From Colius striatus (Eukaryota > Chordata > Aves > Coliiformes > Coliidae), in contig NC_084790.1 of assembly GCF_028858725.1 (NCBI RefSeq), forward strand, positions 32,529,031 to 32,593,030: a stretch of 64,000 nt of DNA, in the 5' to 3' direction. Every line of letters starts with the position of its first letter. Position 1 is the first letter of the stretch. Shown here piece by piece: positions 1 to 64,000 of this stretch. The notes beneath the pieces are model-generated. The model was not told the DNA's origin, did not search any database, and saw only the letters and a program-made list of their open reading frames with translations. The translations under genes and the position numbers were made by a program.

Positions 1-3000
1 AGGACTCTTCTGATTTTAGTGACAACATTTGCTATCAGTACTTTGTTAGCTCAGATTTTCATTGTACATGCATGTACATGAAAAAACCTAATTAAACTGC
101 ACATTGTGTTTCCTGCAAGCTTTTTTGTTACCTACATAGAGATGTCAATTTATTATTTGGTTTTCGTGCTACATGTCTCAATTAATACAAATTTTTCCTG
201 TAAGTTCATTTCTGATTAATTCATTTCTACTTGTTTCTGATATGCAGACTGAGATGAAAAAGTAAGACTTTTATGATATTGGCCATCAGACAGCACATAC
301 CTCATTAGCTGTGCATTGTCTACATGACTGTTAATCATCACTGAGGCAATTATCCTAATTTTAGCAAGCGTGTAGCTTGTTAAATGAGTGGTAACTTCTC
401 GCATTTTTACCCAACACGGAGCAAATTGTGTCTGAAATGTAAAGATACTACTATTCTTCTATACTTGTTTATGACTAGTTTGATTTTGCAACCAAGTATA
501 TTATTTTATCATCTGAGTATTCAGCCTGGGTAACTTCCCAGAGCTCTGTGAGTTTTACTGAGAAAAATTATTTACTTCAGCTGAGATTAATGGCTCCATG
601 TGTGCTGTCCCAGTTACACACTTCAACTCATTTCATTTCTGTCCTGTTTGACTCTCCAATATAAAAGAAAGATGTAATGAAATTGAGAAGTCAACAGTTT
701 CAGATCATGCTTTCCACACTGATATAGGAGAAACTGAACACTTGCTCCTTCTTTCACTTCTTCAACCAGTGCTTTTCTGAACAATGTGGAAACTCCAGAG
801 TGAGGGTTTCATGCTATGAAAGACTTTGCACTTGGAAATTTCATCTGACATTGAAAACACATCTTCAAGTGAGATCAGGTTTGGTTTTCTTTTTTACTTC
901 ATCTTACAAAAGTTCTTATTTAAATTTGTGCAGCTTGAGAAAAATTTCAAAATGTGCTGTGGCAGCAGTAGAACTGCACAGCTCATACCAATATGTGTAA
1001 AGATGCCCATAGGTCCCGGCAATTTGGCTTCTTAGTAGAAGTCATCTTTAGTCTAACTATAGAATTTGTTTTAAAAATGTGGTCAGTTGAGAATTCCTCA
1101 GCTTAATGTATAAAGCTATGGTTGCTGATGTTTTTCTCATAGAACTTGATGTCACTTCCTAAATTAATAAGGTACAAGTACAAAGGACAGATGGCCTTAC
1201 TTTGAAAAGAAGTTGATATGTTATTTTAAAGAGTAAATCTTGCAGGGTAATAGCTTCATCAGATCAGTAGCTGTAGGTGCAGCGAAGAAAACTTTGTCTC
1301 TCCTCATGAAATAAAAATTTGTTTTTTTGTAGTGACTAAAGAATAATAATGCCTTTCATCTCATGTATATCACTATAGCTGGTACTATTAGGAGGAAAAT
1401 ATGTCATGTCAGATCTGACAGACTATTACACTTGAAGTTGCTACAGCTCTATGTTTTCATTTTACAGATAAAGAAGACTGAGCTGACTGTGTTTTTCAAA
1501 TGCATGGCACAGCTAGGCAAATGTACTGACCAGATAACTATTTACACACAAGTAACCTGTTTTGTCACTTTATTCCTCTATTTTCTCACTCTCATTCTTC
1601 CCAAATCACTTAAATTCTTTCTTTTCCTTGTCTGTGGTCCCAAAAGTAGTCTTGTCTGAAGATCTGCTTCCTCTGCATGCCATAATGTATCCCATTTGTC
1701 TTAGGCACAGATCATTCATTCTGAAAGGTCCTCTGAGATCGACTCATCTTGAAGGATTCCATATCTGGAAATTATGTCTGGGACTGTCCTAGGACATCTC
1801 TGTGAGAGGCCAAAGTAGAGATTCCCTTCTGAGCTGTTTGACCTTGGGTTCTCACTTGTGTCTCTGGGCTCTTAGGTGATGATGGACATCACATAGGCTG
1901 ATGAGTCCTGTGATGAGTCTGGAGTAAGCAAGGCATAGTATCCTCAGCTTCCACACCTGCTGTTGTGTTTCCCTCTGACTGTTCAGATGAGCTTTTATCA
2001 CAAAACCTAATAACAATTAAAAGTGCATCTGGAAGAGGCCACACCATCTCTCCTTGCACAGCGCTTGAAAATATCTGTTTCACCTCCTGGTAGAGCTCTG
2101 CTCCCAGAGCAGAACACTTAGTAATTCTGCCAGGTACCTTATAAGGGGGCTCACAGGTCTATGTGACTCCAGTATTCTTAGTCTTACAGTCTCACTCCAC
2201 AGGAAGATAACCACAGCACTAACGATGCTGCAGATTTCAAAGTAACTCTATTCAGAGAAAAACATACAACTTGTGTATACTATAGGCTCACTTGAGCTCC
2301 GTTCCCACCTCACCATTCTAATCTTCCCACAACAGGGGCTACTGACCAGCTGTGTCTTGACAATACCATAAAATTGGGAAGATTTCATGGCACTGTATTA
2401 CAGTAAATGATAACAGTATGCCAGGTTTAAAGCAACTTTGCTGTGAGCCTGAAGTCTGCAGGTTCCTGACTTGTCACTAGCGCTGCTTCTTCTTTCCTCT
2501 GCTAGATGACCCAGCAGGTAGAATCTCAAACACCAAGAAAGAGAGAGGTGGAGAAGTTCATATATCAATATATACCTGTATCTATTTATCTACAGTTACA
2601 TACATTTATATGGGAAGTGAATTTTTCATCTCAGAGAACCAAGAATCCTGAAGGACTGAGATAGTCTTCTGATTTCAAGAGAAAAAGTTTCTTACACAAT
2701 GAAACTCAGGAAGACATCATAAGACATTTCTCCCAAACAATCCCAGGTCCTGTTATGATTGTTTCATAATTTGTTCTGACTTCTGTACTCTATGTATTAT
2801 TATTTATATGATAATGCCAACAAAGTGGCAGTGACCAGAAGATTGAAAACAGAAAAAAAGCATCAATTTGGAACAATGGTAGTTTTGACATTAGCAAAAT
2901 GCTCCAGCTTGTTATTTGAGTAATTGTTTTTATTGAAAAGCAGTCATTATTGTGGCTGTCTGTTTTCATCTCTCAATACACAAAAGAAAGGCCTTGCAGA

Positions 3001-6000
3001 CAGCTCTATTCACGGTAAGAAAGATCCAGTTAAATGAAAATGTTAGCACACATGTTCCTCATCTTTGATGATCTGTCACATTTTGAGTTTAAGAAATCAA
3101 AAAGATAACATTTTATTAATTCGTGGTAGTTATGGCGGTTATTTCAGTTATATGAATATTCATTTTGCAGAGAACTGGAGCTTAAAATCTTTAATCTAAG
3201 AGAAAGATAGTAAAAAAGATTTAATTACTCCAAATAATGACAGTTCTTTTAAGTGCCTTTTGAAGCAAATCTCCCTTTGCTGTTTCTCTGCTGGCTTTAG
3301 GTTTTAAAGGTTCTGTCTGCAGTGATACCAGACAGCGATAATCAAGGAAGACTTCAGCCACATTTATTCTATTTGCATCTAGTAAAAAATGTAATAAAGA
3401 CTAAAAGTACTCTTTGGATTAACTGTTCTATATTTTATCCTCATCATGTGACACGTTGCCACTGTAGTGAAGGACCTAAAATTTGTGGATATAAAATCTA
3501 TCTTGGAATGGACTCCAGTGTATTTATTTTAATGGATTTTACATTTCTGGAACATGATTTTGTTTTTGAGGAAGACAATGTAATAGTTCTGAACATCAAA
3601 CTTGGGGACAGGGGTTTTGTTGTGATATTCTTTGAATTAGAAAAATGAAAATAATACACAGTGTAATGATGATGATGAAGGCAGTAGGACTTGGTGGAGT
3701 GCACTTCACAACTACAAACCAGTCCAGCCCTGATCTTACTCTCTTCAGCACTGTCAGAGTTTTTTGTTATTCAGATGACAGCATAGTGCATAATGTTACC
3801 CATAAAACTACTGATTATACAAAATAAAATGTAGTATTTGGGGAATTAAAATAGTATGGAATTACCTTTATTATTTATGGCTACTGTGCCTTTATTGTTA
3901 TGATGTAGGTGGATGCTACTAAGTTCATAGGCTTCACTTAGGAAATGGATGAAGATGGAAGCAAAACATGCCAAAGAAAACAGAAGCAGGCATGTGCATT
4001 TCTACCACTGTTGTACAGGTATCCTAAAGAAAGCCTAATGTGTGTTTTAAGTCCTGCTTTCACTATGATTGTTTCTGGGTTTTATGCAAAAGTTTCTTAA
4101 TGTAGAACAAAAGAGCTGTGGAAGGAGGGATAGGCACCACACGAAATCCTTCACCATAGGATTCACAGTGATGTTTGCTTTTGCAATTATTTTCATTCGC
4201 CCATAATACAGTCTATAATTAAGTCCAAATATGATTTGTGGATTGTAATTTTCATGTGGATCACAGGAAATTTGCCTTCTATCAAGCCAATTATTTTCTG
4301 GGAGAGCCTCTTCTGTATTAACAGGAAAGTCTTTCTCATATATATGTGTTTTACATCAAAGTACCAATGTTCCTTTGCTAGGCAGTGAAACTAAAACATG
4401 TGAAATGATAGATAATGCATTAAATGGAATGGGATGGGATCTTCATTGTATATCAGGGTGTGAAGAACACATTGCCTGTGAAGCTCAGTTTTCCTCCACC
4501 ACTGCAGTATGAACCTGTCATTTTAAAATATTTTGTACGTAATTGATCTCTTCTGGTTTCTTAAGGTTATCAAGAAGAGTTTCATCAATTTATTGTGAAA
4601 ATAGAAAGCAGAAGAAGGGATTATTAATGACTATTATATTATCTGGCACCTGGAAATGGTTAACATATAACAAGATGTAACACTTGAGGATGCAGTTGCA
4701 GTACCTGGTACAATGCCAGGACAGAGCTCATCATAAGTTGCTTAGAGATATTAGTCTGAAGAGCTAGCCTGGGAGAATCTGACCACTTTTCCAGTTGTTT
4801 TGTCCACACGGGAAATGCCACCATTACTGCAGTGAAAGGTACTCTTTCCATTAACCCCCTACTTGCTGATTCCTTGGGAGAAACATCAGTATAGAATAAT
4901 TATGAAATATTTACTCCTTAGCTATTTTTAAGGCAAAAATTTTATACAACTTGCATTATTATTAGACAGAAATCTTAGATAAGCATAGTTACAAATGAAA
5001 ATACCTGTACTTGACACAGGTAACACTACCCAATAAGAATAATAAACAGCTTGTGAACATACAAGAACCTGGGCTGAGAGACTCTTAAAATGGTTTTGTA
5101 ATTCCCACTCTTTGTGGGAGCTTTGTGAAGCTCTTGAATCAAATGTCAAGAGAGAATTAGATGCTGTGATGCTTTCTACTGTCACACCTTCAAGTTATAT
5201 TTCTTTCTTAGAGATAACATTCACAATGTTATCTCTAAGACCAAAAGAAATACTTGCTGTAAAGAAGCTGCCTAGCGCACAGGCATTTTCAAGCATATCC
5301 TTAAAGAAGGCTGACATGGGAATGGTCATCAGGTAGACTGATTTGGGCAACAGTGCCTAATATTGTGAGTTTCCAGGCACTAGTAAATATATGGTTGCTC
5401 TCTTTGCCCAAGATTCTGCAAACTACAAAGCATTGGTCCTGGTGTCAATGAAACAGTGATAAAAGACAACTAAGAAACAGTTGCTGTCAGATGCTGTAGA
5501 GCAGACTAGCCACCAGGTCTTGCAGTTTTTATTGTGAAAGCCACAGTTTTCCCAGCAAAGGAGAGTCAGGAGTAGGCAGGAATCTCAGCACTGTATTATG
5601 TCATTCCCACTTTGCCAAACCTCCTGAAAATTCTCTTGATCCTCCTACTAAAAGCCCTCCTCCTTCTAAGGTATACCCTGGTAACCTCTGTGTTGAAGAA
5701 TTCTGGTGGGAATGGATCTACTCTGGATACAGTAGGTCAATTTCCTGAGCTATGTTGAAAAACATCCTCATTTTTATTGTATTTTATAGGATCCCGCAGG
5801 ATTTTGTATTTCCTGTTCATACCAGTCATTTCACAGATGGTTATATTTCTATGAATAGCTTCTCTTTCTTGTTCATTTATCCAGACTTTTGACTACTATG
5901 ATCATTGTTTTACTCTGACTCATTAATTTTAGCAGTTGGGCAGAAATTCTTCTATTTTTTCCTTTAATACTAGAATTTTCTAATTTAGTGCTCTTTATTC

Positions 6001-9000
6001 AATACAGCTAAATTTTCACTTCAGCTATGCTCTGCTCATTCACCTTCATAACTTTATTTCATAGGAATATAAAGACAAGAATATGGTATTTGTTTAATGT
6101 GTTTTTTATTTTGTTTTATTAACCCATGTTAGGATATAGCAATGGGCTAACCAAGGAAAGAATGACCCAAAACTATTCAGAGGGGGTTGGTGTGAGTGGC
6201 CATGATCATTTGTTTAATGTTAGACCCATACATATGTGCCTATTTTGAGGAAAAAGGATAGTACATGAGTAAAAGATTATTAAGACTAGACAACTAAATA
6301 GCATGATATCCAGGTATCATTCACAGAAGAGTGATAACACTTGCAGGAGTATTGGGAAAGTCTTACTCTCAACTGTCTTCTCCATTAAAATGCAGGGGAA
6401 ATCCCCGCTTTTTCCATAGATTTGTATAGAGCAAAGAAAAGCATTTTCAGGGCTGCAAAAGCAAATTGGGGCAGAAAGAAAGGAAAAGTATGGGGTTTTT
6501 TTCTTATTCTCAAAGGCTGTGGAAGAGGAAAAACAAAGGAAGTCACATTGAGTTTGTTTTAAATGGTTGTGAGACAAATTAATGATGATGGAAGACAATT
6601 TTGGTTTGCTTTTTCATTTGGTATGATATAAAATGTGTATGTCTGAAGGTAAGAACGGCTATATAGGATCCCTTTGGGCCAATTTTGGCCTAATGTCCTC
6701 CAGCCATGTCCTCAAGATGACAATGGTGAAAAGTGTATGCCTAAAGATAGTGTAAAAACTGGGAAAGTTTTAGTTTGGCTTTGCAACAACCTTACCAAAG
6801 AGACTGTTGTGATTTGCATATTAATAATCATTCCCACTTTTAATTGATCCATCATGTTTGTCACTAGGTCATCAGTCAGCCAAAAACTCTGTGTGATCCT
6901 GGCAAGAATGCTTGTTTTTATGAGCCAAAAATTCACCCATGCCTGTGAGTGATACACGCAATGCTGTTAAATCTGCTCTAAAGCAATAGCTGTAGCAGCT
7001 CCTCACAGACAGACATTTCCAGCTGTATATTCAGATGGTGTGTATCTGGCTCAGTTTTACAAAGAGATCAATGACTTAACTCTTAAAAAAACATGAAAAA
7101 CAGGACTAGACAAAATGGCAAAGACTTAGGGTATCTTTTTGATGGTAAATTCATTGTTATCTATGTGAGGTAGACAAATAGTGTGTTTAGGGTGTGTGAC
7201 AGAGGTGTAAATGGGAAAGGTTTATACGACAGCTATGCAGTTACGGTATATTCTTGGATACATTAAACATGAAGATTTTACTGTTTTGGTAAGACCTTGT
7301 TTTGTACAACACAGACACATAATATCTGCATCAAAAGATCTCAGTTGTTTGGATGTGTGATTTAAAAAATGGGAAGAGAATGGGAAGAGCGGGTGCACAT
7401 CTCATACCTTCAGAGCACACCATGATGAGATGTAATGAGACAGAGACAGGCTGCTGGCATGTGCTTAAAAATCAGAAGAAAAGCTGGTGGTTTTGTGGCC
7501 TGTCTTTCTTTACAGAACACTGTACTTCAAGATGCATTTCCAGAAGGAGATCTAATCCTGTCTGCTCCAGGGTTATTTTAGTTTGGAACTAGGTTTCTGT
7601 GTCTCACTTGTTCTGAGTTTAATCATTCTACTTTCAAAAAATACACTTCTCTTCTGGGCTACTAGGAACAACCAAAACTAAATCTTCCACCCACATTGTG
7701 TTATTGCACTGAGTAACTGTTACTTGTTTCTGTGTATGGCAGTGGTTCACTGAATGTTGTTCATGTTGCCATTATATCTCAAGAATCTGTATTTGCTGGA
7801 GTAGATATAATGAATTAAAGTTTTTGTATTATTGAATGTCCTAGTTCTCTTTTCATGTGTAAGTATGTGAGAATTTACATGTGTTGAGTTGATTCTTTCA
7901 GCTCCTGCATAGCAGTTAGGTGCTCCTATTCCATATTAAAAGATGCCAAAGAAGTTTTGCCTAGGTATAAAATGCTTTAGGGAGTTTTAAGGAGCTTGAT
8001 TTTCAGTAACAGGTTCCAGAGGCCTTGTGCTTGACAGTAAAGAATTGCTTAGCAAGTAAGGAATTAGATTGATATTTTGCAAGTGTTGTAACTGGAGCAG
8101 ACGACATAAGAACTCAACTTTGAATATCCAGACTTCAATAACAAAAAGAGCCGGTTTTGAGTATCCCAAGAACATATGAAGGCCTTGATATTTTATATAA
8201 AAATCCAAACAGCATACTCTTGAGAATGTAATTCACTTTGACTGTAGGAGAATATGCTTCTCTTCAGCACTTCTCAGAGTTTGTCTCAAAGAAGTTATAA
8301 ACATTCAAGTTCTAATGCTGTAACACTCTACAGAAATAATACTGTATAACTTTCCTGTAATTTTACCAGTTTTGTGGTTTATGTTCTATTTAGTCTTCTG
8401 CATAGCAATCATTAAGCAATAGCTCCGTAACATATCTCAAATGAAGTATTTTTCAATAACCAAATCCATCATTTTCTGTAACAGGTAAGCATTGATTAGT
8501 AACTCTAGATGTGTCAATCCTGGAGGATTGCCCAGTGCAGCACTACTCTATTGCCCACTACAGCTCTGTTCTATTTCGATCCAATACTAAAAGCAAAGCA
8601 GCCCTATCATCACAGGTAAAGTAATCTCCTTTTCCCTTCAATGCATCAGAGATGCAATGCCTTGGCATTGTTGTTTTCAGGTTCTGATCAGTATCTGTGT
8701 ATATTTATGAATGAATATCTATGCTACCTTGTGCCTTCTAGGCATGTTTGGCAGTATTTGACTACCTAAACATGTACTCATTTTCATTACAGACAGTATA
8801 AGACATTTTGCCTGGTCTGCAGACCTGGCTTGCCATTAAAAACATGCAAGGGCTGTGCTACGTCTGCCAGGCCACAGAGATGTTTCTCACTCCCCATGAA
8901 CTCTTCAATGGCATGAGAAATCCATCTTCAGTCAGTTGAATCCTGCTCTCCTGCTTGAAAAATGGTTCAGGGATCTTGTGCAGGTATGTGCTGTTGAGCC

Positions 9001-9159
9001 CAGGCATGGTCTTCCCTTGTGACCAGAATGAAAATATTGCTGGGGTGAAGACAATGTCAAAGTCCTCATCTACACTGATAATAAAGCCACACTTTTATTG
9101 GATGTATCTTTTGACAGAAATGGAAACAGAACAGCAGACTAGGCCTGGGGTTTTCTGCC
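1..9159. other. AT-rich single-copy intergenic DNA
   Basis: I see no recognisable gene, LTR or CR1 tail in these 9.2 kb. Reading frames are short and interrupted; the longest (3322-3648, 108 codons) resembles no protein I know and lies in AT-rich DNA with no splice or promoter context. The one notable structure is a perfect hairpin at 5206-5240, listed separately. Small A/T runs and an ATATAT-rich patch near 2560-2600 are ordinary low-complexity DNA. Confidence 0.7.
5206..5240. repeat. Perfect 16-bp inverted repeat with 3-nt loop
   Basis: The arm at 5206-5221 is the exact reverse complement of 5225-5240, separated by CAC. A perfect 16-bp stem with a 3-nt loop is uncommon in unique DNA. It is too short for a canonical pre-microRNA hairpin, and I see no larger terminal inverted repeats around it. 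It may be a small palindromic duplication from replication slippage or template switching. Confidence 0.85.
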
Positions 9160-10141
9160 TGTCCTGGTTTAGGCTCATCAAGGAACAAAAGACCACAATT
9201 AGCCTCAAGTACCAAAGACCTGAGGATTACCAAATGTCAGGAAGAGCTTAATTGCTGCTTAAGGTCCAGGACAAAACAGACCAGGCTACTCGGTTTGGGG
9301 AAGAAAACAAGTTAATGTAACACCAACTAAAACACAACCATAAAACCCCAGAACATAACAAACATAACGCAACACAGAGTGGTACAACAATGAACAGTCC
9401 AACCAGCTCTTTAAGAACACCTTCTCCCCACTCCTCCCCTCTTCCCAGGCTCAGAGCCCTGATCCCAGTGTTTTTATCTCCTCCCCCACTGAACGGCTCA
9501 GGGGGACAGGGAGTGGGGTTTCAGTCAGTCTATTCCCGATAGCTTCTGTAGTTTGTCTCTCCTCAGGACAGGTGGGCTCTGCACCCATCCTCCCTGCAAG
9601 TCCATGGGGTACCTCACACACACAGCAGCCCTGCATGGGCTGCTCTGATGTGCATTTATCCCAAAAGCTGCAGCTCCTCTCTGCCTCTCATGTGGGTCTG
9701 CTCTGCAGCACGCAGGCTCTCCAGCACAGCCTGTGCCATGGCTGCCTCCTCACACAGTCTCTGGCCAGTCTGGGTGCACTCACACGGAGCTGCTGGTGGC
9801 TCTCAGTCCTGCCATGGACCGTATGGGTTGCAGGGATACAGCCTGCGTTCTCACCATGGCTTGCAGAGGTCTCTGGTCTGGTGCTCCTCCTTCCTTCCTC
9901 CTTCTCTGGCTGAAGGGTCTGCGTGGTCACCTCCATCTTGTGTCACTCTTACACCTCCTACCAGTGCTTCAAATTCCCGTCCCCAAATAGTGATCGCAGA
10001 GGCGCCAGATTGGCCCAGCCAGGCCGGAGGTGGATGTGAACCCAGGAGTCGGGGGAGAGCCCAAAAATCTCTTTACCAGGTCTTCACTGCAACTCCTCCC
10101 CTTGTTACCAAGCAAAAGCTGCTCCTTGCTAAACCATGACA
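9160..10141 (-). mobile_element. Solo LTR, ~1-kb family (copy 1)
   Basis: The element starts TGTCCTGGTTTA and ends TAAACCATGACA, an imperfect terminal inverted repeat with TG...CA ends. It is flanked by a perfect 5-bp TSD, CTGCC, at 9155-9159 and 10142-10146. It matches 13497-14501 in the same orientation and 34549-35525 in reverse along its whole length. Orientation is inferred from the 34549 copy, where a TATA-like stretch and an ATTAAA poly(A) signal read in the plus direction, so this copy is antisense. No internal retroviral sequence adjoins it, so it is a solo LTR left by LTR-LTR recombination. Frames of 82-163 codons here are chance readings of GC-rich LTR DNA. Confidence 0.9.
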
Positions 10142-10146
10142 CTGCC

Positions 10147-10865
10147 AAAAAAACCAGATGTCATGCAGTCCTGACTGGGAATCGCTAATAATAGATGGAT
10201 TCTACAAATGAGTGCAAATTATGAACTTCATTTTCCTGTAGATATGGCCAAGAAAGGAAAAAGGCTTGCACAATCCATTTTTCTATGGCATGGTGTGATA
10301 TGTGGTTAATGGCAATACAGTCTTTGAGGGGTGTTTCAGTCTCTCTGCACTTCTGAATTATTGTAGTGATGATATTGTTGCAGATAAAAAAGAAAAGATG
10401 TGTAATTTTGTCATAGAAAGAGATATGGAAATTTCTTTAGCTTGCAGAAAAACAGGTGAAATAGATGTCTTCTCAGAAAGAATAATTTCTCAAAAAGCCT
10501 GTGTGACACTGAGAGGTGCATATAGAAAGGTTCGGTTTACTTAACACGTTTTAAGCTACATGCATTCAATATAGCTGAGGGCTTCAAAATTTGAGAATGA
10601 GCCATCTTGTACTTATTTATCCTGTTTTCCACAACACTTAAGCACTTGCATGAGATCCTCTCACTTTTCTCATCTTGAATTAAATCACTGTAAGAGATAA
10701 CTATTTAGTGTGGGGATTCACCATAAAAAATTCCCTCCGCAGGGAAGCACCTAAGTCATATCTTAAAATGCACACTGATGGCTCTCTTCTCTTTTATAAA
10801 GCCAGTAAAGATGTAAGAGGAAAACCCAACTTTTTGCATACTAGGTCAGTGCTTATGGGTGACTA
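10147..10865. other. Unique DNA between LTR and CR1 tail
   Basis: This is AT-rich sequence with no repeat signature that I recognise. An 80-codon open frame (10302-10544) resembles no known protein and is treated as chance. Confidence 0.5.
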
Positions 10866-11062
10866 GGAAAAATTTCTTCACTGTGAGGGTGATGGAGCAC
10901 AGAATGGGCTGCCCAGATGAGTTGTGGAGTCTTCTCTGGAGACATTCAAAACCCACCTGGACAAGTTCCTGTGTGACCTACTCTAGAGGTCCTGCTCTGG
11001 CAGGCCACTTGGAGACAAAGATCTTTTGAGATCCTTTCCAACCTGTAAGATTCTGTGATTCT
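10866..11062 (+). mobile_element. CR1 LINE 3' tail fragment
   Basis: The sequence has the CR1 3' UTR landmarks in order: a 'ttcttcactgtgagggtgatggagca' type block, 'gggctgcccag', 'aaaacccacctgga', 'gttcctgtgtgacct', then 'cctttccaacctgtaagattctgtgattctg'. Only about 200 bp is present, so this is a strongly 5'-truncated insertion, as is usual for CR1. Confidence 0.85.
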
Positions 11063-11435
11063 GCAACTATATGGTAAATATCAACCGTACTAGCTGGACA
11101 TATTCTTCTGAAAAATTGCAAAACTCCCATTTCCACTGAAAATGGTGATTTTTTTTCTTGTGAAAAACATTTACATTTAAAAAAATTATGATATTGCAAA
11201 CATGCAAATAGTTATCAGATTTGATACTTCTGATATTATTTAGACACAACTGGCTTGCCACATTCTTAATCTTTCACACACATATGCACAGCTTTCTGCT
11301 CTTTTGTCTTCAGAGCACCAACTATTGCTGACAGCTCTCCCAAGTACCCATGATAGGTTTACTCATTTTTCTTCTACAGGGCCACTGTGCAATTTCTACT
11401 TTTTTTCCCTTTCAAATAGCACAGTACTATCAACA
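11063..11435. other. Unique spacer between two CR1 copies
   Basis: This is AT-rich sequence without recognisable elements. It separates the CR1 tail at 10866 from the long CR1 that begins near 11436. Confidence 0.5.
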
Positions 11436-12679
11436 GAGGATAACAGATTATCTCAACTAGGAGAGGAGCACTACTGGATCTTATACTCACAAACAAGCAG
11501 GGTCTGGTTGAAGCAGTGAAGGTTGAGGGCAGCCTTGGCTGCAGCAACCACAAGAAGGTGGAGTTCAGGATCTTGTGAGGTAGGAACAGAATACCAAGCA
11601 GGATCACAACCCTGGACTTCAGCAGAGACAACTTTGGCCTTTTCAAGCAATTACCAGGGGACATCTCATGGGACAGGGTATTAGAGGATAAAGGGGCCCA
11701 AATTGGTCTCTGTTCAAAGATCGTTTTTTCCACACTCAAATCAGAGCATCCCAGAGGGTAGGAAATCAAGGAAGGGAGCCAGTAGACCTGAATGGTTAAA
11801 CAGGGAACTGTTGGGTAAACTAATGTGGAAGAAAAGAGTCTATAGATCGTGAAAGGAGGGGATAGCTGAGATGAATATAAGGCTGTTATCAGAGGATGCA
11901 GGGAGGCAACTAGGAAAGCTAAAGCTTTGTTGAAGTTGTGCCTTGCAAGGGAGGTCAAGAACAACAAGAACGGCTTCTTCAAGTACATTGCAAGTAAAAC
12001 TAATACTAGAGGTAATGTAGGTCCACTGTTGAATGAGGCAGGAGCCCTAGTGACAGAGGATACAGAGAAGGCAGAGTTACTGAATGCTTTCTTTGCCTCT
12101 GTCTATACTGCTGGAGATTGTCCTCAGGAGCCCCAGACTCCAAGAGGAAGTCAGATTAAAGGAGGAGTTTTGTTTAGTTGATGAGTACTGGGTTAAGGAT
12201 CAGTTGAGCAATCTAGATGTACATAAACCCATGGGCCCCAATGGGGTGCATCTGAGGGTGCTGAGGGAGCTGGTGAAAGTCGTTGATAAACCACTCTCCA
12301 TCATCTTCAGTAAGTCACGGAGAACAGGAGAGGTGCCTGAGGACTGGAGGAAAGCAAATGATACTCCAGGTTTCAAAAAGGGCAAGAAGGAGGAGGCGGG
12401 TAACTACAGATCTGTCAGTCTCACCTCCATCCCTGGAAAGCTGCTGGAAAGACTTATCTTGGGTGCTGTCTCCAGGCATTTAAAGAACAAGAGGATCATT
12501 AGGAGCAGTTAACAGGGTTTTACCAAAGGGAAGTCATGTTTGACCAACCTGATAGCTTTTTATGAAGATATAACAAGGTGGATAGATGATGGTAGTGCAG
12601 AGGATGTGGCTTATCTCAATTTCAGTAAAACTTTTGACACTGTGTCCCATAGCATCCTGGCAGCAAAACTGAGAAAATG

Positions 12680-13209
12680 TGTGCTGGATTGACTTGCGGA
12701 ATCAAACTCTATAACTCAAAGAGTTATAAAGAAGGTATGTTTATTCGGCGCCGGGCGCATGGGGGATCGCTCCACCACAAACGTGCGCACCCGACTTGGC
12801 AACTTGCTTGGCTTATATTTGTTACAAAGTTACAAAATCATATAATGAGATTATCCGCCTAGACAAAGACACAACCTGTCCCGATTTTCACATGTAAATT
12901 AGGTCTTTTCTTCCTTTTATTTGCGTGATGTCTCCCGGTGATGGCCGGTGATGGTCTTTGGGGCCTTGGGAGATAAAGGCTGATAAGTCCTGAGGCTTTC
13001 TCACCCTTGATCTTCAGATATCCCTTGGCCGCTCGCAGAACCGGTTTCTGCCCTCAAGGAAGTTGGAGGACCCCGGAGGTATTGTGTGAGGAGATAAGCG
13101 TGACCTTTTACAGCTTGTGTGAATTTTGTCCTGTCTGAGAAATAAGCTTTATACTATTGCGATAAGTTAGTATAAGGTTTATTAGCACATGTTAGTATAA
13201 AGCTCTACA
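12680..13209 (-). mobile_element. Solo LTR inside CR1 (~530 bp, GC-richer)
   Basis: CR1 RT sequence stops at about 12679 and resumes at about 13212, leaving a ~530-bp foreign block. On the minus strand it begins TGTAGAGCTTTATAC and ends with CCAGCACA, that is TG...CA. An AATAAA poly(A) signal lies at 12740-12745 (minus sense) and a TATAAA-like stretch lies upstream. The CGGCGCCGGGCGC patch at 12746-12760 is unusually CpG-rich for the window. I could not find a clean TSD, so the borders are good to about 5 bp and a few CR1 bases may have been lost. It does not resemble the other LTR families here. Confidence 0.72.
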
Positions 13210-13496
13210 TCAGGATGATCAGGTAGTGAGGTGGACTGTGAACTGGTTGAAGGGAAGAAGGTAGAGAGTGGTGATCAATGGGGCAGGGTCTAGTTGGAGG
13301 CTTGTGTTTAGCAGAGTCCCTCAGGGATCAGTGCTGGGATCAGTACTATTTAATATATTAATTAATGACCTTGATGAGCGAACAGAGGGCACTGCCAGCA
13401 GGTTTGCTGATGATACTAAACTGGGAGGAGTGGCTCACACACCAGAAGGCTGTGCTGCTGTTCAACGAGACCTGGACAGGCTGGAGAATTGGGCAG

Positions 13497-14501
13497 TGTC
13501 CTGATTTAGGCCCATCAGGGAACAAAAGACCATGATTAGCCTCAAGTACTGAAGAGGCTGAGAATTGCCAAAAGGCAGGGAGTGCTTAATTGCCACTAAA
13601 GGTTCAGGACAAAACAGACCAGGCTACTTGGCTTGGGGAAGAAAACAAAAAATAATTCAATGCAACATCAACTAATACATAACCTTAAAACCCCAAAACA
13701 TCACCAAAATAAAACAACTCAGAGCAATAGAACAACGAAGAGTCCGACCAGTCCTTCAAGAACACCTTCTTGCCACACCTCCCCTCTTCCCAGACTCAGA
13801 GCCCTGATCCTGGTTTTTACCGCCTCCCCTCCCGGCTCGGGAAGGGGGGGGGGGGGGGGGGGGGGGAGGTGTTAGGGTGTGTGCAGGAAGTAGGGGTTTC
13901 CGTCAGTCTATTCCCGATAGCTTTTGCAGTTTGTACCTCCCCAGGACAGATGGGCTCCGCACCCGTCCTCCCTGCAAGTCCGTGGGGTACCTCACACACA
14001 CGGCAGCCCTGCACAGGCGGCTCCGATGTGCATTTATCCCAAAGGCTGCAGCTCCCTTCTGCAGCGCGCAGGCTCTCCAGCACGGCCTGGGCCATGGCCG
14101 TCTCCTCACACAGTCCCTCGCCCGTTCCCACTCACTCACATGGAGCTGCTGGTGGCTCTCAGTCCTGCCATGGATCTCCATAGGTTGCAGGGGCACAGCT
14201 TGCATTCTCGCCACGGCTTGCAGAGGGGTCTCTGGTCTGGTGCTCCTCCTTCCTTCCTCCTTCCCTGGCTGAAGGGTCCGCGTGGTCACCTCCATCTTGT
14301 ATCACTCTTACACCTCCTGCCACCACTTCAAATTCCCGTCCCTAAAATAGTGATCACAGAGGCGCCAGATTGGCCCAACCAGGCCGGAGGTGGGTCTGAA
14401 CCCAGGAGCCGGGGGAGAGTCCACAAACTCTTTACCGGGTCTTCACTGCAACCCACTCCCCCTGTTGCCAAGCAAAAGCTGCTCCTTGCTAAACCAGGAC
14501 A
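13497..14501 (-). mobile_element. Solo LTR, ~1-kb family (copy 2), inserted in CR1
   Basis: It starts TGTCCTGATTTA and ends TAAACCAGGACA, and is flanked by a perfect 5-bp TSD, GGCAG, at 13492-13496 and 14502-14506. CR1 RT coding sequence continues on both sides. It matches 9160-10141 closely throughout. A striking difference is an uninterrupted run of 23 G at 13844-13866 where copy 1 has only a short G run. Frames of 104-211 codons here have no retroviral motifs and are chance products of GC-rich LTR sequence. Confidence 0.92.
13844..13866 (+). repeat. Homopolymer G(23)
   Basis: Twenty-three consecutive G residues lie inside the solo LTR at 13497-14501. Sister LTRs have short G/C runs at the same place, so this is an expansion within the LTR. 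It could form a G-quadruplex and is a likely site of length polymorphism or sequencing error. Confidence 0.9.
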
Positions 14502-15275
14502 GGCAGGGAGAAATCTAATGAAGTTCAACAAGGGCCAGTGTAGAGTCTTGCATCTGTGAAAGAAGAATCCCATTTACCAGTATAGGTTGGGGAATGAACT
14601 CTTAGAGAGTAGTGTAGGGGAAAGGGAGCTGGGGGTCTTGGTGGACAGCAGGATGACCATGAGCCAGAAATGTGCCCTCATGGCCAAGAAGGCCAATGGC
14701 ATCCTGGGGTGCATTAGAAGGGCTGTGGTTAGCAGGTCGAGAGGACTTCTCCTCCCCCTCTACTCTGCCCTCATGAGACTGCATCTGGAATATTGTGTCC
14801 AGTTCTGGGCTCCTCAGTTCAAGAAGGACAGGGAGCTGCTGGAAAGAGTTCAGCGCAGGGCCACAAAGATGATTAGAGGAGTGAAGTATCTTCTTTATGA
14901 TGAAAGGCTGAGGGAGCTGGGGCTGTTTAGCTTGGAGGAGACTGAGGGGTGACCACATTAATGTTTACAAATATGTAAAGGGTGTCAGGAGGATGGAGCC
15001 AGGCTGTTTTCAATGATGTCCAATGATAGGACAAGGGGCAACTTGTATAAACTGGATTTCCAAAGAAATACAAGAAAGAATTTCTTCATTGTGAGGGTGA
15101 CGAGGCACTGGAACAGGCTGCCCAGGTGGACTATTGAACCTCTTTCTCTGGAGACATTCAAAACCCACCTGGACGAGTTCCTCTGTGATCTACTCTAGGT
15201 GGTCCTGCTCTGGCAGGGGGGTTGGACTAGATGATCTTTCAAGGTCCCTTCCAACACTTAAGATTCTGTGATTCT

Positions 15276-16084
15276 ATTATCTCAACTCATTTGGTTCCAT
15301 GGTCTAATGATCCCTAAATATTCACCCCGATTCCAGATATACATGGGATTTATAATTTAATTTCTAAAGGTTAGTAAAGACAAAGATTACTTATTTTTCA
15401 GGATAATTTAATAAATAATTATGGGACAATCAATCTGTTCAAAGCAAAAGGAGTTATTAGGCCCAAAAAGTCTTTACTGATTAATATGGCACAGTGTTAT
15501 CTCACATACTAACAAGCAGGTGTAATGTAATTTAAATAACATGAACTCTGATATAAAATGAAGCATTTACTGAGGCAGAATGGGCAAAAAAATATCCTAC
15601 AATTTTGATAATATATGGAAACATTTCACAGCAAGTCTTTCAGGCAAGTTCTATATCAAATGCTTCACAAGCTGCTTTAACGAAAATCTTCTGAAGGGCA
15701 AAAAGGATCCGTTTTCATGTGAGGTTTGAAAAGTATGTAAAAGAATTTCACCAACATATGCTAACAAGCATATGCATTAGGGATTAAACAGGGGTATGAG
15801 GTCAGCTGGTCATAAAGTTCTAGCAGTTCCTGGCATTTTCTGTATTGCAAACCATTCTGTGAAAGTTAATGCACAAAGGTGTGTTCCCTGAAAGAATAGT
15901 ATTCATCATTGAACAATGCAGGTTAAGAATGAGATGACTCAGGCCTTGAACAGCAGTTGCACCAAGGGACAAGTCTGGAGCTGCAAACAAAATTGCATCA
16001 GTTCTTTGCCAAGATACCAGATGTTCCTGCTAAAAGATAAATACGAAAAAATTTTATCCAAAATTGGTACCTAACCTTCATATA
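15276..16084. other. Unique AT-rich DNA
   Basis: I see no gene or repeat signature in these 0.8 kb between two CR1 elements. Confidence 0.55.
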
Positions 16085-16357
16085 ATCATAGAATCACAGA
16101 ATCACAGAATGGCAGGGGTTGGAAGAGACCTCTAAAGGAGATTACACTCAGGAACACATACAGGTGGGTTTTGAAAACCTCCAGAGAAGAGTCATCTACA
16201 GATTCCCTGGGCAGCTTGTGCTATGGCTCCCTCACCCTTAAAGTAGTTTTTTCTTAGATTTAAGTGGAACTTTTTGTGTTCCAGCTTTTGTTCATTACCC
16301 TTAGTCCTATCACTGGACACTACAGAAAAAAGTTGCACCATCCTCTTGACATACCCC

Positions 16358-17514
16358 TGTAGTGGTTTTGCCTGGGTCAGGTATTGGTAGTGGGGGGAGC
16401 TACCAAACTTACTCCTTTAATCAAAGATCTGCCAGAAGCTTCCCCTGTAGCTGATAGGGCTAGCGCCAGTCAATTCTAAGATGGACCCCACAGCTGACCC
16501 AGGCCTGGCCCATTAGTAATGGAGGTAATGCCTCTGTGATTAACATATTTGAGAAGGAAAGGAAGTTGCTGCGCAGTTGCTAAACTGCAGCAGCAACAGG
16601 GAGGGAGAATGTGAAAACATCTCTGCAGACACCAAGGTCAGTGGAGAAGGAGGGGAAGGAGGTGCTTAGGCCCAGAAAGAAAGACTCCCCTGAGACACAT
16701 GGTGAGAATCATGGTGAGGTACCTGTCCCCCTGCAGTCCATGGAGGCCACCAGGGAGCAGAGCTCCACTTGCAGCTCATGGAGGACCCCATGCCAGAGTG
16801 AGTGGGTGCCCAAAGGAGGCTGTGATTCTGCGGGAAGCTCACCCTGCAGCAAGTTGCTGGCAGGACCTGGGAGCCCGTGAGAGGAGAGGAGCCCATATCA
16901 GAGCTGGTTTGCTGGCAGGACTTGTGATCCTGTGAGGAACCCAGGCTGGAGCAGCTTGTTCCTGAAGGACTGTTCTACCGGTGGGTGACCCATGTTGGAG
17001 CAGGGTGCGAGCAGCTGCCCCTGTAGGAGGCCCCATGCTGGAGCAGTTCATGGGGAACTGTAGCCCATGGGAAGGACCCATGCTGGAGAAGTTCATGAGG
17101 GACTGTCTACCGTGGGGAGGGACCTCACACTGTAGTAGTGGGAAGTGTGAGGAGGCCTCCTCCTGAGAAGAAGCAGCGGCAAAGTCCTTCTGTAATGAAC
17201 TGACGGCAACCCCCATCCCCCATCCCCTGCACCACTGAGGAGGAAAGAAGGGGAGTCCCAGGAAGAGGAAGGGGTTAGGAGAAGTGTAATAAGATTGAGT
17301 TTTATTTCTCATCTCCATGTTCTTATTGTTCCTTTAAAAAATCAGACCTTTTTCTCCCCACATTGAGTCTGTTTTGCCCGTAACACTAATTGCTGGGCTA
17401 TTTCTCTGTCCTTATTTCCACTCACAAACCTCTCGTTGTATTTTTCTCTCTGGTGTCCAGTTTTGGAGGGGGAGTGCTTTTATGACTTGGTGGACACCTG
17501 GGTAAACCACTACA
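16358..17514 (+). mobile_element. Solo LTR, TGTAGTGG family (copy 1)
   Basis: It starts TGTAGTGGTTTTGCC and ends GTAAACCACTACA, so TG...CA ends sit in a longer inverted repeat. Flanking 5-mers are ACCCC (16353-16357) and ACACC (17515-17519), a TSD with one mismatch. It matches 44386-45495 in reverse orientation. The R/U5-like end carries 'gagtctgttttgcccgtaa' and 'ctaattgctgggc', shared with the truncated LTR at the window's right edge. The U3 part contains about five decayed ~45-bp tandem units. No gag or pol adjoins it. Confidence 0.87.
16934..17130 (+). repeat. ~45-bp tandem units in LTR U3
   Basis: A recurring block 'gacccatgctggagcag' starts at about 16938, 16986, 17030, 17075 and 17121, giving a period of roughly 45 bp. 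Units are diverged from each other. Tandem U3 blocks like this are known in retroviral LTRs as enhancer repeats, but function here is unproven. Confidence 0.7.
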
Positions 17515-17805
17515 ACACCTTTGAAATACATGTAAGTATTAATGAGATCCCACCTCACGTTGTTCTTCTTCACCAGGCTGAACAGTCCCAAGTCCCCCAG
17601 CTTATTAGAAAGATGCTCCAGATGTCCCCTGATAATCTTGGTGTTCCTGCACTAGATTCTCTCCCTTTCCCTTTTCTGCTGGAGAGCCCAAAACTGGACA
17701 CAGTACTCCAGACGAGGCCTCACCAGGGCAGAGTAGAGGGGGAAGAGAACCTCCCTTGACCTGCTGGATACGCCCTTCTTGATGCATCCCAGGATGCCAC
17801 TGGCC

Positions 17806-20800
17806 AATATCTGCATTCCACAGAGGAGAAAATTGAAACAACTTGGTAAAGAAGTGTCTTCACCGCTGAGCTCTTACAGATTCATTTTTAGTTAATATTA
17901 ACTGCTGGGATAAAGAGAAGAAACACTTCATCCTATGCAATTCCAAGGCTTGTGAGATTCAATTATGATGAATTTTGCTCAATACTACAAATGTTTTCCT
18001 TCCTTTCCTTACCTAATATTTTTAATAGAAAAAATTAAAGAAAAATAAATAAACCTCCCAAAATGAAGAGTAAATTCCCAGCAGAAAACACAATTTCTGT
18101 CTGTCCAACTAATATGGAATTAGATGTTGTCTTCAGAGTTTTGCCAGTGTTTGCACACATGTCTCAGAACTCCTATAAGATAAGCACTTGGCTTTGTTTT
18201 TCCATATCTGAATGGTAAGAAACCTGATTTTTTTCTGGCAATATCCACAGAAAAGTTTTTGCTAGTACAATCTTTTCAGATTAGTGGTGGTTTATTTGCT
18301 GTGAAACAATAAGGCTGCAAGACCTGGTAACAGTGATGCCAGTTCACGAAAGACATACAGTTGACCACAAACTTAATAAAGTACAAGCACATCCTTAAGT
18401 TCCAATTCATATCCACTGATTTCATTGTGAATGTTTACACTATGTTCTGCTCCATGTGAGCAGAGCAGGGTTTCTCAGCTCCTATTCTATCTTGAACATT
18501 TGAATGGAAATAAATGAGGTTAACAAAGTACTTGCCATGCCTCAATCAGAGCTAAAAGCAGAGAATGAGAGTCAAGACTCCTACTGTGTTGGTGGCCTGC
18601 CACCTGGATTCATTTGCAGGTGCAAGCTAGAGGTCAGGGGTCACTGAAATGAACACAGGAAAAGGAACAAGTATAGACTTGATACAGTGCAACACTGTGA
18701 GAGATCACCATACTGGCACTGTCAGCATAGACAGTCCAGTTGTCCTGGGGTCCCAGACTTTTATCTTTAAGACAGCACAAGCTGGCACACTTGGCTATCC
18801 TTGAAGCCCAGGAAGCTGCTTGTACCAGGCAAGAAGGAGTAAAACGCATGGTGGACACTAATGTACACATCACAAATCAGCATACAGAACCTGGAGAGGT
18901 GCTTAGAAACAGTCTTTCTGTGACTGCGTCTCCCCATTCTTTCATTCTGGATAAGCATTAATGGCAGCAAAGAAATCAGGGGAAAAAAAGCCTAAACAGT
19001 GGATGCATTTGCTTTTGTGATTATTCTTTTTTAACAGAGCATGTAACCGTGTACATTCTCAGCCTACATCTCTACTGTTTGCAACAGACATTAGTCCCCT
19101 TATCAGCATTTGTAAACAAAAGGCATATGTTTCCATTTTTCAGGCAGAAAATGCACTTGGCTTTTTCATGTGCTTCAAGTTGTAGATTATGCAATGGTTG
19201 GCAGAAGAGTATTCATAAAGACCTTTTAAGTATAATTTAAAGTCAAGATAACTAATATCAAGTATTTAGAGATTAAATTCATGCCCTAGATGAAATGTCC
19301 TTAGCGAAGTATGTGACATGTTTTATGTCCTTACTTGTTGGTTTTTATCCTGGCCATCAGCCAGTGAATCATCGAGCTATTATCAAAGTCAGTGTCCAGG
19401 TAAGTATGATACAGAAACAAAGCTATTTCACAACACTTCAGCATATACAATACAGCCAGGTGAAAAGAAAATAAAAGAAAAATCTGTTCTGGGTGCTGTG
19501 TAACGCATTATAATCAAAACATGTATCCTTAATTAGCATGCAAAAGAATTGGAGAAGCAAAATACTACTTGAATGTCTTGGTCTCTGTCTCTATGAAATA
19601 GAAGCAAAACTATAACATCCACTCTTCCCACCCCAATTTCAAACTGGTACTGGCTATAATGCCCATTTCAGACATTTCCAGGAAAGATGACATTTTCAGG
19701 AAAAAAAAGTCTGGCTTGTTTTGAAACAATAAGAGCTTGACATTTTGTGTAAAATACCAATATCAATTTACACAGAGTTTTAAAGTGCAAACTGCATCTG
19801 AACATCTTCTTTTGACTTTAGTCCACATGTAGACAAACAAGAAAGCAGTGTGTGGTTCAAAAGTCTCTGATATTTAAGTACATAAAAAGATTTTAAAATA
19901 TTTAATTCTTCCCTGCTACTTAGAGCAGTGGAAATACATTACTTGATTTTTTTATTCCACTGATAGAACATCCAGCATAGGGGAGCTTGGGAGAATTACA
20001 GTGAAAGGTTTCAGTGAACATATATGTAAATCTTGTCTTCTCGAAATCCTTCTGCAACTGTTTTGGCTGCTTTTAAATACATGAGTAGAGCCAAGGAAAC
20101 AGATGAAACTTCAAACTAAAGAAATTGTGCCAGGTAATTATCTCAGTGTCATCACTTATATACTTAGTAGCAAAGCCTTTGCAAGAATGTTTGCACTGAG
20201 CTTTCTTTGAAATTGCCTTCAGTCACTTTCTTGGCAAATCTTGGTGTTATTGCTGTCTACAAAAGCTTATCAGACAAGTATCTCATGTAATAATTTATGG
20301 TGGCCTTCGAAACTTTCATTATTGACAATGCACTGCTCTCCCACTGAGTCTGTTTCATCATTATGTTGAACTTCACAAAACATTATAAATCACTGCATTA
20401 CCAACCTGTCATAGACCATTTGTATAGATTTTTCTTTAATTTTCTAAACCAAGATATTTAAACACACTTACTTCAGATTTAATGAATTATTAGAAATTAC
20501 CATTCCTAGGTCCCTCAGTCATTTCCTTTGTTAAATTATGTGTTGGGCAAAAACAAAGAAAATCCAACCAAAGTGATTCCTAAATGAAAAATGAAATTAC
20601 AAACGAACAATGAAGTACATAGTCCATGCTGGACTGTAGTCCAAAGTGTTTAGTAAAATTCAAACCAATCTAAATATTGTTGCCTCTCTGACAATTGTGG
20701 TCTTTATGTTTACACAAAATAGTATGTATCTCCAGAGATTGTATTAGAGATTTTCAGCAGCACAAATTAGAAGATATAAGGCAAGTGGCAAAAACAAACA

Positions 20801-21726
20801 AAATTTCTCAATGGTAGGGCCAAACCAGTATTGATTTCATTTAAAGCCTTGACCTGAACTTGTTCCAGAGCTCTGAGTGTTGCATACAACATCTTTGCAG
20901 GACCAACTTGCACAGTATGGTGGGAGATTTTTCAGTTCTCTCCCATATCCATGAATAGTATCCAATATTAGCAATAAAACTTTTAGCCCTCACCAAGATA
21001 TTTATAGCTCAACCTCTCTTTTATTTTTTTCTCTGAGTGCTTTAGTATTTCTATCTAAACTAGGTCTTACAGGTGTATCTTAAGTAGCTGTCATTGTATG
21101 TGTATTGTGGTTACCTGAACATTCTGAATATATGATTTCATAAATTACAGGGAAAACATTTTGAAATTATAATTTGAAAAAAAAATCAATGATAACATTT
21201 ACCTAAAGAAATTACTTGTCTTGACATTGATACTCACAATAGGACACATACAGAGAAAGGTACTCAGTAATACCTAGTCCAGGATTTACACTGTTGGGGA
21301 ACGAGTCTTTAGAGAAAGGCACATGATGAAACTTGACAGATTTCCATTCCACATTTCTCTTCAGTTCACTCAGCAAAGCTATTGTAAATCTTTCAGCAGA
21401 CAGTTGAGGAACTATTAACAGCATCTTCTTATGTTCCTAAAGAGCCATGGATGATTTAGCCACCTGGAAGGACACAATACTTTTAGTACCCAGAAGGTTG
21501 TAGTTTAGTGGTGGTGATGGAAGAGAGAAGCAAGAGAGAATAAAGCATCCTCAAAATCTTCAGCAAGAATTATCAGGTGGGTAACAATCAAAGAAGATAT
21601 TTTATCAAGGAGTCTGTTCTATGAGAGAGCCATTCACTTGTTTTACTGTATGACTAGGGCACTTCAATGCTGAAATATATTAGACTTAGTTAACTTGGAG
21701 AGTCTGATGTGTTTCTGTGAAACCAC
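17806..21726. other. Unique AT-rich intergenic DNA
   Basis: I see no CR1 tail, LTR or coding exon in these 3.9 kb. Open frames are all under 80 codons and none is recognisable. It is treated as single-copy intergenic sequence. Confidence 0.6.
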
Positions 21727-22122
21727 TGTCCTGGGTTTGCCTGGGAAAGGGTTAATTCTCACAAGATGCCACAAGAGCCCTCTACAGGCTATTCCATAGC
21801 ATACTGACATCACACAGCATTTCATGATCAGCTGCTGGGGCAGCAGCATGGGAACTGCAGCTGTTCTGTCAAGACAGAGCATTGGGCTCTGGGCAGTGAG
21901 CAGTGAGCAGTGACACTGGGCATTGGTTGCTTTGTGTGTTCCTTTACTGCTGTTGTGGCTGTTTGTTTTCTCCTTGTGCTGTTCCATTAAATTGCCTTTA
22001 TCTCAACCCACAATGTTTTACCTTTTTCCTTCTATTTCCTCTTCCCATCCTGCCAAGGTGGGGAGCATTGGGAATGTGGCTACACGGTCTCGGTGTTGCC
22101 AGCTGGGTTTAAACCATAGCCA
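21727..22122 (+). mobile_element. Short solo LTR or LTR remnant (~396 bp)
   Basis: It begins TGTCCTGGGTTTGCC and ends near 'GGGTTTAAACCATAGCCA'. Inside are the landmark 'ctattccatagcatactgacatcac', an ATTAAA poly(A) signal near 21988 followed by 'tgcctttatctcaacccac', and a 'cttcccatcctgcc' stretch, as in the other LTR 3' halves here. The flanks ACCAC and CCCAT do not form a convincing TSD, so the right border is approximate. Confidence 0.72.
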
Positions 22123-22301
22123 CCCATGCCATCAAAAATACATGGTTACAGGAAACATTTCACCTTCTCAGCTTTTGTAGTTTTATTCTTGTATTTAATA
22201 AGATAACAGTGATTTGTGATACATTGTTAAATGCAGCTTTTAAAAATTACAGACTTAGCTGGTATAGTCAAGTGTCATTGAAAAGCTTTAACAGAACAGT
22301 T

Positions 22302-24940
22302 CATAAATAGTAGGGTTGGAAGGGATCTTTAGAGATCATCTAGTCCAAGGCCCTAGACCAGGTAGCATAGGAACAAGTCCAGGCAGGTCTTGAAAAACTC
22401 CAAGGAAGGAGACTCCACAACCCCTCTGGGCAGCCTATTCCAATGCTCCATCACTCTCACAGTAAAATAGGTTTTTCTTATATTTAAGTGGAATTTTTTG
22501 TGTTCCAGCTCAATCTCATTACCCCTTGTCCTCTTGCAAGAAACAATAGAAAAAAGGGATGTCCCAACCTCCTAACAAACACCATTTAGATATCTGTAAA
22601 TAGTAATGAGATTCCCCCATCAGTTTCCTCTTCTCCAGACTAAACAGCTGCAGTTCCCACAGCCTTTCATATAAGAGATGTTCCAGTCCCCTGATCATCT
22701 TGGTGGCCCTGTGCTGGACTCTCTCCAGAAGTTCTCTGTCCCTCTTGAGCTGAACAACCCAGAACTGGACACAGGACTCCAGATGAGGCCTCACCAGGAC
22801 AGAGTAGAGAGGGAGCAGAACCTCCCTGCTTAACCTGCTGGCCACACTCTTCTTTATGCATCCCAGGATGCCATTGGCCTTCTTGGCCACAAGGGCACAT
22901 TGCTGGATCGTGTTCAGTTTAATATCAATCAGGACTCCCAGTTTAATATCAATCAGGTCTCTCTCTGCAGAGATGCTCTTCAGCAGGTCAATCCCCAGCC
23001 TGGACTGGTGCATGGGATTGTTCCTTCCCAGGTGCAGGACTCTGCACTTGTCCTTGTTGAACCTCAGGAGGTTCCTCTCTGCCCAACTCTCAAGCTGGTC
23101 GAGATCTTGCTGAATGGCAGCACAGACTTCTGGGGAATCAGCCAGCCATCCCAGTTTGGCGTCATCAGCAAACTTGCTAAGGGTACACTCATCTCTGACA
23201 TCATCCAGGTCATTGATGAAGATGTTGAACAAGATCAGCCACAGAATCCATCCCTGTGGAACTCCACTGGCCACAGGCCTCCAACTCAATTCTGTGCCAT
23301 TGATCACCACCCTCTGGGCTCTGTCATTCAGCCAGCTCTTGGTCCACCTCACTGTCCACTCATCCAAGCCACAGTGCTTGAGCTTTCTGATGAGGATGTT
23401 ATGGGAGACAGTGTCAAAAGCCTTTCTAAAGTCAAGGTAGATGATATTCACTGCTCTCCCCTCATCTAGCCAGCTGGTTATACACTCATAGAAAGCTATC
23501 AGGTTGGTCAAACAGGATTTCCCCTTGATGAATCCATGTTTAGTGATAACATTCAGAGTGAGTTATTCCATCACCTTTCCAGGGATGTAGGCGAGGCTGA
23601 CTAGCCTGTAGTTTCCTAGATCATCCTTCCTGCACTTTTTGAAGACTGGAGTGACATTGGCCTTTCTCTGGTCCTCAGGCACCTCACGTGTCCTCCATGA
23701 TTGTTCAAAAATAATGGAGAGAGGCTTAGCAATCACATCAGCCAGCTCCCTCAGCATCCTATCAGGACCCATTAACTTATGGGCCTTAAGCTTTGTAAAC
23801 AAGTCTTTATCCTCTTCCACCATGGGCAAGTCCTCTGTTATCCAGGCCGTCCTTCTCTCCTGGATGGACTGGGCTTCCTGAGGGCTGGCCTTGGCCGTAA
23901 AGACTGAAGCAAGGAAGGCATTCAGTCCTTTGGCCTTCTCTGCATCCTCAGACACCAGGGCACCCTCAGCGTTTAGCAGTGGGCCCACATTACTCCTCAA
24001 CATCCTTCTGCTGCTGATGTGCTTGAAAAATGCCTTATTACTGTCCTTAACTTCCCTGGCTAAATTTAATTCTAGAAGGGCTCTTGCCTTCCTAGTTGCA
24101 CCCCTGTATGCCCTGGCAATGTTGCTATACTCTTCCCAAGAAGTCAGCCCCTGTTTCCACCTCTCATAGATGGCTACTTTCTGCCTGAGTTGTCCCAGCA
24201 GATACTTGCTCATCCATGGAGGCCTCCTACCTCCTTTTCCTCCTTTCTTGGGGCACACTGATCCTGGGCTTGGAGGAAGTGGTGCTTGAAGATTAACCAT
24301 CTCTCTTGGACACTCTACCTCCTAGAATCTTATCCCCTGAGATCTGTCCAAGCAGGTCTTTGGAAAGGCCAAAGTCGGCTTGCCTGAAATCCAGGGTCAC
24401 AGTCCTGCTTTGTGTCCTGCCTCTTCCACACAGGATCTTGAACTCTACCATCTCTGCAGCCGAAGTTGCCTCCAACCTTCACATCCCCAAGCAGGCCCTC
24501 CTTATTTGTCAGTACCAGGTCCAGCAGCACACCCCTCCTTGTTGGTTCCTCGATCATCTGCAACAGGAAGTTGTCATCAACAATCTGTAGGAACCTCCTG
24601 GACTGCGTGCACTTGGCTGTGTGGCTTTGCCAGCAGATATCGGGGTGGTTGAAGTCCCCCATGAGGACCAGGGACTGTGATCATGAGGCAGCTCTCAGCT
24701 GTTTGTAGAAGGCCTCATCCACTTCCTCTTCTTGATAAGGTGTCTGTAGCAAACTCCTACAACAATATTGCCTGCCATGCCCTGCCTATTAATTTTTACA
24801 CATAAGCACTCAACCTGCCCCTCATCCCCAATCAAGCACAGTTCAGTACACATTAATTGTTCCCTTACAGAGAGAGCAACTCCACCTCCTTCCCTTGTCA
24901 GGCTGTCCATCCCAAACAATACATAATTATCCAAGACCAT
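22302..24940 (-). mobile_element. CR1 LINE, 2.6 kb, 5'-truncated in EN
   Basis: This is the best-preserved CR1 in the window. On the minus strand it runs from inside the endonuclease domain (24940) through RT and thumb to the 3' UTR, ending at about 22302 with a shortened terminal octamer array. The ORF2 content is described separately. It shares a 309-bp stretch (23033-23341) that appears identical by eye with the CR1 at 37611-38937. Confidence 0.92.
22519..24940 (-). pseudogene. CR1 ORF2 (EN+RT) pseudogene
   Basis: The endonuclease part spans about 24330-24940 and keeps 'MGDFNHPDICW', an EN catalytic block. The usual Ser-Asp-His block near its end reads 'GCRDG', so the catalytic His is missing. 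The linker and RT amino-terminal half are open at 23563-24300 (245 codons, including 'EVPEDQRKANVTPVFKK'). The RT core and thumb are open at 22519-23511 (330 codons): motif A YLDF at residues 25-28, PQG at 85-87 followed by an atypical W-I-L-W, and the catalytic FADD at 114-117. A 24-bp in-frame tandem duplication (22915-22962) repeats 'LIDIKL'. Frame breaks near 23540, 24300 and 24690 make it non-functional. Confidence 0.9.
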
Positions 24941-25754
24941 ATGAAACTGACAAGATACAAGTTCATTATAAATGCAGTATATCTTCCAGATGACATTCTA
25001 AATTATAATAGTCATACAATTTAATTAATTATTATGTTATACAATACTTCAGCAGGAATTATCAAAATTATAATCAGACATTTAAAATATAGCTGATACT
25101 AAAGATTAATGTAATTACACCAGTCTATTGGTACCATAAAATGATTAGTGGCAGCAGAAAGTGGTCACTTTGACCTTCATGTGGAAAATAATGATGGACA
25201 GGTACCTATTATTGAGTAACCTCTGTTCTTCTGCATCAGTTAGAAATACATTCTGCTCATAATAACATCTATTAAATTGTTATGCAGTCAAAATTCTAAG
25301 CAGACATCCAGCTAACAAAAACAGACAGAAAAGTGCTTGAACAATGTATTGTATTTCATTATAGATTGTCCTTTTTGTCCTATTAGACTCCCAGTGCTGC
25401 AGATCAAGTGAATGTACATAAAGCAGTAAGTAATCAGGGAAATATGACTCTCTGGAAGGCATGCATTTACTGGACTAGCTTATTTGTTTGGAAAGTTTTG
25501 CAAGCATCAAAATATGAAAATACATGGGCTTTTAATAACTGGGAGCATTATTGAGTTACTGACTCACAGCAGGGGACTTAAGCCAGCTTAAAAAATATAT
25601 AAACCCAATTTTTATTTCATAGACTTTTTCTATATGCAGTTAGTAGATAAATCCCTTATGTGGTTCATTTCAGTTACCTTTTAATTTTGAGATTCTCTGT
25701 TCTCAGAAGAAATTGCACCTGGTTCCGCATACAGGCCCTACCTGTACATATATT
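24941..25754. other. Unique AT-rich DNA
   Basis: No gene or repeat was recognised between two minus-strand CR1 copies. Confidence 0.55.
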
Positions 25755-26928
25755 TAGGTTGGCAGGCACCTTTAAAGGTCTTGTCCAATACCTCCCTGTC
25801 ACAATCAGGGACATCTTTCACTAGATCAGGTTGCTTCATCTACACCTGTATTTAAACACTTCCAATGACGGTGCATCCACAACTTCTCTAGGAAATCTTT
25901 TCCAGTGTCTCATCTGTAAAAAATTTCTGCCTTACATCCAATTTCAATCTAATCTCAGTTTAAAACCATTGCCCCTTGTCCTATCACTACAGGCTTTGGT
26001 AAAAAAGCCTCTCTCCATCTTTCTCATAAGCCCCCTTTAAGTACTGAAAGCTGCAATAAGATTTCCCGAGAGCCTTCTCTTCTCCAGCACTAACAATTAC
26101 AATTCTCTCAGCAATTCTTCGTAGAGAGGTGTTTCAACCCTCAGAGCATTTTTGTGGCCCTTCTCTGGATCCATTACAAGAGGTCCAAGTCTTTCTTGCA
26201 CCGGCGATCCCAGGTCTGGATGTGGTACTCTTAGTGTGGTCTCACAAGAGCCAAGCAGAGGGAGAGAATCACTTCAGTTGACCTGCTGCCCATGCTTCTT
26301 CTTATGCAATTGTTTTTCTGTGCTGCAAGTGAACATTGCTGACTGATGTAGAGTTTTCACCAATAACCCCAAGTCCTGCACTGCAGGGTGACTCTCAATC
26401 CCTTCATCCCTCAGCTTGTATTGATATTGGGAGTTGTCCCAATCCATGTGCAGGACATTGTATTTGGACTTGTTGAACTTCATGAGATTCACATGGGCCC
26501 AACTTCTCAAGGCTGTTCAGGTCCCTCTGGATAGTATTCTGTTCCTCAGGTATGTCAACTGCACCACTCAGCTTCATGTCATCTACAAACTTTCTGAGGG
26601 CGCATTCAATCTCACTATGTCATATATTGTTCCCAATATAAACCCTCAAGGGATACCACTTGTTACTGGTTTCTGCTTGGACATTGAATGAATGGCTGTA
26701 ACTTTTTGGACACATGCAGCCAACCAGTTTCTTATCTATCTAACACTCCATCTATTAAACATGTATTTTTCCAATTTAGAGGTAAGAATGTTGGGGGAAG
26801 CATATCAAAGGCCTTACAAAATTTTTGGTAGATGACTTCCACACATTTTCCCTTGCCCACTAATGCAGTCACTTAGTTGTAGAAAGCCAACAGATCATTC
26901 AAGCAACAGAATCGTCTCAGAAATCCAC
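25755..26928 (-). mobile_element. Older CR1 subfamily fragment
   Basis: The minus-strand tail begins near 25755 ('ggttggcaggcacctttaaaggtcttgtcc'-type end). It continues through a 3' UTR of a different subfamily from the 22302 copy (text like 'aaaccattgccccttgtcctatcactac') into a decayed thumb/RT region. The frame at 26274-26510 still shows 'LMKFNKSKYNVLHM', the CR1 block following FADD, and 'DLGLLV'. It is more diverged than the other long copies, with many stops and a blurred 5' edge at about 26928. Confidence 0.8.
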
Positions 26929-27430
26929 AACAGCCAATAGCAGGGAATAAGACAGTGATGTGGCCAAACAAAAACCCTGGGAAGGAAGATCTGACTTCAG
27001 TCCTGTCTGTCTCCTGATAGCACCACTTTTATCTCATCGGGTATTCAGCACTTAAATGTCCAGAACTAAAGGCCGGATGTTTATGCCTGGCTTTTCTCTG
27101 AAAACACTTCTGGCAGCAACAGGCACATTTTCTAAACCAGCAGTTAACAGCTGTGCCATTTGACTTTCAGCATTTCTTCTTCTGAATAGGGAAATTTGAA
27201 CGCATATTTTCCTCTCTGTCCCCTAGTCTCACTCTCCCTTTGCTTTCTGCATTTGAATATGACACAAGCTTTTACTATATGATGGGTATGACAAATTCCA
27301 TGGTGACATGCATTGAAGTCTGGAGTCATGTCAAGTTCCTGTTTTGCATGGGGCACTGAGCAGTCCAAGGAAGAGAGCTTCTGGACCTTTCTTTAGGCAT
27401 TTTTTGAATGAGGAAAGAGATACTTGAGCC
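26929..27430. other. Unassigned DNA before an LTR
   Basis: The left edge of the LTR ending at 28167 is not clear. A TTTA/TG junction at 27081-27085 could be its start, because TTTAT follows the right end, but this segment has no convincing match to sister LTRs. It may be unique DNA or diverged U3. Confidence 0.35.
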
Positions 27431-28167
27431 TCACAAGGATTTAGTCATTGAGCATCAAATGGGAAAGAAAACATACCACTCTCAGTCCTGAGATTGAGGA
27501 AGATTCTAGGGACCCTGTATCTGCAGAAGCAGCAACTGTTGGGAAGAATAAGAGATATTCATTAAGGACTGCGTCCTGTAGGAGGGACCCTGTATCGGCA
27601 GAAACCGTAGCTGCTGGGAACAACCCAGACCAGAGAAGTTTGTTAAGGACTGTGTCCCATGGGAGGGAACTGATATCGGAGCAGGGGAAGAATGCAAGGA
27701 GTCATTCTCATCTGAGAAGCAGCAGAGCCCATCTGTGAGAGACTGACCACATCCCCCATTCCCTATCCCCCAGAGCCATTGAAGAGAGAGGAGGTAGAAA
27801 TATCGGGAGCAGTGAGTTGAGTGTGGGAAGAAAGGAGGGATTGGGGAGGGAGATCTTAAAATGCTGGTTGTAATTTTATCATCATCCTACAACCTTTTTG
27901 CTTTTTGTTCTGTTCTGTTTCTTGCAGGTAGTAGAATTAATTTTCCTTACTTTCCTCTCTAAGTCGAGTACTGGAGTCTGTTTTGCCCAGAACTGTTACT
28001 GGCAGCGAGCCCTCCTTGTCCTTGTCTCAATCCACAACAACCTTGGTTATCTTTTTACTCCCATTTCTCTGGGGCCTTTACCATCCTAACAAGGGTGGGG
28101 GTGAATGGGGGGCACTGAGCAAGAGACTGTGGTGGTGCTTCATTGCTGGCTGGGCCAAACCATGACA
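27431..28167 (+). mobile_element. LTR (partial or solo), tandem-repeat U3 family, copy 1
   Basis: The right end is clear at 'GGGCCAAACCATGACA' (28167). The last ~700 bp matches 52750-53353: a TATA-like 'cttaaaatgctggttgt', 'ttttgctttttgttctgttctgttt', 'ctaagtcgagtactggagtctgttttg', 'cacaacaaccttg' and the final 'gggtgggggtgaatg'. The U3 part at 27490-27700 holds two to three diverged ~80-bp repeats built around 'actgtgtcccatgggaggga'. The left border is uncertain. No retroviral internal sequence adjoins it. Confidence 0.78.
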
Positions 28168-28899
28168 TTTATTTTTTTTTTAAAAGTTTAATTAAGTAAT
28201 TAATTCTTTACTTATGGAAAAAATGTTTCATATATGAAATAGGTTTTTTGTTTCAATTCAAACACCAAAACTGAAGCTATTTATTCAAGATAAATAAAGA
28301 AAACCAAAACCAAACTGAAACAATATTTTAACAAAGGCACTATCAGTATACATGGAGAATGATCTAAGACTTTTTCATACTTTCACAATGAAAAATAGAT
28401 GCTTTTACAATAAAATCTGAATTCCAGATTTCTTGCTGTTTCCAGCGAACATTCTCCTTCCCTTTCCCTAGGAAGTCTGTCTTTTCTGGGCAGTCTAGCC
28501 ATAAGAGAAGATTGCCAAAGCTGCTTCTATGGCTGTTCTGTTCCCATATTTATCCCATATCAATGGCTGGGGTTTTTTTGTTTTGTTTTTTTTTTTGTGA
28601 ATTTGTTACATCCATGTTTTTCAGGCACAAAATTCTGTAGTAAAATGTAGGGCAATCGATTTTAATTTTCTGCCATGTAGACAACTATTTCCTTTGAAGT
28701 CTGATCCCTTAAATTAGGGGGCTTATGATAAGTGGTGAGAAATTGTTCTCTGCAAATTTCCATCACATTTATAACTTTATAGATCTTGATTGAAAGCTAT
28801 GTTTCTGAAAAAAAAAAAATCTCAAGAATGACTACTGTATTCTAACAACAAATAATATTGCATACTGTCTATCTTTTAAAGATTAAAAAAAACCTAGAT
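28168..28899. other. Unique AT-rich DNA with T-rich patch
   Basis: This is spacer between two LTRs. It contains a T/G low-complexity patch at about 28570-28600 and no recognisable gene. Confidence 0.5.
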
Positions 28900-29242
28900 T
28901 GTCTTGAGTTCAACAGAGATAGGGACTATTTTTACAAGCTAGGAAGAGGCACAGCCAGGACAGTCGACTCAAACTAGCCTATGGGATATTGCAACTTGAA
29001 TCATGACTGAGTGTTGGATTATGGGTGGTGACTAATTGCATTGTGCATCACTCATTTTGTATATTCTTTTATTAGTATTATTGTTATTATTGTTTCCTGC
29101 CACCTTGTATTGTCCGTTTATACTCTTTCTATATCAACGCACAAGATTTTACTTTTTACTCCTCCCTATCCCACTGGAACGGGGGAGGACTCAGCAAGTG
29201 GCCATACAGCCACTTTGTTGCTGGCTGGGCTCAAACATGACA
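28900..29242 (+). mobile_element. Short solo LTR (~343 bp)
   Basis: It begins TGTCTTGAGTTC and ends GGCTCAAACATGACA, flanked by TAGAT (28895-28899) and AAGAT (29243-29247), a 5-bp TSD with one mismatch. Inside are 'acagccaggacagtcgactcaaact' and 'gggatattgcaacttgaatcatgac', a block I associate with bird ERVL-like LTR promoters, and 'actcctccctatcccactgg' near the 3' end, also present in the LTR of the 34392 provirus. Confidence 0.78.
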
Positions 29243-30472
29243 AAGATTCCAAACAAATTTTGTTTGGAAACAATCAAAGGAGATCTTAGAACTAACAGCT
29301 CTGCTAGTCTCTCAGGACTTCCAGTCTTCTGGCTGTATGGTAAAGAGTTGGGAATCTTTAAGTTCCCACTTGAGACAACTGTGTATCATTGGTTTTTGCC
29401 ATCCTATGCCATCTATCTGGTGATGCAATCATAGCTTGATATCCTTCACAAATTCCAGGGAAATGATTAAATTCTAAAATTAGTTCATCTAAGTTCCTAC
29501 AGAAGCATCTGTGTATCTGAGTACACCTGCACATTTTGCATAAAAAAGTGGATAACAGACTGTTGAAAGCCACTTTCCCTTGCTGGGGAGTAAAGTATTG
29601 ACATATTGGAGCCATGGAGGTTGAAGAAAAATCTTGAGCTCTGATTTGTTCCAATATCATGCAGCTTAGTTAAAGAGCATCACATCTTGCAAAAAATGTC
29701 AATATAAAAGAAAACGAGCAAAATTGGACTGATTACCATACAGCAAAAATGGTGTCAAAGGAAGTCAAGTTGAACCACCTGGGAAAATCTCTTCTCTGAT
29801 TCTAGTTAAGTGTATTCTTAAGAATCAGGTGCTTCTATAAAGCTATGAAATCCAACGTTGCAGACTCATAAAGAGATGATCAAATTTATACCTAAAAATG
29901 TAATAAAAAATGGTACTAAAGTTAAGTTACCATTGAGCTGTAAGTATCATGAACAGAGTCCAACAACTGCAAAAGTGTCTTAAAAAAGAAAAACTCCAAA
30001 ACTCTGACATATCCTTTCTCAATTAAACACCTTTAAGATTGCTAGATTCTTATTCATATGAAACTTCAATTTCTCTGTGCAATCTTGCTCTTAGCAGGAG
30101 AAAATTGAGTAATTCAAGTTGTGCTCTAATTCTCTAAGGAAACAACCTTTTTCTGTCATCCTATTACTTAAATGTATTGACTAGATCAATAACAATTTAT
30201 AGAGTTTACACCATGCATGAGAAAAGAGTATATGCCCTTTGCTAACTTATTACATCCTTTAAAACAAGATTTTTTTGCTTTGAAAACTAAGAAAGTATTG
30301 TGTTAATTGTTCATAAAACAAAATGCCAATGCTACCAAAATAAATAAGCAGTTAATGCAAAAATAATCGTAAAACCCATCTAATTATGCTACTATTACAT
30401 TCCCTGTGCTGACTTTCATTTGGCTTTTTGGTGAAGTTCTTATTTCTCATTTCCAATTAGAAGTACACTACT

Positions 30473-30575
30473 ATGCAAATAGATGGGAAACTCAACTTGT
30501 GTTGTGATTTGCATTTATCAAAGCAATTTTGCTTTTGAATTTGGCATTTAGTAAAGAACTCATGTTTATGCAAAA
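30473..30575. promoter_or_regulatory. Octamer / TCF motif cluster (hypothesis)
   Basis: Exact ATGCAAAT lies at 30473-30480, its reverse complement ATTTGCAT at 30507-30514, a TCF/LEF-like ATCAAAG at 30517-30523, and a one-mismatch octamer ATGCAAAA at 30568-30575. Such spacing resembles conserved non-coding enhancers in gene deserts. AT-rich DNA produces these motifs by chance fairly often, so confidence is low without conservation data. Confidence 0.25.
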
Positions 30576-31709
30576 GAATTTGGACCAGCCCCACCCATCC
30601 TTCTTCAGTGACTGCCAATTTTTCTGCTATGTTTTGGAACTAGAACTGTCAGGAATTGATAGATTTTAGCAACTTCCTTTGACTGTTTCTAAAACAACAA
30701 AACAAAACAAGCCTATTTCCTCATATTGCTAAAAAAAATCTAAATACAACACAATACACATTTTTCATAGCACTTGTGAAGATCAGATTTCAACCAGACT
30801 TCTGATTTAAAGAAGTATCTGCCTATCTGTATTAAATTAGCTTCCTTTCTTTTGGTCAGTTATACAGTGGATGTGCTCTAAATTATATTATACTTTTCTA
30901 TTTAAATGTAATTAATGTAATTTAATTTGTTATTTAAACTCCAATTTAGGAGACATCTATTTAATCCATGCAAACTGACTTTTGGGGTGGGCTTCTGTCC
31001 TACAAAGCCAGGCAACTGCAATGTAGGCTTTGTTTGACTGAGCCAGACACTTAAAAAAATAGTTTTATTTTCCCATTAAAGTTAGGAGTGATATAAATTG
31101 ATTCTGTCTGGTTTCAGTTTTCAAAGAGCTAAGCACTGAGTATGAATCTAAGAAATTAATATTTAACCATTTATATCTCCAGTCCATAAGTTTATTGGTT
31201 ATAAAACAAAAACTCTAGCTCTCAAGATAAATTTCCTGAATCTTATATTTGAAAGTAATGGTTTATTTGTACTTTTTTGTAATGAAACTGAGATTTTGTC
31301 AACAATAAAAATCACAGCATATTAGACAACATAGAAGTTATATAGGATAGACATGTATTCACAGTAAGTGTAATAGAAATCATTGATTGGTAAATGTCCA
31401 TGACTAATTAGACTTATGCAGTAGACTTATGGAGTTTTTTAGTAATTACATTAATAAAATAAGGCAGACAAACACAATGAACACAATAAACACATTAATG
31501 ACAGCATAGTCTACATTATCAGAAGCAGAACGAATGTACCAAATAGCTGTAAACCAAGCTTGGAAGTAAGGAAGTAAAAGTGGTTTTGTATCTACACACT
31601 GCTGTGAGAGCTCTGTCATATTTTCAAATCTGCAGCCATGGTGCCTTATGCTGTGCATCTCTGGAACATGAGCTAAACTGAGCTATAGGAGGAATAGACC
31701 ATGGCATCA

Positions 31710-31795
31710 CAGCACAGATAACTTAGACTGGAAGAGGCATCAGAACATCTCTAGTTCAGGCTCTGACTACAATAGGGTCAGCTCTGAGGGCTGTG
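31710..31795 (-). mobile_element. Eroded CR1 3'-end fragment
   Basis: The text 'cacagataacttagactggaagaggcatcagaacatctctagttcaggctctg...gggtcagctctgagggctgtgttggacc' follows the layout of a minus-strand CR1 3' UTR ('ggaagggacctctggaggtcatctagtcc...'). It is strongly diverged and short, so this is a tentative call. Confidence 0.45.
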
Positions 31796-33699
31796 TTGGA
31801 CCAGAGGAGTAATGACAAATACTTTTTTCGAGCAGAGTCTGTTCTTCTCAAACTGGTGCTTTGTGAGGTCTCTGGCTCATGACAGCAAGCTTTTAATAGT
31901 TAATATTTGGAGGAAATATCCAAGAATATCTGCTGTTGGCTCCTACACTCTACCCAGTACTTCACTGAGATAGTCTTAAGACTTTAAATGGTACTTTAGT
32001 CTATGCTGTAAATTAAGCAGTGCCAGTTAGTATTCAAGCACTAAAACTCAAAAAGCTATTCGGTCAAAATGTTAAAATGATTACAGGCAATTTTAGGGAA
32101 CCAAAATTTCTTATCCTAGAAAGTTCTGAGATGCAGTTTAAGAGTTAGAAAGAACTCAAAACCAATTCTGAAACAGTTTGCTATACTGTTTAGGTGGTAA
32201 AATATGTTTAGATGTAAGGATGCAGGCTGTGCAGTGCTAGAATGCCAGAAAGCAGCCCAAGATACATTCACAGAGGGTGAAATCATAGAAGACAGTTAAA
32301 GCATTTTAATAAACAGTTTACAAGAACTGCAGTAGAGATACATTACTTCTGTTAATATTGTTAGAATGTTTTGAATGGTCAAATCATTAAGCCTTGCTTA
32401 AATGGTCCCAGACAAACTAATTGAATTTAATATCACCAGAAGTAGTATATGTAGTACACAAATAAAGACTATACAAGCAGAGTGAGAAATTTCTTTAGAA
32501 ACCAGTGAGCTCTCAGAGGTAACACACTCTCAGTGTAATACATAAACAGAGAAAAGTACTTTTGCCTGTGTGAACACAATCCTCTTAGGATTTCCATTTT
32601 TGACATCTACATTTCCAGATGAAGTAGAAATACTAAATAAAAAAAAAAAAAAATAAAAAAAAAAGATATCTGCAAAAGTAATATAAGAATCAGGGAACAA
32701 AAAAAAAGGTAAATCTACTCAATTTCTCTGAAAAAAAGGTTTGGAAGTAACTTACTAAGTATGTCACACGTGGAAAAAAAAACCCATTGATTCTGCAGAG
32801 GTTTTCAGTCTTTCAGAGAAAGACATAGTAAGATGAAGTGGTTAGAAAGTGAAATTGGGCAAAATGAGCCATGAAATCAGCTGCCATTTCCTAGAAGTGT
32901 CAGCTGACACAGGAATAAATGCACCAGGATAGTGACAGAGCCTCCATCACTTACTGCTTCAAAAAAAGTGACATATGTACAAAAAAAATGTTAGAACCTT
33001 AGGAAAAAAACCAATACTGTTAAGGAAAAGGGAAGAATATCTAGTCCAGCCATAAAATAAACATTGGATGCTGCTTGTGGTCTGTAGTCGGTGAGTGTGT
33101 GCAAACTGGCAATTTCAGCTACTAAGTTTATTTTCTCCTTCACTTAATATTTTTGGGCAGACCCTACTGTCTCTACTTTCAGTAATAAAATGTATGTTTA
33201 CCTACTACCTGTATTTTCATAAATTGGTGCCTGTGGTTACTGTGCCATCCTAAAACTAAACCCCACCATTCCTGTGATTAACAACAGGCACTAAAGTCGG
33301 GATTTGAAGGCAGTCATTTTGAGACTTGATTCCTTTGAGTGCAGTGATCTTCATTTTCTAACGTACCATCACAGCTGAATAATTTCAAAGATAAACCCCT
33401 GCTTTGTGTATGATGTTCCTTTTCTTACCTTGATTTCTCAGGGATAAAAAAAAAAAAACAAAACCAAAAAAACTCAACGACAAAAAAAACTATTCAGGGA
33501 GCTACTTTTGAGGCCTTCAGAGTTTATAAGTGCTTGTCAGTTTTTTGGTGACATCTTTCAAAAGCACGGGAGGAGGCACTTTCATTGTCTAAAAATTCAA
33601 GCATGTGTGGCAGAACATCAATTTGATTGAAGAGGGAATTCCTTTTGGCACTCAGAAGGAAAAAGAAATTTTATAGTCTCCGGAAGACAGGTCAAGCTT

Positions 33700-34391
33700 C
33701 ACAGCAAGATTAAGAAGCCTTCATTTACATTGAAATTGGCCAATGTTGACAACAAGAAGGGTTTTTTAAAGTACTTTAATAGCAAAAGGTGATCTAAAGA
33801 AAACATTAGACCAATATTTGTTGAAAATGTCACGTGGAAATTAGGGATGAAGTAAAAGCCAGGCATTTGTTACTTTTCTTTTTTTCGGTCTCAGTCTTTA
33901 CAATTTTAATAGACCTTGAGGTCTGAGGGTGCTGGTGACCTCCATCGGAGTCACCAGTGTACTCTGGGAGCCTGGAGGGCAAACCTAATACAGCTAGTAT
34001 AGTATGGCCAAAAGTGATTATTCTGTGTTCTTACCTTGAGTGCTGTATACAGTTCTGGGCCCCACAATTTAAAAACAGTGAAGTATTTGAATGCATGCAG
34101 AGGAGAACAACCTAGTGGCAGGGCTGGAAGGTGTGTCCTGTGAGGACAGGCTAAGTACTATGGGTTTCTATAGTTTGGAGGAGGCTGAGGAGTGACCTCA
34201 TTGCTCTCTACAGCTTCCTGAGGGTTGGGAATGGAGAGGGAGGTGCTGAGCTCTCCTCCCTGGGATCCAGTGGCAAGACACCTGGGAATGTTTCAAAGCT
34301 GCATTAGGAGAGGCTTAGATTGGACATTGGGAAGCTTGTTTTTACCAATAGGGCGGTCAAATACTGGCACAGCCTTCCTAGAGAAGTGGAT
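33700..34391 (+). mobile_element. Old CR1 fragment, truncated by a provirus
   Basis: Near 33740-33790 a decayed CR1 linker reads 'NKKGFFKYFNSKR'. After an internal deletion, thumb text (near 34030-34080, '[13 protein letters not shown]'-like) and an older-subfamily 3' UTR follow ('aggagaggcttagattggacattggg'). The copy stops exactly at 34391, where the LTR of the minus-strand provirus begins. Its expected 3' end was not found beyond 41690, so the far side was probably lost with the provirus's other end. Confidence 0.75.
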
Positions 34392-35868
34392 TGTCATGTT
34401 TTTGCCCAGCCAGGAAAAGGGAAAAAACCCCACAACTCCTTCCCCTCCCAGTGGAATGGGGAGGGGATCAGAGAAAAGAACTGATGTGGTCTGAAATAAG
34501 AACAGTTTAATAGAACAAAACAAGTTAAGGAGGAGCAGCTGTAACAATTGTCATGGTTTAGCAAGGAGCAGCTTTTGCTTTGTAACATGGGGAGGGGGTT
34601 GCAGTGAAGACCCAGTAAAAGGTTCTCCCACTCTTCCCCAGCTCTTGGGTTCAGACCCACCTCCAGCCCAGCTGGGCCAATCTGGCGCCTCTGCGATTAC
34701 TATTTAGGGGACAAGAATTGGAAGTGCTGGCAGGAGGTGTAAGAATGATACAAGACGCAGGCAACCACACTGACCCCACAGTCAGAGAAGGAAGAAGGAA
34801 GGAGGGACACCAGACCCTCTGCAACCCATGGTGAGAACGCAGGCTGTACCCCTACAATCCATGGAGGGCTATGCAGGACTGAGCCACCAGCAGCTTCAGG
34901 TGAGTGCACCCGGACGGGCGAGAGACTGTGTGAGGAGGCAGCCATGGCGCAAGCCGTGCTGGAGAGCCTGTGCGCTGAAGAGCAGCCCCACAAGAGAGGC
35001 AGAGAGGAGATGCAGCCTTTGGGATAAATGGACATTGGAACTGCCCGTGCAGAACTGTCATGTGTGTGAGGTACCCCATGGAGGTTCAGGGAGGACTGGC
35101 GCAGAGCCCGCTTGCCCTGAGGAGAGACAAAATGCAGAGACCATCAGGAATAGACTGACTGAAACCCCCATTCCCTGCCTCCCTGAGCTTTTTGGCAGGG
35201 GAGGATATAAAGACACTGGGATCAGGGCTCTGAGCCTGGGAAGAGGGGAGAGTTGGGGGGAAGATGGTCTTAAAAAGCTGCTTGTGCTCTTCATCATTGC
35301 ACCACTCTGTGTTGTTTTGTGTTTGTTATGTTTTGGGGTTTTATGGTTATGCTTTAGTTGGTGTTGGATTAAATTATTTTCTGGTTTTTTTCCCCAAGCC
35401 CAGTGGCCTGGTCTGTTTTGTCCTGGACCTTAAGCAGCAATTAAGCTCTCCCTGCCCTTTGGCAATTCTCAGGTACTTGAGGCTAATCATGGTCTTTTGT
35501 TGCCTGATGGACCTAAACAATGACAATAATAAATGAGAGAATATACCAAAGAGACTGGTGTGTGACAGAGTTGCTCATCACCAGGGACCAGGACCCCACC
35601 TGATTGACTGCTCCTGACCAACAGCTAAAAACAGCAAACCTGGAAGAGAGCTCCTTCCAGCTAGCTCCCCACCTATATACTGGGCATGATGTCTGTATGG
35701 TATCGAATACCAACACTGGCTAGCCTAGGTCAGCTGCCCATGCTGTGCCCCTTTCTAGTTCCTCATAAGAGTTAACTCTCTCCTAGCCCAATCCAGGATG
35801 TTCCACCTCTTATTCTATACCATCTATGTCATGCCTGGGTTTAGACTTTACAACTATTTAGCACCACA
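34392..35868 (-). mobile_element. 3' LTR of the provirus, split by a younger LTR
   Basis: The LTR's own sequence is 34392-34548 plus 35526-35868, about 500 bp. On the minus strand it starts TGTGGTGCTAAA just after the polypurine tract and ends AAAAACATGACA. A TATA box (TATATA, 35674-35679) follows 'ggtattcgataccatacagacatcatgccc', and a poly(A) signal ATTAAA lies at 34506-34511 (minus sense). The nested LTR sits between them. The left flank, TGGAT at 34387-34391, cannot be paired because the 5' LTR is missing. Confidence 0.82.
34549..35525 (+). mobile_element. Solo LTR, ~1-kb family (copy 3), nested
   Basis: It starts TGTCATGGTTTAGC and ends CCTAAACAATGACA. Flanking 5-mers ACAAT (34544-34548) and ATAAT (35526-35530) form a TSD with one mismatch. 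It is the reverse-orientation sister of 9160-10141 and 13497-14501. This copy shows the sense direction best: a TATA-like CTTAAAAAG at 35269-35276, then ATTAAA at 35368-35373, then a U5 with 'tggtctgttttgtcctgg'. The 201-codon frame at 34828-35433 lies wholly in LTR sequence and has no protein family features. Confidence 0.88.
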
Positions 35869-35880
35869 CTTCCTCTCCCC
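35869..35880 (-). other. Polypurine tract of the provirus
   Basis: On the minus strand GGGGAGAGGAAG lies directly before the TG start of the 3' LTR. This is the expected position and composition of the primer for plus-strand DNA synthesis. Confidence 0.75.
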
Positions 35881-36299
35881 AAAAATACGGACACACAGAG
35901 GTCTATCATTCCCTCAGTTTACGGACCATCCCTCTAATGTGCCTGCTGAGTTCATTTAGTCAATAACTTCAGGTCTTCATTCATCATAAATCTTTCACAG
36001 CAGGAGAGACAGGGTGTGTGCGTGAGGTGAGTCATTGCATGCAGTAGCAGGAGTTTTCATCTAGTCTATTCAGTTTGTCTCGTATTCACAATTTGTGAGT
36101 TGAAGGTGTTGATCTTGAAAAAGTCACTGGGTGGTAGTCCACTTTTCACCATCCTATGTTTTGCTCATTCAAGTCCATCTTCCAGTGATCTGGATGGTTC
36201 TTCCTGCAATGTTAGTGACAGCATAGAGTAACTATAGTAGTGATGCCATACAACAGCAGGGTTATTCAACAACAATCATCATACAATTTAATTCACAGG
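35881..36299 (-). other. Non-coding stretch between pol and 3' LTR
   Basis: About 420 bp lies between the integrase C-terminus and the polypurine tract. It shows no envelope signal peptide, furin site or transmembrane stretch, which fits an env-less ERVL-type layout. Confidence 0.55.
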
Positions 36300-37190
36300 T
36301 TATTCCCACCCAAAATAAAATTCTATTGAGGTACACATTGAGTCTCCCCATCCTTGGCAATCACCCACCAAGTGAACCCAGGTGCCTGAGCAAAAACAAT
36401 CCCATGAATGGGTTTGCCTTTACCCAAAGTAGGACTCACCTAGACTGCATGTAACTTTTATGTGCACTACAGGGACTGTATCCCCTCCTACAGTATGCAG
36501 GGCCTACTCAGTTGACAGATCCTCTGGAGTTGATGGCCTTTTCTAAACATGTATCCCAGTGTTTGAAAGTCCCACTCTCCATTGCTCTCAGTGTGGTCTT
36601 CATTAATCCATTGTATCATTTAATTTTTCCAGAGGCTGGTGCATGTTAGGGGGTGTGATAGACTCACTCAATGCCATGCTCTTTGGCCCAGACATCTATG
36701 AGGTTGTTTTAGAAGTGTGTCCCATTGTCTGATTTAATCCTTTCTGGAGTGCCATGTCACCAGAGGATTTTCTCTTCAAGGCCCTGGATGGTGCTGCAGG
36801 CGGTGGCATGAGGCACCAGATACATTTCCAGCCAGCCAGTGGTCACCTCCACCACTGTGAGCACATGGCATTTGCCTTGGTGAGTCTGTGACAGAGTAAT
36901 GTAATTAATCTGCCAGGCCTCTCTGTATTTATATTTCTGCCAACACCCTTCATACCATATGGGCTTCCACCATTTGGCTTGTTTGATCATAGCACGTCTC
37001 ACACTCATGGACAACCTGTGCAATGGTGTCCAAGGTGAAGTCCACCCCTCGATCATGTGCCCATCTATAGGTGGCATCTCTTCCTTGATGATGGGAGGTG
37101 TTATGGGCCAACTGATCTAAAAATAACTCCCCCTTGTGTTGCCAATCCAAATCTACCTGAGCTACTCCAGTCTTTGCAGTCTTGTCCACC
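36300..37190 (-). pseudogene. ERVL-like integrase pseudogene (provirus 1)
   Basis: Integrase joins viral DNA to the host chromosome. The amino-terminal zinc-binding domain is visible in the frame 37189-36950, with 'HNTSH' and 'CETC' in H-X3-H...C-X2-C arrangement. The catalytic core starts in the frame 37077-36757. The first catalytic Asp is replaced by Asn ('WQINYI', codon at 36904-36906). The second Asp survives ('SDNG', codon at 36727-36729). The catalytic Glu is Lys (codon at 36619-36621), 36 codons after the second Asp, so the DDX35E spacing is intact although two of three residues are lost. A stop follows the second block. The C-terminal tail runs to about 36300. Confidence 0.85.
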
Positions 37191-37610
37191 TCCTAGTTAT
37201 AATGATGTTCTTCCACAGCCCAGTTCTTGGGTATGTGGGCATCTACATGTCACATTTCCAGAACCAGCTTCTCCAGCCAAGCAGCGATGTCTTACCATAT
37301 CGGGACAGCCCAGAGGGGTTTGCCTCATCATTTCCAGTCATTCTGTCTCCATTGCTGTAGCCATTCCCAGAGTATTTGCTGCCATCCACGAGTCAGTGTA
37401 GAGGTTAGTCCTTGGCCATTTTTCTTGTTCAGCAATGTCTGAAGCCAACTGGATGGCTTTTACCTCTGCAAACTGACTTGATTCTCTCTCTCCTCCTGTA
37501 TCTTCTGAAATTTTGTGTAGGGGACTCCACACAGCTGCCTTCCACCTCCAATGCTTTCCCACAATGTGACAGGATCCATCAGTGAACCCAGCATACCGCT
37601 TCTCATTTTC

Positions 37611-38937
37611 ATAGACTCATAGGATGGTAGGGGTTGGAAGGGAACTTTAGAGATCATCTAGTCCAACACCCCTGCAGAAGCAGGCCCACTTAGATCAGGT
37701 TGCACAGGAATGCATCCAGGGAGGTCTTGAAGACCTCCAAGGAAGGAGACTCCACACTCTCCCTGGGCAGCCTTTGCCAATGCTTCCTCAACCTCACAGT
37801 GAAATATTTTTTTCTTATGCTTAAATGGAACTTTTTGTGTTCCAGCTTCATTCCATTACCCCTTGTCTAGTCACTAGATACAATAGAAAAAAGAGATGAA
37901 CTAATCTCCTGACATCCAGCATTTATATATCTGCAAATATTAAATGTTTCCCCCTATCACCTCTTCTCTAGTCTAAAGAGCCCCAGTTCCCACAGCCTTT
38001 CCTCGTATGAAAGATATTCCAGACCCCTGATCACCTTGGTAGCCCTGTGCCGGACTCTCCAGAAGTTCTCTCTCTCCCTTGAGTTAGGAAGCCCAGACCA
38101 GGGCAGAGAAAAAGGGGGAGGAGAATCTCCCTTAATCTGCTGGCCACACTCTCCTTGATGCATCCCAGGATGCCATTGGCCGTCTTGGACATGAGGGCAC
38201 ATTGCTAGCTCACGGTTAGTTTATTACCAATCAGAACTCCCAGGTCTCTCTCTGCAGAGCTGTTCTCCAGCAGGTCAGTCCCCAGCCTGGACTGGTGCAT
38301 GGGGTTGTTCCTTCCCAGATGCAGGACTCTGCACTTGTCCTTGTTGAACCTCAGGAGGTTCCTCTCTGCCCAACTCTCAAGCTGGTCGAGATCTTGCTGA
38401 ATGGCAGCACAGACTTCTGGGGAATCAGCCAGCCATCCCAGTTTGGCGTCATCAGCAAACTTGCTAAGGGTACACTCATCTCTGACATCATCCAGGTCAT
38501 TGATGAAGATGTTGAACAAGATCAGCCACAGAATCCATCCCTGTGGAACTCCACTGGCCACAGGCCTCCAACTCAATTCTGTGCCATTGATCACCACCCT
38601 CTGGGCTCTGTCATTCAGCCAGCTCTTGATCCACCTCACTGTCCACTCATCCAAGCCACAGTGCTTGAGCTTTCTGATGAGGATGTTACGGGAGACAGTG
38701 TCAAAAGCCTTGCTGAAGTCAAGGTAGATGGCATCCGCTGCTCTCCCCTCATCTAGCCAGCCAGTTATGCCCTCGTAGAAGGCTATCAGTTTAGTCAAAC
38801 AGGATTTCCCCTTGGTGAATCCATGTTGACTCCTCCTGATAACCATCTTTTCCATGATATGTTTAGTGATGACAGGATGAGTTGTTCATCACCTTTCCAG
38901 GGAAGGAGATGAGGTTGACTGGCCTGTAGTTTCCCAG
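37611..38937 (-). mobile_element. CR1 LINE inserted in provirus RNase H
   Basis: The minus-strand 3' end lies at about 37611 ('atagactcataggatggtagggg') and the 5' truncation at 38937 in the RT amino-terminal region. TTTTC precedes the 3' end (37606-37610) and follows the 5' end (38938-38942), a plausible 5-bp TSD. Provirus sequence continues on both sides, so this CR1 is younger than the provirus. Part of it is strikingly similar to the CR1 at 22302-24940. Confidence 0.88.
38205..38855 (-). pseudogene. CR1 ORF2 RT fragment (216 codons open)
   Basis: A 216-codon open frame covers the RT core. It begins in the 'HGFTKGKSCLTKLIAFYEG' block, with motif A YLDF at residues 44-47, PQG at 104-106 followed by atypical W-I-L-W, the catalytic FADD at 133-136, and '[20 protein letters not shown]' downstream. 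The thumb is broken after residue 216 and lies in other frames to about 37957. The start Met is not a native start; the element is 5'-truncated. Confidence 0.88.
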
Positions 38938-39180
38938 TTTTCCAAGTTTTCTGTAAGTTCATCATACAATGAGATCTCTTCAGCAGGTGTCACCTTCTTC
39001 ACACTTTGGCCAGTTTGTGATCAATTCCAGAGTTCCAGGGTGGCTAGAATGCAAGCTTGCTGTGTGATCTGTGCAATCCACTTACTCCATGTAGCGTGAG
39101 TTGCACGTTGTGTGGTGGAGGCTTTATTTTGTCCTTTAAGCATTCAGCCCAGCACTGGCATGGGTGTTAGATGTTGTGTT

Positions 39181-40250
39181 TCTGTGCCAATCACTGCTGA
39201 GGCAGCTCAAACTCCTTCATATGCCGGCAGTATCTCCTCAGTTGAAGTGTATTGGACCTCAGATCCTCTGTATCCCCGACTTCAGAACCCAATGGGTCAG
39301 CCTCGAGTCTCCCCAAGTCCTCTCTGCCAAAGACTCCAAGTAGGGCCATTCTCCTCAGCTGCGGTGTAGAGCACATTTTTAACATCTGGTCCTGTCCAGA
39401 CTGGCCCAAGTGCCATTGCATGAACAATCTCCTGTTTAATTTGTTCAAAACTTTGTTGCTGTTCAAGACCCCATTCAATATAATTTTTCTTCCATTTCAC
39501 ATGGTAGAGAGGGCTCATGATCATACTGTAATATGGAATATGCATTCTCCAAAAACCCACAACACCTAAGAAAGCTTGTGCTTCCTTGTTGTTAGTTGAT
39601 AGAGACATGACTGCGATTTTGTTGATCACCTTTACTGGGATATGGCAACGTCCATCCCACCATTTTAATCTTAAAAACTGGATCTCCTGTGCAGGTCCTC
39701 TGACGTTACTTAATTTAATGGCAAAGGCAGCCTTCAGGATTTGAATTATTTTCTTCCCTTTCTTGAGAACTTCCTCTGCTGAGTTGCCCACACAACAATG
39801 TCATCAATGTATTGCAGATGTTCTGGGGCCTTGTCCTTCTCCATTGTAGCCTGGATCAGTCCATGGCAGGTGGTGGAGCTGTGTTTTCACCGCTGGGACA
39901 ACCCCTCTCCAAGTGAAAGCAAACTGGAACCTGCACTCTGCTGCCAAAGGGACTGAGAAGACTCCAGTTCATATTGGAGTTCCAGCATATCCGGCACAGC
40001 CACGCTCAGTGGTGGCATGATTCAGGCCACAATAGTCTACTATCAGTCTCCACTCTCCAGTAGACTTTCACACTGGCCATATAGGGCTGTTAAGGTGAGT
40101 GAGTTTTGCTGATCACCCCTTGGCTCTCCAATTGACGAATCAACTTATGGATTGGAATCACTGAATCTGTCTTGGTGCGGTATTGCTGCTGGTGCATTGT
40201 CATGGTTGCAATTGGTACCTGTTGCTCTTCAACCATCAGCAACCCCACAA
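39181..40250 (-). pseudogene. ERVL-like reverse transcriptase pseudogene (provirus 1)
   Basis: The catalytic box reads 'LQYIDDIVVW' on the minus strand, with the YIDD codons at 39800-39811. The following 165-codon frame (39791-39297) covers the palm end, thumb and start of the connection, including 'AFLGVVGFWR' and 'TAAEENGPTWSLWQ'. Upstream RT sequence to about 40250 is decayed and frame-shifted ('CHTDSVIPIHKLI'-like text). Confidence 0.83.
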
Positions 40251-40560
40251 CAGAAGGGTCCTCTGAGAGGCTGGGCGTGCTGGACCGTTGTTAAGTTTCC
40301 TCTTTCTCCATTACAGCCTGGTACCCTTTCAGGTCCTTAAAATATCCTCTCTTGAGGCAGTCTACGCCCAGGATGCATGGAGCTTCTAGGCCTGTCACAA
40401 TGGGGTGTTTGTGCCACTCATTCCCAATTAAACTCACTTCTGCTTCTAACAGGGTTAGCTGTTGAGATCCTTCTGTCACTCCAGAAATACAAATGGGTTC
40501 TGCCCCTTTACAGCTTAACGGCATCAGAGTGCATTGTGCTCCGGTGTCCACAAGAGCCTT
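40251..40560 (-). pseudogene. Retroviral aspartic protease pseudogene
   Basis: The frame 40551-40291 (86 codons) starts at the catalytic triad D-T-G ('MDTGAQCTLMP') and contains 'ILGVDCLKRGYF', the second conserved protease block. This is a retropepsin-type fold that would act as a dimer to process Gag-Pol. It lies directly upstream of RT in provirus order. The N-terminal boundary is lost in a frame change. Confidence 0.8.
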
Positions 40561-41690
40561 GTACTCTTGTGGATTTGATGTGCCAGTTCATTGAATCCAC
40601 ACAGTCCAGTAAATCCATCTGTCCTTGGCTGGGGGCAGGTCCCCCCTAATACTGGCCACAGCAAGTCATTGCTTACTTTTCGTGGGAAAAAAAACCCACA
40701 AGTCCCCTCTAGGGGACCAGAATTGAAATAAACTCTTCTATCTTGCCTAGGGGGCTGCTCACTGGAAACTGGAGTGGCATTTTTCCACGAGAATTGGTTC
40801 TTTTAGCTGTTTCTCCCTGCAACTCCTGTACCTTTGCTCTTGGAGCAGGAGTAGGTGGCCTGTCCCACTTAGTCATGTTGTCTCCTGGTCTTGTGAGTAG
40901 AACCTTGGAGCATCCTGAGGTATATAGTCTTTATATTTCCTCTCTTGAACAAAGGAGTACCTATTCCTAACAGGTGAGGTATGGGTTTGGGCAGGTGGTC
41001 GAATTTCTGAGACATTTTCTCTACAGCTGAGATACAAGCCTGTATGGAGGAAGATAGACTTCATATTGCAGAAGTTGAGCAGCCATTTCCTCCATTTTTT
41101 GTCACTCACATTCTCTCCAGGAGATGACTGACAATGAATTGGCATAGGATGATGGTGCACTTTGTAGGAACTTTTGCCACAGAGATTGTGTACACTGGAC
41201 CTCATCTGTGTCTGTTGGTGACCGCTCATTATAAATCATTTCCAGCACAGCTAACTCCCTCAGGTACCGAATACCTTTCTCCATGGTAGTCCACTTGCCT
41301 GAGTGGCATGTAATATCTTCCTTGAAGGAGTATCTTTCCTTCATGTCAAACTGAAGTTGTCTCCAGAAGCTGAGGACTTTTGTCTGTTTTCCTGATTGTC
41401 TTATCAATGCTGCCATCCTGGATGGAAGCCAGCTAGTTGCCTGGCTTCCCTGCTCTCTAAGTCCAAACTGTTGGCCCAGTTCTCCCTGCATCGGAGCAGC
41501 TAGGTGATAATGTGCTCACCCAGGTGGCAATTGCAATCCTTTCACCCATCTCACAGCTCCCTCCCAGACAGAGACCAGGTTATTATCTCTGGCTCTGACT
41601 CTTCCTCCCACTCCTGTGATGGCCCTGGCTTATCTTCATCCCTTGTAGGGCAAACTGATTTTTTTGTGTATTTCTTTTTCTGTCCTCAGA
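40561..41690 (-). pseudogene. Degenerate gag region (provirus 1)
   Basis: Two overlapping minus-strand frames, 41491-41102 (129 codons) and 41229-40873 (118 codons), lie upstream of protease where gag belongs. The first, charged and Trp-containing ('SFWRQLQFDMKERYSF', 'KGIRYLRELAVLEMIY'), is plausible capsid. The second runs into a low-complexity linker. No CCHC zinc knuckle was recognised. The assignment rests mainly on position, and the edge at 41690 is approximate. Confidence 0.6.
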
Positions 41691-44385
41691 AATACTTCAG
41701 AAATAAATGATCCTTCTGCTATACTAGATTGCCTACTAAGAGCACAGTCTTTTACCACATTCATAAACTTACTTTGAATAAAATTATTTCCTTTTAAGAT
41801 GAACAATCATTGAGCACTTGTTAGGTACAGGCCTAACACAAAGTCTGATAATGTGGCCTGCTCTGCCAGGGGGGCTGGACAAGATCATCTTTCCAGGTCC
41901 CTTCCAACCCTTCCGATTCTGTGATTCTTTCAGGCCACAGTAGAGAACTGTGAATTACTAAAATATATAAAATCTGGTTCTGCTTAAGAATCTTTTTTAC
42001 TGAATAGTAATTACACTGGAAATATGGATCTAAAAAAAATCGAAAAATTAGAAAAACTTATAATTTGAAAGAATTTTGGAACTAGAAAACTGTTGACATT
42101 TTAATGATGCACAAATTTAAAATACTGGGACCTGAGATAATTTCACAGTAATAAAACTTTCTTCGAATGTATGCATACTTGCTGTGCTCACAAAAGTCAA
42201 CATCACTGATGTGTAAATGTTTTCTCAATTTCAGCAGGAGAAGCTTCATACATGACAGCTTGGGCAGTTTTATGGGACTGTGCACTTCCAGTCTGGCCAA
42301 AGGAAAAAAGCAATTCCGTATTCAGGTGAACTGATACATTCTGGTTTTCAATTTATTACTCATGTACACGTTGTATTCAGTTTAATAGACTTAGTTTGTA
42401 GTTCTTCCTCTTCTCTAGGGTCTCTGCTCTTTTTTCTTTTTTTAATATGTAGGAAGATAAGTTTTTCTGTCATATCTAGATGAAATATTATAGCATCTTT
42501 CATTATTAAGAGAGGCTAGCAGAAAGGCTTTTGAAGCTTGTTTCGTTAGAAAGCCAGGCCAAAAGCAGGAATTACAATAACACTTCCTTTGCAATACAGT
42601 ATGATTAAATCAAGAGCCAAAGAAAAAGAGAGATGTTAGTTCTGCACAGTTTGTGTTTCATTCTACTGGAGATTTTTTTTTTGGCATCAAGAAACTGCAC
42701 GACAGACATTATTCAGCTTTAAAGTATCTGTTATTAAACTGAAAGATGACCAAGAAAGGAGCAATTTCCACACAATGAATAACAGGAATAGGAGTCTATC
42801 AAGCATAAACCCAATCTTTAAAGTCCATCCAGTGGCACAAAATGTTTGCAATGTGTATGTGAATTTATTCCTTTTAATGTATTGTACTATTTCCAAAATA
42901 TATTTTAGAATACCACATTTTTTGTAAAGTAGATCCAAATGCATAAAACTCTCCATCATGAGACATTGGTACTTTAGATCTTTCTTAAATTTCTTATTCT
43001 GAATGTTACCCAATAGAAGCTGACAATCAGAAACCAAAATCCAATTTCAAGTGTTTGATTTTTGAAATCTATAACAATGAAATAAATAAAATATTCTTCA
43101 AAGGAGGTAAGGAGAGTTATTATTTGTAAAGCTAAAATCTATGGAAGGTCTTGTCCCTTTCTTTCCTCAAGTGTTTGTGATTCTCATCTAGACAATCTTT
43201 TTTGTATTAAATGTTCTGACAAGAACAGAAAGTAAAGCCACAATTTGGCATATTGTAGATTATTTTCAATTTTTATTAATCATCAATCAAGCAGACAAAG
43301 CTTTTACTGAATTTTGAACACAGAAACAAAATGTCTCTTGGATAATACTACAGAAGTAGTGTCAGAAAGACACTGATATAAGAGAGCAGTTTGTGGCCTA
43401 CTGCATATGAAATAAAGTGCCAGTTTATTTCCTAGAACAGAAACAGAAAACATTGCAAATGTAGTGGAAATTACAGATCACTGAAATACATACGTTGCTC
43501 ATGTAGTCTTAATCCCTTTTGGATATTCACACAGAAAGCTACTGAATTAATGTCATAGTGTGTGTATGTGTGTGTGTAAATAATAAAACTAAGAAGGAAA
43601 AGAAGGGGAACAGTTATGTCTAGAAGTGTTAATTACCTGAAATACCACAATTTTGTACATGTCATCTCACTTACTTGCATATATGAGGTTTATTTTCACT
43701 TTAAATTGCAGGTTTTGTGAATGTGGACTTTTGATAAATACCACAGTACTGATTAACCCAAACTGCTCACAAAACTGCCCTTTTCTAAGACATGCAATCT
43801 AAGAAAGGACTTGTCCCATTGTTAAACACACCTACAGACAGAAGTACATGATGGGATAGCTAGATTTTTTGATTATATGGTAATATTTGTCATACATCTC
43901 CAGTCTTGAACATGTGCTCAGATACAGAAGCATCTTCAGCCTTACTTATGTAACTAACTACACTGGTTAAGAGCAAAGGCTCAATGTTTGTTCTCTAAGA
44001 CATAGCAGAACATAAAACATGCACACCGAAGTACTGAAGTAGGACACACAGCTCCATTAGATGTGTCTAATAAGCAGAACATGCTACTTAAGGAGATATT
44101 CAGAATCTATTACTGTTTTCTGCTGGAAAGAAATACAAAAAGAAGTCCTAAGGGGTCTAAAGGTGTCGGACCTTAACAAAAGATTGGCAAGGAGGATTGT
44201 AAATATGCTCAAGTGACCTGCAGCTGAGGTGATGAAAAACAGAGATATCAACAATGCTAACTATTGTTTAGCCCTGTGTGCTAAAGTAGAACATCCTGTT
44301 TAGATGACACAGGCTGAGAGGCACCTATCAGACATTCTTGAGATACCTGCCTTGCTGTGGAGAAGATCAAAACACAGTGAAAATT
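41691..44385. other. Unique AT-rich DNA with one CR1 tail
   Basis: No gene was recognised. A 116-codon minus-strand frame (42687-43037) is hydrophobic at its C-terminus but resembles no family and sits in AT-rich DNA. A short (TG)n patch lies near 43560. The CR1 tail at 41850-41934 is listed separately. Confidence 0.55.
41850..41934 (+). mobile_element. Very short CR1 3' end
   Basis: The text 'cctgctctgccaggggggctggacaagatcatctttccaggtcccttccaacccttccgattctgtgattct' is the terminal ~80 bp of a CR1 of the same subfamily as 11436-15275. It is not the missing end of the CR1 at 33700, which belongs to an older subfamily. Confidence 0.85.
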
Positions 44386-45495
44386 TGTGGTGGTTTAGCC
44401 AGGTGTCCACCAAGTCATAAAATCACTCCCCCTCTGAAACTGGATAGCAGAGAGAGAAAAATATAATGAGAGGTTTGTGAGTCAAGACAAGGACAGAGAG
44501 ATCGCTCAGCAATTAGTGTCATGGGAAAAACAGACTCAACATGGTGAGAAAAAGGTTTGATTTTTTAAAGGAACAATAAAAACAGGAAGATGAGAAATAA
44601 CAATCTTAAAACACCTCCCCTCACCCCTCCCTCTTCCCAGGATTCTCCTTCCCTCCCCACCAGGAGTGCAGGGGATGGGGTATAGGTGTTGCGGTCCGTT
44701 CATTACAGATGGACTTTGCTGCTGCTTCTTCTTAGTGGGAGGCCTCCTCACATTTACCACTGCTACAGTGTGGAGTCCCTCCGAACAAGAGACAGTCCCT
44801 CACGAACTGCTCCAGCATGGGGCCTCCCATGGGGGCAGCTCCTCACACTCTGCCCCAATGTGGGTCATCCACCAGAATAGTCTTCAGGTACCGACTGCTG
44901 CAGCTGAGACTCTCACAGGATCACAAGTCCTGCCAGCAAATCTGCTCTGGTGTGGGCTCCTCTTTCCCCATGGGCTCCCAAGTCCTGCCAAGAACTTGCT
45001 CCAGGGTGAGCTTCCCACAGAGTCACAGCCTCCTTCAGGCATCTACCTACTCTGGCATTAGGTCCTCTATGGGCTACGAGTGGATCTCTGGTCCCTGGTG
45101 ATACTCCATGGACTGCACAGGGACAGCTACCTCATCATGGTCCTCACCATGTGTCCCAGAGGACTCTTCTTTCAGGGCCTTAAGCACCCTCCTGCCCCTC
45201 CTTCTCCATTGACCTTGATGTCTGCAGAAATGTTTTTACATTCTCACTCCTTGTAGCTGCTGTAGTTTAGCAACTGTGCAGCAACTTTTTCTCCTTCTCA
45301 AATACATTCATCACGGAGGCATTCCCTCCATCACTAATTGGCCAGGCCTGGGTCAGGTGCGGGGTTCAGTTTAGAATTGACTGGTCCTAACCCTATCAGC
45401 TACAGAGGAAGCTTCTCGCAGATTTTTGGTTTAAGAAGCCACCCCCTGTAGCTCCCCCTGCTACCAAAAAACCTGGCCTAGGCAAAACCACTACA
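44386..45495 (-). mobile_element. Solo LTR, TGTAGTGG family (copy 2)
   Basis: It starts TGTGGTGGTTTAGCC and ends GGCAAAACCACTACA, flanked by a perfect 5-bp TSD, AAATT (44381-44385 and 45496-45500). It is the reverse-orientation sister of 16358-17514. The minus-strand 3' part contains the R/U5 landmark ('gcaattagtgtcatgggaaaaacagactcaac' on the plus strand). Frames of 64-131 codons inside are GC-rich chance readings. Confidence 0.92.
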
Positions 45496-47937
45496 AAATT
45501 ATACCTAAAAATCAATCCCTGATTTACAGGTGAAAGCAGCAGGTTTGAAGTCTTTGCTTTTCTGCTCTGCTGCTTGCAGGCCAGAGCTCCACAATGCTGT
45601 GTCCCCGCTTGTGTGTCTCTGCCCAGGTGCTGTTTTTGATCTTGCCCGGATTGTGAGGCAATGAGAATAAATTAGCTCTTGGCAGGTCCTATCTGTGTTG
45701 GCTATACACATGGAACATTAAAAACAACTGCTTATGCAGCACTTTGTTCTCCAGGGGTCCAGTTTAAGGCAGGCCAAACAGAGGAAAATAAAGAGCAGAT
45801 ATAAAAAGTGCTGAAAACTTGAGGAAGCATGAAAATCCATTGTATGGATGGCTATTTTATAATCTAAAAACATGTTTTACAAAATCAACAAGGAAAAAGA
45901 AAGAACTGGAAAATAATAAAAATTTAAAGACATTATTTTGTTTATCATGAAAAACTCAGTAAAAGAGTACTGGCTGGTGAAACAAAGGTAATTCAGAAAA
46001 AATATGTGATTTATCTTTGCCAAACTGGTTTAAGCAATTGACAAAAATCTATCAATTTGTCTTACATTGTAAGCTTACTGCAGGCATTGCCAATAAGTCT
46101 CTGTCACTGCTTTTGACATGACAAGTATCTGCCTGTGGAAATGTCAGACCTCGTGATCAAAGTGTAAATGCACCGTACTGCATGAAGAGTTCACAATCTG
46201 CATCTCACCTACACAGCCAGCAATGCTCATTTCTGAGAACAAGACTGGAAGATGAAGCTGTACAGGTGTCTGAGTCCATGAATCAGAATGAAAAACTGAA
46301 GAAAAATTTCCAAAGGGCAAATATTACTGTCCCAGACTTTGATTCAATCCGATGTTTCAGATTTATAAAGAGCACTGACAATAAGTTAAACCCTGATGAG
46401 GCAAAAGTGTGTCATGAATAACACGAGTATTTTGTGTTTGTCTCCATTCCAAAGCACTTGATCATATTTTACAGATTTTGGATCTGAGCCTACACGCTGT
46501 GCTGCAGATTCAATTTATTTTTTACTGGTGTTTTACACAAGCACAAAAATCTGTCTGCAAACTGACAGGTAGAACTGACCTTCTGAAATTGGGCTGCTAC
46601 ACAGATGTGTACTTATTTTCTCATGCAAAAGAAAATTAAACTTTTGTGGGAAATTTTCTTCTGAGGTTAACTCTGCTAGCTGGAAACATTCTCATTCAAA
46701 GAAGTTCACTGTGGTCCTAGCTGGTTGTCTCTGTCACCTCATCTTGTCCTGGAGAGCAGACAGGAAAACCCACCTACTCGCTCATCCATCCTCTCCCATT
46801 TAACTATAAAAGAAATGCAACTGCTTTATATGAACTGATACTTTCTCTGATAACTCCGTGTCAGAGGAAAATAAGAAACAAGTGAGCAGAAATATTATCA
46901 CATCTCTTTGCAAACTCAATATTTGCCTTTCCCTTCTGAAAAAAACAGTCTGCTAAAGGTCTGAGGAGGTCCACAGGAATCTGATCTATTCCAAAATTAG
47001 TTTACAGCATGGGTTTTTTTCCTCTTGGTTGAGAAGATGGCATCTAGAACAGCTAATTTAACAAAACTTTTCAGTAACATATGCTACTGAAATTTTAATC
47101 ATCTGAAGCCTGGAGGAAAGTTAATATTTAGAATTTAGATAGTCACTCTTTCAAATTGATGAATGTTTAAAGGTTTGTGTTTGTTTGGTGGGAGGGGTTT
47201 TTGTTTGTTTTATGTTTTTTGTTTGTTTTGTTGGGGTTTTTTTGGTTTTTGGTTTGTTTTTCCTATAATTAGTATGCTCGGCTCATCCTGGACTGGAAGC
47301 AAGCCTTTATTAGGGCACATTCCCAGATACTACACAGGTTAAGTCTACAGTCATTTCTACAGTCTCCAAGGTTTTGTAATAGGGACAGAAAGTAGTCCAC
47401 TGACAACTGAAATTTCTTCTGGCCTAATTGCTAACAGCTTGTGTCCTGGCATCTTCTTGTGTCCTGGCTAACAACTAAAATAAATAAGTTAAGATTCAAT
47501 GTCACTCATCATTTACCATTTCTGAAATGACAGTAGAAAAAGCAGAATTGCCAGGGCACTACTAGTTGATTAGCAGAACTAATCTGTCATTAACATTGTT
47601 AAGTGCTTAATTTGCTCTTAAGACCTGAATCACAATTGAAGCCAGTGTTTGACCAAACTTTCTCAGCAATGTCACTCAGGTTGAATTTTTGTACAGCAAA
47701 CATTTTTTGGTAGCAGTACTGACTCTCAAGTGACTTTCAAAGAGCAAGAAGGCTGATAAGCCTCAGTGGAAAATCTGGGGGTGACACAGGTGAATAGGAG
47801 GAAATAAAAAGGAATTCCCATTTTTTTCCCAGGCTCTTAGTTGCACCCTGATTTGCCTCTCATTGAATCTGCCACAGCACAGCTATTTTCAAGACTTCCT
47901 CAAGAGATTTTTCATGTGGTTTCTAACAGGTTTAACA
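45496..47937. other. Unique DNA with T/G-rich low-complexity patch
   Basis: No gene was recognised. A 79-codon frame at 46182-46421 is hydrophilic and of unknown identity; no splice context or family supports it. A strand-biased T/G tract lies at 47172-47262. Confidence 0.55.
47172..47262. repeat. T/G-rich low-complexity tract
   Basis: About 90 bp contains almost only T and G on the plus strand, built from TTTG/TTTTG units with GGGG interruptions. It is probably a decayed microsatellite. Confidence 0.8.
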
Positions 47938-48295
47938 TTTGGAACACCTTTCTTATGAGGAAAGGCTGTGGGACCTGGGGCTGTTTGGCCTAGAAAGACT
48001 AAAGAGGGAGACCTTATTAACACTTACAAGTACTTATAGGGTATATGTCAAGATGATGGGGCAACATTTTCTACTGATGTCTCCAGTGATAGAACATGGG
48101 ATAATGGACATAATTTCATTACTGTGACAGAGCACTGGCACAGTCTGCTCATGGGGACTGTAGAATCTCCTTAAGGTTTTCAAAACCCACCTGGACGCAT
48201 TCCTGTGTGACTTGGCCTAGGTGAACCTGCTTAAGCAGAGGAGTTGAACAGGATGATCTCTAGAAATCCCTTCCAACTCCTACCTCTATGAATAT
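47938..48295 (+). mobile_element. CR1 thumb-end and 3' UTR fragment
   Basis: It starts in the end of ORF2 ('[16 protein letters not shown]' at 47945-47990) and continues through the 3' UTR ('aaaacccacctggacgcattcctgtgtgac', 'cccttccaactcctacctctatga'). The internal open frame is only 62 codons. Confidence 0.87.
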
Positions 48296-50979
48296 TTGTG
48301 TGACAGAGATAATATGGCAGCAGAATTTCTTGAGTAATGATGTTCTCAAGTAATACACAAGCACTCCAACAGAGGTAAGTATTTTCAACAATAATGCTAT
48401 TTTCTTTGTCCAACAAAGGTGAAGAGTTGTACTAATACAGAAAAGGTCTGCACTCTTTGAAGGAAGGAGAGAGAAACAGAATGGATGAAAAGCTATAAGT
48501 TAATCAGGATGTTCAAAAAGTGCTAGGAAATGCTATTAAATGTGGAAGTGCAAATGAGTGATGTGTTGACCACAAAATCAATTATAGGGCCAGTGATAGA
48601 TGACAAAAAGGTAATTGTTAAGAGCATGCCCTTTCTGTATGCAAACATACATAAACACACAGAGGAAGAAATGCCAGACCTCACATTTCCCATTACAGGG
48701 GGCATGTCAAGCATCCGTACCCTCCTCTAACTTTCAATTACATACCCAATTATCACAGCTAAGGTGGCTGTGTGGCCAGCACTGAGGCAAAGAGAGAAGG
48801 AAGATGAGATTTTGCCTACATTTTACTCTGCTCTGATGGTGTATTTCTGTAACAATTTAGTCATCTCATCTCCCATCACAGACAGATGCAGCAGAAAGTA
48901 AAAAACCTCAATAAAATTCCAGATATCTTTGCTGCCAAGCACATATTTTGTTTGTTTACTCAGCTCTGTTTTAATATTTCATGTTTAATGATCCATTTTT
49001 CATCCAGGAGTCTGTCTAGCCCTTCAAGGATACATATATAGAGAGGCCTACAGCTACATTTTTTGAATGAAAGCAACTATTATTGGTTTTAATAGAAAGT
49101 TCTTTAGTCAGAGACAGACAGATAAGCTTGTTAAACCTCTGTCACACTTCTCTCTTAAAAATTTGACCATCACCAATATAACAATATCTGAATTTTTCTG
49201 AAAATTCATGAGCTATTTTAAGTGCCTAAATGAGAATGAAGATTTTCCTAAAGTCCTGTCCCAGCTCTGCTAAGTACAATAGCATCTTGCTTGAAGTCTA
49301 AAAATCAGGTTTATGGGAACTACAGGATCAAACTTCTGTAAGTAAAACCTCAAATTTGCCTTCAGTAATTGAATTTCCTGAAAACCTCTTCAAGGCTCAT
49401 ACTTCATGAAGAAAAGAAACTTGTGAGGCTAGGAAATAAAGGAAGGCTGACCACGTTACACAAGAGTGTTTTTTCTTCTCAAAAACTCACAATAAGAGAA
49501 TAATGGTTGTTCTTTCTAATTAGGACAAAACTGAAGTAGACAGACATTTTGCAGATGCAAATATGCTCTGAATTTATTTTGCACAATTCACTGACTACTT
49601 CATTACATTAAAGCAATATTTCAATATTTGACTCAGTATTTCAAATTAAATTTCAAATAAGACCAAGACATAAAATGAAAGGATAAATGTCTACTTGAGA
49701 CTGGAAATTTTGCTTCACACCAGGAACTGAAAAAAAGCCTGACTTCTTGTGCTTGGAAAGAAAATACAACTTATAAAGCATTTTTAAACATAGAAAATAT
49801 TTTAGCTGAAATATTTTTCCATATGACATTTTACCTTTAAGGGACTATATTTTTTTGCTAGCAACAATTCCAAATTAATACTTTTTGTTTGTAGTGATGA
49901 GTATTGATTTCTAACAGTTGAATCCTGCATAGTCATTACCATATTGAAACATTTTGACAAGTGTCTCCAACGATCCCAATGATCTCTGATAATAATTTTC
50001 TATCAAATTACATTAAACATGTGTTTTTTTCTTCACATAAAACTTTGAAACGTGTAAAGTACCTATCTGAAACACAACCATGCTTTTCTGACCCATACTA
50101 ACTCCTGAACTCTGCCTTAAAATTGTCTGGTGAGTATAAACTGAGTAGAACTGTCTTAGCAGCCACCAAGAGAATGATACATTTGTTTAAATGCCAGTAT
50201 CTAGAAGTATTTCTAGAGAATATTAAATTTAAAGTTGTTTTGAGTCCTTCTGGATTTAAAAGCTACAGAACATGACTGACAAGAACCAGTCTGTTCTTAA
50301 ATTTGCTAAATTAAATGTTCCGAAAATACATTGGTCTATTCATTTCCTTCTCTGTGTAAACATTGCAATTTCTAAAAAAAAATACATAAGATTTTGTGCA
50401 GACTTTCAACTATCTTCAAGCACAGATTTCCTAGCCCATCTCTCTTGACATGATCATAGTATAACTACAATAAATATGGGAAGATTCAGTGATGTTGGCA
50501 TGACAAATTCACACCTGAGACAGTTTGTATATTTATAAATCTGTAATGAGAACATACAGACAGCTTGTGATCTTGCTGATGTCAGTCAGCAATTCCAGAT
50601 AAAAAACTAGATAAAAGCTATCTTTAATATTCTAATGAATATTCAAATAATTTATCTGCTTTAAAAAAAAAAAAAAAACTGTTAACCTGCATAAAAGTGT
50701 ATTAAGCCAATACACTACTGCAAGTATTATGCAAAACTCTGTAAACTCTGACAATTGAGGATACGTTTATGGAACAGAAGTATATGAGGTCTATTCATAG
50801 CCAGCATTGTTTTGTTCTTAAAACAATCTCATTTTAGACAGCTGTCAACTGCCTGAGATATGAGAGACTTATCTTTGGGAAGAAACTTCTTTTTTGGAGG
50901 ACTATTTACGTCACAAAATTGATGCTCTCCTCCTGTGAGATGCAGCTGACCTAAACACTGGGGTTTATTTTTTAACTTA
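48296..50979. other. Unique AT-rich DNA
   Basis: No gene or repeat was recognised in these 2.7 kb apart from short homopolymers such as the A-run near 50662. Confidence 0.55.
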
Positions 50980-51240
50980 AAATCATAGAATCACAGGATG
51001 GTTTGGGTATGAAGGGCCTTTGAAAGATCATCTTGTCCAACCATCCTGCCATTGGGCTGAGATATCTTTCATTACAGTAGGTTGCTCAAAGTCCCATCAA
51101 ACCTGACTGCGAACAATTCCAGTGATGGAGCATTCACAGCTTTTCTGGGTAACCTGTTCCAGTGCCTCAACACCCTCATCATAAAAGAATTCTTTCTTAT
51201 ATCTAATCTAAATCTACCCTTTTTTAGTTTAAAACCTTGT
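50980..51240 (-). mobile_element. CR1 3' end fragment
   Basis: The minus-strand tail is 'aatcatagaatcacaggatggtttgggt', followed by CR1 3' UTR text ('tcatcttgtccaaccatcctgccattgggc', 'ttccagtgcctcaacaccctcat'). It breaks at about 51240. The subfamily differs from the long copies. Confidence 0.85.
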
Positions 51241-52466
51241 CTCAGCTTGTACCAACTGAGAGAGCAAAGCTATGTTCGCACAGGAGCTAGACTAATTGCT
51301 GAAGAGTTGAGGGACAAAACGTATCACAGTAGATTCATATACTGCCATGACAAAACAAGAATTAGGAAGGTGAAGTAGATGAACAGGGAGAGAAGACTGG
51401 GAAAGCATTTTTTACTAAGAATATGGCATTGCCCAAGCTCAATCAAACTCTGTCACAGCCCTCACTCTTTTGCCTTTTGTTTTGCTATGATCATGATCCA
51501 TTTACCTGACCTGACCTGATAGGAGCTACTGTCTGGGAGAGGTAGCATATCATCCCCTCATACTCTTTTGTGCAGAACCTGTGCCTGTGCTGAGATATAC
51601 TGTGTGATATCATTAAATCATCATGTGGTTTAATGACTGCAGGATGGAAAACTGCCCTATTTTGTCTTTTTGCAGGAATGGGCAGCAACCAAGAAAGAAT
51701 TTTATGGAATGAGGTGTTGCACTAAGTTGAAGAGAACAGCAGCTACATTTAAGATCTATTTCAAATTCATTTAAGAATCTATCCCTGAAAAGAAACACAA
51801 ATATGTAAGGTAAGAAATGGTTTTCAAAGAACATGGTGTGATTTGAAGAAGGGAAATCATTTATGCAGCAGCATGGTGAAAGAGTAGGAAATACTAAATA
51901 CTATGGAATTAAATGTGAATAACCTCTGAGTCTTTCAAGTTCCTTTTTATGAAATCTTTCAAAATCTATTTTAAGAAAATTATATCCTTGCATACTTTCT
52001 AGAAGACTGTCCTTTTCTTTCTCGCAAAGAATAAAATTACCATCATCTGGTTTTCAGCATGTAGGTCCTGTCTGAAATCTTGGTGTCAGCAGAAATGCAG
52101 CTAGAAAAATCTGCTACCTAAAGTAAGGGATTTTATGGGAAGTAACGAGATGAAAAAATGACTGTTCTATGCCTGTTCTCATAACTCACAGTGCACACCG
52201 CCTACAGGAATCCTCATCTGCTTTGTTTTCCTCTGGACACTGAACACATTGCATTTCATATGACAAAATTTAACTAGAAGTGCTGATCTTTTCTTTAGTC
52301 TTCTCTTTGATATTTCTATTTTTCTACTTCCACTTTTATTGCCATATGGTTCCCCTTTTCCACTAATTCTTCCATTCTTACACGCTCCATTCTCCTTCCT
52401 CTCCTGAATCCTACTTCCAAGAGTGCTGAAGCATCTGAGAATTCCACCCAAGTTGATATTTCCTGT
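51241..52466. other. Unique DNA
   Basis: No gene or repeat was recognised. The sequence immediately left of 52467 supplies the TSD of the next LTR. Confidence 0.5.
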
Positions 52467-53353
52467 TGTCATGACAGCCTTTTCTGGTAAGGGGGAAGGG
52501 GCTGCACAGATGGCTCCTGTAAGAAGCAGAGACTCATTTTACTAAGAACCCCGAGCCAGGGACAGTAACTATGGCTGGAGGAGGTCGTGTCCCATTGGAG
52601 GGACTCAATCACTTCTTTACAGACCCCGAGCCAGGAACAGTGATTCTCTTCATTAAAACTGTGGCCAGCAGAGGCTGTGTCCCATGGGAGGGACCCAATA
52701 TTACAGGAGCTGTAACCGTGGAGAAGGACCCACACCAAAGAAGCTCATTAAAATTATGCCCAGAAGAGGCCATGTTCTGAGGGAGGGAGCCTGTATCTGC
52801 AGAAACTGCAACCATGGCAAAGAATCCACAGCAGAGATAATCACTGAGGACTGTGTCCCAGGAGAGGGATCCCATATTGGAGCAGGGGAAGAATGCCAGG
52901 AGTCCTCCTCATCCGAGAAGACAGAAGCGGCAGAGCCCATCTGTCAGAGAATGACCACATTCCCCATTCCCTGCCCCCCTGAGCTACTGAGGGGGGAGGA
53001 GGTAGAGATATCGGGAGCAGTGAGCTGGGTCCGGGGAGAAAGGAGGGATGGGGGAGGGAGGTCTTAAAGTGCTGGTTGTAATTTTCTCATCATCCTACTC
53101 CCTTTTTGCTTTTTATTCCGTTCTGTTTTGTGTAGAATAAACTTTCCTACTTTCCTCTCTAAGTTGAGTACTGGAGTCTGTTTTGACCGGAACCGTAATT
53201 GGCAGCAAGCCCTTCCTGCCCTTGTCTCAGTCCACAACAACCTTGCTTATCTTTTTACTCCCTCTGCCATCCTAACGAGGGTGGGGGTGAATGTGGGGCA
53301 CCGAGTGAGAGACTGTCGTCGTGCTGCTGTGCTAGCTAGGGCAAACCATGACC
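52467..53353 (+). mobile_element. Solo LTR, tandem-repeat U3 family, copy 2
   Basis: It starts TGTCATGACAGCC and ends 'GCAAACCATGACC', where the last base of the usual TGACA is changed. It is flanked by a perfect 5-bp TSD, CCTGT (52462-52466 and 53354-53358). Its 3' half matches 27830-28167 and carries a TATA-like 'cttaaagtgctggttgt' and AATAAA near 53136. The U3 part holds ~85-95-bp repeats. Frames up to 127 codons lie entirely in the LTR. Confidence 0.88.
52585..52880 (+). repeat. ~85-95-bp tandem units in LTR U3
   Basis: The block 'gtgtcccatgggagggaccc' recurs in varied form near 52590, 52676, 52770 and 52852. Between the blocks, elements like 'gaagctcattaaaa' and 'gcagaaactgcaacc' also recur. 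The same repeat type appears with a period near 80 bp in the LTR ending at 28167. Confidence 0.7.
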
Positions 53354-54064
53354 CCTGTCTCCTGTCCTCAATTTTTAACCAGGTTTTACCCTGTAAAATT
53401 ATGAAAAAGTAGGAAACTAAAGTGCTAGCTGCACTGCTTCTTGTACCAGTCTAAAAAAAAAAAAAAAGGTAATAATCTTCTAGAAAAAAATTCAAAAGCT
53501 TACACCTAGATTCAGACAGTCACTTACTCAAGAAACAAATCAATCATATTTCCTGTGGAAAGAGAGACTTAAATTAAGATTGTTCAAAAGGAGGCATGAA
53601 TCATATGATCACAGTGTGGTCCATTTGAGATAGAGGAAAAAAGAGGGTTCTCTTTACCAATAATAATCATTATAGTTCACAAATGAATTAACAGAAATTT
53701 AACATTTTGCCTTTATATGGCTTCTCATGTGCAACACTGATTATTAGATGGTAGTTTTACCTGTAAAATACATAGGTTTCAGAGGATTTACTCATGTATA
53801 TCCCACCTGGGTGTTAGCTTAGGATCATGGAAAGGAGTGAAGAGAGGCCAAAAAGATAACGGTGATGAAGAATGAAAAGGAGATGAAGGTCAGCTAAATG
53901 TTGAAAAGTGAGGTGATAGAGAGAAGCAGTAGGCTTCAGTAAGTTCTGAGGATGAAACAGTAATAATACTCAAAATACTGGTCTGAAAATGCAACATGCA
54001 ATAACTGACGTTGCTATGTTCATTATCTTTTTGTTTCCTTGTCCCTTCATTTTTGTTCACTTGA
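53354..54064. other. Unique DNA
   Basis: No gene or element was recognised. A short A-run lies near 53455. Confidence 0.5.
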
Positions 54065-54458
54065 TCATTCTCCTTTATGACAAAAGGCTGAGGGAACTAG
54101 GGCTGTTTAGTCTAGAGAAGAGGATACTGAGCGGGCATCTCAATATTTACAAAAATCTAAATGGTGGATGTCAGGAGGTTGGGGCATCCCTTTTTTTCTG
54201 TTGTATCCAGTGACAGGACAAGGGGTAACGGGATGAAGCTTAAACACAAAAGTTCCATTTAAACATAAGAATTATTTTACTGTGAGGGTGACGGAGCACT
54301 GGAACAGGCTGCCCAGGGAGGCTGCAGTCTCCTTCCTTGGAGGTCTTCAAGGTGTTCCTGTGTGACCTGACCTAGGTGGACCTCCTTCTGCAGGGGGATT
54401 GGACTAGATGATCTCTAAAGGTCCCTTCCAACCTCTACCACTCTATGACTATATGACT
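54065..54458 (+). mobile_element. CR1 3' fragment
   Basis: It starts in the end of ORF2 ('[16 protein letters not shown]' at about 54076) and continues through the 3' UTR to terminal octamer-like repeats ('ctctatgactatatgac'). About 390 bp remains. Confidence 0.88.
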
Positions 54459-54832
54459 CCCAGCATACAGAAGAGAAGTCTGAGGGGTGAGCTCTTTCCA
54501 GTACACATCTTATTCAAGGGGTTCGGTAGAGTGGGAGGTACTGCTCTCCTCTCTGGTTATCGGCAACAGGATATGATGAAATGCAATGGAGCTTTGTAAG
54601 AGAAGGTTCAGATTGGACATTAAGAAGAGGTTCTTCACTGAGAGCATGGTCAGTTACTGGAACAGAGATTCCAGGGTAATCATTACAGTACTAAGACTAT
54701 CAGAATTCAAGGAGCATCTGAACAATGCTCTTAGGGTAGTTTAGTTGTTGGTAGTCCTGTCAGGAGTAAGGAGTTGGACTTGATCCTCATGGATCCCTTC
54801 TAACCTGAGATAATCTATAATTTTATAATTCA
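54459..54832 (+). mobile_element. Older CR1 3' fragment directly adjoining
   Basis: This is a different, more diverged CR1 tail: 'agaaggttcagattggacattaagaagaggttcttcactgagagcatggtcag' then 'ggagttggacttgatcctcatggatcccttctaacctgagata'. It abuts the previous copy, which suggests the younger CR1 landed in or at the edge of this one. Confidence 0.75.
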
Positions 54833-55574
54833 TCGGATTCTAATTCTTACCTTTTTCTAATAGTTTAGTTGCATTTCCCTTTACAACTTTCTAAGATGGA
54901 AACAAATCAAAGTTTGGTCATTTACAAATTACAGACTAACAAAGAAGTAGATACCACCTGAATATCATAATGGTTTGTTTAGAAATTACAGTCTGATATG
55001 AAACATAATCAAGTGCTAACTTCCTGCATTACAACGATAGTATATACTAACACACTATGCAAGAATGCTAGTGTACACTAGCTGTATACAGCACCAGCTA
55101 TATTCAAGTTATGATTTAATTTAGTAATTATTATTGTGCTCAGTGAATTCCTACCATTAGCTAAGGTTGCACAGACACCAGTACACACCATTCAGTACAC
55201 TTTTACAAAAGCAATGGTATTTCCCTTACAAAAGCAGTTCACACAAGAAGAAAATAATAGGAAATTAAGTATACAAACAAATCATCAGGAGTGGCAGAAG
55301 AAATGGAAGGCATTCATCCTGACTGAATAAAGGTACTGGGCACTTGGGGTCCAATTGTAAAACAAGGATGTTGGTGAAGAAATAGACAGTTCTCAAAGTT
55401 TTGCCTTATCGGAGTAGATAGAAAATTAAGCAAGTTCTCAATAGCAAACTTAAACTAAAGTTTAGGAAAGCGAATCTAAACCTCATGGCACATATTTAAG
55501 AGATAAGGGTGGAAATTTTACAGGAGCACGCTGTTAGAATCTAAATACAATGGCATGGTCAGTTAGATTTGGAC
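54833..55574. other. Unique DNA left of ERV remnant 2
   Basis: It contains a 64-codon open frame (55136-55330) of unknown identity, considered chance. The exact start of retroviral sequence to its right is blurred. Confidence 0.45.
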
Positions 55575-55601
55575 TCTACTAAGAAGAAAAAGGCTTTCAA
55601 A

Positions 55602-55745
55602 ATACTTACCTGGCAGGGGAGATACCATGATCTGGCAGGTGGTTTTCCCAGGGCAAGGTTCATCCCCTGCCCTCCGGGTGTGCTGACCCCTGCAATTTCC
55701 CCAAATGCAGGAAACTCGACTGCATAATTTGTGGTAGTGGGGGAC
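55602..55745 (+). pseudogene. U1 snRNA pseudogene, truncated at nt 144, inside ERV pol
   Basis: The insert begins exactly at U1 nucleotide 1 with ATACTTACCTGG, the 5'-splice-site-pairing end, and continues through stem-loops I-III to the Sm-site sequence AATTTGTGG (55726-55734). It stops inside stem-loop IV after GTGGTAGTGGGGGAC, U1 position 144 of 164. Several differences from the vertebrate U1 sequence I remember are CpG-to-CpA changes (near 55665, 55694 and 55709), as expected for decaying methylated DNA. Both flanks are ERV pol: 'gaagaaaaaggctttcaaa' before and 'ctgaacaacagcaaagc' after. The right junction lies in a TGGGG(G)AC stretch shared by U1 and the ERV. No snRNA promoter can be expected inside pol, so it is non-functional. 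Confidence 0.93.
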
Positions 55746-55863
55746 CTGAACAACAGCAAAGCTTTCAACAGATAAGAAATTGCTCAGGCAGTAGCCCTTG
55801 GGCCAGTTCGAACAGGATCAGATGTGAAAAAAGTGCTTTTCACTGCAGCAGGAAAGAATGGCA

Positions 55864-56125
55864 TGTTGTAGGCATCCAGAAGATCTCGGGTTGTAACGCG
55901 AGAGGTGGAGGGTACAGAAGAGGTGAGCACAGGGTGGAGTGAAAAGAGGTGCTTGTGTTAGCAGATAAAAGCACATGGTGTAAACAATTAGTTGGAATAA
56001 AGCACCATCCATCCTGTGTATGTAGTGATATTATCCCCTCAGCAGGGGTGGGCTGAGTGATCCGTGCAGGCGGCCTGGTGATGTTGCGTGCAGGCGGCCT
56101 GGTGATGTTGCCGGTAGTGACAACA
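55864..56125 (+). mobile_element. Small (262-bp) solo LTR with 6-bp TSD inside ERV remnant
   Basis: It starts TGTTGTAGGC and ends GTGACAACA. Flanking 6-mers are ATGGCA (55858-55863) and ATGGCC (56126-56131), a TSD with one mismatch that restores the uninterrupted pol sequence of provirus 1. An AATAAA poly(A) signal lies near 55996. A 6-bp TSD points to an ERVK-like integrase, unlike the 5-bp TSDs of the other LTRs here. A perfect 24-bp tandem repeat sits near its 3' end. Confidence 0.82.
56064..56111 (+). repeat. Perfect 24-bp tandem duplication
   Basis: The units at 56064-56087 and 56088-56111 are identical (GTGCAGGCGGCCTGG...). They lie in the 3' part of the 262-bp LTR. Confidence 0.92.
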
Positions 56126-56860
56126 ATGGCCCTACCTGGAGCCTCTGGCAAAAAGGACCTGGTAAGACTTGAGGCCAATCCCTTGGGTTCTGGAGTCAGG
56201 GATACAAAGGATCTGAGGCCTGATACACTACAACTGAGAAGGAGATATTGACAGTATATGAAGGAGTCCGAGCTGCCTCAGAAGTGATTGGGACAGAAGT
56301 ACAACTCCTCTTAGCAGCCTGACTGCCCAGTGCTGGGCTGGATATTCAAAGGGAGTGTCTCCTCCACACATCACGCGACTGATGCCACATGGAGTAATTG
56401 GGTTGCCTTGATCACACAACAAGTTCATACAGGAAACCACAGTCGCCCAAGCATCCTGGAAGTGATCACCAACTGTCCGGAGGGCGAAGACTTTGGAATA
56501 TTGCCTGAAAAAGCGACACATGCTGAAGAGGCCCCACCATACTGTCAGAAAATTACAATAAATATGTTTTGTTCACTGATGGGTCCTGCTGTATTGTGGA
56601 AAAATACCGAAGGTGGAAAGCAGCTGTGTGGAGTCCCCTACAACAAGTTGCTGAAGCTGCAGAAGGAGAAGGTGAATGAAGTCAGTTTGCAGAGGTGAAA
56701 GCCATCCAACTGGCTTTAGACATTGCTGAACGAGAAAAATGGTCAATACTATACCTCTGTACTGACTCCTGGATGTTAGCAAATGCTTTGTGGGAGTGGC
56801 TACAACAATGGAAACAGAATGACTGGCAACGCCAGGGCAAACCCATCTGAGCTGCTTCAT
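56126..56860 (+). pseudogene. Connection and RNase H pseudogene (ERV remnant 2)
   Basis: After the LTR insert, connection sequence resumes at 'aatggccctacctggagcctc', as in provirus 1. The RNase H core keeps all three recognisable acidic residues in one frame: Asp at 56578-56580 (T-D-G-S), Glu at 56692-56694 (F-A-E-V-K) and Asp at 56764-56766 (T-D-S-W-M). An in-frame TGA at 56677-56679 and other stops break the frame. The domain would degrade RNA in the RNA-DNA hybrid. Confidence 0.85.
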
Positions 56861-57009
56861 TGTGGCAAGACATCACTGCCCACCTGGAGAAGCTGGTTGT
56901 GAAGGTGCAGTATGTACATGCCCACATACCCAAGGACCGGGACAATGAATAACATCAGCACAACCAGGAGGTGGATCAAGCCGCCAAAATTGAAGTGGCT
57001 GAGGTACAT

Positions 57010-57800
57010 TTTAGACTAGCCGCATAAAGGTGAACTCTTCATAGCTCGGTGGGCCCACGATGCCTCAGGACATCAAGGAAGACATGCTACCTATAGATGG
57101 GCTAGAGATCAAGAGGTGGACTTGACCTTGGATGCTGTGGCACAGGTCATTCATGAATGTGAGATATGTGCTGCTATCAAACAGGCCAAATGGGTGAAGC
57201 TTCTGTGGTATGAAGGACGATGGCTCAAGTATAAATATGGAGAGGCCTGGCAGATTGATTACATTATACTGCCACTGACTTGCCAAGGCAAGCGCTACGT
57301 TCTCATCATGGTGGAGGAAAACACTAGATGGCTAGAAATATCCTGTACCTCATCAATCCTGGGCATTGAAAGGCAAGTCCTATGGTGACACTGCACCTCA
57401 GAAAGAATCGAGTCAGACAATGGGACGCATTTCAAAAACAACCTTTTAGATATCTGGGCCAAAGAGCATGGCATCAAGTGGGTCTACCACATCCCCTACC
57501 ATGCACCAGCTTCTGGGAAAACTGAATGGTACAATGGACTATAAAAGACCACTTTGAGAGTGACGGGAAGTGGGACCTTCAAACATTGGGACACTTACCT
57601 AGCAAAGGCTACCATCTGTCAATAGAGCTGGCCTTGCTGAATCAGAGCTCCTACACACTGTAGAAGGGGATAAAGTCCCTGCAGTGAGTATGAAAAAATC
57701 TGTTAGGAAAGACAGTTTGGGTCAATCCTGCCTCGGGCAAAGGCAATCCCATCCAGGGGAATCGTTTTTGCCCAAGTACCTGGATATAATTGTGACTGTA
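57010..57800 (+). pseudogene. Integrase pseudogene (ERV remnant 2), DDX35E intact
   Basis: The zinc domain has His at 57056-57058 and 57071-57073, and Cys at 57158-57160 and 57167-57169, giving H-X4-H-X28-C-X2-C. The catalytic core keeps Asp at 57257-57259 ('WQIDYI'), Asp at 57416-57418 ('SDNG') and Glu at 57524-57526 ('SGKTEW'). The last two are 36 codons apart, the DDX35E signature. All are in one frame, but a TGA at 57386-57388 and a stop just after 'YNGL' interrupt it. Compared with provirus 1, about six codons are missing between the first two Asp residues. Confidence 0.88.
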
Positions 57801-58314
57801 AAACCTTTTCAAGAAGTGTAGGATATCAGGTGCTAAAATACTGCATGTAAATTTCTTTCATTATGTGATTACAACAATAAGGCTACAGAAGACTTATTCT
57901 CATCATGATCCCAGTTTAAATTTGGTTCTAACATTCCTAATCTGACCTGTGATGTCAGCAAGACTAATTTCCTTTCTTTGCACCCCTTTTGAATAGAAAT
58001 GGGAGGTTTTTTCCTCTACTTTAATGTGAATTAATGACTTGCAACATTACTTCTGTTAATTCAGCTTACTGTCCCAGTGGAAACAAAAGGAATCAGTATA
58101 ACATATTCCAGTCTTTAAAGTACTGATGATATTAATAAAAATAAAGCATAATCACAAATAAAACATGAATAAAGTTTTTTAAAGCAGATGGTGAAAAATG
58201 TTTCGTTCAAAGCAATGTGTCTGAGACTGTTGAAATTTACATGTTTCTTTTTAGTTGTTTCACAAGCACATTGTTGAATGTCCCATTTTCAGATGCAATT
58301 TTGATGAATAACTA
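57801..58314. other. Unique AT-rich DNA
   Basis: No element was recognised between the ERV remnant and the next CR1 tail. Confidence 0.5.
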
Positions 58315-58640
58315 GGTTTAATATTTACAAATATCTAAAATGTGGATGTCAGGAGGTTGGGGCGTCCCTTTTTTCTGCTGTATTGAGTGACAGGACAAGG
58401 GGTAATGGGATGAAGCTGAAACACAAACAGTTCCATTTAAACATAAGAAAAAAACTATTTCACTGTGAGGGTGAGGGAGCAGTGGAACAGGCTGCCCAGG
58501 GAAGGTGTGAAGTCTCCTTCCTTGGAGGTCTTCAAGACCCATCTGAACGTGTTCCTATGCTACCTAATCAAGGATGCTTCTGCACGGGAGTTGGATCTTT
58601 AGAGGTCTCCTCCAATGCCTACCATTCTATGATTCTATGA
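58315..58640 (+). mobile_element. CR1 3' UTR fragment
   Basis: It shows the CR1 3' end from 'aatatttacaaatatctaaa' through 'tgacaggacaaggggtaatgggatgaagct' and 'actatttcactgtgagggtga', finishing in 'accattctatgattctatga'. It has the same subfamily look as 54065-54458. Confidence 0.88.
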
Positions 58641-60285
58641 CTAAAGATCCACAGTTGTAATATAACGAAAAGTTTAACAATCTCAAAAAGAATGGTTAAA
58701 CAAGAGCCAGATCTCTGTAGCACTTACTAGTTACTTGTTGCTCTTTTACGGAAATTTTTTACCCATAGGTTGGAGAAAGGGCATCACAAAATACTACAGT
58801 TTTGTTCTAACAAATCCCTTATCACTGACTCTGTTATTGACAGTTATCTACTAATTTCTGCAAATTCACAGACCTAAATCCACATCTTCATAGTTTTTAT
58901 TCACCTTCCATTTTCTACTTCAAAGTTGTAAGCTGAGCTACAGTAATTTCCATTATGAAATTACCATAAAAATGAAAAATAAATAATATGGAAAATAAAT
59001 GCATTTCATACTAGTACTAATCACTTCAGGGAAGATTCTGCATATAACTGAAGATTTATAGTATATTTTTTAAGGCATAGAGTAGTTCTGCTACATTTTT
59101 AATAGTAATTCTAAAATTGCTATATTAAAATACAGTCTTGATATTTCACTCAATAAAAATAGCACTATCTCTTAGAGAAAGGCAACTTCAGCTACTCTCA
59201 ACTGAGAACAGTAAGATAATTTTGGAAGTAAAATGTATCTTATAAAAATGAAATGAATTTTTTTTTTCCTCTACATCCTTCATACCTGAAATAACATTTT
59301 AAATACTTGTTCACGGTATTCACCCAGCTACATCATTCTGTAGCTGATTCTCTGGAACAAATGTGGAAAAATCCTTCTCAAAATCTATTAGTGACTGCAC
59401 TCTACTTCATTTCCTCCATGACAGCTTGAAAAAGGTCCATTCTGTCACTGGAATGTGTGTTTCCTGTTACTTTCAGCACAGTTTCACACGATCACTGTTT
59501 TTGGGCACTGATATGTTGTTGCAATCTGACAGAGTCCATTTGTTAACAAACTTGAAATCAGAATTTACACTCTCCTTAAGAACAGACTCCAAACAAAAAG
59601 AAAAAGGAGATATTTGAGGACCCTACAGTTGCACCTGGGGCTTATGGGAGAGTTTGGTGCTTCTCATTCCCTCCAGGAACTGGTGAATCCCTTGACACAG
59701 GAGCCCCAGTGTCACGCTTAGTACTGACACCTTGTGGCAAGGAAAACTACTACAGATAATCTCTGACCTTTCTAAACTATTACACATCAGCATAACAGGA
59801 AATCAAGGAATTTTTAACATTTTTTTAATAAATATTTTTTTTAAAATATGTTTATTCCCACAGAGAGTTAAATTGTATTTAATTAAATAAAAAGAAGGAG
59901 TCAGGCAAGGAAATCTTGGATACCATACAACAAACATAAATTGATCAACATCAAAGAAGCCCAAGTATTAGCAAAGCCAAGTATTAGCAAACATGCATTG
60001 TAATTTCCCTCACAAACTCTGGTTGATCTGCAAGGTGGAGCTCTGTATACACAAATTCCTTTTTAGAGATTCAAATTCCTTTCAAGAATTGGCTATTCAC
60101 TACTTACTGCTGTTACTGTTGCCTAAAATAGATAGCACTGAAACTGAGGTTGGTTATGCCTTGTGCACATGAAAAATCCAAACTCTCTTCAGGACCTCTC
60201 ACTGCAGGAACTCAAATGCCACCTCTTGGTTTGCTGCAAGTACTCTTCACTTGCACTTGCTCTGACCCAGCCTCCATTAAGTGTC
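58641..60285. other. Unique DNA
   Basis: No gene was recognised. An 84-codon frame (59363-59617) has no family resemblance. A small duplicated motif ('ccaagtattagcaaa', twice) lies at about 59960-59992. Confidence 0.5.
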
Positions 60286-60569
60286 ATATCTGTTGTATTT
60301 AGTGACAGGACAAGGGGTAATGGATAGAAGCTGAAAGACAGAAAGCTCCATTTAAACATAAGGAAAAAACTATTTCACTGTGAGGGTGAGGGAGCCCTGG
60401 CACAGGCTGCCCAGGGAGGGTGTGGAGTGTCTTTCTGTGGAGGTTTTCAAAACCCCTGGATGTGTTCCTGTGTGATCTGATCTAAGTGGACCTGCTTTAG
60501 CAGAGAGGTTGGACTACATGATCGCTAAAGGACCCTTCCAATCCCTACCATTCTGTGATTCTGTGATTC
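60286..60569 (+). mobile_element. CR1 3' UTR fragment
   Basis: It runs from 'tgttgtatttagtgacaggacaaggggtaatgg' to the terminal 'taccattctgtgattctgtgatt'. It is about 280 bp long, 5'-truncated, and similar to 58315-58640. Confidence 0.88.
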
Positions 60570-63500
60570 AACTCAGTATGACCAACCAGTATTACACTCA
60601 GATATGCAAATGAGGATCTAATACACTAATATCTACTTCACTTTGCCCCAAACATTGATAGTTATGTCTAGGATTAACATGTCAGAGCCATCTCTCCCTG
60701 GTCCAGCATCTGGCCCCCTAACTTTTCTTTAGTCCATCCCAAGGACTAAACAGACTGCAAGTAGGTTCTGCAGGATCCTCTGGAATCCACCATCCCCATA
60801 CTTCTTGTTAGACATTTAAGCATTACAGGCAAAGCAATTTCTTTGTCAGAATAAATATGACCCTTTCTTACTTTCATATTTATTTATCTATTTTATTTAT
60901 CCACATATAACTAGAATGGTTAGACAGTTAATGGGACAGGAAGACTAAACCCAACCATCTAATTTGTGTTACAGAGTAAGATGGGATAAGATATCTTAGT
61001 AAGATGGGATAATAAGACATCTTATTTAAAAACAGCCATAAATAAACCATTAATATAGTTATTACATCTTTTTATTACTCCTTCAGCAGAGAAATAAAAG
61101 GAAGTCTTCTGCTCTCATTTTAATTTGGTGACAGATCAAAAGTGATTAGATTAGCTAATAGTTTATGATCTGCCTTACCTAATGCAAAGTTTGTCAGTTG
61201 GTAGTGGATGCTACTTCTTGTAGCCATAAAATGAAGACACTGGTACTGTTTCTCTATTATCCTTTGTCAGCTTTGACGTGCTTAAGTTTCTAAGTTCTTA
61301 ATTTGTTATTTATGTTAAACCAATTACATTGGCACACAGTAGAATCCTTGATTCTACCTTGCTTCTACTTGAGGCATCTTGTTAGAAACATTTTTTAGGT
61401 AAAGAATAAAATCAAGTACAAGTGGTTGGGATAGCAGGTATCTACAAAACAGAGCATGTAGCTATACTGCAGTAAGTCAAATTGCTGACATGCATCTGTG
61501 ACAAACTGAAGTATATCCTCAGACAGAATTTAAAATTTACTCATGTCAGGTATATGTTTCCTTCAACTTTTTGGTCTGCCAAGCATTAAATTCCTGCCCA
61601 GACATTCTTGAGCAACAATTATTGATTTGTAGATAACTCATACAGTTCACAGATCCAGCAGTGTAACAGGTTATTCAAAGAAAATCATTCAGAATTAGTT
61701 TCTCATAAAGTAAAACGGAAAACATATTCCAAAGACTGGTCTTTCTTCTCAATACATCATCTATATTCCCTACCCTCAAACAAATCCCCTCTCCTTTAGA
61801 AGAATCTTTAATAAAATACTCCCTTCCAAAACAAGCATAAATTTAACAGTTCCCAAGTTTATCCTGTTTTATCCCCTACCAATTACTAGCCTAGTTCTCC
61901 AAAGACAAATAACTCTTCTTTAATTATAGCAGAAGAAAGCTGCCCTCTTGTGCATATGCACTGCAGTACAGTACCTAATTACATAACCAGAAAATATTTT
62001 TCCTTAAGGGTCCTTCTTCATTCAGCATAACAAATGGAGTGTACTTGAGGAATGAACTAGGGTTACATGGTGATTAAAGATCTATGTGCTTTACTACAAG
62101 GTCAAAAGGAAAAGGAAATGGTAAAAAAATTAACAATACAGAGATAGATTCTACTCCAGGCTCTGCTACTGACTTTACAGGTGATACTAAACAAGTCTTT
62201 TATCGCAAAATTTGCCCAGTTTTTCATTCACTATGTATTTCTCATTTTCTGATTTATCAAATTAGGATTCCAGCTCTGATCTGTAAAGTTCTTACAATAC
62301 AATGATGAATAAAACAACACATACTTAGAACATGTGAAATGCTTTGACATCCTACAAGATCATTTCTAGTTATTTTAGCTGAAGCAAACTTAATAAAATC
62401 CATACTGTTTTAGTCTCTCACATTCTTAGTTCCTTATCTTTAAAACAGGAATAAGGACTTTTAGATTTTCCATTAAAATCAATTTCCTTTTATTTATTTG
62501 AAGGTCTAAGCCATTACTTGCATCAGTGTCTTGGAAGAAAGCTGAGAGGAAAGTAGTCATTGTTTATGCAGCAAAACATTTTAATTCAGTCATGCTTAAG
62601 TCATGCAAATGTATTTACTGAGTTTCTTGGTCTCATGGTAAGGAAGGAAAGTCCTGAGGAAAAAATGGTTATATATTCAGTAGTAATGATAATATCATTA
62701 TTTTTATACATGATAATTAAGGCTGTACAGAAAGTTTGTACACTTTCTAACATTTAAGTACTTGTTCTTTTATTGTAACTTCAGCTAGCTTTAACTGTTT
62801 TGTATGAAATGTGGACATATACATACACAAACAGTGAGAGAAGCTAACAAGAGTCAGAGGAATTCTATTTGAAATGTTCCCTATATAAATAATGACAAGA
62901 AGTTTGCAGGTAAGAGATTTACTATATTATTGAATAGGTTTTAAGACTTAAAAAAAAAAACCAAAACAGTTGTATAAAACTGAACAGCAATTACTGTAAG
63001 CAAATACAAAACAGCAAAATGAAAATCAAGCGTCTGATTATGAGGGCCAAAAATGCATGTAAAGATTTATGTCCATCTTAGAACCAGACTCATATCAAAC
63101 CAGGACCATCAAACAAAGGTATTCATTTTTTAAGGTATCAAGGAATGTGCCTAGTGAAATTTTTTACCTTCATACAGAACAAAGTATGTTTAATATAGCA
63201 TGTGGTTGAATTGTCTATATTGCTACTGCCACTCAATATGTAATTGTCTTTTTAAAGTTGAATCAATACTCATCTTTTTGGTACACTGAAGCCTCTAACC
63301 TGATGAGTATCTGTTGTTGAACACATGCAAGTCCTTTGTATCAAAGTGGTTTGCAAATTGTACCAAAATGGTTTACAAGCGTGTTGTGTGTTGCAAGTGA
63401 ACATTTACATATCCACACTTTAGCGTCAGCCAAAACAACAGTCTGTCAAATTTTACTTAGTACTACTAACAAAGATGTGATTTACTGACATGAACAGGGT

Positions 63501-63876
63501 ATTGTGTCTGCCTGTATACTTCCCTGGGCAATGGCTTTCTAGTGGCCTGGTACAGTTACCTGATTTTTCCAGACAAATTGGAATTCCATTACTATAATTT
63601 GAAATGCTTGAAAATCTTAGCTCAACAGAGACATTAGGTATAGGTTAAATCCAGTTGATCTCTGTGGGAATTACGCATATGATTAAGTGTTCTGATAAGT
63701 TTGTTTGTTTTAAACAAAAGTCACTATTAATGCTTAGTAAGAATACAGCACATCAGAACTCTGAGTAATGCAGTTACTCTGGAGTTAAATATGTACACTG
63801 CTTATAAACAAACTATCTCTTCTCTCAACATAGTGTTGAGAACGTAGAAGAATCCATTGCAATTAGAGCTCCTTAA
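60570..63876. other. Unique AT-rich DNA
   Basis: No gene or element was recognised in these 3.3 kb. A tandem duplication lies at 60975-61022. Short open frames (62084-62305 and 62560-62757) resemble nothing known. Confidence 0.55.
60975..61022 (+). repeat. Imperfect ~24-bp tandem duplication
   Basis: The block 'agtaagatgggataagatatctt' (60975-60997) is followed directly by a near copy, 'agtaagatgggataataagacatctt'-like (60998-61022). Confidence 0.75.
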
Positions 63877-64000
63877 GATGCGTCTGTTTGCCCATGATGG
63901 TAATTGCTGAATCATCTCCCTGTCCTTATCTCGACTTGTGACTCTCTTGCTATATTTCTCTCTGCCCTGGCCAGTTTAGGAGGGGGAGTGATAGAACCAC
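63877..64000 (+). mobile_element. LTR 3' part, cut by window edge (TGTAGTGG family)
   Basis: The text 'gcgtctgtttgcccatgatggtaattgctg', 'ctccctgtccttatctcgac' and 'gccagtttaggagggggagtg' aligns with the R/U5 end of the LTR at 16358-17514 (about 17363-17490). The LTR's own left side is not recognisable before 63877, so it is either 5'-truncated or diverged. The right end lies outside the window. Confidence 0.7.

Follow-up and report, generated by a model that had tools for sequence, protein, structure and literature searches.

It is generally assumed that CR1 requires its own 3′ end, and SINEs headed by small nuclear RNA (snRNA) sequence are known as SINEU. For 3′-truncated snRNA copies of mammals, a template-choice model with complementarity at the 3′ junction has been put forward, and target-site duplications are given for 70-100% of them (PMC4476161). 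The same study documents snRNA-LINE chimeras made by template switching (U6-L1 and U6-L2), mentions one unresolved U6-CR1 copy in turkey, and counts no U1/L1 switch chimera among 33 U1 sequences (PMC4476161). L1, with its relaxed choice of template, has been connected with tail-less snRNA copies, L2 and RTE being named as stringent; no such copies were found in chicken, as shown for 5S and U2 (PMC5322556). Template switching by CR1 onto a tRNA has been proposed (PMC5729268), and the packaging of snRNAs by retroviruses has been reviewed (PMC4997597).

In the present work, a truncated U1 snRNA copy inside pol of an endogenous retrovirus (ERV) was characterized in the bird Colius striatus. The window, that is, the whole stretch of DNA analysed, comprises 64,000 nt (NC_084790.1, 32,529,031 to 32,593,030, forward strand), and the following features of it are referred to below.

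36260-39800, minus strand: the "sister", a related ERV copy into which a LINE is inserted
54833-55577, plus strand: sequence left of the ERV fragment, non-matching to ERV loci
55578-55601, plus strand: ERV pol directly adjoining U1 on its left (24 nt; codons -8 to -1, preceding W-G-P-E-Q-Q); 20/24 identical to ERV copy L075
55602-55745, plus strand: U1 snRNA nt 1-144, 3′-truncated; cmscan 110 bits, 136/144 to main U1
55740-55862, plus strand: ERV pol right of U1, up to 92% identical to genomic copies; first 6 nt GGGGAC
55863-56124, plus strand: separate 262-bp insertion in the ERV copy; its two sides are adjacent in 28/28 readable copies
56125-57792, plus strand: continuation of ERV pol, with a sharp end at 57792; weak integrase signal, domains below cut-offs

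Like mammalian tail-less snRNA retropseudogenes, the window copy starts at U1 nt 1, ends inside the RNA, has no poly(A) at its 3′ end and displays complementarity at the 3′ junction, where GGGGAC is shared. Unlike them, it is found in a bird, is flanked by no target-site duplication and would have been primed inside stem-loop IV, in whose 5′ strand we place the truncation, assuming the usual loop numbering. The U6-L1 and U6-L2 chimeras, with the snRNA first and in sense, are resembled by U1 copies at five other loci in the genome, whereas a LINE part is missing from the window copy; ERV pol, and no LINE 3′ segment, stands directly after it. As in host RNAs captured by retroviruses, a small host RNA lies within retroviral sequence and is flanked by it left (for 24 nt) and right, but here there are no LTRs, a single locus and no evidence of spread. 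The insertion is real and well resolved, but taken alone it is a modest find. What makes it of interest is the tail-less U1 copy, the repeated U1-CR1 fusions in a bird genome and the apparently equal ages of U1 and ERV, and the find bears on which enzymes make such RNA copies.

A preliminary description, made from the letters alone, had recognized U1 nt 1-144 in sense orientation, with the left junction exactly at nt 1, and had recommended alignment to functional U1 genes for the exact ends. That alignment placed nt 1-144 on 55602-55745 (+) without gaps, at 136/144 identity to the main U1 of the same genome, and upheld the left junction. When the window was searched with cmscan at Rfam gathering scores, U1 (RF00003) was not simply the best snRNA match but the sole match of any kind (110 bits, E 7.9e-27, 55602-55767, plus strand; the last ~20 positions are ERV sequence). 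The observation of a truncated U1 inside ERV pol is therefore confirmed. In the genome (1.21 Gb), at least 27 U1 matches were found among the best 42 of 21,517 candidates. Eleven of these, each of at least 160 bits, lie in one cluster on contig C3 and were taken as functional genes; besides this cluster there were the window copy and another 15, of which 6 exceeded the family cut-off and 9 fell short of it, and their divergence led us to regard them as pseudogenes. The upstream flanks of these 16 pseudogenes were compared with the upstream sequence of the main U1 genes, and 15/16 stayed within the maximum of 40 shuffles; the remaining one, L021, exceeded it by a single point (26 vs 25). The 5′ end at nt 1, together with this lack of upstream similarity, indicates an RNA intermediate.

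Within retroviral pol, the U1 copy is bordered by TTCAAA on the left and by (T)GGGGACC on the right. The right flank was identified as pol both by tblastn and by other genomic copies, and these copies start to match at 55740-55742, within TGGGGGAC, in agreement with the earlier placement of the right junction in a TGGGG(G)AC common to U1 and the ERV. GGGGAC belongs equally to ERV pol and to U1 nt 139-144; by a simple formula, the chance of at least 6 shared bases is ~0.0013. Comparison with the other copies also showed that both junctions fall at a single ERV position. A duplicated or deleted ERV segment at the junction had been named as evidence that would speak against the earlier reading; there was no duplication, and the target changed by the loss of 0-1 nt (at most one T missing or one G added). 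An L1-type nick site, TTTT/A, was not present, the bottom strand at the site reading GTCCCC and then ATTT, as deduced from the window's left flank and from other ERV copies. An 8-nt direct repeat, GCTTTCAA, does flank U1 plus 15 nt, and 90 cross-pair controls (10 loci) reached at most 6. This repeat would be expected if U1 had arrived by ordinary insertion with an 8-nt target-site duplication and a 15-nt tail. The supposed tail, however, is pol sequence contiguous with what follows it in other ERV copies, which refutes that explanation and leaves it with hardly any probability. GCTTTCAA was also rejected as a target-site duplication in its own right because pol codons -3 to -1 and +8 to +10, on the two sides, produce the repeat. 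The view that this is not an ordinary poly(A)-primed retrocopy, originally based on the lack of a tail and of a target-site duplication, was sustained.

U1 had further been described as lying between two pol stretches that are contiguous in the sister. Pol is indeed present on both sides; the left stretch, however, is only 24 nt long, since ERV homology stops there, and it is recognized by other copies and not by the sister, to which it could not be aligned at the DNA level (338/500 shuffles scored as high). With pol homologues, tblastn gave no match to the left flank at E values up to 1. The identity of 20/24 with L075 equals the median between copies (also 20), and it was equalled at 0/3,314 sampled plus-strand positions (50000-60000) and in 0/20,000 permutations. 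The 8-codon profile score was reached by 1/400,000 Markov 24-mers and 5/100,000 permutations; in the window, 3/128,002 positions scored as high, the flank itself and the sister included. In a frameshift-tolerant scan with 60 pol columns, 87/128,002 positions were as good as the left flank, and the other high scorers in these pol-column scans were A-rich stretches. On the strength of the eight adjacent codons and 26 other genomic ERV copies, and not of the sister, we regard the 24 nt as established to be ERV pol, as judged from sequence comparison.

The null alignment to the sister and the 60-column scan had suggested a bipartite chimera, in which U1 would form the 5′ end of a 5′-truncated ERV retrocopy and the left flank would be target DNA; this candidate was overturned by the other ERV copies. 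It would have had the order and orientation of the U1-LINE fusions of the same genome, and no clear ERV homology extends beyond the 24 nt (in the left 150 nt, the best local score against the ERV was 40, reached by 1/60 shuffles). Pol at the median between-copy identity in the left 24 nt largely refutes it. Moreover, no second AAAAAGGCTTTCAAA lies downstream of U1 in the window, even when up to 3 mismatches are allowed, and after the ERV end only the 6-nt TTTCAA was found, a length reached by 1/60 controls. We consider such a chimera very improbable.

The earlier interpretation is partly supported. The two mechanisms that it offered, template switching and microhomology-primed insertion, are upheld as the alternatives, and the coincidence of both junctions at one ERV position favours primed insertion. 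With moderate confidence, we interpret the locus as a 3′-truncated, tail-less U1 retropseudogene that was primed inside U1 at nicked or broken ERV DNA, probably by the CR1 enzyme. A reverse transcriptase acting on nicked or broken pol DNA, in an ERV copy presumably already present in the genome, would have used U1 snRNA as its template. The freed 3′ end, ...GTCCCC, would anneal to GGGGAC at U1 nt 139-144, cDNA synthesis would proceed as far as nt 1, where U1 begins, and the remaining end would be joined bluntly, which would leave no target-site duplication and cost 0-1 nt of target. Against this interpretation, mammalian 3′-truncated copies mostly have target-site duplications and this one has none. 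The same features, namely a blunt left junction, microhomology on the right, a loss of 0-1 nt and no target-site duplication, would also be produced if a chance DNA break in the ERV had been repaired with a patch of U1 cDNA or RNA, without a LINE endonuclease. Free U1 cDNA lacks an evident source in that scheme, however, and the U1-LINE fusions offer a simpler one; we judge such repair unlikely, slightly more so than the retroviral route discussed below.

For primed insertion, CR1 reverse transcriptase would be the likeliest enzyme, because U1-CR1 fusions show that CR1 reverse transcription meets U1. Among the 16 pseudogenes found, at least 5 are U1-LINE fusions with U1 first and in sense, as listed here (U1 starts at 2001 in the oriented loci).

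L027: U1 5-128, sense; CR1 part stops before the 3′ end
L028: U1 2-73, sense; regular ATTCTATG-type tail by eye
L029: U1 2-72, sense; regular ATTCTATG-type tail by eye
L030: U1 1-83, sense; weak match (E 0.002), irregular tail
L032: U1 1-140, sense; ~31 nt between U1 and CR1, regular ATTCTATG-type tail by eye

The LINE match is strong in all of these except L030. The comparison with CR1 covered 10 of the 15 other pseudogenes (all but L015, L017, L018, L019 and L023). We take the LINE to be CR1 on account of its ATTCTATG-type 3′ tail, its many 5′-truncated copies and the bird host; a Pfam search of the putative CR1 returned reverse transcriptase (RVT_1) in two pieces. The breakpoints of L028 and L029 (U1 nt 73 and 72) presumably lie in the loop of stem-loop II. 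These two loci are alike through the junction and may thus represent one event that was copied, or two. No report of U1-CR1 fusions was found in the titles and abstracts searched, which were mostly outside the subscription literature. Taken together, a clean tail-less U1 and the U1-LINE fusions, at least five in number, that accompany it in one bird genome suggest that CR1 also accepts U1. Against a role of CR1 in the window insertion itself, the copy has no CR1 tail and nothing ties CR1 to it directly.

Other arrangements were seen next to U1 pseudogenes. In L031 (the same locus as L009; 2141-2170), U1 1-140 is followed by 17 A/T-rich nt and GATTCTATGAT, which is CR1-tail-like; the region contains older CR1 pieces. 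In L024 (2001-3277) and L025 (2005-3241, both oriented), which are U1 pseudogenes on different contigs, U1 is followed by ~25 and 7 nt, respectively, and then by an LTR-like element of one family, copies of which are present in the window at 44385-45495 (+) and 17515-16357 (-).

The ages of U1 and of the ERV copy were compared next to one another. U1 differs from the main U1 at 8/144 positions (0.056). In a tree of 27 copies (the window and 26 others) over 462 columns, the window ERV copy had a tip length of 0.053, the median tip being 0.049, and it carried 8 private changes in 446 sites. When 8/144, the higher proportion, was set against 8/446, Fisher's test gave p 0.03, or 0.06 if T66C, which by eye is common to other pseudogenes, was left out (7 differences). 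Three U1 changes are of CpG type by eye, and CpG decay may inflate the apparent age of U1. In dating by the sister only, 17/26 differences in the piece adjoining U1 fell at third codon positions. By these sequence measures, U1 looks no younger than the ERV copy and the insertion about as old as it, which speaks for an insertion of U1 at the time when the ERV copy arose or shortly afterwards. Against the primed insertion that we prefer, a later insertion should look younger, yet the values are 0.056 and 0.053; these fit retroviral capture, and they also fit insertion soon after integration.

Since U1 looks no younger than the ERV copy, the retroviral route was kept. U1 would have been captured during reverse transcription of ERV RNA, the minus strand leaving the ERV at GGGGAC, copying nt 144 to 1 of U1 and returning to the ERV, after which the patched cDNA entered the genome. 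Besides the equal apparent ages, the same orientation and the 6-nt microhomology at the departure point speak for capture, and retroviruses package snRNAs, a 7SL recombinant being cited in the available part of a review (PMC4997597). A second breakpoint only 24 nt left of U1 also counts against primed insertion, and such a further discontinuity is expected of a jumping polymerase. The double template switch is nevertheless less favoured because it needs a return to the exact nucleotide that was left, here without visible homology at the return point; neither end of the window ERV copy has an LTR, and none of the 29 other fetched copies shares U1, though a defective cDNA would not spread. We therefore rate capture during reverse transcription as rather unlikely, and the fuller statement that a bird ERV reverse transcriptase captured U1 in pol, so that the locus would preserve, as a fossil, a double template switch in which packaged U1 was copied, as unlikely to much the same degree.

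A search for the same U1-pol junction at several loci had been proposed as a means of telling capture before integration from later insertion. With the right flank, 29 further ERV loci were obtained from the best 40 of 2,745 candidates, and blastn found U1 in 0/29 of them within ~1.5 kb to either side. At the site itself, U1 was absent from 26/26 readable other copies (L054 being the window itself, L055 and L073 unreadable at the site and L082 without a row). Conversely, when pol homologues were compared with L001-L053 by tblastn, pol was found in one locus only, L034, which is the window's own; no other fetched U1 copy therefore adjoins this pol, the flank examined beside the 15 other pseudogenes being 300 bp for five and ~2 kb for ten. 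Occurrence at a single locus does not prove insertion after integration, because a U1-in-pol cDNA, being defective, would likewise be expected at one place, which makes the one-locus test undiscriminating.

Four of the 26 copies (L056, L060, L068 and L080) scored low over the upstream 150 nt, and in L068 the cause is an insertion. This ~680-bp LTR-like insertion lies in the same TGGGGAC of pol, between GGGAC and GGGAA, and resembles an LTR with a 5-bp duplication. Among the best-scored candidates, 24/29 other ERV loci are on contig C39 (42 Mb), which is perhaps part of a sex chromosome.

The U1-bearing ERV copy is a fragment cut at both ends (55578 and 57792) and measures 1,815 nt when its two inserts are left aside. 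No LTRs were found at its ends, and the word provirus is therefore unfit for this copy. On the right, 14 copies match up to 57792; 12 of the 14 were inspected, and 12/12 continue and agree with one another, as the sister likewise continues past the equivalent position. On the left, 54833-55577 had no match in the 29 other ERV loci and no self-match within the window; among the best 40 genome matches to 54460-55601, which were taken up by another repeat, it was covered by the window alone. Further left, a CR1 3′ end (54059-54456) is directly followed by a repeat (54461-54832) that is older and includes a short stretch resembling CR1.

The 262-bp insertion consists of a 225-bp repeat and 37 nt. 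The 225-bp repeat also occurs elsewhere in ERV loci L055, L061 and L074 (3/29), and with 95% identity at C39:5120595. In the sister ERV copy, a LINE with a reverse transcriptase reading frame is inserted at 37605-38940 (-); we presume it to be CR1. A scan of viral contigs gave no relatives of the sister pol piece. The ERV family is presumably ERV-L. The sister pol piece has 255 homologous proteins, RVT_1 and RNase H domains occur among the homologues, and those with a source name among the 120 listed all bear bird names.
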